Assembly (NCBI RefSeq): GCF_000755245.1
Contig: NZ_BBMP01000022.1
Location: 682,001 to 746,000, forward strand
Direction of reading: 5' to 3'
Length of the DNA: 64,000 nt
DNA from: Halococcus sediminicola
Lineage (GTDB): Archaea > Halobacteriota > Halobacteria > Halobacteriales > Halococcaceae
Shown: positions 1 through 64,000 of the stretch, in pieces
Position numbering within the stretch: position 1 is the first letter of the stretch
Layout: each line of letters opens with the position of its first letter
Notes under the pieces: model-generated
The model's database searches: none
The model's input: the letters and a program-made list of their open reading frames with translations, nothing else
Told to the model about the DNA's origin: nothing
Program-made: the position numbers and the translations under genes

Positions 1-1321
1 CGACGGGGACGCCCCGAAACCAGTCGGTAACGAAGTCCGAAATCCCGAGCGTCGAGACGGTGTTCTGGATCGTGATGGCGAGCGTCAAAATCGCGGCCGC
101 GAGGAAGATACCTTTAAATCCGTTGACCATCGCGTCGGTCGCGTCGGCGTTTGAGGGGATGTCCCCGCGCGCTCGGAAGAGGACGAACCCGACGAGCAAG
201 CCCATCATCGCGGCGAGACCGAGGCGAATCCCGCCGATGTTGAACGACCACGGACCGCCCGCGGGGACGAGCAGCTCGTAGCCGGCGACCGAGAACAGCG
301 TCGACATCTGCGGGGCGTTGATGACTGGCGAGGCGTGCCAGAACATCGCCATGAGACCGACGCCGACGATGGTGAGCACAGGGATGGCGAAGTTGCGCCA
401 GTCGGGCGTCGCGGCCGCGGACATCTCGTAGTTCGCCACCTCGTCGGAGATGAGCGGGTCGGCGTCCGGGCCGACCACGCCGTCGCCCGCACGGGCGCGC
501 GACTCCTCGCGGCCCATCCCGAAGATGTTCGGGACTATCTGCCACGCGACCAGCGCGGCGATAATGAGTGCGGTCCACGAGTAGAAGGCGAATCCGAGCG
601 TATTGAAAAACAGCGGCCAGACCGCGTCGGTGGCCGCCTGCACGCCGTTTCCCGTCTGGGTGACGTAGCCAGACATATCTGGAGGAAGCACGTTCTGTTT
701 CGCCGCGGCGGCGAGACCCGCGCCGATGAAGCCCACGAGTGCGACACCCCACGTCGAGTAGAAGGCGAGTCGAGCGGCCGGACTCCCAGCAGAATCGACG
801 TAGTAGGCGAGTTTCGCCCGCGAGACGTCGTATTCGTCGGTGAGGGGACGCATCATCGAGCCGACCACTAAACAGTTGAAGTAGTCGTCGATGTGGATAA
901 TGACGCCGGCGAGAAACGAGGCTTTCTCGGCGTCGGCGGGCGACTCGACGCGACTGGCGAGCGCCTCCAACACGCCACGAATCGCTCCGGCGCGGATCAT
1001 CAGGCCCATCAACCCGCCGATGGCGAAGAGCGCGAGCAGCACGTTCTTGACGTACCACGGGTCGGCAAAGAGCGGCGACGTGGCGACGAGGTCGGGCACG
1101 ACGGTGATGCCGAGGAGCGCCCCGAAAACCGATCGAGCGACGCCATCGAGTCCGGCCGGTACGCCGACGGTTTCGGGACGGAAGACGCCGTAGACCATCG
1201 CGCCGCCGGCGATCCCAACGAACAGTCCGATGAGTGCGTCCCGGACGTACCACGCCAGCGAGATGGCGAGCAGCGCCGGCAGCAGCGACCATGGGCCCGC
1301 CGAGATAGCTTCGAGCGGCAT
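1..1321 (-). CDS. NhaC-type Na+/H+ antiporter (C-terminus beyond window)
   Basis: The minus-strand reading frame from the ATG at 1321 stays open to the window edge (about 440 residues) and encodes a multi-pass membrane protein. The segment HIDDYFNCLVVGSMMRPLTD near residue 140 and the DSAGSPAARLAFYSTW stretch soon after resemble the DDY and DS...STW regions of NhaC family antiporters. The family exchanges cytoplasmic Na+ for H+, a plausible salt-homeostasis role here. A cytoplasmic acidic loop (around residues 265-300) separates two groups of membrane helices. The C-terminus lies outside the window, so completeness and exact substrate cannot be judged. Confidence 0.82.
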   Translation of the reverse strand, partial: MPLEAISAGPWSLLPALLAISLAWYVRDALIGLFVGIAGGAMVYGVFRPETVGVPAGLDGVARSVFGALLGITVVPDLVATSPLFADPWYVKNVLLALFAIGGLMGLMIRAGAIRGVLEALASRVESPADAEKASFLAGVIIHIDDYFNCLVVGSMMRPLTDEYDVSRAKLAYYVDSAGSPAARLAFYSTWGVALVGFIGAGLAAAAKQNVLPPDMSGYVTQTGNGVQAATDAVWPLFFNTLGFAFYSWTALIIAALVAWQIVPNIFGMGREESRARAGDGVVGPDADPLISDEVANYEMSAAATPDWRNFAIPVLTIVGVGLMAMFWHASPVINAPQMSTLFSVAGYELLVPAGGPWSFNIGGIRLGLAAMMGLLVGFVLFRARGDIPSNADATDAMVNGFKGIFLAAAILTLAITIQNTVSTLGISDFVTDWFRGVPV

Positions 1322-1366
1322 GGTCCCGTCTTCGAGGGACGGGACAAAAAAGTGCGTTCGTGACTC

Positions 1367-1450
1367 TCAGATGAGCGTGATGGCGTAGGCGAACGACGAC
1401 CCGACCATCAGGAGGACGAACAGGATGGCGAACAGCTGTTGACGGTTCAT
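1367..1450 (-). CDS. 27-residue single-helix membrane micro-protein
   Basis: A 28-codon frame reads MNRQQLFAILFVLLMVGSSF followed by seven residues and TGA. It is almost entirely one hydrophobic helix preceded by a short positively charged N-terminus, so it should insert in the membrane with a tiny tail. It sits between NMD3 and the antiporter on the same strand, 45 nt before the antiporter start, which fits co-transcription. It could equally be an isolated signal-peptide-like peptide. I do not know a function. The support is the clean frame, the hydrophobic composition and the fit in the gap. Confidence 0.5.
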   Translation of the reverse strand: MNRQQLFAILFVLLMVGSSFAYAITLI

Positions 1451-1473
1451 ACTTCCACGAGTGCCGCGAGCGA

Positions 1474-2568
1474 TTAGTCGGTTTCGGCTGGGAGCACGTA
1501 CAGCCCCGCCCGGCTCTTGAGGACGTCTACCGTGTCGGCGTCGGTATCGAGATACGCCGGCCGCGCAACCGTCTTCGCGGCGTATGTCTCGGGGTCGAGC
1601 ACCTGCACCGCCCTGTCGTCCTCGACGGTAACGAGCGTCGTCTCCTCGCCGTCCGCGCGCCGACCGAGCAGCGTCGCCGCGGGCGCGATGCCGTCCTCGA
1701 AGGCCGCCTCGTAGGGTTCGCCCGTCGTTATTCGTACTCCCTTCAAGTTGCCTCGAACGCTCTCGACCAGCACCGGTCCGCCCTCGTCGTCGGGGTCGAT
1801 GACGTCGCCGGGCGTGAACTCCGGGAGGTGGACGGCGTACGTAACTCTGTACACTTCGTTGCCGTCCTCGTCTTCGGTGACGAGCGTCGCCGACTCATCG
1901 AACTCGCCGCCGAAGCGTCGGACGATGCGCTCGGCGACCGCCTGTCCGAGTTTCGTCGTCGAGAGCTTGACGTCCGCGCCGTCGCTCGTCTCGTCGATCT
2001 CGGTGATGAAGGCGTCGCGGTCGCCGTCGGCCTCGCGCTCTGCCACATAGTCGGTGACGATTTCGAGCGTGCGCTCGGTCTCTTCGTCGGTCGGCGTGCG
2101 GCCACGGGCGCGAATCTGGACGGTGCTCGCGTAGTAGTCGCCGGCGATGCGCCCACAGCGCGTGCAGGTGCCCCGCGAGACCTTTACCGGGACCGTCACT
2201 CGTTCCTCGACCGGCTCGCTACGGACGACCGCCGAGAGCCGACAGTGCATGCGGATGGTGTTTTCGTCGACCTGTTCGGGGTCGACCCCCCACGAGAACT
2301 CGTCGGCGTCGACGTGGACTTCGATGGCTTCGGTCACCTCGTCGACGGCGACGTCGGTGTAATCGCGCGCGCCGACGTCCACCCAGCGGTTGCCCCGTCT
2401 GATAGCCCCGCAGGTCGCACAGACGAGCACCTCGATGCGGTCGGGCGCGTCCACGAGGTCGAACTCGTCGAAATAACAGCCCGCACAGAGCGGCGTCCGT
2501 CCGCCCGCTTCCGGCTCGCCCTCGACGGGGTCGCCACAGCGCGGACAGAACTGGCGTGACTGGCTCAT
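1474..2568 (-). CDS. nmd3: NMD3-family 60S/50S ribosomal subunit adaptor homologue
   Basis: The 364-residue protein begins with a zinc-binding region: Cys pairs at residues 8/11, 28/31 and 50/53 and a later CTRCGR motif, as in the N-terminal domain of NMD3. In eukaryotes NMD3 is the nuclear export adaptor of the large ribosomal subunit; the archaeal homologue's role in subunit maturation is inferred. The ATG at 2568 is chosen because a TATA-like GTTTAACC on the minus strand lies about 28 bp upstream, giving a leaderless transcript; upstream in-frame ATGs lie within or before that box. It is divergent from htpX. Confidence 0.88.
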   Translation of the reverse strand: MSQSRQFCPRCGDPVEGEPEAGGRTPLCAGCYFDEFDLVDAPDRIEVLVCATCGAIRRGNRWVDVGARDYTDVAVDEVTEAIEVHVDADEFSWGVDPEQVDENTIRMHCRLSAVVRSEPVEERVTVPVKVSRGTCTRCGRIAGDYYASTVQIRARGRTPTDEETERTLEIVTDYVAEREADGDRDAFITEIDETSDGADVKLSTTKLGQAVAERIVRRFGGEFDESATLVTEDEDGNEVYRVTYAVHLPEFTPGDVIDPDDEGGPVLVESVRGNLKGVRITTGEPYEAAFEDGIAPAATLLGRRADGEETTLVTVEDDRAVQVLDPETYAAKTVARPAYLDTDADTVDVLKSRAGLYVLPAETD

Positions 2569-2589
2569 TGACTCTCGTAGCGCCTCGGG

Positions 2590-2680
2590 CTGGTTAAACG
2601 GCATGCCACGTGGACGGCACAGTCCCCGTGGACGCCGGCCACGGGCTCGATTCGGGCGAGAGCGACGGAGACTTATGAAT
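2590..2680. promoter_or_regulatory. Divergent leaderless promoters of nmd3 and htpX
   Basis: Minus-strand GTTTAACC (about 2592-2599) is 28 bp from the nmd3 ATG, and plus-strand ACTTATGAA (2671-2679) is 27 bp from the htpX ATG at 2702. Both spacings fit archaeal TATA boxes of leaderless genes. Confidence 0.55.
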
Positions 2681-2701
2681 CGAGCGCCTATAGACGGGTA
2701 C

Positions 2702-3574
2702 ATGGAATGGAAGACTGATTGGGGTCTCCGTGCCCGGATGGGGCTGACGATGCTCCTGCTGCTCGCGCTGTACGTCGTCTTTCTCGGCGTGCTCGCGTAC
2801 TCCAACGTCGGGTTGGTCGGCACAGTAGTAATTATGGCGCTGTTCATGGGCGGACAGTTCTTCTTCAGCGACAAGCTCGCGCTCCGGAGTATGGGCGCTC
2901 ACGAGGTGAGCGAACAGGAGTATCCCGAACTCCACGCGACGATCGGCCGGCTCGCCCAGCAGGCCGACCTCCCCAAGCCCACGGTGGCGGTCGCGGACAC
3001 GCGGACGCCGAACGCCTTTGCGACTGGACGCTCGCCGTCGAGCGCGACCGTCTGTGTGACGACGGGCATCATGAACACGCTCGACAGGGAGGAGTTGGAG
3101 GGCGTGCTCGCCCACGAACTCGCCCACGTCAAGAACCGCGACGTGATGGTGATGACCATCGCCACGTTCCTCTCGACGCTCGCGTTCATGATCGTGCGCT
3201 GGGGCTGGCTCTTCAGCGGCGACCGCGAGCAGGGCGGCGCGCCCGTGATGGTCGCCATCCTCGTCTCGCTGGTCGTGGGAGTGGTATCGTTCCTGCTCGT
3301 GCGCGTGCTCTCGCGCTACCGGGAGTTCGCCGCCGACAGAGGCGGAGCGGTCATCACCGGCCGACCCTCGGCGCTCGCCTCCGCGCTGATGAAGATCGAC
3401 AACGGGATGGACAAGGTGCCGAGCGACGACATGCGCGAACAGGCCGACATGAACGCCTTCTTCATCATCCCGATCAAGAGCGGCGCTATCGGGCGCATCC
3501 TCTCGACGCATCCCTCGACCGAAAATCGTATCGAGCGGCTGCGCGAGATGGAGCGCGAACTCGAAACGGCCTGA
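2702..3574 (+). CDS. htpX: HtpX-family membrane zinc metalloprotease
   Basis: This 290-residue M48 peptidase degrades misfolded membrane proteins. Two N-terminal membrane helices (about residues 13-35 and 37-55) precede the zinc site H138-E139-L140-A141-H142; the third ligand is probably E208 in the REFAADRGG segment. Two further hydrophobic segments (about 155-172 and 182-202) lie between them. The ATG at 2702 is preferred over 2675 because the TATA-like element at 2671-2679 is 27 bp upstream. It is followed by PspAB, consistent with an envelope-stress neighbourhood. Confidence 0.93.
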   Translation: MEWKTDWGLRARMGLTMLLLLALYVVFLGVLAYSNVGLVGTVVIMALFMGGQFFFSDKLALRSMGAHEVSEQEYPELHATIGRLAQQADLPKPTVAVADTRTPNAFATGRSPSSATVCVTTGIMNTLDREELEGVLAHELAHVKNRDVMVMTIATFLSTLAFMIVRWGWLFSGDREQGGAPVMVAILVSLVVGVVSFLLVRVLSRYREFAADRGGAVITGRPSALASALMKIDNGMDKVPSDDMREQADMNAFFIIPIKSGAIGRILSTHPSTENRIERLREMERELETA

Positions 3575-3578
3575 AAAT

Positions 3579-3840
3579 CCCACTTTTTTCTGCGTCGGGT
3601 GGCCTCCCTGTGGTCGGCCACCACTCCTTGAAAAACCTGGACTAAAAACTCCCGCTCGCAAACCGCGCGAGCGGTGAACCGCGCTCACGACGTTCGCGCG
3701 GATACTACTCTCACCGCCGCACCGCAACCGCCCACATACCTCCCCAGCCGATTCGCTCGCTCCCTTTGGTCGCTCACTCATCCCTCGCACGGGTCGCGCC
3801 TTTGGCGCTCCCGCGCGCCGACGCACCATCGGCGTGCGGT
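3579..3840 (+). repeat. Intergenic element copy A (after htpX)
   Basis: The 315-base gap between htpX and pspAB holds no supported gene. Starting 5 nt after the htpX stop it reads CCCACTTTTTT, then GTCGGGTGGCC, GGTCGGCCACCACTCCT, CTGGACTAAAAACTCCCGCT, GAACCGCGCTCAC and CGATTCGCTCGCTCCC. The same ordered blocks recur in reverse orientation at 63.48-63.70 kb, and parts recur near 5.6-5.9, 7.0-7.25 and 37.8 kb. The leading T-run probably acts as the htpX terminator. Confidence 0.7.
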
Positions 3841-3889
3841 GGAAGTCGTATCGCTGCGGGTTTTTACCGCCGACGCCCTAACGGTGGCT

Positions 3890-4489
3890 ATGGGAATTTT
3901 CGATGGGTTGCGATCGGTGTTCGGAACGAGTGCGGAGGCAGACGCGACGCGCGACGCCGACCCCGACGACCTCTTCGGGATGAGCACGGCCTACCTCACG
4001 ATGGAGGCCGATTTGGGCTTCGACCCGGCGGGCGTCGCCGCACTCTGCTTTTCGGGCGTCGACAGCACCGATTTCGCCGACACAGTGGCGGAAGTCGAGG
4101 CGATTCTGGACGCCGGCGAGGTCGAGACGGGGACCGAGGCCCGGTTCGTCGACGACTCGCACGGCTACGAGTGGGTCGTGCTCGAAGACTCGGATTTCGA
4201 GGACCTCGTCACTAGCGTCCACTTCGCCGCCGACACACTCATCGAGCGTGGGTACGGCTCGCGGCTGCTCGCCGCACTCTTCGGCTTCGAGAAGAGCGGT
4301 CCCGTCTACTGGGTGTACTCCTTTCGGCGCGGGGCGTACTACCCGTTCGCGCCGCGTGCGGGCAACGAGCGCGATTCCACAGTCGAATTCAAACTCGAAT
4401 CCGTCCTCGACGGCGAACTCGACGTCGAGAGCGACAAGGAGTACTGGTACCCGCTCTGGCCCTCCACGGGCACGCATCCGTGGGAGTGA
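3890..4489 (+). CDS. pspAB: PspA-associated protein PspAB
   Basis: The 199-residue acidic soluble protein (start MGIFDGLRSVFG, end HPWE) matches the haloarchaeal PspAB family, named for association with PspA, the membrane-stress phage-shock protein. Conserved-looking segments include DPDDLFGMSTAYLTMEADLG near residue 30 and SFRRGAYYPFAPR near residue 145. No membrane helix or catalytic motif is visible. The start at 3890 follows a TTTTTACC element about 17 bp upstream. Its place between the HtpX protease and RadA suggests membrane or stress maintenance, but the biochemical activity is unknown. Confidence 0.8.
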   Translation: MGIFDGLRSVFGTSAEADATRDADPDDLFGMSTAYLTMEADLGFDPAGVAALCFSGVDSTDFADTVAEVEAILDAGEVETGTEARFVDDSHGYEWVVLEDSDFEDLVTSVHFAADTLIERGYGSRLLAALFGFEKSGPVYWVYSFRRGAYYPFAPRAGNERDSTVEFKLESVLDGELDVESDKEYWYPLWPSTGTHPWE

Positions 4490-4544
4490 CGCGACCGGCC
4501 CAGTTCGCGCACCGACGCTTCACTTCCGCCAAGCTGTTAACGAG

Positions 4545-4552
4545 GCTTTATC
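4545..4552 (+). promoter_or_regulatory. radA TATA box (leaderless)
   Basis: GCTTTATC lies about 28 bp upstream of the radA ATG at 4577, leaving essentially no 5' UTR. Confidence 0.55.
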
Positions 4553-4576
4553 CCCGAAGCCGCACAACCCGTTCGT

Positions 4577-5611
4577 ATGGCAGCAACCGAAGATCTAGAG
4601 AGCCTGCCGGGCGTCGGTCCCGCGACCGCTGACAAACTTTCAGAATCCGGCTTCGACTCCTATCAGGGGATCGCGGTGGCGAGTCCCGGCGAACTCTCCA
4701 ATACCGCCGATATCGGCGAGAGCACGGCCGCGGACATCATCAACGCCGCGCGTGACGCCGCCGACATCGGTGGGTTCGAGACGGGAGCCAACGTCCTCGA
4801 ACGCCGCGAGCAGATCGGCAAGCTCTCGTGGCAGGTCAACGAGGTCGACGACCTTCTTGGAGGTGGCGTCGAAACCCAGTCGATCACCGAGGTTTACGGC
4901 GAGTTCGGGGCCGGCAAATCCCAAGTCACCCACCAGCTCTCGGTCAACGTCCAGCTCCCCAACGAGTACGGCGGACTCGAAGGCAGCGCCATCTTCATCG
5001 ACAGCGAGGATACGTTCAGACCGGAGCGCATCGCCCAGATGGTGCGCGGCCTGCCCGAGGATGCCATCGCCGCCGCGATGGAGGCCCGCGAAATCGAGGG
5101 CGGACCCGGTAGTGACGAGGCAATGGAGGAGTTCATCGAGTCGATTCTCGACAAGATTCACGTCGCCAAGGCGTTCAACTCGAACCATCAGATCCTGCTC
5201 GCCCAGAAGGCCCAAGAGATCGCCAGCGAACACGAGGATACCGACTGGCCCGTCCGACTGGTCTGTATCGATTCGCTCACTGCCCACTTCCGCGCCGAGT
5301 ACGTCGGTCGTGGCGAACTCGCCCAGCGCCAGCAGAAACTCAACAAACACCTCCACGACATCGACAAGGTGGGCAACCTCTACAACGCTGCTACTGTGGT
5401 CACGAACCAGGTCGCCTCGAACCCCGACTCCTACTTCGGCGACCCGACTCAGCCGATCGGCGGCAACATCCTCGGTCACAAATCGACCTTCCGGATGTAT
5501 CTCCGCAAATCCAAGGGTACGAAACGCATCGTCCGCCTCGTGGACGCCCCAAACCTCGCCGACGGCGAGGCCGTGATGCGCGTCGAGGAGGAAGGACTGA
5601 AGCCGGAATAG
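4577..5611 (+). CDS. radA: DNA repair and recombination protein RadA
   Basis: This 344-residue archaeal RecA/Rad51 recombinase forms ATP-dependent filaments on single-stranded DNA and drives strand exchange in homologous recombination. Residues 1-60 form the helix-hairpin-helix domain ([22 protein letters not shown]). The ATPase core carries Walker A GEFGAGKS at 108-115, Walker [11 protein letters not shown] and the later [20 protein letters not shown] segment with L2/ATP-cap residues. The length matches other haloarchaeal RadA proteins and there is no intein. The leaderless promoter at 4545 fixes the start. Confidence 0.98.
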
Positions 5612-5915
5612 CACTTTTTTACTTCGGGGAATCGCGCTCGCTACACTCGCGCTCAACCCCTCGCAAAAACCTGCACTAAAAACACCCGCTCGCGCCTGCG
5701 GCGCTCGCGGCGAACCGCGCTCACTGCGTTCGCACGGATGCGACGCTTTCCGCAGCCACAACTACACCGCAGAAGCCCCCGCATCCCTCCGGAAGAGCGA
5801 AGCTCTTCCGTGCTCTCGTTCACCTCCGCCTCACGAGAACTTCGGGATGCTCGCCCTTCATCCGCCAGGGACCGCACAGCACCGCGACCGCGCCGCGGCA
5901 GCCGCCGACCACATT
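5612..5915 (+). repeat. Intergenic element copy B (after radA)
   Basis: The 335-base gap after radA contains no supported gene. It starts with CACTTTTTTACT right after the radA stop, and continues with CCTCGCAAAAACCTGCACTA, GGCGAACCGCGCTCACTGCG, CACACCGCAGAAGCC-like text and CGCCCTTCATCCGCCAG. The blocks match copy A (first half) and, in inverted orientation, copy C downstream of the aldo/keto reductase. Confidence 0.72.
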
Positions 5916-5946
5916 CGCTAAGTGTGGGCGAACCGAACGTCGACAC

Positions 5947-6999
5947 ATGGAGCACCGCGAACTCGGTGATTCGGGGGTCGAGGTATCGACGGTCGGCTTC
6001 GGCGCGTGGGTCGTCGGCACCGACTGGTGGGGCGACCGCGGCGAGCAGGAGAGCATCGATCTGGTCCGTCACGCGCTCGATCAGGGCGTCTCCTTCTTCG
6101 ACACTGGCGACGTCTACGGTCACGGGCGCAGCGAGGAACTCATCGGCGAGGCGCTCGGGGATCGCCGCGACGAAGTCACCATCGCCAGCAAGGTCGGCTA
6201 CGACTTCTACAACAATCCCCAGGCCGGCCACGGTGAGATCCCGAAGAAGATGACGCCGGAGTACATCCAGGAAGCGGTCGACAAGAGCCTCGACAGGCTC
6301 GACATGGACCATCTCGATCTGCTCCAGCTCCACAACGCGGACGTCGACGAAGTGGACGAGGAGATCCTGGAAACCCTCGACGAACTGCGTGACTCGGGCA
6401 AAGTCGACGCGGTCGGCTGGGCGCTCGGCCCCTCGATCGGCTGGCTCGCCGAGGGTGATGCGGCCATCGCCAACGAGTTCGACGCCGTCCAGGTCGTGTT
6501 CAACGTCTTCGAGCAGACCCCAGGCACGCACTTCATGGAGACCATCGACGACCTCGACGCATCGACGAGCATCCTCGCGCGCGTTCCGCACTCCTCGGGG
6601 CTGTTGAACGAGCAGGTCAGACCCGAGACCGAACTCGGCGAGGGCGACCACCGCGGGTTCCGGCCCGACGAGTGGTACGACACCGGCTGGGAGAAAGTCG
6701 AGAAACTGCGCTTCCTTGAACGCGACGGCGAGCGCACGATGGGACAGGCGGCCATCCAGTGGCTGCTCGCCCACGACGAGGTCGCCTCGGTCACGCCGAC
6801 CTTTCGGACGGCCGCCGACGTCGACGAGTGGGCCGCCGCGCCCGACACGCCCGCGCTCTCGGACGAGGAACTCGACCGCGTGGCCGATCTCCACGCCCGC
6901 GATTACGACATCGAGCGCGACGACGGGATGACCGGGTTCCGCTCGTCGGTCGACGGCACCGATCTCGAAGCGGTCGGCGCGACGTACGCTGGCGACTGA
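5947..6999 (+). CDS. Aldo/keto reductase family oxidoreductase
   Basis: The 350-residue protein is a typical (beta/alpha)8 NAD(P)H-dependent reductase of carbonyl compounds. The catalytic tetrad is readable as D52 (SFFDTGDVYG), Y57, K82 (IASKVGYD) and H129 (LLQLHNADVD). The substrate is unknown. It resembles the YhdN/general-stress branch, in which the C-terminal region binds NADP. The gene stands alone and is bracketed by inverted copies of the intergenic element (5612-5915 and 7021-7254), so it might have arrived or duplicated as a unit; its codon use looks like that of its neighbours. Confidence 0.9.
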   Translation: MEHRELGDSGVEVSTVGFGAWVVGTDWWGDRGEQESIDLVRHALDQGVSFFDTGDVYGHGRSEELIGEALGDRRDEVTIASKVGYDFYNNPQAGHGEIPKKMTPEYIQEAVDKSLDRLDMDHLDLLQLHNADVDEVDEEILETLDELRDSGKVDAVGWALGPSIGWLAEGDAAIANEFDAVQVVFNVFEQTPGTHFMETIDDLDASTSILARVPHSSGLLNEQVRPETELGEGDHRGFRPDEWYDTGWEKVEKLRFLERDGERTMGQAAIQWLLAHDEVASVTPTFRTAADVDEWAAAPDTPALSDEELDRVADLHARDYDIERDDGMTGFRSSVDGTDLEAVGATYAGD

Positions 7000-7020
7000 A
7001 CCCGTATTTTCGTTTTCACC

Positions 7021-7254
7021 GACTGTCGCTGCGGCGGCCCGCCGGGGTTGCGGTGGCGGTGCGGTTTGTGGTCCTGGTGGATGAAGGGCGAAACCACGAA
7101 CGCAGTGAGTGGTTGAGGGCTTCTGCGGTGTGGTTGCAGTTTACGGAAAACGTCGTGTCCGCGCGAGCGCAGCGAGCGCGGTTCGCCGCGAGCGAGGCCG
7201 AAGGCCGAGTGGTCGGCGAGCGAAGCGAGCCGACCCGAGGAGTAAAAAAGTGGG
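7021..7254 (-). repeat. Intergenic element copy C (inverted relative to B)
   Basis: Read on the minus strand, it begins CCCACTTTTTTACTCCTCGG immediately after the stop of the MGMT-like gene at 7255, then GGCGAACCGCGCTCGCTGCG, CACACCGCAGAAGCCCTC, CGCCCTTCATCCACCAGG and a GC-rich end. The order of blocks equals that of copy B at 5612-5915. No gene is supported in this gap. Confidence 0.72.
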
Positions 7255-7716
7255 CTATAGTCCTTCGAGCGAGCGGAGTTTCTGTTCGACCTTCGGCGGG
7301 GCGGCGCTCGGACCGTCGCGCACGCGGTGGTCGGGGATGAGGATCGGGATGGGGTTCTCGTCGAGGGCGGTGCGGACGTGGTCGCGGTCGTCGTCGGCGT
7401 CCGCGTCGAGCGTAGGGATTTGCCGCGTGAGTCGTTCGACGGTGGTCTGTTCGCCGTAGGCGAGTTCTCGAACGGCGTCGAGTACCGCGCGCTGGTCGGT
7501 CGGGACGGTGAGCGCGAGTTCGATGTCGTCGAACTCGTCGGGCGCACCCGCCAGATACTCGAACAGCCTGTCGAGCAGCGGGTGTTCGTGGTCGGCGTCG
7601 GCCGCGAGGCTCGCCGGAAAACTCACCGAGAGTACGCGATCGCCGGCGACGCCGACCTGCACACAGCGGTCGAGGTAGTCGGACTCGCGCGTGTAGATGC
7701 CGGCTGCCTCGCTCAT
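7255..7716 (-). CDS. MGMT/Ogt-type DNA-binding domain protein lacking the catalytic Cys
   Basis: The 153-residue protein has an N-terminal alpha/beta part and a C-terminal winged-helix region like O6-alkylguanine-DNA alkyltransferases ([31 protein letters not shown]). Where active enzymes have P-C-H-R, this one reads P-D129-H-R, so it cannot take an alkyl group onto Cys. Bacterial and yeast alkyltransferase-like proteins replace Cys with Trp and flag damage for repair; an Asp here suggests a related non-enzymatic role, by inference. An alternative start lies three codons upstream (7725). It is divergent from trpC. Confidence 0.85.
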
Positions 7717-7776
7717 GGCACGCATAGCGCCGTGTCGACCTTCAACATTCTGTCCGCGGGCGACGCGTGACGCAAG

Positions 7777-7810
7777 CCTTATGTACAAAACAGTGCTTCG
7801 ATGTACAACA
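7777..7810 (+). promoter_or_regulatory. trpCBA promoter with two TGTACA boxes
   Basis: TGTACA occurs at 7782-7787 and again at 7802-7807, each within ATGTACAA, with start points exactly 20 bp apart. The first overlaps the likely TATA element CTTATGTA and the second covers the predicted transcription start just before the trpC ATG at 7811. TGTACA is the TRP-box consensus bound by the tryptophan repressor TrpY in Methanothermobacter. Confidence 0.6.
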
Positions 7811-8569
7811 ATGAACGCCAGCGAGGAGGTCGCTCCCGCGATCGAGTCGATACTGGCCGCCGCCGACGAGCGCGGCGGTGGCGACCGGCGGTTGTCGGTC
7901 GCCGCACGATCGCTGCCCGCGGCACTCGCAGCGGCCGACGAGGAGAACCGAGTGCCCGTCATCGGCGAGATCAAGCCCACGAGCCCGACGACCGACGGCC
8001 GGCGCGACGACGATCCGGCGGCACTCGCCGAGGCGCTGGTCGACGGCGGTGCGGCGGCACTCTCCGTTCTCACCGAGCCCGACCACTTCGGGGGGTCGCC
8101 CGGCGCTCTCCAGCGAGTGCGCGAGACCGTTTCGGTGCCCGTTCTCCGGAAGGACTTCATCCGTCGTGAGGAACAGCTGGACGTCGTCGAAGCCGACGCC
8201 GTCCTCCTGATCGCACGGTTCGTCGACGACCTCGCGGGGCTCGTCGCGGCGGCGCGCGAGCGTGGGTTCCAGCCGCTCGTCGAGGTCCACACCCGGGACG
8301 AACTCGACGACGCGCTCGCGGCCGGGGCGGAGATCGTGGGCATCAACAACCGCGACCTCGCCCGTCTGGAGGTGAGTCTCTCGACCTTCGAGGAGCTCGC
8401 ACCCCACGCGCCCGAGGACGTGACGCTCGTCGCCGAGAGCGGCATCGCCAGTGAAGAAGACGCTGCACGAATGCGCCGTGCCGGGGCCGATGGGCTGCTC
8501 GTCGGGAGCGCGCTCATGGACGGCGACGTCGAAACGAACACCCGACGACTCGTGGAGGGAGCGAAATGA
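7811..8569 (+). CDS. trpC: Indole-3-glycerol-phosphate synthase TrpC
   Basis: This 252-residue (beta/alpha)8 enzyme closes the indole ring from carboxyphenylaminodeoxyribulose phosphate, the step before tryptophan synthase. Family segments are [13 protein letters not shown] (first catalytic Lys), VPVLRKDFI (second catalytic Lys), [25 protein letters not shown] and [11 protein letters not shown]. An in-frame ATG ten codons upstream (7781) would place the TRP boxes inside the gene; 7811 agrees better with the family N-terminus. Its stop overlaps the trpB start (ATGA at 8566), so the two are translationally coupled. Confidence 0.96.
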
Positions 8570-9810
8570 GCGACACCGACGCGGGCGAGAGACCGGGGAA
8601 ATTCGGCGAGTACGGCGGCCAGTACGTCCCCGAAGCGCTGATGCCGGCGATTGCCGAACTCGACGACGCCTACCGGCGATACGTGCTCGACAACGAGGAC
8701 GGGTTCATGGACGAGTTCCGGGCGCGGCTCCGCGATTTCGGCGGGCGACCGACGCCGCTCCAGCACGCCGAGACGCTGAGTTCGCGATACGGGTTCAACG
8801 TCTATCTCAAGCGCGAGGACCTTCTTCATGGGGGTGCGCACAAGCTGAACAACGCGCTCGGGCAGGTGCTGCTGGCGAAGTACATGGGCAAAGAGCGGAT
8901 CATCGCCGAGACCGGTGCGGGCCAGCACGGGACGGCGACCGCGATGGCCGCTGCCCATCTCGATATGGACTGTGAGGTGTTCATGGGCGAGCGCGACATC
9001 AACCGCCAGCGCCCGAACGTCTTCCGCATGCGGCTGAACGGCGCAGAGCTCAACCCGGTGAGCACGGGCAGCGGTACGCTGAAGGAGGCCACCAACGAGG
9101 CGATGCGCGAGTGGGCGACCACGGTCGAGGACACCCACTACGTCATCGGCTCGGTCGTCGGGCCGCACCCGTTCCCGACGATGGTCCGGGATTTTCAGTC
9201 CGTCATCGGTACAGAAGCCAGACGGCAGATGGAGGAGAAACTGGGGTGCCTCCCGGATAGCGTCGTCGCGTGTGCCGGCGGTGGCTCGAACACGATGGGC
9301 GCGTTCGACGCGTTCGTCGACGACGATGCCGTCTCGCTCGTCGCCGTCGAGGCCGGCGGCAGCGGGCTCGAAATCGACGAACAGGGAGGGATCGCGCCCA
9401 ACTCGGCGTCGCTGTCGATCGGCGAGGAGGGCGTCCTCCACGGCGCGCGCACGAAACTCCTCCAGAACTCGGACGGCCAGATCCTCGAATCCCATAGCGT
9501 GAGCGCGGGTCTCGACTACGCGGGGGTCGGCCCGGAGCTCGCCGATCTCGTCGACGACGATCGTGTGCGAGCGGTCTCGGTCGACGACGACGCCGCGCTC
9601 TCCGCGTTCCATCGCCTCTCGCGGACCGAGGGGATCATCCCGGCGCTCGAAACTTCCCACGCGCTCGCGTATCTCGAAGACGGCGCGGAACTCGGCGAGC
9701 ACGTCGTAGTCAACGTCTCGGGTCGGGGAGACAAGGATCTGGAGAGCGTCGTCGAGGAGACCGAAAAGCGCGATATCGAAGGCGCACCGTCGATGAGGGT
9801 ATTCGAGTGA
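8566..9810 (+). CDS. trpB: Tryptophan synthase beta chain TrpB
   Basis: This 414-residue PLP enzyme condenses indole with serine. It begins with the TrpB signature [17 protein letters not shown] and carries the PLP lysine in [12 protein letters not shown], the [12 protein letters not shown] loop and the phosphate-binding glycines in [13 protein letters not shown]. The C-terminal SGRGDKDL motif is intact. It has the length of TrpB1 rather than the longer TrpB2, as expected for a partner of TrpA. It overlaps trpC by 4 nt and trpA by 4 nt in the trpCBA operon. Confidence 0.98.
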
Positions 9811-10619
9811 GTTCGATTCGTGCTGCCTTCGAGGACACCGACGCGGCGCTCGTCCCCTACATCACCGCCGGCGATCCCGACCCCGATGCGACCGCCGCAC
9901 AGGTGCGCGCGCTCGCCGCGGGCGGTGCCGACGTCATCGAGCTGGGGCTACCCTTCTCGGAGCCGATCGCCGACGGCCCCACCATTCAGAACGCGATCCA
10001 ACGCGCGCTCGACGCCGGCATGACGCCTGATCGGTTCCTCGATCTCGTGAGGGACCTCGACGTGGACGTTCCCCTCGTCTGCATGACCTACTACAACCTC
10101 ATCTACCAGTACGGACGGGAGGGAGGCGTCGAGCCGTTCGTCGAGGCTGCCGCCGGGGCGGGCCTCTCGGGACTCATCGTGCCCGATCTCCCTGTCGAGG
10201 AGAGCGACGCGCTGAAATCGGCCTGCGATTTCCACGATATCGATCTGGTCTTCATCGTCGCGCCGACGACACGCGGCGAGCGTCTGGAGCGTGTACTGGA
10301 ACGGGTCTCGGGCTTTGTCTATGTGCAGGCTCGCCTCGGGACGACCGGCGCGCGCACGGACGTGAGCGACCAGACCCACGACTCGCTCGCGCGGCTCGCG
10401 GAAGCCGACGTTCCCCGGGCAGTAGGATTCGGCGTCTCGGAGGGCGAACACGCCCGCGAGATCGTCGCCGCCGGCGCGGAGGGCGTCGTCGCCGGCAGCG
10501 TCTTCGTGGACATCATCGCCGAGAAAGGAGCCGACGCCGCCGACGAGTTGGAGACAAAGGCACGCGAACTCAAGGAGGGCGCGCTGGCGGGAATCGCGCC
10601 GCGACCGGAACGAACATAA
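9807..10619 (+). CDS. trpA: Tryptophan synthase alpha chain TrpA
   Basis: The 270-residue TIM-barrel subunit cleaves indole-3-glycerol phosphate to indole and channels it to TrpB. Catalytic Glu and Asp occur in [20 protein letters not shown], followed by [23 protein letters not shown], the loop GTTGARTDV and the phosphate site [10 protein letters not shown] and VVAGSVFVD. It starts with GTG at 9807, overlapping the trpB stop, which is a common coupling arrangement. Downstream genes make the shikimate precursor, so the block serves tryptophan and aromatic synthesis. Confidence 0.97.
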
Positions 10620-10642
10620 CCGCCGTGGCACCGACTGTCAGT

Positions 10643-11437
10643 ATGCACACCGGTACGCACGCACGACTCGGACGCATCGGAACCGACGGCCGCTACCTCG
10701 TGGTGCCGATGGACCACGGCCTCACCCTCGGCGCAGTGGCTGGACTCGCGGACATCGAATCCACCATTGACGCGGTGACACGCGGCGGCGCGGATTCGGT
10801 GCTCACACAGAAGGGCATCGCGCCCCGAGTCCATCCCAACTCGAACGAGGCGGGCTACATCGTTCATCTCAACGGCTCGACGGTCGGCGGCCCCGACACG
10901 AACGACAAACGAATCACGGGAACTGTGGAGGCGGCTATCCGCGCGGGTGCGGACGCCGTCTCGCTCCATCTCAACGTCGGCAGCGAGAGCGAACCGAAGC
11001 AGATCGAGGACCTCGCGCGCATCACCGAGCGCGCGACCGATTTCGGCATCCCCGTGCTGGCGATGACCTACGCGCGTGGGCCGGGCGTCGACGGGGCCGA
11101 CCCGGAGCGCCTCGCCCACGCGGCCAGACTCGGCGAGGAACTCGGTGCCGACCTCATCAAGACCGGCTACTCGGGCGACGGCGAGAGTTTCAAACACGTG
11201 GTCGAGTCCACTCGTCTTCCTGTCCTCATCGCGGGCGGCAAACCCGAGAGCGACCGCGCCTCGCTCGAGGCTGTTCGCGGCGCGATGGACGCCGGCGCGG
11301 CGGGCGTCTCGATGGGCCGAACCGTCTTCCAGCACGAAAATCCCGAGGCGATGACGCGCGCAGTCTCCGGTGTGGTGCACGACGACCTCCCCGTTGAGGA
11401 AGCCCTCGACAGGGCCGGACTGGCCGTCGAAGCCTAG
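10643..11437 (+). CDS. 2-amino-3,7-dideoxy-D-threo-hept-6-ulosonate (ADH) synthase
   Basis: The 264-residue class I aldolase-like protein resembles the archaeal enzyme (MJ0400 type) that joins 6-deoxy-5-ketofructose phosphate and aspartate semialdehyde in the archaeal route to dehydroquinate. Visible are VVPMDHGLTLG near the N-terminus, the probable Schiff-base lysine in ADLIKTGYSGD, and the phosphate-binding segments VLIAGGKPES and GVSMGRTVFQ. Being 23 nt after trpA and upstream of dehydroquinate synthase II, it probably belongs to the same aromatic gene set. Fructose-bisphosphate aldolase is a possible alternative name. Confidence 0.92.
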   Translation: MHTGTHARLGRIGTDGRYLVVPMDHGLTLGAVAGLADIESTIDAVTRGGADSVLTQKGIAPRVHPNSNEAGYIVHLNGSTVGGPDTNDKRITGTVEAAIRAGADAVSLHLNVGSESEPKQIEDLARITERATDFGIPVLAMTYARGPGVDGADPERLAHAARLGEELGADLIKTGYSGDGESFKHVVESTRLPVLIAGGKPESDRASLEAVRGAMDAGAAGVSMGRTVFQHENPEAMTRAVSGVVHDDLPVEEALDRAGLAVEA

Positions 11438-11635
11438 CGGAGCGCCGGCAGGTCGGCCAGCGGATCGAGCCGATGGGCAGGTTCGATGCCCACTGCGTTC
11501 GCGCCGACCACGTCCGACGCGGTGAGTCGTCGACGCGAACCACTCTGTCGAGCGCCTCATCGAGTACGTAATCAGAAATCTCGGTCGATCGTTGTCCAGG
11601 CCGTCTCGAAAGTCGCACGGCCGCTTTCGCCACGT
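11434..11635 (-). pseudogene. Possible frameshifted small gene
   Basis: The 227-base gap between the two aromatic genes shows protein-like text on the minus strand split over frames. One frame reads STEISDYVLDEALDRVVRVD (about 11595-11540); the +1 frame then reads RLTASDVVGANAVGIEPAHR and ends LDPLADLPALR plus stop at 11434. The stop overlaps that of the convergent ADH synthase in a CTAG, as at several real gene pairs here. No family was recognised. It may be a decayed gene or chance text. Confidence 0.3.
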
Positions 11636-11664
11636 TCAAGCCGGCCCGCTTCGAGCGCCACGGT

Positions 11665-12855
11665 ATGACACGCTCGGTCTGGCTCAAAGCCGACGATTCG
11701 GTAGGAGATTGGGAGAGTAGGAAACGACGCATCACCGCCGGACTGGAGGCGGGTGTCGATTGGGTGCTCTGTGACGAGAGCGACGTTGCGCGTGTGCGCG
11801 AACTCGGCGCGGTGTCGGTCGCGGCCTTCGCCGACGACGGCGTGGACGTCATCGGAGACATCGAATCCGGCGAGCGGGACGCGACCATCGTCGGCAAGGA
11901 CAGCGAGGGCGACGGGACCGTGGACCTCCCCGCCGACTTCTCCGGCTCGGCGGACCTCTCGGCGCTCAGACGGGGCGAGGCGGCGGGTGCCTACGTGCGT
12001 ATCTTCAACGACGACTTCGAACAGTTCGCCGAGGAGGCCGCCGCAGCGGCCGACTACACCATCGTCGTCGGCGAGGACTGGACCATCATTCCTCTGGAGA
12101 ATCTCATCGCGCGCATCGGCGACGAGACCGAACTGATCGCGGGCGTCGAGAGCGCGGCGGAGGCCCGGACGGCTTTCGAGACGCTCGAAGCCGGTGCCGA
12201 CGGCGTGTTGCTCGACAGCGACGACCCCGACGAGATCCGGGAGACGGTCGAAATTCGGGACGACGCCGACCGCGAGAAACTCGACCTCCAGTGGGCCGAA
12301 ATCACCGACATCGAGCAGGTCGGCTCCGCCGATAGAGTCTGTGTCGATACGGGGTCGCTGCTCGACGACGACGAGGGAATGCTCGTCGGCTCGATGTCGC
12401 GCGGACTCTTCTTCGTCCACGCCGAGACGGCCGAATCGCCGTACGTCGCCTCCCGACCGTTCAGAGTGAACGCGGGGGCCGTCCACGCCTACGTCCGCAC
12501 GCCCGGTGGCGGGACGAAGTATCTCTCTGAACTCGGCAGCGGCGACGAAGTCCAAGTCGTGAACACCGACGGCCGGGCGCGCGAGGCGCTCGTCGGCCGG
12601 GCGAAGATCGAGCGCCGGCCGATGTTCCGCGTCGAGGCCGTCGTCGGCAGCGACATCGACGATGCCGAGGGCGACGACGTCGCCGGCGACCGTATCGAGA
12701 CGCTGCTCCAAAACGCAGAGACCATCAAAGTCGCCACCCGCGAGGGACCGCGGGCGGTGACTGACCTCGAAGCCGGCGACGAGGTGCGCGTCCACTACGA
12801 GGCGACGGCCAGACACTTCGGCGAGGCGGTCGACGAGCGCATCGTCGAGAAATAG
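11665..12855 (+). CDS. 3-dehydroquinate synthase type II (archaeal)
   Basis: The 396-residue protein matches the archaeal NAD-dependent enzyme (MJ1249 type) that oxidatively deaminates and cyclises ADH to 3-dehydroquinate. It opens with MTRSVWLKADDSVGDWESRK and contains the family segments DWTIIPLENLIA, VGSMSRGLFFVHAET, SRPFRVNAGAVHAYV and GGGTKYLSELGSGDEV. It is acidic throughout, as usual for haloarchaea. It acts directly after the ADH synthase encoded upstream, replacing the canonical DAHP synthase and AroB reactions. Confidence 0.95.
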   Translation: MTRSVWLKADDSVGDWESRKRRITAGLEAGVDWVLCDESDVARVRELGAVSVAAFADDGVDVIGDIESGERDATIVGKDSEGDGTVDLPADFSGSADLSALRRGEAAGAYVRIFNDDFEQFAEEAAAAADYTIVVGEDWTIIPLENLIARIGDETELIAGVESAAEARTAFETLEAGADGVLLDSDDPDEIRETVEIRDDADREKLDLQWAEITDIEQVGSADRVCVDTGSLLDDDEGMLVGSMSRGLFFVHAETAESPYVASRPFRVNAGAVHAYVRTPGGGTKYLSELGSGDEVQVVNTDGRAREALVGRAKIERRPMFRVEAVVGSDIDDAEGDDVAGDRIETLLQNAETIKVATREGPRAVTDLEAGDEVRVHYEATARHFGEAVDERIVEK

Positions 12856-12944
12856 CGTGCGAACGGTCGTTTTCGTCCGTTTCGGATGTATCGTCGAGCA
12901 ACCGCGCGTCGGGGCGGTCGACGGTTGCGAGCGTGGTGAGCGGG

Positions 12945-13436
12945 TCAGTCGAGTTCCCGGACGAGCACGAGCGCGTCCTCGCCGTCGGCGTAGTAGCCCT
13001 GCGCAGTCCGTCGGTGGACGAAGCCGTACCGTCGATAGAGCGCGAGCGCGGGGTCGTTGCTCTCGCGGACTTCGAGTTTCACCGTTCCGACCTGCTGGCG
13101 GCGCATGGTGTCGAGGGCGCGTTCGAGCAGCGTCGCGCCGATGCCCCGCCCTCGGTAGGTAGGTGCGACCGCGATGTCCTTGACGTGGCCGACCGCTTGA
13201 CCGCGATGGCGTTCGCTGTTGGCGACCACGTAGCCGGCCACCTCGCTCGCTTCGTCACCGACGTCGGCGACGAGAAAGCCCGGACTCCCGAGAAAGCGCT
13301 CGAACGCGCGGTAGGGCCACGGCTGGGGGAAGGAGGCCTTCTCGATGCGAAATACCGCGAGCAGGTCGGCACGGACGGTCTCGCGGGTCCGTACGGGCTG
13401 GACGGCCGTCACACGACCGATACGGCCACGCGCCAT
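12945..13436 (-). CDS. rimI: GNAT N-acetyltransferase, RimI-like
   Basis: The 163-residue GCN5-type acetyltransferase resembles RimI and archaeal N-terminal acetyltransferases, which use acetyl-CoA to modify protein N-termini. The acetyl-CoA pyrophosphate loop is TYRGRGIGATLL, preceded by VGHVKDIAVAP and followed by KLEVRESNDPALALYRRYGF, all typical of the family. Archaeal homologues act broadly on many proteins, so ribosomal S18 may not be the main substrate. The ATG at 13436 is chosen as it avoids overlap with the divergent sepF promoter. Confidence 0.88.
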   Translation of the reverse strand: MARGRIGRVTAVQPVRTRETVRADLLAVFRIEKASFPQPWPYRAFERFLGSPGFLVADVGDEASEVAGYVVANSERHRGQAVGHVKDIAVAPTYRGRGIGATLLERALDTMRRQQVGTVKLEVRESNDPALALYRRYGFVHRRTAQGYYADGEDALVLVRELD

Positions 13437-13468
13437 ATGAACACACCGGCCGTAGAGGGGTCGTAAGA

Positions 13469-13476
13469 GATATACC
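13469..13476 (+). promoter_or_regulatory. sepF TATA box
   Basis: GATATACC lies 28 bp upstream of the ATG at 13498, indicating a leaderless sepF transcript. Confidence 0.55.
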
Positions 13477-13497
13477 GAATCCGGCCGGCGTGAGCGC

Positions 13498-13863
13498 ATG
13501 GGACTCATGGACGATCTTCTCGGGGGTGGCGGCTCCCGGCAGCGACAGGCCGGCGGCGAGTACGTCTCCCTCGACATCGACGACGTCGAGGGCGGCGTCG
13601 AGGCGGCGACGACGCAGGTACACATCGCGCGCATCGAGGGCCAGCGCGACGTCATCGACATCAAAAACGCCATCTACGACGGCGACATCGTCATCGCCGA
13701 CATCACCCGTCACGCCACGACCGACCGCACGATGGAGCGCATCACGCAGGACCTCCAGGAGATCACCCGCGAGGTCGGCGGCGACATCGTCCAGAAGGCC
13801 GACGACCAGCTCATCATCACGCCCGCCACGGTCGGTATCAGCCGGACGAAACTCGGCGAGTAG
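13498..13863 (+). CDS. sepF: Archaeal SepF cell-division protein
   Basis: The 121-residue protein has a short N-terminal stretch MGLMDDLLGGGG, a likely membrane-targeting amphipathic helix, a linker, and a SepF domain from about residue 38 (VHIARIEGQRDVIDIKNAIY, GDIVIADITRHATTD, GGDIVQKADDQLIITPATVG). In archaea SepF anchors FtsZ to the membrane at the division site. FtsZ is not encoded in this window. The gene is monocistronic by appearance, divergent from rimI, with its own leaderless promoter. Confidence 0.9.
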   Translation: MGLMDDLLGGGGSRQRQAGGEYVSLDIDDVEGGVEAATTQVHIARIEGQRDVIDIKNAIYDGDIVIADITRHATTDRTMERITQDLQEITREVGGDIVQKADDQLIITPATVGISRTKLGE

Positions 13864-13953
13864 GCTGACTTTCGCCGTCAGAACGGAATCGGTCGTCCTT
13901 TCGATAGCGCGAATCGCGCAGCAACCAGCGCATCTATCGGTCGATCCGACCTC

Positions 13954-15027
13954 CTACTCTCCTTTGGACACCTCTTCACCCGGCTGGAGGGTCGCCCACA
14001 ACTCGTCGTTCTGGTAGATTTTCAGTGTCGCTGTTCCGTTGTTCGTCACCCTCGTGAGCCTGTGGTCGGACGAGAACGAATCGACACCACCGTCGGCGAC
14101 GAATCCACCGGCGGCGGAATGGATTTGACCGGCGTTGTCGATATTCGAATAGTCGGGATGTTTCGCCGTTTGGTAGGGATTTGCCCCGTATTCCAGATAG
14201 ATGGGATTGTACGACTCGTTTTTCGACGAGAGCCTATATCTCGATGCACCATCGCCGGCGGCTTCGACGGTAATCGTGTTGTTTCCCTTGGGCGGTGCCG
14301 ACGGGCCGAAATCCTCTTCGACCCCCTCGCCCGGAGCAACGGTCCGTGTTTGGTTGCCGTTGACGTAGACGTACAACGTCGCGTTCCCGTTGTTTCTGAA
14401 GGAATAATGGGGAATCTCACCGGGGCTACCACCGTATGTATAGTAGCTATCTACTCCGCCATCGCCGATGTAGCCTTGAATGTAGTACGGATCGTCGTTG
14501 TATATCGCATCCGGGTACTTGGCGTTCTCTCTATCGGCCTCGGGACCGAGCTTCATTCCGACCTGATCGACATACACCCGATAATGTGACTCGCCGTCGT
14601 TGGCTGCGACGATCGTCAGGTTGTACGTGCCGTCGGGTCTCGACCGATCCGTTTGCGTCGCGGACTGCGTCGGAGTCGTCGTGGGCGTATCGGTCGATGT
14701 CGCCGTCCGTGTAGACGTCTCGGTTCGTGTCGGCGTGGACGTCGGTGTTGATGTCTCCGTTGGCGTGGGTGTGGATATTGGTGTCGGCGTTTTCGTCCCC
14801 GTCTCCGTCGCAACACTCGTCGGGCTGGCTGTGGATGTCACCGTAGCCGTCGCGGTCCCCGTCGTCGTAGTCGCACCGGACGAAACGGATGTCGCCGTCT
14901 CCTCCAACACTGCGCTGGTGGTTTCCTGTGCGTTTGGGTCGTCGGTGAGGCTCGCACAACCGGCGGACAAGACGAGCACCATCGCAATCACGGCGACGGC
15001 CGTCCGTCGCATCGACTTCGTCGGCAT
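13954..15027 (-). CDS. Secreted lipoprotein with Thr-rich stalk and two tandem domains
   Basis: The 357-residue protein starts with a lipoprotein signal peptide: hydrophobic core and lipobox LSAGC with C24. Residues about 35-135 form a low-complexity Thr/Ser/Pro stalk with TPTPT-like repeats, a probable O-glycosylated spacer. Two homologous domains of about 105 residues follow, sharing the pattern NxTIVAAxDGxSxYR, GDGGVDSYYTYG / ADGGVDSFSSDH, NNGxATLxxYxN and LQPGE. I recognise no named domain; a cell-surface binding role is a guess. Base composition is lower in GC than in neighbours. Confidence 0.75.
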   Translation of the reverse strand: MPTKSMRRTAVAVIAMVLVLSAGCASLTDDPNAQETTSAVLEETATSVSSGATTTTGTATATVTSTASPTSVATETGTKTPTPISTPTPTETSTPTSTPTRTETSTRTATSTDTPTTTPTQSATQTDRSRPDGTYNLTIVAANDGESHYRVYVDQVGMKLGPEADRENAKYPDAIYNDDPYYIQGYIGDGGVDSYYTYGGSPGEIPHYSFRNNGNATLYVYVNGNQTRTVAPGEGVEEDFGPSAPPKGNNTITVEAAGDGASRYRLSSKNESYNPIYLEYGANPYQTAKHPDYSNIDNAGQIHSAAGGFVADGGVDSFSSDHRLTRVTNNGTATLKIYQNDELWATLQPGEEVSKGE

Positions 15028-15089
15028 GGGTAGGACTCATTGCCCTGCCTAATAACGCTACATGGATCACGACCGACCTGTGGACGACT

Positions 15090-15482
15090 TCAGACGTTTT
15101 CCGGTGTGTCCGCGTCGTCTTCGACTGTCCGCTTCATCGACTCACGACGACTTTTCGCATCCCTCCCGGTCGCTTCGAGCAGGAAATCGTTCTTCGCGTC
15201 CACCGCATCCGCCGCGGCGTCGGCGTTGCCCTCGGCGATGACCTCCTCGGCGGGGCGCTCCTCGAAGTGCACAGCCAAAGTATCCTTCTTCGAGCCGTAC
15301 TCAACCGTGCCGGCGACGATGCGCTCGAAGACCGGATTCTCTGGGTCTTCGACTACGTAGAGGTCGCTGCCCTCGTAGGCCTCGGTCGCGGTCGGCGGGC
15401 CGAAGTACTCCTCGATGGTCGCTTCCATGTCGGGGATTCGCTCCTCCAAGTGCTCGCCGCGGCGCATCTTGTACTCACGCAT
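15090..15482 (-). CDS. Small haloarchaeal protein, DUF5611-like
   Basis: The 130-residue soluble acidic protein starts MREYKMRRGEHLEERIPDME and contains IEEYFGPPTATEAYEGSDLY and a central beta-rich part (VFERIVAGTVEYG, LAVHFEERPAEEV), then a charged helical tail. It matches a family I associate with DUF5611, conserved in haloarchaea without known function. No catalytic motif is evident. It is 26 nt downstream of the zinc-ribbon gene on the same strand, so co-transcription is likely. Confidence 0.68.
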   Translation of the reverse strand: MREYKMRRGEHLEERIPDMEATIEEYFGPPTATEAYEGSDLYVVEDPENPVFERIVAGTVEYGSKKDTLAVHFEERPAEEVIAEGNADAAADAVDAKNDFLLEATGRDAKSRRESMKRTVEDDADTPENV

Positions 15483-15508
15483 GGACGCCTGCTTTGCGAG
15501 GGGTGAAT

Positions 15509-16285
15509 TTACCCCTTTCGCGTCTCCCACGCGAGGTACCCCGTCCCACAGTCGGGACAGATGTCGCCCGCTCGCAGCGGCGAGTCCGCGATCGGGCTGG
15601 TGAACGTACAGGCCCCACACGAAAGCGCGTCGCCCGGCTTCCGGCTCTGTCGCTTCCCGCGGGTCGCCGCTTCGCCCTCCTCGCTTTCGTGTGTCGTCCC
15701 CGCGGTGGTTCCGTCGGGCCAGCGACCGACGGCCGCGCCGCCGTCGACGAGCGACCCCGAGGAATCGAGACCGTCCGCCGCGGTGTCGGGTTCGCCCGGC
15801 CACTCGCCGGGTTCGCGCGCCGGCCGCTGCGGGTCGCTGCCGTGCTCGATGCGGTCGATCGGGACCGGTTCCGTGGGTTCGACGGGCTCCGATTCGTCCC
15901 TCCCGGTTTCGGACACCTCCGCCGGCTCGGCCGTCTCGGGGGAGTGGCTCGCCGGCGATTCGCGCTCGTCCGCGGGCGGGTCGGCCGGTGTGGGTTCCTC
16001 GACCGTTCGTTCGTCCCCCTCGGTGGTCTCGATGGCGACGCCCTCCTCGGTCATCGCCGAACCGTTCGTGGCGACGACCGTGCCGTCGGGTTCGCGGACG
16101 ACGCCGGCGGCCGATTCGAGCGCCGTGACTTCCGTGTTTGCGGAGATCGTTCGTGTGTGGCCGCAGTTGCGACAGCGCTCGACGCGCTTTGCCGTTCGAA
16201 TCAGTTCGTTGCCGTCCTCGTCGCGCTCGCGCTCGACCTCGCTGTCGCCGTAGTCGTGCCCGAGCAGCGAACACTTGACTCCCAT
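15509..16285 (-). CDS. Haloarchaeal protein with terminal zinc ribbons and long acidic linker
   Basis: The 258-residue protein begins MGVKCSLLGHDYGD and has an N-terminal Cys pair (RCRNCGHTR) and a C-terminal ribbon (LSCGACTF...ICPDCGTGYL). Between them lies a Pro/Glu/Ser-rich disordered stretch of about 150 residues. It resembles a haloarchaeal family (DUF7093-like) of unknown function; a nucleic-acid or protein-binding adaptor is possible. A minus-strand CTTTATTG at about 16309-16316 is 28 bp upstream of the ATG at 16285, which decides this start over one nine codons upstream. Confidence 0.7.
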   Translation of the reverse strand: MGVKCSLLGHDYGDSEVERERDEDGNELIRTAKRVERCRNCGHTRTISANTEVTALESAAGVVREPDGTVVATNGSAMTEEGVAIETTEGDERTVEEPTPADPPADERESPASHSPETAEPAEVSETGRDESEPVEPTEPVPIDRIEHGSDPQRPAREPGEWPGEPDTAADGLDSSGSLVDGGAAVGRWPDGTTAGTTHESEEGEAATRGKRQSRKPGDALSCGACTFTSPIADSPLRAGDICPDCGTGYLAWETRKG

Positions 16286-16374
16286 CGGGATGTGGTTTCG
16301 TATCCCGTGCAATAAAGACTACTGTTGTTCGCCGAGGGATAAGCGTAAGACAGGTCCCGACGAACCACCCATCC

Positions 16375-16668
16375 ATGAGGGCAAAGCGCGAGTTCCGGGA
16401 CCGCGGGACGACCGAGGTGGCCGTCCTCGACGCGCTGGTCGACCGTCAGGAGGGCATGACGGTGTTCGAACTCCGCTCGCACGCCGACGTCGGCATCGAC
16501 GAACTCGAAACCGCGCTGGCGGCGCTCAAAGACGACGGTCTCATCGAGACCAGCACCGAAAACGGCCGTCTGCACATCGCCCCCGACGAACGGGTCGTGC
16601 CGGACCCCGGTGAGGACAACCACGACCCGTCGTTTTTCGACAGGCTCCGCGAGCGCTTTGGCCTGTAG
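16375..16668 (+). CDS. Winged-helix protein (DUF6432-like)
   Basis: The 97-residue basic-then-acidic protein carries a winged-helix fold: helix-turn-helix text TTEVAVLDALVDRQEGMTVF, recognition-helix region DELETALAALKDDGLIETST and wing NGRLHIAPDERV, ending with DRLRERFGL. It looks like a small haloarchaeal DNA-binding or DUF6432-type protein. Targets are unknown. It is divergent from the zinc-ribbon gene and 37 nt upstream of the YgfZ-like gene, with which it may be co-expressed. Confidence 0.7.
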   Translation: MRAKREFRDRGTTEVAVLDALVDRQEGMTVFELRSHADVGIDELETALAALKDDGLIETSTENGRLHIAPDERVVPDPGEDNHDPSFFDRLRERFGL

Positions 16669-16705
16669 GACACGCCTTATCCGCGACCGAGACCCACCGT
16701 TCGTA

Positions 16706-17788
16706 ATGACGCTCGTCGAAACCCTTCACGAATCGCACGGCGCGACCTTCGAAGAGCGCGGTGGCGTCCGCGTCGCCAGTCATTACGGTCGCCCCGAGCG
16801 CACGCAGCTGGCAGTCAGAAACGTCGTCGGCGTCATCGAGATGGGGTATGGCGTGCTGACCGTGACTGGTGAGGACAGAGTCGAGTTCGTCGACAACGCC
16901 GTCTCGAATCGCGTGCCCCGCGAGGACGGCGCGGGCTGTTACGCATTGCTCTGTGACCCACAGGGCAAAATCGAGACCGACCTCTACATCTACACCACCG
17001 CCGAGCGCCTCCTGATTTTCACCCCGCCCGACCGCGCCGAAGCCGTGGCGGAGGACTGGTCGGCGAAGACGTTCATCCAGGACGTGGAAATCGAGGTTTC
17101 GACCACCGAATTCGGCGTCTTCGGCGTGCACGGCCCGAAGGCCACCGAGAAGATCGCCAGCGTCCTGAACGGCGCGAGCACGCCCGAAGAAAAACTCCGA
17201 TTCGTCCGTGGGTCGATGGGCGACGACGGCGTGACGGTGATTCGAGAGGACGGTCTCACCGGCGAGGAGGGCTATACCGTGGTCTGTGCCGCCGACGTGG
17301 CCGAATCGGTGTTTGACACGCTCATCAACAACGGCCTGAACGCCGCACCCTTCGGCTATCGGACGTGGGATGCGCTCACGCTCGAAGCCGGCACGCCGCT
17401 GTTCGACACCGAGCTTCGCGGGCGAATCCCGAACGTGCTCGGCCTGCGCAACGCGCTCGACTTCGAGAAGGGCTGTTATGTGGGTCAAGAAGTCGTCTCA
17501 CGCGTCGAGAACCGTGGACAGCCGAGCCGCCGACTCGTCGCTCTCGCTCCCGACAGCCTTCCCGAAGCGGGTGCGGCGGTCTTCGACGGGGATAGCACAG
17601 TCGGCGAGGTGACGCGCGCGGTCGAGAGTCCCGTGCGCGAGAGACCGCTCGCGCTCGCGCTGGTCGGGTTCGACTGCGACGCCGAGGACGTAACTGTCCG
17701 CATCGACGGCGAGGAGCGCGCGGCGACCGTCGAGACGCTCCCGTTCGTCGACGGCAGCGACCGCTCGGCGCGGCTACCCACCTATTAG
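16706..17788 (+). CDS. YgfZ/GcvT-like folate-binding protein
   Basis: The 360-residue protein has the aminomethyltransferase fold: N-terminal TFEERGGVRVASHYG, middle FGVFGVHGPKATEKI and GLTGEEGYTVVCA, and the YgfZ signature KGCYVGQEVVSRVENRGQ near residue 255. YgfZ proteins bind folate and help assemble or repair Fe-S clusters, whereas GcvT is a glycine-cleavage component. The KGCYVGQE motif, containing the YgfZ cysteine, favours the YgfZ role. Its stop overlaps that of the convergent reductase (TTAG at 17785-17788). Confidence 0.88.
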   Translation: MTLVETLHESHGATFEERGGVRVASHYGRPERTQLAVRNVVGVIEMGYGVLTVTGEDRVEFVDNAVSNRVPREDGAGCYALLCDPQGKIETDLYIYTTAERLLIFTPPDRAEAVAEDWSAKTFIQDVEIEVSTTEFGVFGVHGPKATEKIASVLNGASTPEEKLRFVRGSMGDDGVTVIREDGLTGEEGYTVVCAADVAESVFDTLINNGLNAAPFGYRTWDALTLEAGTPLFDTELRGRIPNVLGLRNALDFEKGCYVGQEVVSRVENRGQPSRRLVALAPDSLPEAGAAVFDGDSTVGEVTRAVESPVRERPLALALVGFDCDAEDVTVRIDGEERAATVETLPFVDGSDRSARLPTY

Positions 17789-18870
17789 GACCGCGAGAGC
17801 AGTGTCTTCAAACTCTCCGGCGAGAACAGCGTCGAGGGCTTGTCCATGTGGACGCCGATTTCGCCCGACAGCGCGCCGAGACCCGCTTTCTGGACGGGTT
17901 CGGGCAGTGAATACGCCCGCCGGACCCAGTGGCCGAGCCGAATCTCGCGCGCGAGGTCCCCGCGCCACGCCTCCTCGTATTTTTCGAGGGTTTCGGGTCG
18001 CCGGGGATCGATCTCGCGGGCGGCGTGGTCGGCGGCGGTCATCCCGTAGAGGATGCCGCCGCCGGTGAACGGTTTGGTCTGGGCGGCGGCGTCGCCGACG
18101 AGGAAGGCCCGGTCGCTCGTGACGCGCTCTGCCGGTCCGATGGGGATCATCCCGGCACAGTTCTCACCGGTCTCGACGCCATATTCGTCGAGGAATCGGT
18201 CGAACAGGTCAGTCGCGTTCTCGCCCGGTGCGGCCCCGAGACCGTACTCGACGCCCGCCTCGCCTCTCGGGATGCGCCACGCGAAGAATTCGGGGACCGT
18301 GAGGTGGACGTCGACGTGCGCGCCGGGGTCGCGTTCGTCCGAGAAGGCGAGGATTCCCTGGAGTTTCTCGCCCGGTTCGGGCATGGCGAGTTCGCGGCGT
18401 ACCCGCGAAACCGGCCCGTCACAGCCCGCGACCATCCTCGTTCGGACGGTCTCGGTGCCGTCGGGCGTGCGCACCGTCACCGTTGCGTGATCCTCGTTCT
18501 CCTTGACGCCGACGACGCTGTGGTTCTCCCGGAGGTCGGCTCCCGCCTCGCGGGCCGCGCGCGCGAGCGTACGGTCGAGTCCTACCCTGTCGATGACGTT
18601 TGAAATGGTCTCGTCCTTGTAGAAGAGCTGGCTGTCGCTGCCGGGACCGCCGACGTGAAAGCGCGCGCCCGAAATCTCGTTCTGGAGCAGTTCCTCGCGC
18701 GCGCCCTCGGGCGTGAACTTCCAGATGTCGGTGGAGACGTGGCCTGAGCAGGCGAGCGGGCGTCCCACCTCGCCGCGTTCGAGACAGAGCACGTCGTGGC
18801 CCGCATGGGCCGCCTGCCGGGAAAAGCGCGCACCGGCGGGTCCGGCCCCCACGACGACGAAATCGTACAT
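17785..18870 (-). CDS. Geranylgeranyl reductase family flavoprotein
   Basis: The 361-residue FAD enzyme starts MYDFVVVGAGPAGARFSRQA, a dinucleotide-binding Rossmann motif, followed by the family segment RPLACSGHVSTDIWKF and the second FAD motif DRAFLVGDAAAQTKPFTGGG. Members saturate the geranylgeranyl chains of archaeal membrane lipids or the side chain of menaquinone or chlorophyll precursors. Haloarchaea have several paralogues, so the substrate is uncertain. The start at 18870 places the Rossmann motif at the usual distance from the N-terminus. Confidence 0.9.
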   Translation of the reverse strand: MYDFVVVGAGPAGARFSRQAAHAGHDVLCLERGEVGRPLACSGHVSTDIWKFTPEGAREELLQNEISGARFHVGGPGSDSQLFYKDETISNVIDRVGLDRTLARAAREAGADLRENHSVVGVKENEDHATVTVRTPDGTETVRTRMVAGCDGPVSRVRRELAMPEPGEKLQGILAFSDERDPGAHVDVHLTVPEFFAWRIPRGEAGVEYGLGAAPGENATDLFDRFLDEYGVETGENCAGMIPIGPAERVTSDRAFLVGDAAAQTKPFTGGGILYGMTAADHAAREIDPRRPETLEKYEEAWRGDLAREIRLGHWVRRAYSLPEPVQKAGLGALSGEIGVHMDKPSTLFSPESLKTLLSRS

Positions 18871-18960
18871 GGAGTAGCTCTGCCCGCGTTCGTCCAAGTA
18901 TCTTCCCTCTCGCCGGCGCCCGGCTTGATGTCCACTCGCCTCCGACGGGTTGCAACGGAT

Positions 18961-19989
18961 TCAGAGCGTCTCGGCGACGCTCTCGGCGAAGTAGGTGACG
19001 ATCAGGTCCGCGCCGGCGCGTTTTATCGAGAGCAGCGACTCGTGGGCGACCTCTTCGATGTCGAGCCAGCCGTTCTCGGCGGCCGCGTGGAGCATCGCGT
19101 ACTCGCCGGAGACGTTGTAGGCCGCCACGGGCCGGTCGGTGTGCTCGTCGACCCGCCCGACGACGTCGAGATAGGGGAGTGCCGGTTTGACCATCAGCAC
19201 GTCCGCGCCCTGCTCGACGTCGAGATCGACCTCCCGCAGCGCCTCGTCGGAGTTTGCGGGGTCCATCTGGTAATGCCGGCGGTCGCCGAAGGCCGGTGCG
19301 CCGTCGGCGGCGTCCCGAAACGGTCCGTAAAAGGCCGATTCGTACTTCGCGGCGTAGCTCATGATCGGAATATCGGTGTATCCCGCTCCATCAAGCGCCT
19401 CCCGGATCGCGCCGACCATCCCGTCGGTGGCGCTGCTCGGGGCGATCATGTCCGCGCCCGCCGCGGCGTGGCTCTTGGAGATCTTGCCGAGCAAGTCTAG
19501 GGTTTCGTCGTTGTCCACGGTGAGGTCCGATTCCTGTTCGCTCGCCGCTACACCGCCATCGGTTTCCACACGTTCCCAGCGCTCGCGCGCGCCGTCGTCG
19601 AGCACCCCGCAGTGGCCGTGGTCGGTGTACTCACAGAGACAGACGTCGGTGATCGTGAAAACGTCCGTTTCGTCGGAAATACGGCGGAGTGCGCGCTGGA
19701 CGACGCCATCCTCGGCCCACGCGCGGGTCCCTCGGGCATCCTTCGATCCGGGGATGCCGAACAGGATGATCGACTCGACGCCCGTTTCTTGGATTTCCTC
19801 GACGCGCGCGACTGCCTCGCTCACGGGCACGCGCTCATGGCCCGGCATGGATTCGATGGGCACCTGCTCGTCGGTCGTGGCGTCGACGAACACCGGCGCG
19901 ACGAGGTCGCTTTCGTGGAGGTGCGTCTCGCCGACCAGTTCCCGAAGTCCGTCCCGGCGGAGCCGTCGCGGGCGGCGCGTGAGGTCCAT
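18961..19989 (-). CDS. hemB: Delta-aminolevulinic acid dehydratase HemB
   Basis: This 342-residue porphobilinogen synthase condenses two aminolevulinates for haem, cobalamin and other tetrapyrroles. The zinc cysteines are C117, C119 and C127 (DVCLCEYTDHGHCG). The Schiff-base lysines are K215 (SYAAKYESAFYGPF) and K268 (LMVKPALPYLD). Compared with the bacterial enzyme there is an acidic insertion of about 20 residues after the zinc loop (around 134-156). No other haem gene lies adjacent. It is transcribed divergently from the DedA-like gene. Confidence 0.97.
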   Translation of the reverse strand: MDLTRRPRRLRRDGLRELVGETHLHESDLVAPVFVDATTDEQVPIESMPGHERVPVSEAVARVEEIQETGVESIILFGIPGSKDARGTRAWAEDGVVQRALRRISDETDVFTITDVCLCEYTDHGHCGVLDDGARERWERVETDGGVAASEQESDLTVDNDETLDLLGKISKSHAAAGADMIAPSSATDGMVGAIREALDGAGYTDIPIMSYAAKYESAFYGPFRDAADGAPAFGDRRHYQMDPANSDEALREVDLDVEQGADVLMVKPALPYLDVVGRVDEHTDRPVAAYNVSGEYAMLHAAAENGWLDIEEVAHESLLSIKRAGADLIVTYFAESVAETL

Positions 19990-20069
19990 ATTCCTCTATC
20001 GCCCGCGAGCGTCAAAACACCCGCGCCATGACGCAAACGATTTACGAATCTGCGGAGTAACCTCCGCCA

Positions 20070-20594
20070 ATGGCTGCGGTCCTCCAAATCGCCGAGATGC
20101 CGCCCTACCTTCGGGACCTGCTGAACTCCGAGTACGCCCTGCTCATCCTCTTCGGTGTGTTCGTCCTCGAAGGGGCGATGTTGATGTACTTCATGCCGAG
20201 CGAGGCCATCGTGCCCGTCTCGATCGGTCTGCTCGGCACCACGATCCCGACCATCACGACCATCATCGGCGTCGCCGTCCTCGGCGCGACCGTCGGGCAG
20301 GTCGGCCTGTTCGTGCTCGCGAAGCGCGGCGGCCGCGAGTGGCTGCTCGAAAAGCGCTGGTTCCGGGTGAGCGATTCGAGTCTCGACCGTTTCGACGGCT
20401 GGTTCGAGCGCTGGGGGCCCGTGGTGGTGCCGGTGAGCAACGCCCTGCTGTTCACCCGCGGGATGCTCACCGTGCCCGCGGGCTTCGCCGAGATGAGCAC
20501 CCGAAAGTTCGTCGTCCTCTCGGCGATCGGCACCGTGATCTTCGAGTCGGCGCTCGCTGCGCTCTCGCTCGGCGTCATCGAAGTCGCGTTCTGA
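20070..20594 (+). CDS. DedA/VTT-family membrane protein
   Basis: The 174-residue protein has four to five hydrophobic segments and the DedA/SNARE-associated pattern: an early acidic residue in FVLEGAMLMYFMPSEAIVPV, a polar loop, then SNALLFTRGMLTVPAGFAEM with the Arg and the Pro-Ala-Gly seen in DedA proteins. The family includes lipid scramblases and flippases and some proton-dependent transporters. The N-terminus may begin at MPPYLRDLL, ten codons downstream, as the first ten residues are less conserved in appearance. It stands 15 nt from a convergent gene. Confidence 0.78.
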   Translation: MAAVLQIAEMPPYLRDLLNSEYALLILFGVFVLEGAMLMYFMPSEAIVPVSIGLLGTTIPTITTIIGVAVLGATVGQVGLFVLAKRGGREWLLEKRWFRVSDSSLDRFDGWFERWGPVVVPVSNALLFTRGMLTVPAGFAEMSTRKFVVLSAIGTVIFESALAALSLGVIEVAF

Positions 20595-20609
20595 AACCCG
20601 TCGACGGCG

Positions 20610-22763
20610 TCAGTCGTCTGCCGGGGCTGCGCCCGCGTTCGTCCCGGCCGCTTCGGCCGCACCGCCCGATTCGAGCGCCTCCGCCAGTAGCTCCGAGAGG
20701 CCGACGATCTCGATGCGCTCCTCGAAATCGCCCGTCTTCCGGCCGTCCTCGTACATCGTCATGCACATCGGGCAGGCGACGACGAATTTTTCAACGTTGC
20801 TCCCGGCGTCGGTGTCTTCGAGCGCCTCCCGCAGGCGCTCCTCGCTCGGTTTGGGCTCCTCGTCGAAGTCCATCCAGAGCCCGCCACCACCGCCGCCACA
20901 ACAAAAGGAGTTCGCCCGGTTTCGCGGCATCTCGTGGAGATCCGCGCCGGTGCGCCGGACGAGGTCGCGAGGAGCCTCGAACTCGTCGTTCATCCGCCCG
21001 AGATGGCAGGGGTCGTGGTAGGTCACCGTATAGTCGAGTTCGGTGCCCGAGAGATTCAACGCGCCGCCGTCGGCGAGGTCCTGAACGACCTGTGTGTAGT
21101 GATGGACGTCGACTGCGCCATCCGAATTCCACTCGACGCCGTCGAGTTCGGGATACTCGTTTTTGAACGTATTATAACTATGAGGATCGGTACAGACGAG
21201 TGTCTCGAATTCGCACTCCTCGAAAGCGGCGGCGTTGTCCTCGGCGAGCATCTCGTAGAGACCCTCTTCGCCGACCCGCCGCACGTCGTTGCCGTCGTTC
21301 TGCTCGTCCTCGTAGAGGATACCATAGGAAACGTCCGCGTGCTCGAAGATGGTTGCCAGCGAGCGCGCGATGCGCCTGTTGCGCTCGTCGTAGGAGGGAT
21401 AGTCGCCGACGTACCAGAGATATTCGACGGACTCGTCGCGCGCGTCGGGCACGTCGAAATCCAACTCCTCGACCCAGTCGGGGCGTTTGCGTTCGGGGTC
21501 CCCAAATGAATTGCCCTGCTGGAAGACGTCCATCATCGTCTCCTGCACGTTGTCGTCCATCTCACCCATCTCGGTCAGCCGGCGGTTCATCTCCGTGAAT
21601 TGGGGAACGTGCTCGATATCGACGGGGCAGGCGTCCATACAGGCCATACAGGACATACAGGACTCCATCGTGCGCGAATCGACGACGCCACCGCCGTCGG
21701 CGACGATCTCCTTGGTCTCGCCGCCGGCGTTCACCGACTCGCGGTAGCCTTTCAGATCGAGAATGACGTTACGAGGATCGAGCGGTCGGCCCGACGCTTT
21801 GGCCGGACAGACCGACGAACAGCGCCCGCACTTGGTGCAGGCGTCCTGGTCGAGCATCTGTTTCCAGGACATGTCCTCGATTTCGGTGAAGCCGATCTCG
21901 TCGGGGGCCGCGTCGGTCGGCACCCCAGGTAGGCGGACGCCCGCTTTCTCGTCGCGCGTGACGACGTTGGCGAAACTCGATAGCATGTGGAACGGTTTGG
22001 CGTATGGCACGGCGGCGACGAACCCGAGGGCGAGCAGCGAGTGCGACCACCACGTCACGGGGTATATCGTGCGTGCGAGTTCGCCAGAGACGCCAGCGCC
22101 TTGGAGGACGAGCGCGACGAACCACCCCACGAAACTCACCGTCTCGAAGTCCGGGAAGCCGGTTCCGAGGATGCGCACGCCCTCGACGAGATAGCCGCCG
22201 ACGGCGAGCAAGAACAGCGTCCAGACGAACGCGCCGTCTTCGAGGCTCGTGTGTCGGTCCCAGAGGCGCTCGTTGCGGACGCCGTATCGCCGGTAGATCG
22301 CCATGCCGAGACCGACGACGAACAGCAGTCCAAGCGCGTCCATCACCAGCGAGTACGAGAGGTAGAAATCGCCGACGAAGAAGGATTGCTCCTCGCCGAG
22401 GAACCCGGTGATCAGTCGGTAGCCGTCAATGTCGACCATTAGAATGGTGGTGCCGATGAGCAGCGTGAGAAACCCCCACATGATGAAGGCGTGCATCAAC
22501 CCTCCATAGAGGTCGCGGTTGAACTGCTTCTCGTTCGAGACCACGATTTTGGCGGCGCTGGCGATCCGTCCGGGGAGGTCGTCGAGGCGGGCGAACGCGT
22601 CCTCGGTCCCGCGGAGATAGCGTCCGAAGCGGTCGTACACTCCGTAGAGGAGGACGGCGATCGCCAGGAAGGCGAGGAAGTAAAAGAGCGCCTTGCCGAC
22701 GGGACCGATCAGCCAGAACGTCTCACGGGTGACGGTTTCACCCGTCTGGAGCACGAGTGTCAT
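20610..22763 (-). CDS. Membrane-anchored HdrD/GlpC-like Fe-S oxidoreductase
   Basis: The 717-residue protein fuses three parts. Residues about 1-265 contain five or six membrane helices resembling a NarI/HdrE-type cytochrome b domain. Around 300-380 are two 4Fe-4S ferredoxin motifs (CTKCGRCSSVCP and CMSCMACMDACP). The C-terminal half carries CCG-type cysteine domains (YHDPCHLGRMN, FCCGGGGGG), as in heterodisulfide reductase subunit D and glycolate/lactate dehydrogenases. It probably moves electrons between a soluble donor and the membrane quinone pool; the donor is unknown. The C-terminus is an Ala-rich tail. Confidence 0.88.
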   Translation of the reverse strand: MTLVLQTGETVTRETFWLIGPVGKALFYFLAFLAIAVLLYGVYDRFGRYLRGTEDAFARLDDLPGRIASAAKIVVSNEKQFNRDLYGGLMHAFIMWGFLTLLIGTTILMVDIDGYRLITGFLGEEQSFFVGDFYLSYSLVMDALGLLFVVGLGMAIYRRYGVRNERLWDRHTSLEDGAFVWTLFLLAVGGYLVEGVRILGTGFPDFETVSFVGWFVALVLQGAGVSGELARTIYPVTWWSHSLLALGFVAAVPYAKPFHMLSSFANVVTRDEKAGVRLPGVPTDAAPDEIGFTEIEDMSWKQMLDQDACTKCGRCSSVCPAKASGRPLDPRNVILDLKGYRESVNAGGETKEIVADGGGVVDSRTMESCMSCMACMDACPVDIEHVPQFTEMNRRLTEMGEMDDNVQETMMDVFQQGNSFGDPERKRPDWVEELDFDVPDARDESVEYLWYVGDYPSYDERNRRIARSLATIFEHADVSYGILYEDEQNDGNDVRRVGEEGLYEMLAEDNAAAFEECEFETLVCTDPHSYNTFKNEYPELDGVEWNSDGAVDVHHYTQVVQDLADGGALNLSGTELDYTVTYHDPCHLGRMNDEFEAPRDLVRRTGADLHEMPRNRANSFCCGGGGGGLWMDFDEEPKPSEERLREALEDTDAGSNVEKFVVACPMCMTMYEDGRKTGDFEERIEIVGLSELLAEALESGGAAEAAGTNAGAAPADD

Positions 22764-22862
22764 CGATTATCGTCGTAGAGTCGGGCGGCCGGGTTAAATC
22801 TTGGCAACGTCACACCGTCTGCCTGCCGTCGTGCGGAAACTGACAACGTGTTTCGAATTCCC

Positions 22863-23201
22863 TCACGCCGCCCGGTAGTACGCGACGACGTCGTCCTCCT
22901 CCCGGCGCACGCGCTTTTCGGCCGCACCGTCGGCGACGAGCCGTTCGAGGGCCATCTCGACGAGCAGCTCAGAGCGCGTCTTCGAGGCCTGCCAGTCGAG
23001 CGCCTCGACGAGGGCGGTCAGCGGTTCGAACCCCTCCGCTTCCGGGCCCGCGTCCCGGAAGAAGTCCTCGACGCAGTACGCCCGTTCGGCGTCCTCGGCG
23101 AGCACTTCGTGGACGCGCGCGAGGACGTCCCGCGTCGGTTCGGCCTCGTCCCACTCGGCTTCGGTGAGCACCATATCCCGCCGTTCGGGACCATCGCCCA
23201 T
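22863..23201 (-). CDS. Uncharacterised haloarchaeal protein
   Basis: The 112-residue acidic helical protein (MGDGPERRDMVLTEAEWDEA...) contains VLAEDAERAYCVEDFFRDAG and a C-terminal helical stretch ending REEDDVVAYYRAA, which looks like a winged-helix wing. It has no recognised domain name. An alternative start is MVLTEAEWDEA at 23174. It follows bioN by 25 nt on the same strand, so it could be the last gene of the biotin transport operon, but nothing in the sequence ties it to biotin. Confidence 0.6.
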   Translation of the reverse strand: MGDGPERRDMVLTEAEWDEAEPTRDVLARVHEVLAEDAERAYCVEDFFRDAGPEAEGFEPLTALVEALDWQASKTRSELLVEMALERLVADGAAEKRVRREEDDVVAYYRAA

Positions 23202-23226
23202 ACGTCTGCTGCCGGCAACGCCGGAC

Positions 23227-23931
23227 TCACCACAGCGCCCAGCCGAACAGCCCGAGCGCCAGCACGAGCGCCGGGACGTCGATCCGTGAGAACCGAAGCA
23301 CCGGCAGCGTCGGGTTCCACGCGAAACAGCGCGCACGGAGCGCCAGTTCCAGCCGCTCGGCCCGCGCGAACGCCCGGCGAACCCCCGCGACGGCGACGAG
23401 TTCCATCCGCTCGCCGAGCGCGCGCTCGCTTCCGAGGCGTGCCCGCATCGCCGTGCGCGCCCGCGTGAGGTCGGCAAAGATCACCGGAAGGAACCGGAAG
23501 ACGAGCGCCACGCCGGTTCCACAGAGCCGCCCGAGTCGGCCCGGCAGGATTCGCTGAATCGCCGCCCGCGAGTCGCGCACCGGCGTCGTCCTGACGTAGG
23601 CGACGCTCACGACCAACACGAGCAGCACGCGATAGCTCGCAAGCGCGGGCGCGAGCGCCTCGACAGGGGCGACCCACGGTGGATCGAGCACGAGCGCGGC
23701 GAGCAGCGGTCCGGCGACCAGAAACGGTAGCGCGTAGCGGACCTCCCACGCCGCGACGAGCGGCGACAGCCTCGCTGCCGCGAGGACGCCCCCCACGAGA
23801 AGCGTCGCAATCGCAAGCCCGCGCGGGCTGGTGTGGGAAAAGGCCGCGAGCGCGAAACCCACCTGAACGGCGAGTTTTGCCCGCGGGTCGAGCCGGTGGG
23901 CGAGGGAGTTCCCGGGGTCGTAGCTCAACAC
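23227..23931 (-). CDS. bioN: ECF transporter transmembrane subunit (EcfT/BioN)
   Basis: The 234-residue integral membrane protein has about five hydrophobic segments and the EcfT coupling motifs with Ala-Arg-Gly-type sequence (LTRARTAMRARLGSE and ELALRARCF), which contact the ATPase. It begins DPGNSLAHRLDPRAKL, typical of CbiQ/EcfT proteins. A GTG at 23931 overlapping the bioM stop region is taken as start. With BioM and BioY it forms an energy-coupling-factor transporter, most likely for biotin. Confidence 0.88.
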   Translation of the reverse strand: MLSYDPGNSLAHRLDPRAKLAVQVGFALAAFSHTSPRGLAIATLLVGGVLAAARLSPLVAAWEVRYALPFLVAGPLLAALVLDPPWVAPVEALAPALASYRVLLVLVVSVAYVRTTPVRDSRAAIQRILPGRLGRLCGTGVALVFRFLPVIFADLTRARTAMRARLGSERALGERMELVAVAGVRRAFARAERLELALRARCFAWNPTLPVLRFSRIDVPALVLALGLFGWALW

Positions 23932-24638
23932 GGCGCGCGGACGCCGAGTTCGGGGAGTTGCTCGCGCGCCGCTTCAGGGGCGGCGTCGACCGCCACGCGA
24001 CCGTCGGCCATCACGAGTACGCGGTCGGCGAGCGCGAGCAGGTCGCGCAGGTCGTGTGTGACGACGACGATGCCCGTCCCCGCGGCGTGCAGCGCGCTCA
24101 ATCGTGAACAAACCGACTCGCGCGCTGGCTGGTCGAGTCCGGCGAACGGCTCGTCGAGCACCAGATGGTCGGGACTCATCGCCAGCGCGCCCGCGATGGC
24201 GACCCGGGCCTGCTCGCCGCCCGAGAGCCGGTCGATGCGTTCGTCATCTCGGCCCTCCATCCGCACCGCCGCGAGCGCCTCGGCCACCCGCCCGTCGATT
24301 TTCTCCCTCCCGAGTCCGAGGTTCTCCGGCCCGAAGGCCACGTCCGCGCCCACCGTCGCAGCGACGAACCCGTCGCGCGGGTCCTGAAACGTCATCGCCA
24401 CGGCGGTCCGGGCGGCCACGAGGTTTTCACCGACCGGCTGGCCGTTCACCGACACAGTTCCCGAATCGGGTTCGAGGAGTCCGTTGAACTCCCGGATGAG
24501 CGTCGTCTTACCCGACCCGTTGGGTCCCGCGAGCACGACGAACGACCCGTCTTCGATGGTGAGCGAGACGCCATCGACGGCCGGTGTGCCCGGCCCGTCG
24601 TCCCCGTGGCGATAGACGAGGTTTCGGGTTTCAATCAT
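23925..24638 (-). CDS. bioM: ECF transporter ATPase subunit (BioM/CbiO)
   Basis: The 237-residue ABC ATPase has Walker A GPNGSGKTT near residue 40, Q-loop FQDPRDGFV, signature RLSGGEQARVAIAGAL, Walker B HLVLDEPFAGLD and switch His VVTHDL. The Q-loop text is typical of CbiO/EcfA ATPases of energy-coupling-factor transporters. It overlaps bioY by 4 nt and bioN by 7 nt, so the three genes are tightly coupled. A single ATPase gene implies a homodimeric ATPase pair, as in BioMNY systems. Confidence 0.9.
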   Translation of the reverse strand: MIETRNLVYRHGDDGPGTPAVDGVSLTIEDGSFVVLAGPNGSGKTTLIREFNGLLEPDSGTVSVNGQPVGENLVAARTAVAMTFQDPRDGFVAATVGADVAFGPENLGLGREKIDGRVAEALAAVRMEGRDDERIDRLSGGEQARVAIAGALAMSPDHLVLDEPFAGLDQPARESVCSRLSALHAAGTGIVVVTHDLRDLLALADRVLVMADGRVAVDAAPEAAREQLPELGVRAPC

Positions 24639-25216
24639 GTGGCGACGATCGCGTCGCTGCGGACGATGGCGACGGCCGCGGCGATCTTCAACAACTCGGC
24701 CGGCACGAACGCCGCCGCGCCGGCGAGAAACGCCTCGACGGGATCCAAATTCTGGACAACCATCAGCCCGAGCACGCCGCTGGCGTAGATGACGACGGTA
24801 CCGACCAGCAACGCACCGACCAGCCTCCCCAGCCCCACCTCATCGGGGTCGGCGAGCGTCCGCCCACCGTGGACGACAGCACCGATGACCAGCGCCGCGA
24901 ACGGGTAGGCGAGGAGATAGCCGGCCGTCGGGCCGAGCAAGACCCCCAATCCCGCTGCCCCGCTCGAAAACACCGGTGCGCCGAGCGCGCCCGCGAGCAG
25001 ATACAGCCCACAGGCCGCGGCCCCCCAGACCGGCCCGAGGAAGACACCGGCCAGAAAGACGCCGAGGACCTGTAACGTGACCGGCGCGGGCGAGACCGGG
25101 TTCGGAAAGCTCACGTAGGCGAACGCACCGAGCAGGGCGGCGAACAGCGCTGCACGCGCGAGGTTCCTCACAATCTCGTCGTCGACGAGTTCCGTCTCCC
25201 GGTTTTCGGCGCTCAT
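24635..25216 (-). CDS. bioY: Biotin transporter substrate-binding subunit BioY
   Basis: The 193-residue S-component has six hydrophobic segments after a short charged N-terminus. Family features are PVSPAPVTLQVLGVFLAGVF, GLYLLAGALGAPVFSSGAAG and LLGPTAGYLLAYPFAA. BioY binds biotin with high affinity and works with the ATPase and EcfT encoded downstream. The start at 25216 is supported by a TATA-like ATTATAC on the minus strand 28 bp upstream, itself enclosed by a biotin-operator-like inverted repeat. Confidence 0.93.
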   Translation of the reverse strand: MSAENRETELVDDEIVRNLARAALFAALLGAFAYVSFPNPVSPAPVTLQVLGVFLAGVFLGPVWGAAACGLYLLAGALGAPVFSSGAAGLGVLLGPTAGYLLAYPFAALVIGAVVHGGRTLADPDEVGLGRLVGALLVGTVVIYASGVLGLMVVQNLDPVEAFLAGAAAFVPAELLKIAAAVAIVRSDAIVAT

Positions 25217-25231
25217 GTCTCTCACGGTCGC

Positions 25232-25261
25232 CGTCAACCAGTATAATCGAATCGGTTGACG
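25232..25261 (-). promoter_or_regulatory. bioY promoter with BirA-like inverted repeat
   Basis: CGTCAACC at 25232-25239 and GGTTGACG at 25254-25261 are perfect 8-bp inverted arms separated by 14 bp. The spacer contains the bioY TATA element (GTATAAT on plus, 25241-25247). The AACC-N14-GGTT core and spacing resemble biotin operators recognised by BirA. Occupancy would block the TATA box. Confidence 0.62.
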
Positions 25262-25285
25262 AACCGGCCCTCGCCGGCGGCAGGC

Positions 25286-25291
25286 TTTTAT
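25286..25291 (+). promoter_or_regulatory. TATA box of the Cmi4-like gene
   Basis: TTTTAT lies about 30 bp upstream of the ATG at 25320, giving a leaderless transcript. Confidence 0.5.
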
Positions 25292-25319
25292 CGACGGGTG
25301 TCAGACGGTCCGTCCCCGG

Positions 25320-25910
25320 ATGGACGAGAAAACGGAGTCATTGCGTGACATCTTCATCGACGTCACCGACGAGTCGACCGTGACCGAACGACAGGAGGAC
25401 ACGCGCGGCTCGCTCGCGCGTGAGGGCACGCCCGAGGAGCGGACGCGGGAGGTCGTCGAGGCGATGGACGAGCGCTACGACCTCACGACCGACCTCGACG
25501 TGGAGCGGCTGGTCGAACTCGTCGCAGCCTTTTACGGCGAAGAGGACGACGCCGCCATCGCCGAGGCGCTGGGCGTATCGCCCGAAACCGTCGAGCGCGC
25601 CCGTCTCGACCTCCACCTCGCCCGCGAGCGCGACACTGACGCCCCCATCGAACCGAGCGCGCTCCGCGAACGCCTTGACGACGCCGACGCCGCAACGGTC
25701 GCCGCCGATCTCGGCGTGCCCGAGTCCACGGTCGAGGACTACCGACGGGTCGCCGAAACGCAGGCCGCCCGCCGCACGGTCGGCGACCGCTTTCGCGAGG
25801 CGTTCGACGAGATCTATCTCGACACCGACCTCGCCGCCCACACCGACGACGTCACTCGGGACGGACTCGACGAGGCGACCGAGGGGATGGAGAACGAACT
25901 CTCGCTCTGA
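25320..25910 (+). CDS. Cmi4-like (conditioned medium-induced protein 4) helix-turn-helix protein
   Basis: The 196-residue protein starts MDEKTESLRDIFIDVTDEST, matching a haloarchaeal family annotated as conditioned medium-induced protein 4. Two sigma-like helix-turn-helix units are visible: DDAAIAEALGVSPETVERAR and ADAATVAADLGVPESTVEDY. They suggest DNA binding. The name derives from induction studies in other haloarchaea and says nothing certain about function. It is divergent from bioY, 103 bp away, with its own leaderless promoter, so the biotin operator could also affect it. Confidence 0.72.
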   Translation: MDEKTESLRDIFIDVTDESTVTERQEDTRGSLAREGTPEERTREVVEAMDERYDLTTDLDVERLVELVAAFYGEEDDAAIAEALGVSPETVERARLDLHLARERDTDAPIEPSALRERLDDADAATVAADLGVPESTVEDYRRVAETQAARRTVGDRFREAFDEIYLDTDLAAHTDDVTRDGLDEATEGMENELSL

Positions 25911-26042
25911 AGCCCACCGTCGCACCCGTCGGGGCGCTTGTTTTCGTCGCCACGAACGGCCTGTAGCCGTTCGGATGATCTCGTCGATTCGCCACGGCCG
26001 ACACCGCCAGCACCGCCGGCCCGCACGGCGACCGCACCGCAG

Positions 26043-26906
26043 TCACGCTTGTGCACGCACGAGCGCCGCGAGGTCGTCGTAGAAGCCGGGTTCGTACTTC
26101 GTCTCGTCGTCGATGGTCGGGCGGGCGTTGGTCTCCGAGATCACCGCGCGCTCGTCACCGACGAGCAGATCCACGCCGAGCCACGGGATGTCGAGGATCT
26201 CGGCCGTGCGCTCGGCCAACGCCCGAAGCCTCGCCGGAAGGTCCACGCCCGTGGCCTCGGCCCCGCGGTGGACGTTGTGCTTCCATCCGCCCGCGGCGCG
26301 AACGGAGTCGGGCAGTCGGCGTTCGACCGCGCCGACACAGCGGCCGTCGATGCACATCGCGCGGTAGTCGGTCGCCGTAGGGACGAACTCCTGGACGAGA
26401 AACGAGCGGTCGCCGGTCGCCGGGTTCCGATGGATGAGACCTAGATAGTCCGCCACGCCGAGAAAGGAATCGCGGTCGGCGACCTTCACCACGCCCGTGC
26501 CCCGCGTCGTGGAGTTCGGCTTCACCACCACTGGCGGGTCGAACCGGGAGAAAGCGTCAATCAGTTCGGTCTCGTCGACGGGGTTCGACACCAGGACCGT
26601 CTTCGGTACTGGAATCTCAGCACGAGCGAGACGGGCGATGACACCGGCCTTGTTTCGTGAGGTCAAGATTGCGTCACGGTCGTTGATCCACGGCACGTCA
26701 AGCAGTGCGTCGGCGACGCCACCTTCCATAAGGCGTGAGGGATGGACGAAGCCGACGTCGAAGCCCGCCCACTCCTCGCCGGGGTCGGTGAGCGGGACGG
26801 TCCGCTCGTCGGTTTGGACGTGCCGAACGTCGATGTCGCGCTCGGCGAGCGGGCCGCCCATCCGCTCGAAACTCTCCTTTCGGGTGGCGACGGCGAGACT
26901 GAGCAT
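26043..26906 (-). CDS. RimK-like ATP-grasp ligase
   Basis: The 287-residue protein has an N-terminal pre-ATP-grasp domain and the ATP-grasp core: VVVKPNSTTRGTGVVKV (nucleotide-binding Lys and glycine loop), SFLVQEFVPTATDYRAMCID and the metal-binding VISETNARPTIDDETKYEP. RimK-family enzymes join a glutamate or other amino acid to a carboxylate, for example on ribosomal S6, coenzyme F420 or lysine carrier protein. The substrate here is unknown. There is no partner gene beside it; L10e follows upstream on the same strand with a gap of 41 nt. Confidence 0.85.
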   Translation of the reverse strand: MLSLAVATRKESFERMGGPLAERDIDVRHVQTDERTVPLTDPGEEWAGFDVGFVHPSRLMEGGVADALLDVPWINDRDAILTSRNKAGVIARLARAEIPVPKTVLVSNPVDETELIDAFSRFDPPVVVKPNSTTRGTGVVKVADRDSFLGVADYLGLIHRNPATGDRSFLVQEFVPTATDYRAMCIDGRCVGAVERRLPDSVRAAGGWKHNVHRGAEATGVDLPARLRALAERTAEILDIPWLGVDLLVGDERAVISETNARPTIDDETKYEPGFYDDLAALVRAQA

Positions 26907-26947
26907 GAGACGTCGAGAACCGCCGGCGCGAAAAGCCTTCGAGTGTG

Positions 26948-27478
26948 TTATCGGACGAGCAGTTCGTCGCCGCGCTCGACGGTAATATCACAGGGCGAGC
27001 CGATCTTGTTGTACGCACGCCGGAGCGCCTCCTTGGCGACGTCGGCTTGGTCGACGTCACACCAGATGGTGAAGATGCGCTCGCCGGCACCGACGCGGGC
27101 GGCCGTGCCCACGGGTTTGCCGAACGCCTGGCGCATGCCGTCGGAAACGCGGTCCGCGCCCGCGCCGGTCGCCTGTTTGTTTTCTCTGAGGACGTGATGC
27201 GGGAACTTCCGGAGGATCATCTTGTAGTTGCCCTCGCCGAGGCTCTTGAGCAGGTGGCGGTTCGCCGACAGGCGCGAGGATTCGAGCGCGCCGTGGCGGA
27301 TCTGGATCTCCTCCTCGACGGCGAGGCTGATCTGGACGGGGAACTCCTCGGGATCCGCGCGCACGTCGCCCATCTTGTGCTGGGCGATCTTCGAGCCGGG
27401 AATCCCGGTGATGTACTCCTTGCGGGTGTATGCGGGTTTGGATATTTCCCGATACATCGAGGCGGGTTTGTCGGCCAT
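26948..27478 (-). CDS. rpl10e: 50S ribosomal protein L10e (uL16)
   Basis: The 176-residue protein is the archaeal/eukaryotic L10e, counterpart of bacterial L16, a component near the peptidyl-transferase centre that also helps position tRNA. It starts [20 protein letters not shown] and contains [34 protein letters not shown] and [16 protein letters not shown]. In eukaryotes NMD3 binds the subunit at this protein's site, and an NMD3 homologue is encoded at 1474-2568. The start MADKPAS is the standard N-terminus. Confidence 0.97.
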
Positions 27479-27584
27479 AGTGGGAGAGACGACGCCGAGG
27501 GCGCGAATAAACCCTTCGAAGCCACCGTGTGCCGTCCACACACGCCCGCGACGGGGCTTTAGGGATGAGAGCCCTCTGTCCTGT

Positions 27585-28592
27585 GTGAACCAACTCGTCG
27601 ACGGCGAGTGGCGGACCGATGCCTACGAAACGACGAACGACGACGGCGAATTCGACAGACAGGAGACCAGTTTCCGGGATTGGGTCGAGGCGGATCCGGA
27701 CGCAAAATTCCCCGCCGAGGCGGGCCGCTACCACCTCTACGTCTCCTATGCCTGTCCGTGGGCCCATCGAACGCTCGTGACGCGCGCGCTGCGCGGTCTC
27801 GACGACGTGATCTCGGTCGACGTCGTCGATCCCTACCGCGACGAGGACGGCTGGCAGTTCACGCCCACGCGCGAGGGCGCGACCGCCGACTCGCAGAACG
27901 GCTTCGACTACCTCCGAGAGACCTACGTCGCGGCCGACCCCGACTTCACGGGTCGCGTGACCGTTCCCGTGCTCTGGGATAAGGAAAAAGAGACCGTCGT
28001 CAACAACGAGTCCGAAGAGATCATGCGGATGCTCGATACGGCCTTCGACGAGTACGCGAACGACGCGACGCTCTACCCCGAGGGCCACCGGGAGAAAATC
28101 GACGAGACCATCGACGCCATCTACGAACCGATCAACAACGGCGTCTATCGCGCTGGTTTCGCGGACACGCAGGACGCCTACGAGGGGGCTGTGGGGGACC
28201 TCTTCGACGCGCTCGACCACTGGGAAGGGGTCCTCGACGACCAGCGCTACCTCTGTGGGGAGGTCCTCACCGAGGCCGACGTCGCCATGTTCACGACGCT
28301 CGTTCGCTTCGACGACGTCTATCATACCCATTTCAAGTGTAACGTCCGAAAGATCGCCGAGTACCCGAATCTCTGGAACTACCTGAAAGAACTCTATCAA
28401 TTGTCCGGCGTGGCCGACACGGTGTGGATGGACCACATCACGGAGCACTACTACGAGACGCACACCGACGTCAACCCGAAAGGCATCGTCGCCGTCGGGC
28501 CGGACCACGACTTCGGTGCCGACCACGACCGCGAGCGGTTGGCCGGCGGGCCGCCCGCGGCACTCCGTCGGTCAGTATCGACCGCCGACTGA
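27585..28592 (+). CDS. Glutathionyl-hydroquinone reductase / GST-omega-like protein
   Basis: The 335-residue protein has the ECM4/YqjG architecture: thioredoxin-like N-terminal domain with catalytic Cys in [11 protein letters not shown] near residue 53, then the GST helical domain ([20 protein letters not shown]) and the ending [12 protein letters not shown]. These enzymes reduce glutathionyl-hydroquinones. Haloarchaea use gamma-glutamylcysteine instead of glutathione, so the natural thiol is probably that one. The GTG start at 27585 is supported by GCTTTAG about 28 bp upstream; no in-frame ATG fits. Confidence 0.9.
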
Positions 28593-28750
28593 GATCCATC
28601 CATCTGGCCGTCGGACCGCACTCTGCCATCACCCGACACCGGATCGAACGTCGAGCCATCCGAGATCGAGCGACGTCGGTGGCCGTCCCGCGGGGTGGTC
28701 TCACGAGGTGCCGAACTGTCGGACCACGGGGACGAGGCCTTGCCGAATGA

Positions 28751-30931
<2,181 letters not shown>

Positions 30932-30958
30932 ACTGAGCGCGACTCCGGGCCGGACTGC

Positions 30959-30966
30959 TTTTTTTT
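30959..30966 (+). terminator. T-run terminator after katG
   Basis: Eight consecutive T residues begin 28 nt after the katG stop, with further T-rich tracts to 30990. Archaeal termination is commonly at such oligo-T tracts. Confidence 0.5.
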
Positions 30967-31027
30967 CGTCTTCTCGACTTTTTCTTTCGAGTCGCTGCGC
31001 TCATCCACGTATCGGTGGTAGAACGAA

Positions 31028-31101
31028 TGCCGCCTCCCGGATTTGAACCGGGGACAGCTCGATCTTCAGTCGAGTGCTCTCCCAGTCTGAGCTAAGGCGG
31101 C
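31028..31101 (-). tRNA. tRNA-Phe (GAA)
   Basis: The 74-nt minus-strand cloverleaf has acceptor arms GCCGCCT/AGGCGGC, D-arm TAGCTCAGACTGGGAGAGC, anticodon stem CTCGA/TCGAG with loop CTGAAGA (anticodon GAA) and T-arm CCGGTTCAAATCCGG. CCA is not encoded. No intron is present. Confidence 0.95.
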
Positions 31102-31149
31102 CCGTCTCGACGGATGCCGACCGAACGAAAAAGGATTTCGAAAGCCCGG

Positions 31150-31269
31150 TCAGTGAACGAAGAGGTCGGCCACGTCGAATTCGGTCCCACACTCGGTGCA
31201 GACGTAGCCGAGTCCGTCCTGGGTCCGCACGTGACCGCCGCATTCGGGACAGTTCGAGCCGGATATCAT
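31150..31269 (-). CDS. 39-residue zinc-ribbon micro-protein
   Basis: The short frame reads MISGSNCPECGGHVRTQDGL then GYVCTECGTEFDVADLFVH. Two CxxC knuckles (C7/C10 and C24/C27 by count) form a classical zinc ribbon like those of transcription factor B or small ribosomal proteins. It lies between tRNA-Phe and the divergent 29-residue membrane peptide. The conserved ribbon and clean frame make it a credible gene. Its partner or nucleic-acid target is unknown. Confidence 0.7.
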   Translation of the reverse strand: MISGSNCPECGGHVRTQDGLGYVCTECGTEFDVADLFVH

Positions 31270-31358
31270 CGTCTTTCGCTTTGCGATGACGGGTCAAACC
31301 CCTTTCGCCGGTCGGACACGCCCCAAACGGGTTTTGCGCTCCAGTCACAACGGAGGCC

Positions 31359-31448
31359 ATGACGACTGGCCAGCTGCTGGCGGCGCTTTTCGGGTTTGCG
31401 GTGCTGGTGTTCACGGCGGGGTTCGTCGTCGTCTTCCTTCTCAGTTGA
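31359..31448 (+). CDS. 29-residue single-helix membrane micro-protein
   Basis: The frame MTTGQLLAALFGFAVLVFTA plus nine residues and TGA is one hydrophobic transmembrane helix. A strong Shine-Dalgarno-like CGGAGG lies four nt upstream of the ATG, which is unusual in this window, where many genes look leaderless. It sits between the zinc-ribbon gene and tRNA-Val. Function is unknown. Confidence 0.5.
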   Translation: MTTGQLLAALFGFAVLVFTAGFVVVFLLS

Positions 31449-31470
31449 CCGACGAAGTCGCAGAATCCAG

Positions 31471-31544
31471 TGGGCTCGGGCGGATTCGAACCACCGACCT
31501 CGGCCTTGTAAAGGCCGCGTCATAACCACCTAGACCACGAGCCC
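31471..31544 (-). tRNA. tRNA-Val (TAC)
   Basis: The 74-nt minus-strand gene has acceptor arms GGGCTCG/CGAGCCC, an anticodon stem CGGCC/GGCCG with loop TTTACAA (anticodon TAC) and T-arm GGTGGTTCGAATCCGCC. CCA is not encoded. Confidence 0.95.
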
Positions 31545-31623
31545 CGTCGGAGGGACCACCGCGTGTCGAATAACCTTTTCTCTCCGACGGAACGTTTAGG
31601 CTCCCGCTCGTCCATGCTCCCCT

Positions 31624-32136
31624 GTGAACCGTGGCCGAGTTCTCAACGTCCTGCTTGCGCTGGCCGTCGTCGCGCTGGTGCTGACGACGGCCGTCGCCAC
31701 CGGCGTCGTGCCGCCGCCAGCGACGCTGTTCGACACCGGCGAGTACGACCGTGCCGAGGTCACGGTCACGAACAACTGCTCACAGGTACTGGGAACGGTT
31801 GAAGTTCGCATCGCCGACAGCCGCCAGCAGAAGGTCGTCGGGCTCTCCGAAACCCCCGCCCTCCAGAACGGCTCCGGAATGCTCTTTCCCTACGACGAAT
31901 CGGGAGAACACACCTACGTGATGCGCGGGATGGACTACCCGCTCGACATCGTGTTCGTCGGTGCCGACGGGCGCATCAACGCCATCGAGAGCGCCCCCAC
32001 ACCCGGCCCGAACGAGGACGGCAACGACATCCGGCGCACGGGGACCGGCAAGTACGTCCTCGAAGTCCCCCGTGGGTGGATGGAGCGCCACGGCATCCAC
32101 GTCGGCCATCGGGTCGCCATCGATCGCTCGGGGTGA
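31624..32136 (+). CDS. DUF192 family exported protein
   Basis: The 170-residue protein has an N-terminal hydrophobic helix (about residues 8-28), acting as signal anchor, then a DUF192 domain: VRIADSRQQKVVGLSETPAL, SGMLFPYDESGEHTYVMRGM and YPLDIVFVGADGRI, ending with VLEVPRGWMERHGIHVGHRV. The family is widespread in archaea and bacteria without firm function. A GTG start at 31624 is used; no in-frame ATG precedes the hydrophobic segment. Confidence 0.85.
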   Translation: MNRGRVLNVLLALAVVALVLTTAVATGVVPPPATLFDTGEYDRAEVTVTNNCSQVLGTVEVRIADSRQQKVVGLSETPALQNGSGMLFPYDESGEHTYVMRGMDYPLDIVFVGADGRINAIESAPTPGPNEDGNDIRRTGTGKYVLEVPRGWMERHGIHVGHRVAIDRSG

Positions 32137-32223
32137 GCGGTCGCGAACGGCCCGATTCGGCCGTATGCGGTACTTTCACATGGTGAGGAAGCCTTTTAGG
32201 TGCGTACCCGTTTTATTCGTTCA

Positions 32224-34143
32224 ATGAGTATTTCTCTTGAAGATGAAGACCCTTTCGAGGATCAACGGGAAGGGACCGACAACGCCATGCGGCGACTGTT
32301 TGCCGAATACGGCCGCGAGAACGCCTTCTCCTTTACCGTCGGCACGCTGACGAGTCTGGTCGCGCGGATGCTCGACTTGCTTCCTCCATTGCTGCTCGGC
32401 ATCGCCATCGACTCCATCTTCCGGAGCGACAGTCCGTTCAATCTCGGACTCGTCCCCGCGGCGTGGATCCCCGAGACGACGATGGGGCAGTTCTGGCTGG
32501 TCATCGGACTTATCTGTGTATCGTTTTTCGGCGGGGCGATCTTCCACTACGGCCGTAACTGGGGCTGGAACGCCTTCTCGCAAAACGTCCAGCACCAGGT
32601 CCGCACCGACACCTACGACAAGATGCAGCGCCTGAACATGGACTTCTTCGCCGACAAGCAAACCGGCGAAATGATGTCGGTGCTCTCGAACGACGTCAAC
32701 AGGCTCGAACAGTTTCTGAACGGCGGGATGAACTCGCTGTTTCGCCTCGGGGCGATGGTCGTCGGCATCGCCACTGTCATGCTGCTCACCAACTGGCAAC
32801 TCGCGCTCATCGCGCTGATTCCCGTTCCTCTCGTCGGGGCCTTCACCTACTGGTTCGTCAAGATCATCCAGCCGAAATACGCCGAGGTGCGCTCGTCGGT
32901 CGGCGAGATGAACTCCCGACTGGAGAACAACCTCGGGGGGATTCAGGTCATCAAATCGACCAACACCGAGGACTACGAATCCGGCCGCGTTGACGACGTC
33001 TCGCAGGCCTACTACGACGCCCAGTGGGGCGCAATCAGAGTCCGTATCAAGTTCTTCCCGACTCTGCAGGTCATCTCGGGCATCGGTTTCGTCGCCACGT
33101 TCCTCGTCGGCGGTCTCTGGGTGCTCAACGGCCCACCCGGTCCGTTCACGAGCAGCCTCTCCGTGGGGCTGTTCACCACGTTCATCCTCTATACACAGCG
33201 ATTCATCTGGCCGATGGCGCAGTTCGGACAGATCATCAACATGTACCAGCGCGCCCGTGCCTCCGCCGAGCGCATCTTCGGGCTGATGGACGAGCCGAGC
33301 CGGCTCGCACAGGACCCCGACGCCGAGGCCCTCTCCGTTTCTGCGGGGCGCGTCGAGTACGACGACGTGAACTTCGGCTACGACGACGAGCACACGGTCA
33401 AGGACGTCTCCTTCGACGTGCCGGGCGGGGAGACGGTCGCGCTCGTCGGTCCCACTGGAGCGGGGAAATCGACAGTATTGAAGCTCCTGCTCCGGATGTA
33501 CGACGTCGACGACGGCGAGATCCGTATCGACGGCCAGGCCATCGGTGACGTGACGCTGTCGAGCCTGCGCCAGTCCATCGGCTACGTGAGTCAGGATTCA
33601 TACCTGTTCTACGGCACCGTCAAGGAGAACATCGCCTACGGCACGTTCGATGCGACCGACGAGGAGATCGTCGAGGCGGCCAAGGCCGCCGAAGCCCACG
33701 AGTTCATTCGAAACCTCCCCGAGGGCTACGACACGATGGCCGGTGAGCGCGGTGTCAAGCTTTCAGGAGGGCAGCGCCAGCGCATCACCATCGCGCGGGC
33801 CATCCTCAAAGACCCCGCGATCCTCGTGCTTGACGAGGCGACTTCCGACGTGGACACCGAGACCGAGATGCTCATCCAGCGTAGCCTCGACCGGCTGACC
33901 GAAGAGCGCACCACCTTCTCCATCGCCCACCGGCTCTCGACGATCAAGGACGCAGACCAGATCGTCGTGCTCGAAGACGGTCGAGTGAAAGAACACGGCA
34001 CCCACGACGAACTGCTCGAACTGGGTGACCTGTACGCGAACCTCTGGGCCGTCCAGGCCGGCGAGATCGACGAACTCCCCGAGGAGTTCATCGAGCGCGC
34101 GACTCAGCGACAGGCCCAGACCGAAGCCGGAACGAGCGACTAG
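32224..34143 (+). CDS. ABC exporter, fused permease and ATPase
   Basis: The 639-residue half-transporter has a six-helix type-1 exporter domain (about residues 50-340) followed by an ATPase: Walker A VGPTGAGKST, Q-loop YVSQDSYLF, signature KLSGGQRQRITIARAIL, Walker B ILVLDEATSDVD and H-loop SIAHRLSTI. Such proteins dimerise to export lipids, drugs or peptides; the substrate is unknown. It is a single gene with TATA-like CTTTTAGG about 28 bp upstream. Its stop overlaps the convergent gene's stop in CTAG at 34140-34143. Confidence 0.92.
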   Translation: MSISLEDEDPFEDQREGTDNAMRRLFAEYGRENAFSFTVGTLTSLVARMLDLLPPLLLGIAIDSIFRSDSPFNLGLVPAAWIPETTMGQFWLVIGLICVSFFGGAIFHYGRNWGWNAFSQNVQHQVRTDTYDKMQRLNMDFFADKQTGEMMSVLSNDVNRLEQFLNGGMNSLFRLGAMVVGIATVMLLTNWQLALIALIPVPLVGAFTYWFVKIIQPKYAEVRSSVGEMNSRLENNLGGIQVIKSTNTEDYESGRVDDVSQAYYDAQWGAIRVRIKFFPTLQVISGIGFVATFLVGGLWVLNGPPGPFTSSLSVGLFTTFILYTQRFIWPMAQFGQIINMYQRARASAERIFGLMDEPSRLAQDPDAEALSVSAGRVEYDDVNFGYDDEHTVKDVSFDVPGGETVALVGPTGAGKSTVLKLLLRMYDVDDGEIRIDGQAIGDVTLSSLRQSIGYVSQDSYLFYGTVKENIAYGTFDATDEEIVEAAKAAEAHEFIRNLPEGYDTMAGERGVKLSGGQRQRITIARAILKDPAILVLDEATSDVDTETEMLIQRSLDRLTEERTTFSIAHRLSTIKDADQIVVLEDGRVKEHGTHDELLELGDLYANLWAVQAGEIDELPEEFIERATQRQAQTEAGTSD

Positions 34144-34460
34144 AGCGACTGTTCGTCGTCGCTGTCGGGTTCGGTCGAGGTCCCCCTATCGGAGTAGCCC
34201 TCGCGGCCGACCGCCTCGTCGCCGACGGTGTTCAAGATCATCGTTTCGAGTTCCTCCGCGTCCTGGTAGGTCTGGCCCTCTTCCTGAAGCGGTGCGAGCA
34301 CCTCTTCGAGCGTCGCGCTACCGTCGGGAAGCCCGAGTTCGGCGTCGCCGTGCTCGGCGACGAGCGTGTCGTGGTCGATGGGGTAGTCGAACGATTCCAT
34401 TCGGTCGCCGAAATCGCCGAACTCGACGCCGTGCTGTCGCGTCTCGTCTCCGTTAGCCAT
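34140..34460 (-). CDS. Small haloarchaeal protein, DUF5789-like
   Basis: The 106-residue very acidic protein (MANGDETRQHGVEFGDFGDR...) contains ESFDYPIDHDTLVAEHGDAE and LEEVLAPLQEEGQTYQDAEE, then VGDEAVGREGYSDRG and a disordered tail. This corresponds to a haloarchaeal family I associate with DUF5789. No catalytic residues are visible. It is divergent from the creatininase-family gene. Confidence 0.68.
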   Translation of the reverse strand: MANGDETRQHGVEFGDFGDRMESFDYPIDHDTLVAEHGDAELGLPDGSATLEEVLAPLQEEGQTYQDAEELETMILNTVGDEAVGREGYSDRGTSTEPDSDDEQSL

Positions 34461-34531
34461 GCGTCAGCCTGCGCGGAGCACGCCCAAATCAGTTGTGCCT
34501 GCTTTAAGCCGCCATCACTCCACATCGGAGT

Positions 34532-35257
34532 ATGCATCTCACCGAGGCGACGTGGACCGACGCCGACGACCTCGATACGGACCTCGCACTCCTTCCCGTG
34601 GGCAGCACCGAACAGCACGGCCCGCACGCCCCGCTCGGCACCGACCACCTCACTGCCGGAGCGGTCGCGGCGAGCGCGGCCGAGGTCCGTGAGGAAAACG
34701 GACGAGAAATCGTGGTTGCGCCCGCAATCCCCGTGGGTATCGCCGAGGAACACCGCGGGTTTTCGGGAACGCTCTGGGTCTCGCCGGATATCTTTCGGGG
34801 GTACGTCCGCGACGTACTCACGAGCCTCGCGTCGCATGGTTGGAACAGGATCGTGCTCGTCAACGGGCATGGGGGTAACGTCGGCGCGCTGCGGGAGGTC
34901 TGTGCGGACGTAACCCGCCACGAGGATGCATACACTGTGCCGTTCACGTGGTTCGACGCCATCGGTGCAACAGGGATGGGCCACGGGGGGCCGGTCGAGA
35001 CCGCCCTCCTCAGGGCCATCGATCCGGACCTTGTCCGTGACGACCGCATCGAGGAAGCCAGAGCGGGCGCGAGCGACGGCTGGGGCGAGTGGGTGTCGGG
35101 GACGAACCTCGCGTTCGACTCGGCGGAGTTCACCGATAGCGGCGCGGTGGGCGACCCGAGCGAGGGCACCGAAGAGCGCGGTGAAGAGTTGCTGGAGCAA
35201 GCGACGGCGGCGCTCGTGACGCTCCTCGACGCCGTCGAAGAGCGCGACCTTTCCTGA
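34532..35257 (+). CDS. Creatininase family amidohydrolase
   Basis: The 241-residue metal-dependent hydrolase has the family metal ligands in LPVGSTEQHGPHAPLGTDH (E27, H29, H32, D38), VLVNGHGGN and GMGHGGPVET. Creatininase-family members include creatinine amidohydrolase, the formamide hydrolase ArfB of archaeal riboflavin and F420 synthesis, and MftE. In haloarchaea an ArfB-like role is plausible but not shown by context. GCTTTAAG about 28 bp upstream supports a leaderless start at 34532. Confidence 0.87.
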   Translation: MHLTEATWTDADDLDTDLALLPVGSTEQHGPHAPLGTDHLTAGAVAASAAEVREENGREIVVAPAIPVGIAEEHRGFSGTLWVSPDIFRGYVRDVLTSLASHGWNRIVLVNGHGGNVGALREVCADVTRHEDAYTVPFTWFDAIGATGMGHGGPVETALLRAIDPDLVRDDRIEEARAGASDGWGEWVSGTNLAFDSAEFTDSGAVGDPSEGTEERGEELLEQATAALVTLLDAVEERDLS

Positions 35258-35270
35258 TTCCGTACACCGA

Positions 35271-35738
35271 CTACTCGGCGGCTTCCTCGCTCCCGTCGGC
35301 CGCATCGGCGCTCGCTCCGGCCTCGTCGTTCTCCTCGCTTTCTCCCGCCGCGTGGAGATCGTCGAGCGCCCCGCGGAGTTCGGGGACCGTGCTCGCAAGC
35401 TCGCTGGCGTGCTCGTGGGCCGCCTCGACGTCGCCCATCACCTCTTCGAGCGCCGCGATGCGTGCGCCGAACTCGTCGTCGTCCGCAAAGACGTCGGCGC
35501 GCTCGCCCATCATGTACGATTTCTTCGCGTCGCGGAGATGGCCGGCCGCGTCGCCGGTGTCGAGCGCCGAGCGCAGCGAATTGAGGACGCCGAGCGTGTT
35601 CTCGGCCTCGACGGTCCAGATGGTTTCGCCGTCGGGCAGCGCCCCTTCGGCCGCATCGAGGTGTTCGTCCACGTCGGCCCGGATGTCGTCTGCGGCCTCG
35701 TCGAAGAGGTCGTCCTCGTCGAACGTCGCTTGGCTCAT
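35271..35738 (-). CDS. Haloarchaeal protein, DUF5790-like
   Basis: The 155-residue acidic, mostly helical protein starts MSQATFDEDDLFDEAADDIR and includes TIWTVEAENTLGVLNSLRSA and LRDAKKSYMMGERADVFADD, followed by a coiled-coil-like helix and an Ala/Glu/Asp tail. It matches a haloarchaeal family I associate with DUF5790. Function is unknown. It lies 13 nt from the convergent creatininase gene. Confidence 0.68.
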   Translation of the reverse strand: MSQATFDEDDLFDEAADDIRADVDEHLDAAEGALPDGETIWTVEAENTLGVLNSLRSALDTGDAAGHLRDAKKSYMMGERADVFADDDEFGARIAALEEVMGDVEAAHEHASELASTVPELRGALDDLHAAGESEENDEAGASADAADGSEEAAE

Positions 35739-35829
35739 GGCTGGTATTGTGCCGCACGGGGTTTAAAAGCGCGCCCGAAAGCGAAAGTGAAAACCGCCGA
35801 AACGGTCGCGCGAGCAGTGAATGGGACCG

Positions 35830-36903
35830 TCAGGCGGCCGGGCGACCGTCCGTCGCGGACGAGTCGTCCCTCGTCTCGCGCACACGACGGCGACGCTCGG
35901 GAACGAGGTCGAGTGATTCGTCGGTGTCGCCGAGGACGAACAGCGCGTAGTAGCGGAAGTACGTCAGGACCGGGACCTGCACGAGCGCGGTGAGAACGAT
36001 CGCCAGAGCGGCGAAGACGAGCGCGCCGACGGCCAACAGCGCGATGGCGACGGGCGAAAGGCTTGCCATCCCGCCGCCGGCGACGACGGTCAGCGCGCCG
36101 AGTGCCCCGAAGGGGATGGCGAGTCCGACGAGCGCGAGCGCCGTGAGGACCCCGACGGCCACACCGACCGCGATGCTGAGAATCAGTTCGAGCACGACGT
36201 ACGCGAGGTACTCCTTCCACTGGCCGCGCAGCGTCGGCCAGAGCCGCCGCCACGCCGACAGCACACCACGGTCCTCGAGGAGCATTATCGGGACGGCGAA
36301 CACCGTCGTGAAGCCGTAGGCGAGCGCGGCCACGAGGGCGACCAGCAGGGCGAACGGAACGAGCAACGCGAGCGCGATGGCCGCGCCGCCGATTCTCGTG
36401 TCCGGACCGACGAAGACGACCGCGACCGCGGCAACCGGGACCGCCACGAGTGCGGCCGTCAGCAGCCAGAGACCGACGCGGAAGCCGAGCAGTCTGAGAC
36501 CCTTCTGCCAGTACCGTCCAAAATGTCGTCTGATGCTGACCGTCTCCTCGCGCAGCGCGGCGACGAGGACGAACTCCATCACCGATCCGATCGCGGCGAA
36601 CGCGAGCGCGAGAACGAGGACGAGCGCCACGAGTCCGAGAACCACCGGCAGGAACTGCCCGATAGCCGCGCCGTCGGCCGGTCCGGTGACGGGACTCGTG
36701 ATTGGCCCGACGTCGGGACCGATAGGCTGGTTCACCGGGGCGTCGAACTCGAACCCGCCCTGAAAGCCCGATCCGAGGCTCGCGCCGCCAACGAAGAAGA
36801 CGACCAGCGCGAGTTTGAGCCATCGACGGAGCGAGAACGGGAAGAGAAACGCCCGCGTCGCCTCGTATGCATCACCGATGTTCTCGACCGCGTAAAGTGA
36901 CAT
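35830..36903 (-). CDS. Haloarchaeal multi-pass membrane protein (DUF7544-like)
   Basis: The 357-residue protein has about six hydrophobic segments separated by short loops, starting with the cytoplasmic MSLYAVENIGDAYEATRAFL and the basic FSLRRWLKLAL, and ending with an Arg/Asp-rich tail. An amphipathic part VLSAWRRLWPTLRGQWKEY between helices is typical of families related to glycerophosphoryl diester phosphodiesterase membrane domains. I cannot assign an activity. The upstream region is AT-rich and shared with the divergent mazG-like gene. Confidence 0.68.
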   Translation of the reverse strand: MSLYAVENIGDAYEATRAFLFPFSLRRWLKLALVVFFVGGASLGSGFQGGFEFDAPVNQPIGPDVGPITSPVTGPADGAAIGQFLPVVLGLVALVLVLALAFAAIGSVMEFVLVAALREETVSIRRHFGRYWQKGLRLLGFRVGLWLLTAALVAVPVAAVAVVFVGPDTRIGGAAIALALLVPFALLVALVAALAYGFTTVFAVPIMLLEDRGVLSAWRRLWPTLRGQWKEYLAYVVLELILSIAVGVAVGVLTALALVGLAIPFGALGALTVVAGGGMASLSPVAIALLAVGALVFAALAIVLTALVQVPVLTYFRYYALFVLGDTDESLDLVPERRRRVRETRDDSSATDGRPAA

Positions 36904-37015
36904 ACTATTAATGGGTATGAAGAGTATATCAGCCTACCGCTGCTACTAACTGATAGCTGATATTTATCGCCTCAGCGAAATCCTCATTTCACGTCGCCAG
37001 GATAAACAAGACGAA

Positions 37016-37321
37016 ATGGAAGAGCAACGAGCAGTCGCGGCGTTCGTTGAAGAGTACGAACTGAACGGCGAGCCGGCGTTTCGAATTCTCGATCTAGCTG
37101 CCGAAGTCGGTGAAATCGCCGCGGATGCTACCGACTCAACCGATTACGGTGCGAAACCGGACGAACTCGACGTCGAAACGGACGAGATCGGCGACGCCCT
37201 GTTTTCGCTGCTCGCGGTTGCCGACGCACTTGATGTCGATGCTGGCGATGCTCTCGACGAAGCGCTCGAAAAATACGAGGCACGAATCACGGAAACGGGA
37301 AGTGCTGGGTCCGGTAGCTAA
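37016..37321 (+). CDS. MazG-like NTP pyrophosphohydrolase
   Basis: The 101-residue all-helical protein has the MazG metal-binding arrangement: RILDLAAEVGEIAAD on one helix and ETDEIGDALFSLLAVADAL on the next, giving Glu-x-x-Glu and Glu-x-x-Asp ligands. Such proteins hydrolyse nucleoside triphosphates to monophosphates for house-cleaning of damaged nucleotides. Its length is that of a single-domain MazG. The 112-base upstream gap is AT-rich, with TATATC and ATATTTATC elements. A 7-nt gap separates it from the convergent mptD gene. Confidence 0.8.
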   Translation: MEEQRAVAAFVEEYELNGEPAFRILDLAAEVGEIAADATDSTDYGAKPDELDVETDEIGDALFSLLAVADALDVDAGDALDEALEKYEARITETGSAGSGS

Positions 37322-37328
37322 CGCACTC

Positions 37329-37694
37329 TCACCCTTTCTCGACCGACTCGACTTCCATCAGCGGGTAACCGTCGTCCATCGCCATCCGTGCGGTGACGGT
37401 GCGCCCTTCGCGCACGACGACGATTTTCACGGTCATGAATCGGCCGGTGAGTTCGGTGTAGTCGCCGTCGGCGGCCGCGGCGAGCGCGTCGTCGTCCATC
37501 TCGACGGTGACGGACTCGCAGTGGGGTTGATTCTCGATAGCCGCTTCCATCGCATGGGCCAGACTGTCCGCGCTGTCGGGGCTGACTGGCGTGCCGGCGA
37601 ACTGGTGGTACAGCGAGCCGAACTTGATACCCACCTCGAAACACGCGATTTCGGCCCCCGTTGGCTCTGTATCATTGCTCTTGGAATCACTCAT
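37329..37694 (-). CDS. mptD: Archaeal dihydroneopterin aldolase (MptD type)
   Basis: The 121-residue protein resembles archaeal MptD, which cleaves 7,8-dihydroneopterin to 6-hydroxymethyldihydropterin and glycolaldehyde in pterin/folate synthesis. The family segment EIACFEVGIKFGSLYHQFAG is followed by GTPVSP and a C-terminal beta-rich half (VTVEMDDDALA, RFMTVKIVVVREGR). The start MSDSKSND at 37694 is used; an upstream ATG would add 13 unconserved residues. Confidence 0.83.
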   Translation of the reverse strand: MSDSKSNDTEPTGAEIACFEVGIKFGSLYHQFAGTPVSPDSADSLAHAMEAAIENQPHCESVTVEMDDDALAAAADGDYTELTGRFMTVKIVVVREGRTVTARMAMDDGYPLMEVESVEKG

Positions 37695-38000
37695 GAGCAC
37701 GATTTTGGAGTGGTCGAACAAATGCGCTGGCAATCGAGCAGGTACAGCTGTTCGCCGATGAAATTCGACTCATGATGTACTATCTCGGTGACGACGGCTG
37801 ACTCAAACGAGAGACCGCAACCACCCCGCCCACGCACCTCTCCAACCGATTCGCTCCGCTCACTCCGTTCGCGTCGCTCATCCCTCGCGCGAGTCACGCG
37901 CTCCGCGCGTTCCCGCGCGCCACCGCGTTCGATTTGGGGTGGTGCTTCGAGGAACGAGGGCGACGGACGACAGCGGGCCTGTCGCGGTCTCTCACGGAAT
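37695..38000 (+). repeat. Intergenic region with element copy D and a possible gene remnant
   Basis: The 336-base gap holds no full gene. From about 37811 to 37935 it reads GACCGCAACC, CCTCTCCAACCGATTCGCT, GTCGCTCATCCCTCGCGCG and CGTTCCCGCGCGCC, matching the second half of copies A and E. Upstream of it, 37700-37800 encodes on the plus strand a short protein-like tail (LAIEQVQLFADEIRLMMYYL, then GDDG and stop) without a start, possibly the end of a lost gene. Confidence 0.5.
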
Positions 38001-38002
38001 CC

Positions 38003-38010
38003 ATTTAGGT
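38003..38010 (+). promoter_or_regulatory. TATA box of aIF2-beta gene
   Basis: ATTTAGGT lies about 26 bp upstream of the ATG at 38031; a very similar TTTTAGGTGCG precedes the ABC exporter gene. Confidence 0.45.
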
Positions 38011-38030
38011 GCGGATGGTCCAGTTCCCCT

Positions 38031-38639
38031 ATGGATTACGAAGCCAGCCTTGACCGGGCGATGGACTCGGTTCCCGACCTCGACACGGGCGATTCGCGCC
38101 TCGACGTCCCCGATGCACAGGCCCAGAAGGACGGCGCGTTCACCCGCTTGACCAATCTCGGCAGCGTCGCCGACGCGCTCTCGCGCGACCCCGAGCACCT
38201 CCACCGGGTCATCCAGCGCGAACTCGGCACCAACGGCCAGTTCACTGGCGACCGCGCGCGCTACAACGGCTCGTTTTCGGGGTCGGACTTCGACGCGGCC
38301 ATCGACAGTTACAGCGAGGAGTTCGTCATCTGCTCGGAGTGCGGACTCCCGGATACCCGACTGGAGATGGAGGGACGAACCCAGATGCTGCGCTGTGAGG
38401 CCTGTGGCGCGTTCCGCCCCGTCGAGAAGAACACCGGCTCCCAAGAGACCAAACAGCGCCCCGACGTCGAGGAGGGCCGCACCTACGAGGTGAAGATCAC
38501 GGGCACGGGTCGCAAGGGCGACGGCGTGGCCGAGCAGGGCAAGTACACCATTTTCGTGCCCGGCGCACAGGAGGGCGACGTCGTGAACATCTACATCGAG
38601 AACATCAGCGGGACGCTGGCGTTCGCCCGACTGGCCTAA
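38031..38639 (+). CDS. Translation initiation factor aIF2 subunit beta with TRAM domain
   Basis: The 202-residue protein has the aIF2-beta core and zinc ribbon C101/C104 and C122/C125 (FVICSECGLPDTRL, LRCEACGAFRP). aIF2 delivers initiator tRNA to the small ribosomal subunit. Residues about 140-202 (EEGRTYEVKITGTGRKGDGV, DVVNIYIENISGTLAFARL) form an added TRAM RNA-binding domain, a haloarchaeal arrangement. The start at 38031 is fixed by ATTTAGGT upstream and by the conserved MDYE N-terminus. Confidence 0.94.
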   Translation: MDYEASLDRAMDSVPDLDTGDSRLDVPDAQAQKDGAFTRLTNLGSVADALSRDPEHLHRVIQRELGTNGQFTGDRARYNGSFSGSDFDAAIDSYSEEFVICSECGLPDTRLEMEGRTQMLRCEACGAFRPVEKNTGSQETKQRPDVEEGRTYEVKITGTGRKGDGVAEQGKYTIFVPGAQEGDVVNIYIENISGTLAFARLA

Positions 38640-38684
38640 GAAAACCGCACGGTACTTACCGATCCCTTCCCGATTTCCACTCGA

Positions 38685-39440
38685 ATGGCGGGGAGGCCAC
38701 AGGAGCCGACGGTACTACTCACCGGCGCGTCCGGGCGCGTCGGTCGCGCGATCGTTGGCCGGCTCGGCGATGCCTACGACTGGCGACTGGTCGACCGCGA
38801 ACCGCCGACCCCCGACTCAGAGCATATCTATCTCGTCGCGGACATCACCGACGAGGAGGCGATGGTCGAGGCGATGGCCGACGTCGACGTCGTGGTCCAT
38901 CTCGCCGGCGACCCCCGGCCCGAAGCGCCGTGGGACAGCGTGCTCGAAAACAACATCGACGGCACCCACTCCGTGCTCGAAGCGGCCGCGAGCGCCGGCG
39001 TCGAGAAGTTCGTCTTCGCCTCCTCGAACCACGCCGTCGGTGGGTACGAGACCGACGAGCGAACGCCTGACCTCTACCGCTCGAACGACGACTTCCGCCT
39101 CGACGGCAGCGAACTCCCGCGTCCGAGCAACCTCTACGGCGTGAGCAAGGCCGCCGCCGAGACCCTCTGTCGGTACTATCACGACGAGTACGGGATGAGC
39201 GTCGTCTGTCTTCGTATCGGCAACCTCACGAAAAATCACCCGCCCGAAGGCTACGAGCGCGGACAGGCGATGTGGCTCTCCTACCGGGACTGTGCGCACC
39301 TCTTCGAGCGCGCCATCGAGGCCGAGTACGACTACGAGATCGTCTACGGCATCTCGGACAACGACCGGAAATACTACTCGCTGGAGCGCGCCCGCGAGGT
39401 GCTCGGCTACAACCCGCAGGACAACTCCGCAGAGTACTAG
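38685..39440 (+). CDS. azf: NAD-dependent glucose-6-phosphate dehydrogenase Azf
   Basis: The 251-residue extended short-chain dehydrogenase has the NAD motif TGASGRVGRAI, active-site Ser in FASSNHAVGGY and the catalytic YGVSKAAAE. It closely follows the archaeal zwischenferment of haloarchaea, which oxidises glucose 6-phosphate with NAD in the oxidative pentose phosphate pathway; RIGNLT, RGQAMWLSYRDCAHLF and YGISDNDRKYYSLERAREVL are characteristic. UDP-glucose epimerase or uronate dehydrogenase are related alternatives. It follows the aIF2-beta gene by 45 nt. Confidence 0.88.
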   Translation: MAGRPQEPTVLLTGASGRVGRAIVGRLGDAYDWRLVDREPPTPDSEHIYLVADITDEEAMVEAMADVDVVVHLAGDPRPEAPWDSVLENNIDGTHSVLEAAASAGVEKFVFASSNHAVGGYETDERTPDLYRSNDDFRLDGSELPRPSNLYGVSKAAAETLCRYYHDEYGMSVVCLRIGNLTKNHPPEGYERGQAMWLSYRDCAHLFERAIEAEYDYEIVYGISDNDRKYYSLERAREVLGYNPQDNSAEY

Positions 39441-39468
39441 ACCGCGAAATCAACTGGGTGTGACGGCG

Positions 39469-40305
39469 TTACTCGGCACACGGCGGGAAGCCGACCGGCT
39501 GGAGGAACAGCCGCTTGCTATCGGGAGCCAGTTCGTCCCAGTCGACGCGCCCTCGTTCGACGATGTGCTCGGGATCGAGCGCCGAATCACTGAGCACGGT
39601 GTAGGCGGTGAGTTCCGGGAGACGGAGTTCCGGTCCTGCGTGGGCCTCCTCGGTGCCGGCGTCCTCGGCGGGAGCGGCACAGAGGTCGGGCAGCGGCTCG
39701 GCCGCGGGACCGCTCACCTCGCCGACGACGATGCGCATGACCATCCCGAAATATTCGTGGGGCGCACAGTTCATCTCGTAGACGCCCGGTTTCTCGAAGG
39801 TGTACAGCCAGTAGCCGCCCGCCGGCAGCATCGGCCCCGAAAACGGCGGCACCAGTTGTGGGACCCGTCGTTGGAACCCGAACTGTGGGTGATAGGCCAC
39901 CACGTTGTGATGGGGCGTCGCCATCGTGAACTTCACCGTCTCGCCCGGTTCGACGAACAGGCCAGTGGGTTCGAAGTAGAACTCCGGAATCGGGACGTCC
40001 TCGTGCGGGCGAATCAGTGCCTGCACTTCGTGGTCGGGTTCGACGGGCGGGGCGACCCGCGCCGTCTGCGAGGAAAAGCCATAGACGGGGTGGACCTCGT
40101 GACCCGAGATGAGCGGGTTGTCGAGGGCGAGGCGTTCGGCCGGAATCGGCCCGTCCCCGCCGCCCCCATCGTTGCCGTGTGCGCGGCCGAGGCCGCTGAA
40201 CGCCGCGATGCCAGCACCCATCCCGAGTGCCCGGAGGACGCCGCGCCTGCCGAGGGCGTGTTCGGTGTCGGTTCCGCCGCCGACCGCTTTGGTGGTTGTG
40301 GACAT
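39469..40305 (-). CDS. Tat-exported cupredoxin (blue copper) domain protein
   Basis: The 278-residue protein begins with a twin-arginine signal: R20-R21 in LGRRGVLRALGMGAG, then a hydrophobic stretch and AHG cleavage region. The mature part has a plastocyanin-like domain with copper ligands in ATPHHNVVAYHP and NCAPHEYFGMVM (His, Cys, His, Met) after VEPGETVKFTM. A C-terminal extension rich in Pro/Asp follows. It probably transfers electrons at the cell surface. A minus-strand TCTATAATGG about 28 bp upstream supports the start. Confidence 0.87.
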   Translation of the reverse strand: MSTTTKAVGGGTDTEHALGRRGVLRALGMGAGIAAFSGLGRAHGNDGGGGDGPIPAERLALDNPLISGHEVHPVYGFSSQTARVAPPVEPDHEVQALIRPHEDVPIPEFYFEPTGLFVEPGETVKFTMATPHHNVVAYHPQFGFQRRVPQLVPPFSGPMLPAGGYWLYTFEKPGVYEMNCAPHEYFGMVMRIVVGEVSGPAAEPLPDLCAAPAEDAGTEEAHAGPELRLPELTAYTVLSDSALDPEHIVERGRVDWDELAPDSKRLFLQPVGFPPCAE

Positions 40306-40401
40306 AATCCAAGGGAACGATTGCCATTATAGATATTAACTGTTTCTACGAACGGACTTCTCGGTACGTCTACCCAGCCAAAAGTGGATGCCGTGAGGGA
40401 A

Positions 40402-41016
40402 TCAAGACGCCTCGAACAGTCCGTCGACGTCGCGCTCGCGCGCTGCTCGCCGGTCGGTGTGTTCGGCGAGGCGCTGGTGGACGATAGCGCGATTCCCGCC
40501 GCGCGCGAAGTCCATCACGAGCGTGACGAACGGACTCGTCTCTCGGTCGGCGTCGAGGTCGGCGCGGGCGTATTCGACCGCGCGCTCGACCATCGCTTCG
40601 TCGTACTCGCCCGTTTCGGCGAACACCGCGGCGGCGACTGCGCTCGCGTCGAAATCGAGGTCGGCGAGTCCGAGCGCGCGCCCCTCGTGGGTGAGTCGAG
40701 GAGGTGGTGCGCGCTCGATGCGCTCGGGGTCCGCTCGGAGCGCGGCGAGAGACGTTCGCACCGAAGCGATGTCGACGCCGCGATAGGGGGAAGGAAGCGG
40801 TGTGAGGTACTCGCGGGCGCTCTCGGCAAGACCAGTAGCGCCGACCCAGTTGCGATTCTGTGCGTGGTGGACCGCCGCGGTGAACTGGATAAGTCCGTGG
40901 AGGAATCGTTCGTCGTTGCCCGCGAGGTCGAGCCAGCGCTCTTCCCATGCGTCGTGGGCGGCGTGGTAGTTGCCGGCGTTGTAGATGGCGATGCCGGCAC
41001 GGAGATGTGCTCTCAT
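40402..41016 (-). CDS. DUF309 domain-containing protein
   Basis: The 204-residue helical protein has the DUF309 signature AGIAIYNAGNYHAAHDAWEE followed by LHGLIQFTAAVHHAQNRNW. The family is thought to adopt a helical-repeat fold; its function is not established. The C-terminal part (from about 110) is Ala/Arg-rich and helical. It lies 27 nt downstream of the DUF4112 gene on the same strand. Confidence 0.82.
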   Translation of the reverse strand: MRAHLRAGIAIYNAGNYHAAHDAWEERWLDLAGNDERFLHGLIQFTAAVHHAQNRNWVGATGLAESAREYLTPLPSPYRGVDIASVRTSLAALRADPERIERAPPPRLTHEGRALGLADLDFDASAVAAAVFAETGEYDEAMVERAVEYARADLDADRETSPFVTLVMDFARGGNRAIVHQRLAEHTDRRAARERDVDGLFEAS

Positions 41017-41043
41017 GGGGGTCCGATTCGACGGCCGGGCGAC

Positions 41044-41427
41044 TCAGGCGATGTCCTCGCGGTCGGCGAGGTGGTCTTCGAGCAGCGCGACGTTGCGCTT
41101 GTTCGCCTTCCAGACGGCGTCGACGAGCGTGCCGAGCACCGGCACGCCCCCGGCGATTGTATCGAGGGCGACGTTCAGCATCATCTTGAGTGTCGTCTTG
41201 GGAGGGACACTGAGCCGGGCGGCCTCGGCGACGATGTACAGCGACAGCACCGCGCCGGCGGCGTCGCCCGAGACCGGGGCGATGCTGAGCAGTGGATCGA
41301 GACCGACGCGGTAGTTGATGATGGGGATCTCGACTGCCTCGTCGAGCAGTCGTGCCATCCTTCTGGTTCGCTTGAGGGCCGCCTGCTCGCGGCGCGTCAG
41401 CGACTCCATGTCGAGGTCGTCGGTCAT
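41044..41427 (-). CDS. DUF4112 domain membrane protein
   Basis: The 127-residue protein has a charged N-terminus (RREQAALKRTRRMARLLDEA), then two hydrophobic segments with the DUF4112 text VGLDPLLSIAPVSGDAAGAV and DTIAGGVPVLGTLVDAVWKA, ending NKRNVALLEDHLADRED. Function is unknown. It may be co-transcribed with the DUF309 gene. Confidence 0.82.
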   Translation of the reverse strand: MTDDLDMESLTRREQAALKRTRRMARLLDEAVEIPIINYRVGLDPLLSIAPVSGDAAGAVLSLYIVAEAARLSVPPKTTLKMMLNVALDTIAGGVPVLGTLVDAVWKANKRNVALLEDHLADREDIA

Positions 41428-41537
41428 ACTTGAGGGGTGGGTCCCTGTACGGATAGGTGCGTTGCAAGCCATTGCGGGCGACCCCGGCAGAGGGTGATCG
41501 GGGGAACGGCTATGGGCCGGCGGACGGGACTGGAAGC

Positions 41538-41978
41538 ATGGCCCGCGAACACTTCGAGGACGTCGAGGTCGGCGAGACACGAACGTTCGGCGAGCGCGAA
41601 GTAACACGCGAGGAGATCCTGGAGTTCGCCGAGCGCTACGACCCACAGCCGTTCCACACTGACGAGACGGCCGCCGCCGACTCCCTTTTCGGGGGACTCA
41701 TCGCCAGCGGCTGGCACACCGCCGCGATGACGATGGAACTGCTCGTCACGAACGTCTTCACCGACTTGGCGGCCACGGGCGCACTCGGCGTCGACGAACT
41801 GCGCTGGCCCAGTCCCGTGCGTCCCGGCGACACCCTGACCGTGCACACCGAAGTCATCGACACCGAGCCGTGGAACGAGGAGTTGGGGCTCGTGAGGAGT
41901 CGGACCACGACGCTCGTCGACGGGGACGAGGTCATGTCGATGGTCGGGCTGGTACTCTACGAGCGCCGCGAGCGCTAG
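41538..41978 (+). CDS. MaoC-like dehydratase (hot-dog fold)
   Basis: The 146-residue hot-dog-fold protein carries the hydratase motif FAERYDPQPFHTDETAAADS with catalytic Asp/His, then GLIASGWHTAAMTM and RWPSPVRPGDTLTVHTEV. R-specific enoyl-CoA hydratases act in fatty-acid or polyhydroxyalkanoate metabolism, though nothing nearby indicates a pathway. The start MAREHFEDVEVGE is the family's usual N-terminus. Its stop overlaps that of the convergent gene in CTAG. Confidence 0.88.
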   Translation: MAREHFEDVEVGETRTFGEREVTREEILEFAERYDPQPFHTDETAAADSLFGGLIASGWHTAAMTMELLVTNVFTDLAATGALGVDELRWPSPVRPGDTLTVHTEVIDTEPWNEELGLVRSRTTTLVDGDEVMSMVGLVLYERRER

Positions 41979-42247
41979 GAGCCGAGGACGAACAGTCCGA
42001 CGCCGGCGAGGACGAACCCACCCGGTACCGCGAGCACGGTCGTCGGAATCGAGCAGATGCTCGCGCCGCCGTCGCGGCTGTAGACGACCGCTCCATCCGC
42101 GAGTTCGACGAACTGTACCTGACTCAGTCCACCGATCGCTTCGCCCGTCCGCGTACACGTCGCGGCCGGTTCGAGCACGGCCACGGCGGCGATGGCGACG
42201 ACACCGAGCGCGACGACGACGATGCCGATTCCGGTTTTGGCGTCCAT
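41975..42247 (-). CDS. Small two-helix membrane protein
   Basis: The 90-residue protein (MDAKTGIGIVVVALGVVAIA...) has hydrophobic segments at about 6-25 and 67-88, with an extracellular-type loop containing two Cys (TCTRTGE and ICSIP), which could form a disulphide. No family was recognised. Minus-strand TATTTATT at about 42272-42279 is 28 bp upstream of the ATG at 42247, supporting this start over one five codons upstream. Confidence 0.6.
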   Translation of the reverse strand: MDAKTGIGIVVVALGVVAIAAVAVLEPAATCTRTGEAIGGLSQVQFVELADGAVVYSRDGGASICSIPTTVLAVPGGFVLAGVGLFVLGS

Positions 42248-42343
42248 ACATCGACACTGCATGGCACGGAAATAAATACCACGGGCCACGGTGGTTGCGA
42301 GCGCCGGATGAACACTGATAAGCGCCGCCGTCGAAACGTCTGC

Positions 42344-42976
42344 ATGACCGACCACGACCGCGAATACACGCTCACCGTTCGTCCGAACGCCACCCTTCAC
42401 GTCGCGTACAGCACCGACGGGGGCCGGCTGGAGGGTGCCTTCCTCGCCGTCGAGTACGGCCGCGAGGGGCTGGACGGTGAGGAAGGTTCGGCGGAGGGCA
42501 TCGAGTGGCGCGGCTACGAGGTCGCGCTCGCCCGCGACGGCGAGAACGTCCTCGGTAGCGACATCGAACGAGCACTCGACCGCGGCGTCGACCGCGTGCT
42601 CGACGGCGAGCAGTCGCTGGTCGATAGGGACCGACTCCAGCGCGCCGCGAGCGTGGCGGGCGACTACGGTCATCGGGCGAAAGCGGGCCTACACAAGCTC
42701 CGGGAACGACGTTCCGGCGAGGGAATGGACGTCGAGACGCCTGAGACGGTACAGGTACCCGGACCGGGCGGTGCGACCATCGACGTCTCGCTGTCGGCGA
42801 CCGAGGCGGCGTTCGATCTCTACGAGGACGACGGCGCAAACTGGCGCTGGCGACTCGTCGGCGACGACGGCGACACGCTCGCGGTCAGCCCTGCGGGTTA
42901 CGACTCGCGCGAAGCGGCCGAAGAGACCATCACCCACCTCAAGGCGAACGTGCTCGGCGCGGACATCGAGACCTGA
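42344..42976 (+). CDS. DUF1508 (YegP-like) domain protein
   Basis: The 210-residue protein has a haloarchaeal N-terminal domain (EYTLTVRPNATLHVAYSTDG) and a C-terminal YegP-like DUF1508 unit (AFDLYEDDGANWRWRLVGDD, then TLAVSPAGYDSREAAEETI). The fold is known structurally in small proteins, but the function is not. The ATG at 42344 is chosen because GATAAGCG at 42317 lies about 27 bp upstream; an ATG 12 codons earlier overlaps that element. Confidence 0.75.
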   Translation: MTDHDREYTLTVRPNATLHVAYSTDGGRLEGAFLAVEYGREGLDGEEGSAEGIEWRGYEVALARDGENVLGSDIERALDRGVDRVLDGEQSLVDRDRLQRAASVAGDYGHRAKAGLHKLRERRSGEGMDVETPETVQVPGPGGATIDVSLSATEAAFDLYEDDGANWRWRLVGDDGDTLAVSPAGYDSREAAEETITHLKANVLGADIET

Positions 42977-42983
42977 TTTTCCT

Positions 42984-44189
42984 TCAACCGGGTTCGGGCG
43001 CGCGTAGTGCCAGCACGACTCCCACGACGGCGACGCCGCCGGCGACGAGGAAGGCCGGAGCGTAGCCCGCACTGTCGATGATCGCGCCGCCGGCGATGGG
43101 GGCGGCGAACGCGCCGAACAGTCCGATGCTCGTCAGCAGCGAGACGGCCGTGGTCCGCACGGTCGGGGGAACGATCTCGGCGATATAGGAAAAGAGCAGG
43201 CCGGTGACGAGCTGGATGGCGAAGCCGACGACGACCAGCGCCGCGACGACGAGTTCGAGCCGCGAGACGAGCGCGAAGGCGACGACGGCGGGCGTGGCGA
43301 CGGCGAACGACGCGACCGCGACGGGGCGGCGTTTCCCGTCGAAGAGCCGTTCGGAGACCGCGCCGCTGGCCGAGCGGGCGACGGCTCCGATGGTCGGAAA
43401 GAGTGCGGTGAGCAGGCCGCTGGCCGCTAGCGAGATGCCGAACCCGTCGACGAGGTAGCTCGGCAGCCACGTGTTGACGAACAGGTAGAGCGAGTAGGCG
43501 AGAAAGCAGAGCACACAGACCGTCCAGACGCCGCTGTCGGTGAACAGGTCGAGCAGTCCCGTGCGGTCGGGCGCGTCCGTCTCGACGCCGGGGACGTGCT
43601 CTCGGGTCGCGAGCAGGAACACGACGACGCCGGCGACGCCGATGGCGGCGTAGGTGGGAAGGATCGCGGGCCAGCCGGCGACGCTCTCGACGAGCGGGCT
43701 GCCGAACTGACCGAGCGCGAAGCCAACGGGGGCGCTCGCGGTGAACACGCCGACGGCGGTCGCCCGGTACTCGGGCGCGACGGCGCTGCCGACGCTGTTC
43801 GCGCCGGCGTTCCAGAAGATGACGTAGGAGAGACCCCCGAGCACGCGCGAGGCGAGCAGCCAGAGAAAGGCCCCCGCGGTGGCCGCATACCAGCCCCAGA
43901 CGCCGGCGACGACGAGCGCGAGCGTGCCGAAGACGACCGCTCGGCGCACCGAAAACCGGTCGAGCGCGATGCCGACGGGAACGCTGGTGACGACCGCCGT
44001 CGCGTACATGACGCTGACGAGCCAACCCGCCGCGCTCGCGCCGAGACCGAGCGACTCCTGGATGACCGGGAGCACGCTCGCCGGAGCGATCTCGTAGGCC
44101 GCGGCGGCCATCGAGAGCAGGAAAAAGCCGACGAGTAGCCCTGCGGTCTCGCGTCGGGTCCCGCTGTTCGTGTTCGCTTCGTCGTTCAC
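42984..44189 (-). CDS. Major facilitator superfamily transporter
   Basis: The 401-residue protein has about 12 hydrophobic helices with MFS loop motifs: GIALDRFSVRRAVVFG after helix 2, RVLGGLSYVIFWNAGANSVG and SGAVSERLFDGKRRPVA at the mid-loop. The GTG start at 44189 gives a short charged N-terminus before helix 1; no ATG is available there. Substrate is unknown. The next 186 bases upstream lack a gene apart from fragments related to tRNA-Arg. Confidence 0.85.
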   Translation of the reverse strand: MNDEANTNSGTRRETAGLLVGFFLLSMAAAAYEIAPASVLPVIQESLGLGASAAGWLVSVMYATAVVTSVPVGIALDRFSVRRAVVFGTLALVVAGVWGWYAATAGAFLWLLASRVLGGLSYVIFWNAGANSVGSAVAPEYRATAVGVFTASAPVGFALGQFGSPLVESVAGWPAILPTYAAIGVAGVVVFLLATREHVPGVETDAPDRTGLLDLFTDSGVWTVCVLCFLAYSLYLFVNTWLPSYLVDGFGISLAASGLLTALFPTIGAVARSASGAVSERLFDGKRRPVAVASFAVATPAVVAFALVSRLELVVAALVVVGFAIQLVTGLLFSYIAEIVPPTVRTTAVSLLTSIGLFGAFAAPIAGGAIIDSAGYAPAFLVAGGVAVVGVVLALRAPEPG

Positions 44190-44306
44190 GGGTTCTGTGC
44201 TCGATTCTCGGGGCTGTGTCAAACCGTTTGCCGTTTCACGTGGGACGGAAATCGGGGAGGCGACGCGGTGTGGAACCGCTCTGCTTGCCGTTTGTGCGCT
44301 GTCAAA

Positions 44307-44375
44307 GTCCTGGCGGAGTCCTGCGCGAACGCAGTGAGCCGCAGGGCACGCCAAGACGCGAACGAAATGAGTGAG
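44307..44375. repeat. Partial duplication of tRNA-Arg 3' end
   Basis: GTCCTGGCGGAG at 44307-44318 repeats the minus-strand 3' end of tRNA-Arg (44377-44388), separated by 58 bases with GCGAACGCAGTGAG and GCGAACGAAATGAGTGAGC, text like the intergenic elements. Confidence 0.45.
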
Positions 44376-44448
44376 CGTCCTGGCGGAGATTTGAACTCCG
44401 GTCACCGGCTCCGCAGGCCAGTAGGATAGTCCACTACCCAACCAGGAC
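44376..44448 (-). tRNA. tRNA-Arg (GCG)
   Basis: The 73-nt minus-strand gene has acceptor arms GTCCTGG/CCAGGAC, D-arm with GGGTAGTGGACTATCC, anticodon stem CTGGC/GCCGG with loop CTGCGGA (anticodon GCG) and T-arm GGAGTTCAAATCTCC. CCA is not encoded. Confidence 0.92.
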
Positions 44449-44558
44449 TCACTCTCCGATAGCCGCCATCCAGTTAAACCCGTTACGATTCCGGCCCCGC
44501 AGCGAGAGCCACTCCCGCGGGCCACAAGAGCCATAGTTCCGCCGGTCGGGGTGGTGAT

Positions 44559-45200
44559 ATGAAACGTCGCACGCTGCTCACGGCGGCCGCGCTCGCACTC
44601 ACCGGCTGTCTCGGCGGTTCCGGCGACGAGGCGAGCACGGACGGGACGGCCACGCCGGCCGAACCCACCGGCGAACCGAGCGCGACGCGCGGGGCGACGA
44701 CCACGGCGGCCACACGGACGTCGACGGCCCGCACGGAACCGCGACCGGGGACCGAACCGAAACCGACGGGAACGGCCGCACCGACCGCCACGGAGCGCAC
44801 GGACCGTGGGACCGAGACGACCGCCGGGACCGACACGACTGGGGTTGCGGGCGTCACGAGCCAGTCGTTCTCCGTCGAGAGCACGTCCGCCTCGCCGGGC
44901 AACGAGGCGAGCGTGCGCTTCGCCGATGGTGGCTCGCGCGTCGTCGTCACGGGCACCATCACCGGCTCTGACGGCTGTCAGACGGCGGTGCTCGATGGGA
45001 TCACGATGACCGACTCCGGGCTGGAAGCGACCGTCGCCACCGAGACCGATGCGGACGCGGGCGCGGCCTGCTCGCAGGCGCTCGTCGGTATCGAGTACCG
45101 CCTCTCCATGACGCTCGAAACGCCACCGGAATCGGTGACGGTGGTCCATCGTGATGCGTCCGGTCGGACGGCGGTCACGACCGCCGAGCGCGGCGGCTGA
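44559..45200 (+). CDS. Predicted lipoprotein with Thr-rich linker
   Basis: The 213-residue protein begins MKRRTLLTAAALALTGCLGG, a lipoprotein signal (twin-Arg-like RR and lipobox with C17). A Thr/Ala/Glu-rich linker spans about residues 24-95. The C-terminal domain (VTSQSFSVESTSASPGNEAS onward) is beta-rich with two Cys (DGCQTAVL and AACSQALVG) likely in a disulphide. No named domain was recognised; similar short lipoproteins are frequent in haloarchaea. Confidence 0.72.
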   Translation: MKRRTLLTAAALALTGCLGGSGDEASTDGTATPAEPTGEPSATRGATTTAATRTSTARTEPRPGTEPKPTGTAAPTATERTDRGTETTAGTDTTGVAGVTSQSFSVESTSASPGNEASVRFADGGSRVVVTGTITGSDGCQTAVLDGITMTDSGLEATVATETDADAGAACSQALVGIEYRLSMTLETPPESVTVVHRDASGRTAVTTAERGG

Positions 45201-45277
45201 AGTCTATCTACGGGTGTGCGACCACGATCAGAAATCGCGGAAAACCGACCGATGGCGGACGACTGCTCGGCGACGAC

Positions 45278-45289
45278 AACGCTTAAGCG
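45278..45289 (+). promoter_or_regulatory. rpa2 promoter core
   Basis: AACGCTTAAG (from about 45278) lies 28 bp upstream of the ATG at 45313, and the identical ten bases occur at the same distance before the histone gene. Confidence 0.55.
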
Positions 45290-45312
45290 GACTCCGCGTG
45301 TGAATTCGGTCA

Positions 45313-46743
45313 ATGGGTGCGATAGCGGACATCTACGCGGACCTCGATGCCGAGGTCCCCGAGACGGAGTTCCGCGAGGCCGTCGAGCAGAAAGTCGAGG
45401 AGATGGGCGGTCTCGCCGACGAGGAGACCGCCGCGATGCTCATCGCCCACGAACTCTCGGACGGCGAGATCGAGGGCGTCGCGGACGTCGAGGCGGGCAT
45501 GGAGGAGGCGAAGTTCGCCGCGAAAGTCACCAGCATCGGCGAACTTCGGACCTTCGAGCGCGACGGCGAGGACGAGGACGGGAAGGTGGTCAACGTCGAG
45601 GTGGCTGACGAAACAGGAAGGGTTCGAGTCGCCTTCTGGGACGAGCGCGCCGAGGGAGCCGTCGAGGAACTCGAAGTCGGCGACGTGCTCAAGATCGCCG
45701 GTCGCCCGCGCGAGGGGTACAACGGTATCGAGGTCAGCGCCGACCGGGCCGAACCGGCTGACGTCGACATCGAGGTGGACCTCGACGGCGCGGACACCAT
45801 CGAAGCGCTCACGCTCGGCGAGTCAGACGTCACGCTCACAGGGATGGTCCTCGACACCGATACCATCAGGACCTTCGAGCGCGACGACGGCTCGGAAGGG
45901 AAGGTGGCGAACCTCACGCTCGGCGACGAAACCGGACGAGTGCGGGTGACGCTCTGGGACGACCAAACGGAGCGCGTTGAGGAACTCGATCCGGACACGA
46001 CCGTCGAACTCGTCGACGGCTACGTGCGCGAGCGCGACGGCGACCTCGAAGTCCACCTGAGCGCGCGCAGCACGCTCGAAGCGGTCGACGCCGACGTCGA
46101 GTACGTCCCCGAGACGACGCCCATCGAAAATCTAGCAATCGATACGACGACCGACATCGGCGGCGTCGTCCGCTCGGCGGACCCGAAGCGCACCTTCGAC
46201 CGCGACGACGGCTCGGAGGGACAGGTCAGGAACGTCCGCCTGCAGGACGACACGGGCGACATCCGCGTGGCGCTCTGGGGCGAGAAAGCCGATCGGGAGA
46301 TCGCCCCCGGCGACGAGATCCAGTTCACGGACGTCGAGATCCAAGACGGCTGGCGCGACGACCTCGAAGCCTCCGCGGGTTGGCGCGCGAGCGTGTTCGC
46401 CATCGACGGCGGAGCCACGACGACGGACGGAAGCGACGGCGATTCGGCGGAGGGATTGGCTGCGTTCGCCGGCGACGGAGCCACGGACGAAACCGACGAC
46501 ACGAACGCCGAATCCGACGCCGAAAGCGGGGCGGACGCGGCGGCCGGGACCGACACCGAGGCGGCGAGCGGGGGGTCGACGGAGTTCACCGGGACGGTCG
46601 TCCAGGCCGGCGACCCGGTCGTGCTCGACAACGGCAGCGAGACGATGCGCGTCGAGACGAGTATGGATGTTCATCTCGGCCAGGAACTCACCGCTCGCGG
46701 GCCGGTCTCCGAGGGACGACTCGACGCCGAGGACCTGTTCTGA
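45313..46743 (+). CDS. rpa2: Single-stranded DNA-binding protein RPA (multi-OB)
   Basis: The 476-residue protein has three clear OB folds at about 68-130, 170-235 and 275-335, each with the repeated pattern RTFERDDGSEGKVxNL...DETGxxRVxLW, and a C-terminal OB-like part (STEFTGTVVQAGDPVVLDNG) after a long acidic linker. It coats single-stranded DNA in replication and repair. Length and order match the Haloferax Rpa2-type protein, for which the same histone neighbour is known. Residues 1-65 form a helical N-terminal domain. Confidence 0.92.
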   Translation: MGAIADIYADLDAEVPETEFREAVEQKVEEMGGLADEETAAMLIAHELSDGEIEGVADVEAGMEEAKFAAKVTSIGELRTFERDGEDEDGKVVNVEVADETGRVRVAFWDERAEGAVEELEVGDVLKIAGRPREGYNGIEVSADRAEPADVDIEVDLDGADTIEALTLGESDVTLTGMVLDTDTIRTFERDDGSEGKVANLTLGDETGRVRVTLWDDQTERVEELDPDTTVELVDGYVRERDGDLEVHLSARSTLEAVDADVEYVPETTPIENLAIDTTTDIGGVVRSADPKRTFDRDDGSEGQVRNVRLQDDTGDIRVALWGEKADREIAPGDEIQFTDVEIQDGWRDDLEASAGWRASVFAIDGGATTTDGSDGDSAEGLAAFAGDGATDETDDTNAESDAESGADAAAGTDTEAASGGSTEFTGTVVQAGDPVVLDNGSETMRVETSMDVHLGQELTARGPVSEGRLDAEDLF

Positions 46744-46758
46744 CCCGAGGGTACGGAA

Positions 46759-46768
46759 ACGCTTAAGA
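46759..46768 (+). promoter_or_regulatory. histone gene promoter core
   Basis: AACGCTTAAG lies about 28 bp upstream of the ATG at 46792, the same ten bases as before rpa2. This spacing favours 46792 over the in-frame ATG at 46786. Confidence 0.55.
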
Positions 46769-46791
46769 GCGAAACAGACCCCCGTATGGCC

Positions 46792-47232
46792 ATGAGTGTC
46801 GAGCTCCCGTTCGCCCCGGTCGACGCCATCATCCGGCGGCACGCGGGCTCGTTGCGCGTGAGTAGCGAGGCGACCGAGGAACTCGCACGCCGGATCCAAC
46901 AGCGTGGCGCACGGCTCGCCAGCGAGGCCGCGACGCGGGCGACCGACGAGGACCGGAAGACGCTGCGCGTCGCGGATTTCGACGGCAGTCGATCACCGGA
47001 CCCGGAGCTTCCGGTCGCGCCCGTCGACCGCATCGCTAGGCTCGACATCGACGAGCGCTATCGCGTCTCGATGGACGCCCGGGTCGCGCTCGCGGGCATC
47101 CTCGAACGGTATGCGGGGCACGTCGCGGCGGCCGCGGCTGTCCTCGCCCGTCATGCCGGTCGGCGGACGATCACGCTCGCGGACGTCGAGACCTACTTCG
47201 AACTCGAACCGTACTACGAGGAGGCGTCGTGA
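46792..47232 (+). CDS. hstA: Archaeal histone, fused two-fold (doublet)
   Basis: The 146-residue protein contains two histone folds in one chain. The first spans about residues 1-65 (MSVELPFAPVDAIIRRHAG, RKTLRVADF) and the second about 72-146 (PVAPVDRIARLDIDERYRV, RRTITLADVETYF). Haloarchaeal histones are such doublets, equivalent to a preformed dimer; whether they act as nucleosomal proteins or gene regulators is debated. The chain is less acidic than its neighbours. It lies between rpa2 and a histone-deacetylase-family gene. Confidence 0.95.
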   Translation: MSVELPFAPVDAIIRRHAGSLRVSSEATEELARRIQQRGARLASEAATRATDEDRKTLRVADFDGSRSPDPELPVAPVDRIARLDIDERYRVSMDARVALAGILERYAGHVAAAAAVLARHAGRRTITLADVETYFELEPYYEEAS

Positions 47233-47272
47233 CTCGAATCGACGGTCGCGTGAGTGTCGTGGGGGCGTTCGG

Positions 47273-48283
47273 ATGAGGTTCGGCTATTCGAGCGACTGTC
47301 TCGATCACGACCCCGGCCCGCGCCATCCCGAGAGCCCCGACCGCCTGCGCGCCATCCGTCAGGCCCTCTCCCATCGCCACGGCGTCGAGTACGTCGAGGC
47401 CGACGCGGTCACCGCCGAACAGGCTCGTACCGTCCACGACGACGACTACATCGAGGAGATCCGCGAGTTCTGTGCCGACGGCGGCGGCCAGTGGGACCCC
47501 GACACGGTGGCCGTCGAGGCCACGTGGAACGCGGCGCTCAAAAGCGCCGGACAGGCCGTCTGGAGCGCCCACGAAGCGCTCGACGGTGCCGGCGGACGCG
47601 GGACGCCCTTTGCCATCGGACGACCGCCCGGCCACCACGCGGTCGCCGACGACGCGATGGGCTTTTGCTTTCTCAACAACGCCGCCATCGCCGCTCAGTC
47701 CGCGCTTGACGCGGGTGCCGAACGGGTCGCTATTCTCGACTGGGACGTCCACCACGGCAACGGCACCCAGGACATCTTCGCCGAGCGCGGCGACGTGTTC
47801 TACTGTTCGATCCACGAGCGCGGGCTGTATCCGGGTACCGGCGAGGCGAGCGAGACCGGCACGGGCGACGGCGAGGGGACGACGGCGAACCTGGCTTTCC
47901 CGGCCGGCGGCGACGACGCGGCCTATCTCGCGGCCGTCGACGACGCCTTCGCGCCGCTGCTCGCCGACTTCGACCCCGATCTCCTGTTGGTGAGCGCGGG
48001 TTTCGACGCCCACGAACACGACCCCATCTCGCGCATGAAAGTCTCGACGGAGGGGTACGGCGTGCTGACCGCCCGCGTTCGCGCGCTCGCCGGGCGCTGC
48101 GGGGCGGGACTCGGGTTCGTCCTCGAAGGCGGCTACGGTCTCGAAACCCTCTCGGAGAGCATCAAGAAAGTGAACGAAGTCTTCGACGGCTACGACCCCG
48201 TCGAACCCAACGGCGGGGTTGACGACCGGATGCGGTCGGTCATCGACGACGTGCGGACGGCTCATGGTCTCGACGGAACGTAA
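47273..48283 (+). CDS. hdaI: Histone deacetylase family protein
   Basis: The 336-residue zinc amidohydrolase has the catalytic His pair in GRPPGHHAVADDAMGFCFLN, the zinc site in ILDWDVHHGNGTQDIF and AGFDAHEHDP, and the C-terminal LEGGYGLETLSESI. Family members remove acetyl groups from lysines or acetylpolyamines and, in bacteria, from acetoin (AcuC). Adjacency to the histone gene is suggestive, but archaeal histones have little known acetylation, so the real substrate is open. The ATG at 47273 is the family's usual start. Confidence 0.9.
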   Translation: MRFGYSSDCLDHDPGPRHPESPDRLRAIRQALSHRHGVEYVEADAVTAEQARTVHDDDYIEEIREFCADGGGQWDPDTVAVEATWNAALKSAGQAVWSAHEALDGAGGRGTPFAIGRPPGHHAVADDAMGFCFLNNAAIAAQSALDAGAERVAILDWDVHHGNGTQDIFAERGDVFYCSIHERGLYPGTGEASETGTGDGEGTTANLAFPAGGDDAAYLAAVDDAFAPLLADFDPDLLLVSAGFDAHEHDPISRMKVSTEGYGVLTARVRALAGRCGAGLGFVLEGGYGLETLSESIKKVNEVFDGYDPVEPNGGVDDRMRSVIDDVRTAHGLDGT

Positions 48284-48404
48284 TCAACAGCATCGACAAC
48301 AACAGCAGCCACCGAGGAGTACGCTGATCGGGACTTCGACGGTCGTTTCGAACTGGTCGGCGAGCGATTCGACATCGACGTTACAGCAGTTTTGCCCTGC
48401 CATC

Positions 48405-48440
48405 GCGTTCGAACGAACGCGCTTCGATCGCTTAAAAAGT
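48405..48440 (+). promoter_or_regulatory. Palindrome upstream of TATA of HxlR gene
   Basis: GCGTTCG-AA-CGAACGC at 48405-48420 is a perfect 7-bp inverted repeat. A TATA-like CTTAAAAAG follows at about 48430, so the palindrome sits where an upstream operator or activator site would be. Confidence 0.4.
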
Positions 48441-48517
48441 TCAGTTTCTCGATGAAAACGAGGTTTCCGAATGAACCGGGCGCGAGGATTCAGGTGTCGG
48501 CGTCACGGAGGGATGGT

Positions 48518-48949
48518 ATGGACGAACCCCAGCCCGAACGCGCCGTCGCCGAGTCGTCGGAGCGCGCCGAAGAACCGACGGAGTGGCTGGCCGTCTGGCA
48601 CGGTCTCCACCGGGCGCTGAGCGGAAAGTGGGCGATGCACGTCCTTCGTCTGCTCTTCGACGGACCGCGAGGATTCAACGAGATGCGCCGCGAACTCGAC
48701 GGACCGACGGCCAAGACGCTCTCCGAGCGTCTGACCGAACTCCGCTGTCACGGTCTCGTCGAGCGTCACGTCGAGGCGACGTCGCCGCCCATGACGCGGT
48801 ACGAACTCACCCCTGCCGGACGGCGGTTCGTCGCGGTGCTTCGGGAACTGGAGACGGCAGTCGATCTCGTCGAATGTGGCTGCGATACATCCTGTGAGAT
48901 AGTCACTGTGGACGCCGAACGAACGGCGGCCGTCACCGAGGAGTGCTGA
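48518..48949 (+). CDS. HxlR-family winged-helix regulator
   Basis: The 143-residue protein has an HxlR-type winged helix: SGKWAMHVLRLLFDGPRGFN, MRRELDGPTAKTLSERLTEL and VERHVEATSPPMTRYELTPA. A C-terminal Cys cluster (VECGCDTSCEI and a terminal EEC) could bind metal or sense redox. Targets are unknown; autoregulation through the upstream palindrome is possible. A purine-rich GGAGGGATGG lies before the ATG at 48518; an in-frame ATG at 48452 would add 22 residues. Confidence 0.82.
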   Translation: MDEPQPERAVAESSERAEEPTEWLAVWHGLHRALSGKWAMHVLRLLFDGPRGFNEMRRELDGPTAKTLSERLTELRCHGLVERHVEATSPPMTRYELTPAGRRFVAVLRELETAVDLVECGCDTSCEIVTVDAERTAAVTEEC

Positions 48950-49014
48950 TCACTCGTCGGACGCCGAGAACGCTCGATGCGCATCAGTGACGAATCGAGG
49001 CAGAAACAGCGTGA

Positions 49015-50364
49015 TCACGGACTGGGTGCGAAGTAGTCGGCGAGTTCGTCGCCGAACTCCTCGGTGAGCGCGGCCACCTCGTCGGCCGTGAGGACCGAGT
49101 ACCCGTCTTCGAGTGCGCGCTCGACGTCGACGCCGAGTGCCACGCCGTCGAGACCGTCGTCGAGGAGTGCGTATGCGGTGCGGAACGCGCGGTCGCGCTC
49201 GACGACGTAGCGCTCGCCGTCGACGAACGGTCCGTAGCAATCGGCGTTTTCGTAGGTCTCGTAGAAGCGCTCGGCGTGCTCGCGCGTGCTCACCGGCGGC
49301 CCGACGTGGCGCTCGACCCTTGGAAGATCGGCGACGGCGAGTTCGTAGAACAGCACGCCCGTCTCCCGGGCGAACGCCCGCGAGCGAAGCACCTCGAAAC
49401 CGTGCTCGTCGAGGGCGGTGCGAACACCCGTGAGCGACTTTTCGAGTTGGGGGTAGAGCTGGTCGTCGACGATGGCCGGTGCGTCGAAGCGGACGGCGAC
49501 CGGCGTCGTGGCGCGGCGGTCGATCTCCCGGCGCACGTCCGCGGCCGACAGCGGTGTCGGCGCGTCGCTCTCGAAGTGGTCCTCAGCGGGGTCGGCGAGC
49601 AATCGGCGTGCGTGATGCTGGAAGCGCGCAAGGCTCGTGGGCGAGAGCACCGCCGCGACGTTGCGCTCGGGATCGGTGGGGTCGACCATCACGAGCGGGT
49701 CGTCGAACGTTCGGCTGCCGTGTCTCTCCGGGTCGAAGCGAACGGGTGGCTGCCAGTCGGCGGCCGCCCCGACGAGACTTCGAAAGTCACCGTGTTCGAG
49801 GGTCAGGAGTTCGGTGAGGTAGCCCGAAAAGCCCCTCGTCCGGAGGTCGCTGCCGTAGACGTCGATGGCCGAGAGAAAGCGTTTCGTGAGTCTGACCTCC
49901 GTCACGAGCGCGTCGTCGAGCCGGGTTTCGAGATAGCGGGTGTGGAAGGGCGTGCGATCGACCGCCGAGCGGATGGCGGTCGCGCTCGAAACGCGATAGC
50001 AGGGCACGATATCGACGCCGAATCCGTCGAACTCGCCAGTGACGTAGGGGTGTTCGGCGTACTCTTCGTGGCCGTCGGGAAGCACGGCGTGGCCGACGGC
50101 GAGACCGTGGCGTTCGAGGTTCTCGCGCGGGAGGTCCGGGGGAAATCGTACGAACAGGTCGATGTCGCGGTCGCCGGGCAGCCACGTGCCGCGGGCAGTC
50201 GAGCCGACGTGACGGGTGTCGGCCTCGGCGGAGAGGTCCTCGATGGCCGCTGTGGCGCGCTCGCGGAGGCTGGCGGTCGCGGCGTCGAGGCGGGTACGTT
50301 CCGCCGCGGTGGGCGTCACGCGCTCACGGACCTCCGCGAGGAGCGTATCGAGGGCGTCGGTCAT
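49015..50364 (-). CDS. cca: CCA-adding tRNA nucleotidyltransferase (class I)
   Basis: The 449-residue archaeal enzyme adds CCA to tRNA 3' ends. It has the nucleotidyltransferase motif VGSTARGTWLPGDRDIDLF with metal-binding D67 and D69, followed by EEYAEHPYVTGEFDGFGVDI and KRFLSAIDVYGSDLRTRGFS. This activity is needed here, since none of the tRNA genes in the window encodes CCA. It is divergent from the tRNA-Asn gene, whose start is 85 bp away. Confidence 0.93.
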   Translation of the reverse strand: MTDALDTLLAEVRERVTPTAAERTRLDAATASLRERATAAIEDLSAEADTRHVGSTARGTWLPGDRDIDLFVRFPPDLPRENLERHGLAVGHAVLPDGHEEYAEHPYVTGEFDGFGVDIVPCYRVSSATAIRSAVDRTPFHTRYLETRLDDALVTEVRLTKRFLSAIDVYGSDLRTRGFSGYLTELLTLEHGDFRSLVGAAADWQPPVRFDPERHGSRTFDDPLVMVDPTDPERNVAAVLSPTSLARFQHHARRLLADPAEDHFESDAPTPLSAADVRREIDRRATTPVAVRFDAPAIVDDQLYPQLEKSLTGVRTALDEHGFEVLRSRAFARETGVLFYELAVADLPRVERHVGPPVSTREHAERFYETYENADCYGPFVDGERYVVERDRAFRTAYALLDDGLDGVALGVDVERALEDGYSVLTADEVAALTEEFGDELADYFAPSP

Positions 50365-50448
50365 GTCGGCTCTCCCGCGTCGCCGGGCGAAAGCGTGTCG
50401 GTCGAAAACGAAACGGCTATGAACGAACTGCCACTCCGTCGAGATAGA

Positions 50449-50521
50449 GCCGCCGTAGCTCAGTTGGTAGAGCACCTGGTTGTTACCCAGGTTGTCCCAG
50501 GTTCGAGCCCTGGCGGCGGCG
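50449..50521 (+). tRNA. tRNA-Asn (GTT)
   Basis: The 73-nt gene has acceptor arms GCCGCCG/CGGCGGC, D-arm TAGCTCAGTTGGTAGAGC, anticodon stem CCTGG/CCAGG with loop TTGTTAC (anticodon GTT) and T-arm CCAGGTTCGAGCCCTGG. CCA is not encoded. Confidence 0.94.
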
Positions 50522-50600
50522 TCGAATTTCTACGAATTTCCTGATCCGTGAGGAATCGTCTCACGACGGGTGCATCACCCGATCCTCGCCAACAGACGCA

Positions 50601-50608
50601 CTTTTATG
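50601..50608 (+). promoter_or_regulatory. TATA box of tRNA (CAU)
   Basis: CTTTTATG is about 30 bp upstream of the tRNA start at 50636, a typical archaeal spacing. Confidence 0.5.
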
Positions 50609-50635
50609 CCATCACCGACGACTGTGCCCGTGGTC

Positions 50636-50708
50636 GGGCCCTTAGCTCAGTGGTGAGAGCGCTCGGCTCATAACCGAGTGGTCGTTGGTTCGAATCCGAC
50701 AGGGCCCA
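50636..50708 (+). tRNA. tRNA with CAU anticodon (elongator Met or Ile2)
   Basis: The 73-nt gene has acceptor arms GGGCCCT/AGGGCCC, D-arm TAGCTCAGTGGTGAGAGC, anticodon stem CTCGG/CCGAG with loop CTCATAA (CAU) and T-arm GTTGGTTCGAATCCGAC. It lacks initiator features. CAU may be elongator methionine or the agmatidine-modified isoleucine tRNA; sequence alone does not settle this. Confidence 0.9.
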
Positions 50709-50781
50709 TCTCCCGTCTTCCGCCGCGATTCGTGACTCGATAGCCATGAGCGGTTCACAAACGAGTTCCAGTATCCGTTTC

Positions 50782-50792
50782 AAAAAAAAAAA
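50782..50792 (-). terminator. T-run after surface protein gene
   Basis: Eleven A residues on the plus strand form a T-run nine bases downstream of the minus-strand stop at 50801. Confidence 0.5.
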
Positions 50793-50800
50793 CGAGTTAT

Positions 50801-51550
50801 TCAGTTCCGTCGCGTTGCGAGTAGTGCGACCGCAAGCAGCGCAACGACCGCGACCGCGAGACCGAAGCCGGGACCGGACGAACTGCTGTCGCCGCTCCCG
50901 TTCTCGCCGCCGCTCCCGTTGCCGCTGGCAGCCGCCGTCTGGCCGTCACCGCCGGCCTCGGTGGCTGCTGCGTCGGTCGCCTCGCCACTGCTTTCGGTAG
51001 CAGCGTCGGTCCCCCCGCCGGTTCCGGCGCTGTCGGTCGAGACCTGTGCGATGTCGACGATGCGCCGACCGTCCTGCGTGAGCGGCGGGTCCTGCTGCCC
51101 GTCCGAGGAGACGAAGTCGAACTCGTCGTTACCGTTGCTGTCGGCGTGGACGACCGCCGTCAGCGACTTCGAGTCGTTGAGCGGTTCGTCGAGTTGGATG
51201 CGGATGTTGTCCGACGTGCCAGCGCTGAGCGGGTAGGAGGTGCCGATGATCTGATCCGTCTCGTTGCCCGAGCGGGTGCTGTCGTAGATGGCGACGAATC
51301 CCGCCTGGGGGAGCGTCGCGGACTGGACGACGACGCTCTCGCCGCTGCCGTTCTGGTCGTCGAACGTGACGCCCGTGCTGCCCGTTGCGGTGGCTCCATC
51401 ACCGGTGCTCGTTTCGCTGCCGGCGTCGGTCGTCCCGGTCGGCGATTGCTGTGCGTGGTGGGAATCGGTGGCGGCGAGTGCGCCGCCCATGCCGGCACCC
51501 ACGACCAGCAGCGCCGAGACGAGGGCGACGGCGACTGAACTCCGTTGCAT
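50801..51550 (-). CDS. Surface protein with DUF7282-like domain and PGF-CTERM sorting signal
   Basis: The 249-residue protein starts with a signal peptide (MQRSSVAVALVSALLVVGAG, AALA-like cleavage region). A central beta-rich domain (SVVVQSATLPQAGFVAIYD and IRIQLDEPLNDSKSLTAVVH) resembles haloarchaeal DUF7282 domains. An Ala/Gly/Ser-rich stalk leads to a C-terminal PGF motif (SSGPGFGLAVAVVALL), a hydrophobic helix and ATRRN. That tail is the signal for archaeosortase A, which cleaves and lipid-anchors surface proteins. Predicted location: cell surface. Confidence 0.83.
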   Translation of the reverse strand: MQRSSVAVALVSALLVVGAGMGGALAATDSHHAQQSPTGTTDAGSETSTGDGATATGSTGVTFDDQNGSGESVVVQSATLPQAGFVAIYDSTRSGNETDQIIGTSYPLSAGTSDNIRIQLDEPLNDSKSLTAVVHADSNGNDEFDFVSSDGQQDPPLTQDGRRIVDIAQVSTDSAGTGGGTDAATESSGEATDAAATEAGGDGQTAAASGNGSGGENGSGDSSSSGPGFGLAVAVVALLAVALLATRRN

Positions 51551-51641
51551 TGCTGAATCGGCCTACAAATCCACGCAACATAAAAGTAGAGATATGCGTT
51601 CGCGGGCCGCACGTTTATTCCGTCGGCCACGTAGGGTGGGT

Positions 51642-52454
51642 ATGAGCGACCTCAGCCTCGATTCGGCCCAACTGGAGCGCTACTCCCGACACATCATCAT
51701 GGACGGGGTCGGTCCCGCGGGCCAGCGGTCGCTGCTCGACGCGCGCGTGCTCGTCGTCGGCGCGGGCGGTCTCGGCGCGCCGGCCATCCAGTATCTCGCC
51801 GCCGCCGGCGTCGGTCGGCTGGGAATCGTCGACGACGACGTGGTCGAACGTTCTAATCTCCAGCGACAGGTCGTCCACGGGGATAGTGACGTCGGCGCGA
51901 AGAAAGTCGACAGCGCCGCCGAATTCGTCGCCCAACTGAACCCCGACGTGACGACCGAAACGTACGATCAACGACTGACCCCCGAAAACGCCACGGCGCT
52001 CGTTGCCGAGTACGACTTCGTCGTCGACGGCTCGGACAACTTCCGCACGCGCTACCTCGTCAACGACGCCTGCACGCTCGCCGGGGTTCCCTTCTCGCAT
52101 GGGGCCATCTACCGTTTCGAGGGACAGGTAACGACCTTCGACGGGAACTCACCGTGCTACCGCTGTCTGTTCCCCGAGGCTCCCCCCGAGGGAACGGTCC
52201 CCGACTGTGCGACGACGGGCGTGCTCGGCGTGCTCCCCGGTGTCGTCGGCTCGATACAGGCGACCGAAACGGTAAAATATCTCATGGGTGTCGGCGAGAG
52301 TCTAACCGGTCGGCTACTCTCCTACGATGCACTCGCCATGAGCTTCGAGGAACTCCCCATCAAACCGAACCCCGACTGCCCGATCTGTGGCGAGGATGGT
52401 ATCGGATCGATGGACGACGTCGAGTACGCCGGTTCGTGTGCGGTCGCCGATTAG
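51642..52454 (+). CDS. ubaA: E1-like SAMP-activating enzyme UbaA
   Basis: The 270-residue adenylyltransferase of the ThiF/MoeB/E1 family activates small ubiquitin-like modifier proteins for protein conjugation and tRNA and molybdopterin sulfur transfer. It has the nucleotide loop VGAGGLGAPAIQ (about 39-50), zinc ligands C172/C175 and C246/C249, and probable active-site Cys C189 in VPDCATTGVLG. The length equals that of Haloferax UbaA. TTTATT about 28 bp upstream supports the start at 51642. Its stop overlaps that of btuF. Confidence 0.94.
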   Translation: MSDLSLDSAQLERYSRHIIMDGVGPAGQRSLLDARVLVVGAGGLGAPAIQYLAAAGVGRLGIVDDDVVERSNLQRQVVHGDSDVGAKKVDSAAEFVAQLNPDVTTETYDQRLTPENATALVAEYDFVVDGSDNFRTRYLVNDACTLAGVPFSHGAIYRFEGQVTTFDGNSPCYRCLFPEAPPEGTVPDCATTGVLGVLPGVVGSIQATETVKYLMGVGESLTGRLLSYDALAMSFEELPIKPNPDCPICGEDGIGSMDDVEYAGSCAVAD

Positions 52455-53368
52455 AGCTTCGCTGTCAGCGCCGACAGCGAGCGGGCGGCGTCAGTTGGTG
52501 GCCGCTCGAAGGCGTCGGGATGAATCACGCCAGCGAGATGTTCGAGCGAGTCGACCAGCCGGGTTCCGGGGCGGTTGACGTACTGGTGGCCGTCGATGGC
52601 GTACGCCCGGCCCTCCTGCACGGCAGTCAGCTCGTCCCAACCCGGTCGGGCGGTCAGGTCGGCGAGGTTCTCCGTAGTCTGGTCGAGGTCGAACCCACAG
52701 GGCGCGACGACCAGTATCTCGGGGTCGTACTCGCGAATCGCTTCCCATTCGACCGGACGCGAGGCCGCGCCGTGGTCGGCGATTCCATAGGAACCGCCGG
52801 CCATCTCCACCATCTCGGGGATCCAGTGGCCGGCGACCATCACGGGACTGGTCCAGTCGAGCACCGCCACGCGCGGGCGCTCGTCGGCCGTTTTAGCCGT
52901 TCGCTCGACCGCCCGGACGCGCGCTTCAAGGTCGGCGACGAGTGCCGCCGCCCGTTCTTCGGTTCCCGTCGCCGTGCCGATGCGATGGATGTCCTCGAAC
53001 ACGTCCTCGATGGAGTGGGGGTCGGTCGTGAGCACCTCGCAGTCGAGACCCAACTCGTCAACCGCCTTGCGGACGGCCACCGCATCGACCGCACAGACCT
53101 CACAGATGCCCTGCGAGACCACGAGGTCGGGGTCGAGGCGCGCGAGCGTGTCGAGTTCGATGGCGTAGACCCCGCCGGAGTCCTCGGCGTCGAGCACCTG
53201 CTCGTCGATCTCCCCGCTCGACGCCGTTGGATCGACCCGCGAGCGGTTGACGGCAGGTTTGTCGGCCACCCACGATGGATAGTCACACTCGTGGGAGACA
53301 CCGACCGGTTCGATGTCGAGCGCGGCGACGATCTCGGTCGCCGACGGAAGCAGGGAAACGACGCGCAT
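52451..53368 (-). CDS. Cobalamin-binding protein (BtuF-like)
   Basis: The 305-residue protein has the helical-backbone ABC binding-protein fold: MRVVSLLPSATEIVAALDIE at the N-terminus, VSHECDYP, VVSQGICEVCAV and the C-terminal RPGWDELTAVQEGRAYAIDG. These correspond to vitamin B12 or corrinoid binding proteins. No signal peptide or lipobox is visible with this start, suggesting a cytoplasmic or unusual location, unless an upstream start is used. The transporter partners BtuC and BtuD are not in the window. Confidence 0.83.
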   Translation of the reverse strand: MRVVSLLPSATEIVAALDIEPVGVSHECDYPSWVADKPAVNRSRVDPTASSGEIDEQVLDAEDSGGVYAIELDTLARLDPDLVVSQGICEVCAVDAVAVRKAVDELGLDCEVLTTDPHSIEDVFEDIHRIGTATGTEERAAALVADLEARVRAVERTAKTADERPRVAVLDWTSPVMVAGHWIPEMVEMAGGSYGIADHGAASRPVEWEAIREYDPEILVVAPCGFDLDQTTENLADLTARPGWDELTAVQEGRAYAIDGHQYVNRPGTRLVDSLEHLAGVIHPDAFERPPTDAARSLSALTAKL

Positions 53369-53437
53369 AGCGGTGGGAGGCGGGCGACGACCATAGCCCT
53401 TCGTGAACGGTTTCACCGCGCGAAACCAGTGGTCGGT

Positions 53438-54031
53438 ATGGAATCGACGACGAGTGGGACCTTCCGGGTGCTCGAAAGCCCGCGCGACCCGGCGGAGCTA
53501 CTGCTGCTCGATACGAGCACACAGGACCCGACCTACGTCACGACCGCGGGCTACGAGGATGACCTCGGGCGCGAAGTCAGTAACATCGAGCCGGGCAATC
53601 GCATTGCTGCGCGCCTCTCGTGGACGGACGGGATGCCGCGCTTCGTTGAAATCGAGGTCGAAACCCGGACCACGATCGCGTTCGCCGACGACGCGACCGG
53701 CATTTTCGAGGTGGCGCAGGAGACGTGGCAGGAAGCCGAACGCGAGGGGCAGGCGATGAACTCGCGGACCACGCGAAACACCGACAACGAGGCGAACGGG
53801 GTGGTCTACACGTTCGCCAAACAGGCGGGCCAGCGCGATCTCTACGAGGAGTTTCAGGACGGAATTACCCCTTTGGAACCGCTCATCGACCGGCTGGCCG
53901 AGAGTGCGGAGCCTCCTTTCGCGGTGTTCGTCCTCCGACCACGCGAGGAGCCGTTCGTCCTCGTGGCGCTCGCCACGGAGCGGGACGGCCAGTTCGCCAC
54001 GACGATGCGCGAGACCTACGAGGGCCTCTGA
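53438..54031 (+). CDS. Uncharacterised haloarchaeal protein (DUF6663-like)
   Basis: The 197-residue acidic soluble protein starts MESTTSGTFRVLESPRDPAE and contains YVTTAGYEDDLGREVSNIEP, then TWQEAEREGQAMNSRTTRN and FVLRPREEPFVLVALATERD. It resembles a haloarchaeal family labelled DUF6663; no function is known. The start is in a conserved-looking context and 69 bp from divergent btuF. Confidence 0.62.
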   Translation: MESTTSGTFRVLESPRDPAELLLLDTSTQDPTYVTTAGYEDDLGREVSNIEPGNRIAARLSWTDGMPRFVEIEVETRTTIAFADDATGIFEVAQETWQEAEREGQAMNSRTTRNTDNEANGVVYTFAKQAGQRDLYEEFQDGITPLEPLIDRLAESAEPPFAVFVLRPREEPFVLVALATERDGQFATTMRETYEGL

Positions 54032-54036
54032 CGGAC

Positions 54037-54045
54037 CGTTTATAC
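54037..54045 (+). promoter_or_regulatory. TATA box deciding the start of the next gene
   Basis: GTTTATAC is 28-30 bp upstream of the in-frame ATG at 54071 but only about 5 bp from the earlier ATG at 54047, so a leaderless mRNA would start at 54071. Confidence 0.5.
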
Positions 54046-54070
54046 GATGGGGCGCACAAACGCCGGCAGA

Positions 54071-54364
54071 ATGCTCGACGAGGCAGACCGCAAGGACCTG
54101 GAGAACGTTCGGCTGCGACTGCGCGTGCTGAGCGGCATGCACAAACTCGACGCCATCGAGAACGCCGACGACCTCTCCGAGCGCGACGCGGGCGAAGCCG
54201 AGGGCAAGAGCGTCGCCTACGGAAAGGCCGCCGACCACATCGCGGCGCTGCTCGACGGCGAATACGGACAGGAAAGCGTCACCGAACTCGTCGCCGACCT
54301 TCCAGAAGAGTGGAGCATGAACCTGCTGCGGTATGCCGCCTACAGCGAGCGCACCGACGACTAG
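54071..54364 (+). CDS. Small helical haloarchaeal protein
   Basis: The 97-residue protein ([20 protein letters not shown]...) is predicted to be helical, with [20 protein letters not shown] and a C-terminal [20 protein letters not shown]. No family was recognised. The upstream ATG at 54047 would add MGRTNAGR, but the TATA-like element at 54037 argues for 54071. Its stop overlaps the atpD stop in CTAG at 54361-54364. Confidence 0.62.
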
Positions 54365-55062
54365 TCGGAGGTGACGGCGACTTCGCCCTCTGGCTGCTCG
54401 GTCTCGGCACTGACTGCCTCGCGGGCCTCGCGCTCCTCTTCTTCTTTCTTGTTCTTGATCTTCTTCATCCGGAAGATCTCCTCGCGCTCCTGCTCTTCGA
54501 GTTTCTGCTCGATGTACTCCTGTGACTCCTTGAGTTCGGGCAGGAGCTTGAATTCGAGCGCGTTGACCCGCCGTTTCGTCGTCTCGATCTCGTTCAACAT
54601 CTTCTTCATCGCCGTCTCGACTTCGGCGGCGAGGACGATGGAGTCGATGAGGTCCTCGTAGGCGTCGGCGGCCTCGTCGATGTGGGCGCTCGTCCCCAAA
54701 ATACCGTAGCCGCGCTCGTCGAGACCCTTCTTCACCTTCGAGGACTCGATCTGGGGCACGACCACGCCCATGATGTTCTTCGACTGGATGGTGATTTCGG
54801 GGTGCTCTTTGAGCGCCGCCGCTGCACCGCGCACCGCGAGGTCGCCCTCCATCGCGCGCGCCATGTCGATGGTCTCCTGAGCCTGCTCGTAGTCCTCACC
54901 GAGGCCCGAACGGACGTCTTGAGCCTGATCGAGGATGTCCATGAACTCCATGATGAGACCGTCGCGTTTCTGCTCCAAGGTGTCGTGGCCGCGCTCGGAG
55001 AGGTCGATGCGGTCCTCGATGGCCATCAGCTCCTTGCGCGTGGGTTTGACGTCGTTTGCCAT
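54361..55062 (-). CDS. atpD: A-type ATP synthase subunit D
   Basis: The 233-residue subunit forms the central rotor shaft with F. It is a long coiled coil: the N-terminal helix [20 protein letters not shown] and the C-terminal helix [20 protein letters not shown] pair up, separated by a small globular part. A charged tail ([13 protein letters not shown] onward) extends it past most homologues. It is the last gene of the operon, 25 nt after atpB. Confidence 0.96.
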
Positions 55063-55087
55063 TGGAAGAATTACTCGACCGAGGTCC

Positions 55088-56578
55088 TTAAGCTTCGGCC
55101 TCGGACTCGACTGCGCTCTCGTCCTCTTCGCTCGTCGATTCCTCGTCCGCCTCGCCAGTGTCCTCGCGGTAGTACTGCTCGATGAGGTCCTCGTCGATGC
55201 GGTTGAGCGACGACTTCGGCAGCGTCGAGAGTAGATCCCAGCCGATGTCGAGGGTCTCCTCGATGTCGCGGTTGTTGTCGTAGCCCTGATCGACGAACTC
55301 GCTCTCGAACCGGTCGGCCAGATCGAGATAGCGGTTGTCCTGTTCGGACAGCGCCTCGCGACCGACGATGTTCACCAGATCGCGCAGGTCTTCACCCTCC
55401 GCGTACGCCGCGTAGAGCTGGTCGGAGACGTCGCCGTGATCTTCCCGAGTGAGGCCCTCGCCGATACCGTCGTCCATGAGTCGAGAGAGGCTCGGCAGGA
55501 CGTTGACCGGCGGCTGGATGCCCTGCGAGTTGAGATTCCGGTCCATCATGATCTGCCCCTCGGTAATATATCCTGTGAGGTCGGGAATCGGGTGCGTGTC
55601 GTCGTCGCCGGGCATCGTCAGGATCGGGATCTGCGTGACCGACCCCTCGCGGCCCTTGATGCGGCCCGCACGCTCGTAGAGCTGGGCGAGGTCGGTGTAC
55701 ATGTAGCCCGGATAGCCACGCCGACCGGGCACCTCCTCGCGGGCGGCACCGATCTGGCGCAGCGCCTCGCAGTAGTTCGTCATGTCCGTCAGAATGACGA
55801 GCACGTGATAGCCCTTCTCGAAGGCGAGGTATTCGGCCGTGGTGAGCGCGAGCCGTGGCGTGATCTGACGCTCGACGGCGGGGTCGTCGGCGAGGTTCGA
55901 GAAGACGACCGAGCGTTCGAGCGCGCCCGTGCGCTCGAAGTCAGCGAGGAACTCGTTGGACTCCTCGGCGGTGATACCCATCGCACAGAACACCACGGCG
56001 AACTCCGCGTCGTCCTCGTCGCCGTCGGTGTCCGTGTCGGTGTCGTCGCCAGCCTCGTCTTCGATCTCCTCTGGCACCGTCGCTTGGCGGGCGATCTGGA
56101 GCGCGAGGTCGTTGTGTGGCAGGCCGGATGCCGAGAAGATGGGGAGCTTCTGGCCTCGAACGAGAGTATTCATCCCGTCGATGGCCGACACGCCGGTCTG
56201 AATGAACTCCTCGGGGTACTCTCTTGCGGTGGGATTGATGGCCGAGCCGATGATGTCCTCTCGCTCCTCGGGGACGATCTCGGGACCGTCGTCGATGGGA
56301 CGACCCGAGCCGTCCAACACTCTGCCGAGGAGGTCCTCGGTGACGGGCATCTTCATCGTCTCGCCGAGGAACCGAACGGAGGCGTCACGATTGATGCTGC
56401 CGGTGCCCTCGAAGACCTGGATCGAAGCGAACTCCTCGCTCGATTCGAGCACCTGTCCGCGTTTCTGTTCGCCGTCCGGTAGCTCGATCTCGACGATCTC
56501 GTCGTAGCCCACCGGCTCGTCGATCTCGACGAACACGAGTGGCCCACTGATCTCCTCGATGGTTTGGTATTCTTTCAT
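55088..56578 (-). CDS. atpB: A-type ATP synthase subunit B
   Basis: The 496-residue non-catalytic subunit alternates with A in the A3B3 head. It starts [20 protein letters not shown] and lacks a Walker A motif, as expected: the equivalent segment is [20 protein letters not shown]. Near residue 170 an Asp-rich insertion ([18 protein letters not shown]) is longer than in methanogens. [20 protein letters not shown] and [13 protein letters not shown] are conserved. The C-terminus has an acidic tail. The gene follows atpA by 11 nt. Confidence 0.97.
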
Positions 56579-56589
56579 CTGTGGTAGTC

Positions 56590-58347
56590 TCAGTATTTCT
56601 CCCGGAGCTGGCTCTCGATGCTCGACTCGATGTCGTCGATGAACTCCTCGTACTCTTCGGTCGTGCCGATGCGGTTCAGCCGCGGTGCGGCGTCGATGGC
56701 CGTGATCTCCTCGACAGGTACCCCAGCGTCGAGCGCCGCGAACGCCTCGTCGTTGTAGGTCCTGATCGCCTGCATGATGAGGTAGGTCTTCTCCGGCGCG
56801 GAGTAGGCGTCGGTGTCGTCGAGCGCGTTCTGCTGGAGGAACGCCTCGCGCAGGTAGCGCGCGATGTCCAACGTGAGGCGCTGGTCGTCCGGCAGCGCGT
56901 CTTCACCGACTAGCTGGACGATTTCTTGGAGCTCCGACTCCTCGTCGAGCGTGTCGATGGCCCACTGGCGCACCTCGGGCCAGTCCTCGGCGACGTTCTC
57001 GACGAACCACGGGTCGAGCTGGTCGCGGTAGAGCGAGTACGACTCGTTCCAGTCGATCGCCGGGAAGTGCCGGCGCTCGGCGAGATCCGCGTCGAGCGCC
57101 CAGAACGTCTTTACGATGCGCAGCGTGTTCTGGGTGACGGGTTCGGAGAAGTCGCCGCCCGGCGGGGAAACCGCGCCGACCGCCGAGATCGATCCTTCGG
57201 TCCCGTTGATGTTCTGGAAGTAGCCCGCGCGCTCGTAGAACTCCGAGAGGCGCGCCGCGAGGTAGGCCGGATACCCCTCCTCGCCGGGCATCTCTTCCAG
57301 GCGCGAACTGATCTCGCGCATCGCCTCGGCCCATCTCGACGTCGAGTCGGCCATCAGCGCCACGTCGTAGCCCATGTCGCGGTAGTATTCGGCGATCGTG
57401 ATGCCCGTGTAGACACACGATTCGCGCGCCGCGACCGGCATGTTGGAGGTATTGGCGATGAGACACGTCCGAGACATGAGCGGCTTGCCCGTGTTCGGGT
57501 CTTCGAGGTCCGGGAAGTCGTCGATGACCTCCGTCATCTCGTTGCCGCGTTCGCCACAGCCGATGTAGATGACGATGTCTGCGTCGGCGAACTTCGCGAG
57601 GCTCTGCTGAGTGACGGTCTTCCCCGAACCGAACGGCCCCGGAATCGCGGCCGTCCCGCCCTTGGCGAGCGGGAACAGGCCATCCTGAATCCGCTGTCCG
57701 GTGATCAGCGGCGTGGTCGGCGTCTCCTTGTCGACCGTGGGGCGGGCCTCGCGCACCGGCCACTCCTGGTGCATCGTGACCTCCTCGCCCGAATCGAGTT
57801 CGACGACCGTCTCCTCGACGGTGAACGAACCTTCCTCAATTTCGACCACTTCGCCACCGTCGTAGTCCGGCGGCACGAGCACTTTGTGCTCGATGCTCTC
57901 GGTCTCCGGTACTGTTCCGACGACGTCACCGGCTTCGAGGTCGTCGCCCTCCTCGACTGTCGGCGTGAACTCCCACGTCTCGTCCATGTCGATGCCCGGT
58001 GCGTCGACACCACGGTCGAGGAACGCGCCCATCCGGTCTTCGAGCACGTCGAGCGGGCGCTGAACCCCGTCGTAGATCGAGTACAACATCCCGGGACCCA
58101 GATCGACCGAGAGGGGTTCGCCGGTGTTCGTGACGGGTTCGCCCGGCGCGATGTTCGAGGTCTCCTCGTAGACCTGGATCGTGGTTCGGTTGCCCTCGAT
58201 CTCGATGACCTCGCCCATCAGCCCCTCCTCGCCGACGTAGACCACGTCGTTCATCCGAGCGCCGAGGTCCGTCGCCACCACCACGGGACCGCTCACGCTC
58301 GCAATCGTGCCGTCCTCGTTCGCCTGTGTATCGGTTGCCTGACTCAT
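56590..58347 (-). CDS. atpA: A-type ATP synthase catalytic subunit A
   Basis: The 585-residue catalytic subunit has the N-terminal barrel ([20 protein letters not shown]), the A-type bulge region around residues 115-200, Walker [12 protein letters not shown] near 237, the catalytic [10 protein letters not shown] and Walker B-like [20 protein letters not shown], then [17 protein letters not shown]. No intein interrupts it, which is worth noting as A subunits sometimes carry one near the P-loop. It starts three nt after atpF's stop. Confidence 0.98.
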
Positions 58348-58350
58348 AAA

Positions 58351-58677
58351 TTAGTTCTCGTCCATCAAGTCGATGCCGATGGCGCGTTTGATCTGCCCGC
58401 GCAGTCCGCCGCTGCCGGCCCCCTCGCCGCCGAGAGTCACCAGCGTGGGCTCGATACTCGTCTCGGCGTCCTGTCTGACACCCCGCGAGAGGTGTTCCAT
58501 ATCGTCGTCGGCCATCACGACGATGCCGATCTCCTCGTCATCGAAGACGCGCTCGACGGCCGCGTCGAGTTCGTCTTCTTTCTCGTCGTCGGGAACGTTC
58601 TCGAAGGCTCTGACGCCCGCGAGCCGAAAGCCCGTCGTGAACTCCGGGCTGCCGACGACGGCGATCTCCTGACTCAT
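58351..58677 (-). CDS. atpF: A-type ATP synthase subunit F
   Basis: The 108-residue subunit binds D in the central stalk and is thought to regulate rotation. It has a CheY-like fold: IAVVGSPEFTTGFRLAGVRA, DDEEIGIVVMADDDMEHLSR and the C-terminal helix LRGQIKRAIGIDLMDEN. It sits between atpC and atpA in the operon. Confidence 0.95.
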   Translation of the reverse strand: MSQEIAVVGSPEFTTGFRLAGVRAFENVPDDEKEDELDAAVERVFDDEEIGIVVMADDDMEHLSRGVRQDAETSIEPTLVTLGGEGAGSGGLRGQIKRAIGIDLMDEN

Positions 58678-58717
58678 GGGCTGATACTGTGAACGCCACC
58701 CGTTTCGACCTGTCGGT

Positions 58718-59779
58718 TCATACCATCACCAGCTCCTCCTCGATGGTCTCGGGGTCCAGTCTGGCCTCCTTGCCGCGCGCGATGGCGCGAACGTTGTCGA
58801 CCTCACGCATCTTCGCCAGCACGTAGGCGAACACCGGACAGACCGAGAGGGGATAGCGATTCGAGAGGCTCCGCGAGTATTCGAGCAGCGCGGCGTCGAG
58901 CGCGCGCTCGACACCCCGCAGACTCTCGGCCGATTCGAGTTCGCTCAGCGCCGCATCCAGGTCGTCACCGTAGGGACTCTCGCGCAGGCGCGCAACGAGT
59001 TCGTCGGTGTTCGAGACCAGTCCGCGGATCTCGTCTTCCTCGAACAGCCGTCCACCCGCGATGTAGTATTCGGCGGGGTCGACGTCCGCACCGCTGCGCG
59101 AGAGCCGCAGCGCGTTCTCGACGTTGCGGAAGTCGATCTCTGCTTCGAGGAAGTCGATGTACAGCTGTGTGGGGCGGTTCGGCTCCGCGGGAAGTCCCTC
59201 GATGAGCGCCTCGTAGAAGGCACGGTCGGTGGCGTTTTCGAGGGGCACGAGCACCGCTTGCTCCTCGTAATCACCGTAGGCTGCCGCGAGCGGCTCCCCG
59301 AAGAGCGTGTCCGCGAGGATGTCGACGACCGCCTCGATCGACTCCGCGCCGAGCAGGCGATCGATGCGCGCGTCCGAGAACTCGCCGGCGCGGATGAGGT
59401 CGGTCTCGACCGCCTCGCGCTCGGCGTCGGAGTACAGTCCTCGGATGACGGTCTTGATGTTCCACGCGTCGAACTGGCGGAGATAGCGCGCGATGTAGTC
59501 GTACAGCGGTCCCTCGGCGAACCGGAGCAGGTCGTCGAAGTGGTTCGCGAGGTTGCGGTGGAGGGCGTTCTCGATGAGGTCCACACCGGAGTACCGCGCA
59601 CCGAGGGCGTTCATCGCCTCCTCGTACTCCGATTCCTCCATGAACCGGGCGATCTCGCCCGGCCCCATTCGGATCAACTTGCGATAATCGTCCTCGTCGA
59701 ACAACTTCGCCCGGCGCGAACGGACGCGCGCGGTGACGTACTCGTAGTTCGAACTCGATGCGTTCGTTCGCGTGCTCAT
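58718..59779 (-). CDS. atpC: A-type ATP synthase subunit C
   Basis: The 353-residue subunit links the central stalk to the membrane rotor ring. It is all helical in repeat units, starting SNYEYVTARVRSRRAKLFDE and containing DYIARYLRQFDAWNIKTVIR and YIDFLEAEIDFRNVENALRL, with the C-terminal RGKEARLDPETIEEELVMV. Its start codon overlaps the atpE stop (4 nt), so translation is coupled. Confidence 0.96.
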   Translation of the reverse strand: MSTRTNASSSNYEYVTARVRSRRAKLFDEDDYRKLIRMGPGEIARFMEESEYEEAMNALGARYSGVDLIENALHRNLANHFDDLLRFAEGPLYDYIARYLRQFDAWNIKTVIRGLYSDAEREAVETDLIRAGEFSDARIDRLLGAESIEAVVDILADTLFGEPLAAAYGDYEEQAVLVPLENATDRAFYEALIEGLPAEPNRPTQLYIDFLEAEIDFRNVENALRLSRSGADVDPAEYYIAGGRLFEEDEIRGLVSNTDELVARLRESPYGDDLDAALSELESAESLRGVERALDAALLEYSRSLSNRYPLSVCPVFAYVLAKMREVDNVRAIARGKEARLDPETIEEELVMV

Positions 59780-60354
59780 TGGTCGAACAGTCGGTCACTG
59801 ACCGCTTTCAACTCCTCGTCCCAGACCGCATCGAACACCGAGTCGAAGGTGTTGTTCACCCGCACGCGCGAGGCCTCGTTCTCGGCGACGATGCCGCCGA
59901 GACACTCGACCGAACCGGCGTGGGAAAAGTCCTCGTAGTCGTCGAGGATCGACTCGATGAGGTCGGCGTCGTCGGCGCGGCCATACACCTCGATCGAACC
60001 GCCGTCGAACTCCCGCGCGGCATCGTCGAGCAGTTCGCGAGTCAGCGCCTCGCGCCGGTCGCCGGAGATGTCCGCCACCGCCGACTCGGCGCGCTCGCGG
60101 ACCGCGGCGAGGCTGTCGCGGCGCGCTTCGAGGCGCTTTTGCTTTGCTTCGAGTTTCGCACTGGAGAGCTTCTGCTCGCGCTCCTGTTCGATGCGCGTTT
60201 CGAGGTCGCGCTCGCGCTCGGCGAGGATGTCGTCGGCGTCGGCTTGCGCCTCGGCGCGGATCTCCTCGACGCGCTCGTCGGTCTCGCGCTCGATGCGCTC
60301 GGCGCGCTCTCGGGCGTCGTCTTTGATGTCTTCGGCGACCGTATCGAGACTCAT
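59776..60354 (-). CDS. atpE: A-type ATP synthase subunit E
   Basis: The 192-residue subunit pairs with H to form the peripheral stalks. The N-terminal half is a long charged helix (DARERAERIERETDERVEEI, ERERDLETRIEQEREQKLSS), and the C-terminal globular half contains YEDFSHAGSVECLGGIVAEN and ends KAVSDRLFDQ. It starts 13 nt after the proteolipid gene. Confidence 0.95.
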   Translation of the reverse strand: MSLDTVAEDIKDDARERAERIERETDERVEEIRAEAQADADDILAERERDLETRIEQEREQKLSSAKLEAKQKRLEARRDSLAAVRERAESAVADISGDRREALTRELLDDAAREFDGGSIEVYGRADDADLIESILDDYEDFSHAGSVECLGGIVAENEASRVRVNNTFDSVFDAVWDEELKAVSDRLFDQ

Positions 60355-60367
60355 TGGTTGGAAGGCG

Positions 60368-60634
60368 TTACTGCAAGAACAGCGTGACCAGCGTGAGGAG
60401 CACGATCGTCTCCGGCAGCACTGTCATGACGAGTGCGATACCGAACGAGATCGAGTCCTCGGCGAGCGCGCCGATCGCGGCCGCACCGATACCGCGCTCG
60501 GCGTAGCCCGCGCCGAAGCCGGCCAGCCCGACTCCGAGCGCCGCCAGCCCGGTCCCGGTGATCGCCGGGCCGCCACCTTGTTGAAGCAGTACCATCGCGT
60601 CGATGAACGCAGCCGTGAGTTCGAGTCCTATCAT
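60368..60634 (-). CDS. atpK: A-type ATP synthase proteolipid subunit K
   Basis: The 88-residue ring subunit has two membrane helices: an Ala/Gly-rich one (TGLAALGVGLAGFGAGYAER) and a second with the ion-binding glutamate E75 in VMTVLPETIVLL. The polar loop GIGAAAIGALAEDS joins them. One hairpin per chain is the usual size. It has a probable promoter of its own in the 164-base gap after atpI. Confidence 0.95.
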   Translation of the reverse strand: MIGLELTAAFIDAMVLLQQGGGPAITGTGLAALGVGLAGFGAGYAERGIGAAAIGALAEDSISFGIALVMTVLPETIVLLTLVTLFLQ

Positions 60635-60692
60635 GGGTTTTCCGTTGCGTGTTCGCTTGCTTCCGAACAGTGCCTACTCCCGCTACTGGATT

Positions 60693-60700
60693 CATAAAGC
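60693..60700 (-). promoter_or_regulatory. Internal promoter before atpK
   Basis: Minus-strand GCTTTATG, preceded by an AT-rich stretch GAATTTTTTGGG, lies about 60 bp upstream of the atpK ATG. Within the otherwise tightly packed operon this 164-base gap is the longest, consistent with extra proteolipid transcription. Confidence 0.45.
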
Positions 60701-60776
60701 TTCCCAAAAAATTCCAGCAACCGTGGATGGACAGCCTCATAAGGCCACACAGCGCACATCGAAGGATGGAGTGACA

Positions 60777-60791
60777 CCCCGCGAAACGGGG
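60777..60791 (-). terminator. Stem-loop after atpI
   Basis: CCCCG and CGGGG form a 5-bp stem with a 5-base loop (TTTCG on the minus strand), seven bases after the atpI stop at 60799. It may be a partial terminator or RNA-processing site between atpI and atpK. No T-run follows it. Confidence 0.35.
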
Positions 60792-60798
60792 AGGGAGT

Positions 60799-63021
60799 TC
60801 AGTTCTCGCCGGTGTGCTTTCGTTCGCGGCCGAAGGGCGTGTAGCGCTCGCCGCCGCCCTCGTAGAACTTGTTCAGGAACTCGACGTATTCGAGGCGGAT
60901 GGCCTGCAGGCCGGCGCTGGTGATACCGAGTGCGAGCACGACCACGTGCCCGAAGACGAGCACTAGAACCCCACCGATGACGCCGCCGATGCCCATGTGG
61001 ACTAGCCCGGGGAACATCAGTTCGGCGTTGGGACCGACCGTCGCCACGTAGTCCGGGCCGTGGTCGATGAGGAAGTGGAACTCCTGTGCGCCCGCGGGGC
61101 CCTCGCTGTAGGCCCCGAAAAAGAGCAGGTTGACGACGAAGGCCATCCCGGCCTTCGCCAGCAACACCGCCGCCAGACGGGTATAGGAGAGCACGTTTAC
61201 GAGTACCTGCAGGCTTTCGAGCGCGCCCGAGACGATGCCCGGCAGCACGCCGAAGTGGCCCACCTCGCTGACGATGAACATGAGCACGCCGAGCAGGAAT
61301 CCACCCACCAGCCCCACGAGACCGACCGTCGCCGAGAAGCCGGTGAAACCGAGCGCGAACGGTTCGCCGTTGAACACCGTAAAGAGGAACTCGGGCTTGG
61401 CGCTGGCGGCCGATTCGCTGAAGATCCAGATCCAGATGCCGAGCATGCGGATGAGCCACGACCCCGGTTCGAGCACCGCGGTGCGCAGACCGTCCTTCTG
61501 GAACTCCTCGACGAAGCCAATGATGTAGGCGACGGTCATGTGGAGCAGGCCGACGAGCAGGCTCACGACGAGCCAGAGCTGTGCCCACTCGATGCCGGCC
61601 GGCGACAGGCCCTTCTCGATCGGCGGGTGGCCACCCCAGACGACCTCGCCAAGCACGTGCAGGCCGAAGATCTCGCCGTAGAGAACCCCAAAGAGCATCG
61701 TGAACCCGCCCGCCCAGAGCGCGATCGCACCGAGGCTGCGGACGGCGTCGCTGTCGAAGCGTGTGTAGACGAGAAAGCCGATGGCGGTGTAGAGGATGCC
61801 GTATCCCAGATCACCGATCATGAACCCGAAGAAGGCCGGGAAGGTGAGGAACAGTACGACCGACGGGTCGAGTTCGGAGTACTTCGGTCGGTCGATGAGG
61901 TTGACGAGCATCTCGAACGGTCTCACCGGGTCGGGGTTCTCCTGGACGACCGGCGGCTCGCTGCCGGACATCGGCCGGTCCGCCTCGGTGCCGCCGTCGG
62001 TTTCGACCGCGACCCCGCCGTCGGCGGCCGTCTCCGGTTCGCCCCGCCCGCCCTCGTCGGCGTCGGTCGGTTCGCGGTCGACGAGGCGGCCGTCGCTGTC
62101 GTAGGATGCGCGTTCGAGTTCCTCGACCTCGCAGTGTTCGCCGACACTCGTTTCGAGTGCCTCGGCGAGGTCGACGAACTTCTCGGTGGGGATCCAGCCC
62201 TCGGCGACGAAGGCGTTCTGCGTGGTCGCAAACGAGAGCGGTGCCTCGCGCTTTTCGACCTCGATGGCGAGTTGCTCTTCGGCCGCCAACAGGAAGTCGG
62301 CGTGCTCTTCGCGGAGCGCGTCGATGTCGTCCTCGACGCTCTCGATCTCCCCGTCGAGGTCGGCGCGGCGCGCTTCGAGTTGTGAGACGTACTCCGTCGG
62401 TGCACCCTCGCCGTCGGGCACCTCGATGGCCGCGAACTCCGCGCCGACGAGCACGTCTTCGAGCACGTCCTGTTCGCCCTCGGCCGGCTCGGCGAACACC
62501 GCGATGGCGTCGCCCTCGGCGAACAGTTCGTAGCGGGCGACGTCGTCGGCGGCGTCGAGCGCGTCGCGGACGGCGCTCTCGTCGCCCTCGCCGACGCGCG
62601 TTTCGAGGTTCTCGTAGCCGGTGAGGAGGTCGAGGTCGATGCCGAGCGCCTCGATGGGGGCCATCGCGCCGATGCGCTCGTCGACCGTGCGACGCTCCTC
62701 GCGGAACTCCTCGCGGCGGTCGTCGAGCGTGTTGACCTCTCCACGGATCGATTCGAGCCGATCGTCGACGTCGACCGATCCTACCTGTGCCTCGCGGTCG
62801 GGATCCACGTCGAGGATCGACTGGAGCGAGCGGACCGTGACGAGGCGTTCGGCGGCCCCGTCAGCGCCGGCGATCGGGTCGCCGGGGTCGAATCCCTCCC
62901 ACTCGCCGTCGTAGTCGGTCACGTGAACCAGTCGGAGATCGTGGATCGTCTCGATGACGTCGTCGAGCACGCGGTTCGCGCCGGTGACCGACACCCGGCT
63001 CATCCGTTCGGGCCTAAGCAT
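60799..63021 (-). CDS. atpI: A-type ATP synthase membrane subunit I (a)
   Basis: The 740-residue stator subunit has a soluble N-terminal half with coiled coils (RREEFREERRTVDERIGAMA) and a C-terminal membrane half with about eight helices, including GDLGYGILYTAIGFLVYTRF and the essential Arg in NVLSYTRLAAVLLAKAGMAF. A highly acidic low-complexity linker of about 60 residues (DADEGGRGEPETAADGG...) joins them. The start at 63021 overlaps atpH by 8 nt. Confidence 0.96.
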   Translation of the reverse strand: MLRPERMSRVSVTGANRVLDDVIETIHDLRLVHVTDYDGEWEGFDPGDPIAGADGAAERLVTVRSLQSILDVDPDREAQVGSVDVDDRLESIRGEVNTLDDRREEFREERRTVDERIGAMAPIEALGIDLDLLTGYENLETRVGEGDESAVRDALDAADDVARYELFAEGDAIAVFAEPAEGEQDVLEDVLVGAEFAAIEVPDGEGAPTEYVSQLEARRADLDGEIESVEDDIDALREEHADFLLAAEEQLAIEVEKREAPLSFATTQNAFVAEGWIPTEKFVDLAEALETSVGEHCEVEELERASYDSDGRLVDREPTDADEGGRGEPETAADGGVAVETDGGTEADRPMSGSEPPVVQENPDPVRPFEMLVNLIDRPKYSELDPSVVLFLTFPAFFGFMIGDLGYGILYTAIGFLVYTRFDSDAVRSLGAIALWAGGFTMLFGVLYGEIFGLHVLGEVVWGGHPPIEKGLSPAGIEWAQLWLVVSLLVGLLHMTVAYIIGFVEEFQKDGLRTAVLEPGSWLIRMLGIWIWIFSESAASAKPEFLFTVFNGEPFALGFTGFSATVGLVGLVGGFLLGVLMFIVSEVGHFGVLPGIVSGALESLQVLVNVLSYTRLAAVLLAKAGMAFVVNLLFFGAYSEGPAGAQEFHFLIDHGPDYVATVGPNAELMFPGLVHMGIGGVIGGVLVLVFGHVVVLALGITSAGLQAIRLEYVEFLNKFYEGGGERYTPFGRERKHTGEN

Positions 63022-63340
63022 GAACTCTCTCGACGAAGCGCTCGACGACGTACTCGACGGTTTCGTCGCGGCGCTCTCTGGCCTGTGCTTCGAGTTGCTC
63101 GCGTTCGTCCTCGCCCGCGGCGAGGATCTCCTCGCGCTCTCGTTCGATCTCCGCGCGGGCCTCCTCGAAGCGCTCCTGTTCGAGTTCGTCGGCCTCCGCG
63201 CGGGCCTGTTCGCGGATCTCTTCGGCCTCCTCGCGGGCCTCGGCGATGCGCTCTTCGCGCTCGGCTTTGGCCCGTTCGAGAATCTCTTCGGCCTCCCGCT
63301 CGGCACCCTGGATTCGGTCGAGGACCTCTGGTCTCGCCAT
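63014..63340 (-). CDS. atpH: A-type ATP synthase subunit H
   Basis: The 108-residue protein is one long charged coiled coil (EVLDRIQGAEREAEEILERA, REEAEEIREQARAEADELEQ) that pairs with E in the peripheral stalk. It is the first gene of the operon. A short hydrophobic end ETVEYVVERFVERVHA closes it. No clear TATA is visible in the first 40 bases upstream. Confidence 0.93.
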   Translation of the reverse strand: MARPEVLDRIQGAEREAEEILERAKAEREERIAEAREEAEEIREQARAEADELEQERFEEARAEIEREREEILAAGEDEREQLEAQARERRDETVEYVVERFVERVHA

Positions 63341-63702
63341 TCTTCCGCGAGGGTTGTGTGAGCGGCTATTTGGTAGTTGCGAATGTCTCCGGTCATTGTG
63401 GTCCTGCTGTGCTGGTGCTGTGGGGCTATGCTGGTGCTTGTACTGACCGTGGCGCGTGCTCGTGCTCGTGTGCGAACGAAGTCTTGAGCATCGAGCGCGC
63501 ACCGGCCCGAGGGATGAGCGACGCGAACGAAGTGAGCGGAGCGAATCGGTTGGGGAGGAATGTGGCTGTCGCGGGGCGGTGGTGGGCTGACAGGTATTGA
63601 ACCGCGAGTGAATGAAATGAGCGAGCGGAAGTTTTTGGTCCAGATTTTTGCGAGGAGTGGTGGCCGACCGCAGGAAGGCCACCCGACGAGTAAAAAGGTG
63701 GG
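63341..63702 (-). repeat. Intergenic element copy E between atpH and the methyltransferase
   Basis: The 395-base gap has no supported gene. Read on the minus strand from 63702 it gives CCCACCTTTTTACTCGTCGG, GTGGCCTTCCTGCGGTCGGC, CACCACTCCTCGCAAAAATC, TGGACCAAAAACTTCCGCTC, CCTCCCCAACCGATTCGCTC and GTCGCTCATCCCTCG to about 63480. It matches copy A at 3579-3840 over nearly its full length. Bases 63341-63470 contain nothing recognised. Confidence 0.72.
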
Positions 63703-63703
63703 A

Positions 63704-63711
63704 GTTTATCC
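63704..63711 (+). promoter_or_regulatory. TATA box of the methyltransferase gene
   Basis: GTTTATCC lies about 28 bp upstream of the ATG at 63736, directly at the edge of element copy E. Confidence 0.5.
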
Positions 63712-63735
63712 TACGGGCGGTCGGAGTGGGGGGCA

Positions 63736-64000
63736 ATGGGTGTCCTCGAAAACAAGGCGCGGGCGCGAGTGTTCTACAAGTACCTCTCGAAAGTCTACGA
63801 CGAGATCAACCCCTTCGTCTGGAACGAGACGATGCGGGCCGAGGCGCTCTCGCTGTTCGACATCGGCGAGGATGACCGCGTGCTCGATGTGGGCTGTGGC
63901 ACAGGATTCGGGACCGAGGGCTTGCTCGAACACACCGAGCGCGTGCACGGCATCGACCAGAGCGCCCACCAGCTCGAACAGGCCTACGCGAAGTTCGGTA
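63736..64000 (+). CDS. SAM-dependent methyltransferase (3' end beyond window)
   Basis: The first 88 residues contain a class I methyltransferase N-terminus: KARARVFYKYLSKVYDEINP, then motif I DRVLDVGCGTGFGTEGLLEH and the acidic strand HGIDQSAHQLEQA. The YDEINPF text resembles UbiE/MenG and related quinone methyltransferases, so menaquinone or lipid methylation is plausible. The gene continues past the window edge. Confidence 0.85.
   Translation, partial: MGVLENKARARVFYKYLSKVYDEINPFVWNETMRAEALSLFDIGEDDRVLDVGCGTGFGTEGLLEHTERVHGIDQSAHQLEQAYAKFG

Follow-up and report, generated by a model that had tools for sequence, protein, structure and literature searches.

The promoter of the trpCBA operon in Halococcus sediminicola carries an array of TGTACA-type units in exact 10-bp phase, which is conserved across haloarchaea and has a counterpart at the unlinked trpDFEG operon. 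This element is probably the trpCBA operator, read by a hisB-linked TrpY-family protein that brings about tryptophan-dependent repression of both trp operons. We infer the TrpY-family protein as reader, tryptophan as ligand and repression as effect from sequence comparisons, a structure model and published systems.

The element lies in a window of 64,000 nucleotides (C22:682001-746000), the whole stretch of DNA that was analyzed. An earlier, sequence-only reading had described two identical TGTACA boxes 20 bp apart. Direct reading of positions 7779-7813, TTATGTACAAAACAGTGCTTCGATGTACAACAATG, confirmed this: ATGTACAA occurs at 7781-7788 and again at 7801-7808, with a start-to-start distance of exactly 20 bp, and TGTACA-N14-TGTACA occupies 7782-7807, 5' of trpCBA. 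The boxes were also correctly placed on the TATA element and at the predicted transcription start, respectively, as the first overlaps the TATA-like TTATGTAC (7779-7786, + strand) and the second lies just before the trpC ATG. As for an isolated pair, the 20-bp distance holds, but the repeat unit is 10 bp, and a degenerate unit, AGTGCT, had been overlooked at 7792-7797; the trpC element is therefore an array of three units in a phase of exactly 10 bp. Putative operator unit 1 (TGTACA, 7782-7787, +) has T, G and C at +0, +1 and +4 that are invariant across 61 haloarchaeal trpC promoters. Putative unit 2 (7792-7797, +), 10 bp after unit 1, is conserved as GTnC (G 97%, T 90% and C 100% in 58 distinct sequences), and putative unit 3 (TGTACA, 7802-7807, +) starts 20 bp after unit 1 and ends 3 bases before the ATG at 7811. 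In the TATA-like element, for which a role in TBP binding is likely, TTATGT is 91 to 100% conserved per column. The conserved stretch CGCAAGCC (7771-7778, +) occupies a BRE-like position just 5' of it, with mostly 1 to 2 bits in columns -1 to 6, and presumably serves TFB. The trpC start that follows the TATA-like element is probably leaderless, with a predicted transcription start.

Five genes on the + strand follow the element. These include trpC (indole-3-glycerol phosphate synthase, 7811-8569; Pfam IGPS, 6.8e-67), trpB (tryptophan synthase beta, 8566-9810; Pfam PALP, 8.1e-39, and gene order) and trpA (tryptophan synthase alpha, 9807-10619; Pfam Trp_syntA, 9.5e-87). The fourth encodes a DeoC/LacD-family aldolase for the first step of the aromatic pathway (10625-11437; Pfam DeoC, 1.4e-50) and has the same position as OE1472F in Halobacterium salinarum, so that the first four genes match the arrangement of the trpCBA-OE1472F operon of that species (PMC4162585). 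The gene for 3-dehydroquinate synthase II, the second step of the pathway (11665-12855; Pfam DHQS, 1.7e-131), follows after a 228-bp gap and may have its own promoter. Divergent from trpC, at 7255-7716 on the - strand, is a gene with an O6-methylguanine methyltransferase DNA-binding-type domain (26.8 bits, slightly below the Pfam cut-off), and a similar sequence is likewise divergent from trpC in many relatives. The nearest named genomes by TrpC are those of Halococcus morrhuae and H. thailandensis.

Conservation was assessed in gap-free alignments of promoters at trpC loci from named genomes and 60 relatives. Among the 61 trpC rows are the window's own promoter and a few genomes that the two collections share; 58 of the sequences are distinct, and the set takes in four AT-rich, reduced genomes of 0.9 to 1.1 Mb. 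CGCAAG-CTTATGTACA-nATnnGTnCnTTAnTGTACAnnnATG was found in all 61 promoters. Most positions of the element carry 1 to 2 bits in this alignment, while columns farther 5' carry only 0.04 to 0.5 bits. Both TGTACA boxes were matched at five or more of six positions in 57/61 promoters, and C was present at +4 of all three units in 58/61.

The unlinked trpDFEG operon has a promoter with a four-unit array in the same 10-bp phase in 49 of 50 genomes (consensus CTTAAGtcga TGTACgnATT TGTaCATTAC AAgACGAAnn cGTACATtgg, then ATG), and C occupies +4 of all four units in 48/49; G031 was the sole trpD promoter of the 50 in which no array was found. Paired TGTACA boxes had been expected before the trp genes of close relatives, and their presence throughout the trpC set and in nearly all trpD promoters bears this out. 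As the trpD array begins 3' of a separate TATA box (CTTAAG), the array is not merely a TATA variant. In the H. sediminicola genome, the trpC sequence model was convincing only at trpC and the trpD model only at trpD, which indicates that the signal is trp specific. Allowing two mismatches in the exact pair gave 29 matches genome-wide versus 20 in the control, which is noise except for two matches that are the trpD array. No further regulon member was assigned, as the weak extra matches to the trpD model in relatives were located inside coding sequences or, in one genome at a time, 5' of dissimilar genes.

The regulator gene was said to be absent from the window, and indeed a candidate lies elsewhere on the same contig. 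The HTH-ACT protein divergent from trpE in a Methanobacteriaceae locus (L084), used as query, identified exactly one homologue in the Halococcus genome, at G000:C22:414523-415023, directly after hisB. This protein scored 232 bits against NCBIfam TrpY_fam (NF053754; cut-off, 180) over residues 2 to 164 of 167, is collinear with the methanobacterial protein, and has DRR at the recognition helix. Its AlphaFold model (pLDDT, 92.7) comprises an N-terminal HTH and a C-terminal beta-alpha-beta-beta-alpha-beta ACT domain; the Pfam ACT match (2.4e-4) was below the gathering cut-off, and Foldseek against the PDB returned Lrp/AsnC-like and ACT matches. Pfam PF04645, also tried as TrpY, proved to be the wrong family.

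A helix-turn-helix gene co-occurring with the boxes had been proposed, and each of the 41 high-quality haloarchaeal genomes gave one strong match to a TrpY-family protein. However, the family was found in 145 of 147 genomes across the phylum, and such near-universal co-occurrence says little on its own. One genome without TrpY (G076) had no trpA-E in the 72% of the genome that was read, which is suggestive of the joint loss of regulator and pathway. Two Methanobacteriaceae (L084 and L059) have a single member of the family, encoded divergently from trpE, and TGTATA-N4-TGTACA, in 10-bp phase, lies between the two genes. The protein tree separates haloarchaea and the two Methanobacteriaceae into a clade each, which fits mostly vertical descent, apart from family f24, which nests among f21.

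In most haloarchaeal genomes, the trpY-family gene lies after hisB, often with hisA, and before a YigZ/IMPACT-family gene; hisB was nearby in 38 of 54 loci (L138:914-2609, L192-L273). In H. sediminicola, the hisB stop is immediately followed by the start of the trpY gene. The trpC and trpD models had no convincing match at this trpY gene and no exact TGTACA occurs in its locus (L138), so there is no sign of autoregulation.

The earlier prediction that the operon is under a TrpY-comparable repressor is thus supported by conserved arrays at two operons together with one TrpY-family protein per genome. Repeats one helical turn apart expose the same face of the DNA, which would suit a row of cooperating subunits, and the TrpY-family protein would bind TGTACA units every 10 bp, with its subunits aligned along that face. 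When tryptophan is plentiful, the ACT domain would be occupied and the protein would fill the array. At trpC, the array spans the TATA element to the start site, while at trpDFEG, it runs from just 3' of the TATA box across the predicted start; in both cases, TBP/TFB loading and/or initiation would be blocked, and the positions of the arrays fit repression of this kind. When tryptophan is scarce, the protein would be released and both operons transcribed. In H. salinarum, trpCBA and trpDFEG were induced in the absence of aromatic amino acids (PMC4162585).

The sequence-only reading considered that control of a haloarchaeal trp operon by a TrpY-comparable repressor would be a useful extension. 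The array is not confined to haloarchaea, as many methanogen families have it too. TrpE could be placed in 29 of the 30 genomes from outside the haloarchaea, and 25 loci of ~13 kb, together with the two Methanobacteriaceae loci, gave 27 trp loci. In 23 of these, the best three-unit array in 10-bp phase anywhere in the locus lay no more than ~430 bp upstream of the first trp-cluster gene, versus 1.04 expected. Three-unit arrays with 20-bp spacing did so in 20 loci and those with any other spacing tested (7 to 25 bp) in at most 8; for two-unit arrays, the counts were 18.3 (10 bp), 17 (20 bp) and at most 9 (other spacings). Control palindromes at 10 bp also scored high (TATATA, 15.7/27; GTATAC, 13/27) because trp leaders are AT rich, and the argument therefore rests on the spacing control rather than on the raw count.

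Individual loci varied. The array match was weak in G080. G078 was counted as an exception, yet its array is present at 7261 of L348, the TrpE start having been misplaced (cut short). The two trp clusters of G175 (trpBA and trpD-E-G-F) lie on opposite strands, and a TGTACA-like 10-bp array accompanies each of them (L331:2830 and L331:8276). In several methanogen families, a second trpB-like gene heads the trp operon, and the array lies before that gene (L338:8705-8761, L341:4533, L344:8856, L346:4463). In f24, a TrpY-family protein that nests with the f21 clade is divergent from trpC (L283:1418-2093); there is no TGTACA array between them, and the site may have changed.

Several observations count against TrpY as the reader. 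First, two genomes of f21 have the protein and no array at trp in the 27-locus test, so that family membership is no guarantee of function; f21 is probably Thermococcaceae by inference, as no Tar-type site was found at its trp promoters. Second, the haloarchaeal gene is located beside hisB rather than trp and lacks an array of its own. Third, G105 has the protein, and no array was found at its trpE; its TrpY (L349:905-1462) is intact apart from an in-frame repeat (EGSAEGSAKGSAKG...) inserted ahead of the HTH. There is about an even chance that a single ancient switch, in which a single-copy TrpY binds a helically phased TGTACA array as a multi-subunit row, operates across most of the phylum (haloarchaea, many methanogen families and Methanobacteriaceae) and that its loss or change of use is limited to a few lineages, the probable Thermococcaceae among them.

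The array could also be a genuine trp operator with a different reader, for example the Lrp-family protein LrpA2 (Trh1) or a TrmB-like protein, which we regard as unlikely. The overall fold of the TrpY model resembles Lrp/AsnC, and Lrp proteins, too, recognize sites in helical phase. LrpA2, the strongest published rival, was upregulated 14.9-fold in H. salinarum without aromatic amino acids (PMC4162585), and the trp operons of Haloarcula hispanica were TrmB dependent without a TrmB site, for which the TrmB homologue HAH_0923 was suggested (PMC10817205). However, TGTACA is the TrpY box, and the same 10-bp boxes accompany trpY in Methanobacteriaceae, which have no other family member. Furthermore, no LrpA2-type gene was linked to the array in this analysis, and the evidence gathered here ties neither LrpA2 nor the TrmB homologue to TGTACA boxes. 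A TrpY-family reader remains the preferred interpretation.

It is far less probable that the boxes are core-promoter sequence alone, a TATA element plus initiator conserved for the basal machinery without a regulator of their own, despite the overlap of the first trpC box with the TATA element and of the second with the predicted start. The separate TATA box 5' of the trpD array, the exact 10-bp phase in many families and the lack of a convincing match at any other promoter of the genome, every one of which has a TATA element, argue against this. Chance repetition of a palindromic hexamer can be dismissed, since, although TGTACA occurs seven times in the window versus 2.2 expected, the window (0 in 100 shuffles) and the full genome of 3.76 Mb (~0.004 expected genome-wide from shuffled hexamer density) each contain the exact TGTACA-N14-TGTACA pair just once, and conservation of the element in all 61 trpC promoters refutes chance.

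TrpY and the TRP box are already known, and the family has been named by NCBI; the reach of the box, its phased architecture and the named haloarchaeal candidate are new. No description of haloarchaeal boxes or of a phased array was found in the open-access literature. Recent work found haloarchaeal trp operons to be under regulation with no recognized site and pointed to a need for further factors (PMC10817205); the tests in another study did not extend to the TrpY branch of haloarchaea (PMC6737238). For haloarchaeal trp regulation, a site, a second operon predicted to be coregulated and one candidate gene can now be named, all of which are testable in the genetically tractable Haloferax volcanii. 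The results suggest an old origin and a broad distribution of the TRP-box switch among archaea, with an array in 10-bp phase as its unit. This is relevant to the way in which small regulators in archaea silence TBP/TFB promoters.

The consensus of the TRP box is TGTACA. The TrpY/TRP-box system of Methanothermobacter thermautotrophicus, in which trpEGCFBAD is repressed, resembles that proposed here in its TGTACA-type boxes over a trp promoter and in its HTH-ACT TrpY-family protein, one per genome, and 10-bp boxes also occur at the two Methanobacteriaceae loci. In contrast, Halococcus has two unlinked trp operons with three- and four-unit arrays. In Methanothermobacter, the TRP boxes to which TrpY binds are situated between its own gene and trpE (PMC6737238). 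Divergence of trpY from trpE is a feature of that system and not of the family, as the gene is hisB linked in most haloarchaea; likewise, autoregulation via boxes at trpY is a Methanothermobacter feature, and the Halococcus gene has no array.

Tar (TK0271) of Thermococcus kodakarensis is also an archaeal regulator of aromatic amino acid genes, but it is an activator and an unrelated protein, with the palindrome TGGACA-N8-TGTCCA as its site (PMC6737238). This site was not found in the trpC and trpD promoter sets of haloarchaea, where the elements are TGTACA direct repeats at 10 bp. The TrpY homologue of T. kodakarensis (TkTrpY) did not bind its trp promoter (PMC6737238). Lrp/AsnC regulators share an HTH and an ACT/RAM-like ligand domain with the candidate according to Foldseek, whereas the Halococcus protein is above the TrpY family cut-off and its TM-scores to whole Lrp chains are low (~0.3). 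Helically phased sites are common among Lrp/AsnC regulators. Bacterial TrpR offers a further likeness in its tryptophan-responsive operator at trp promoters, but it has a different fold, no ACT domain and another operator.
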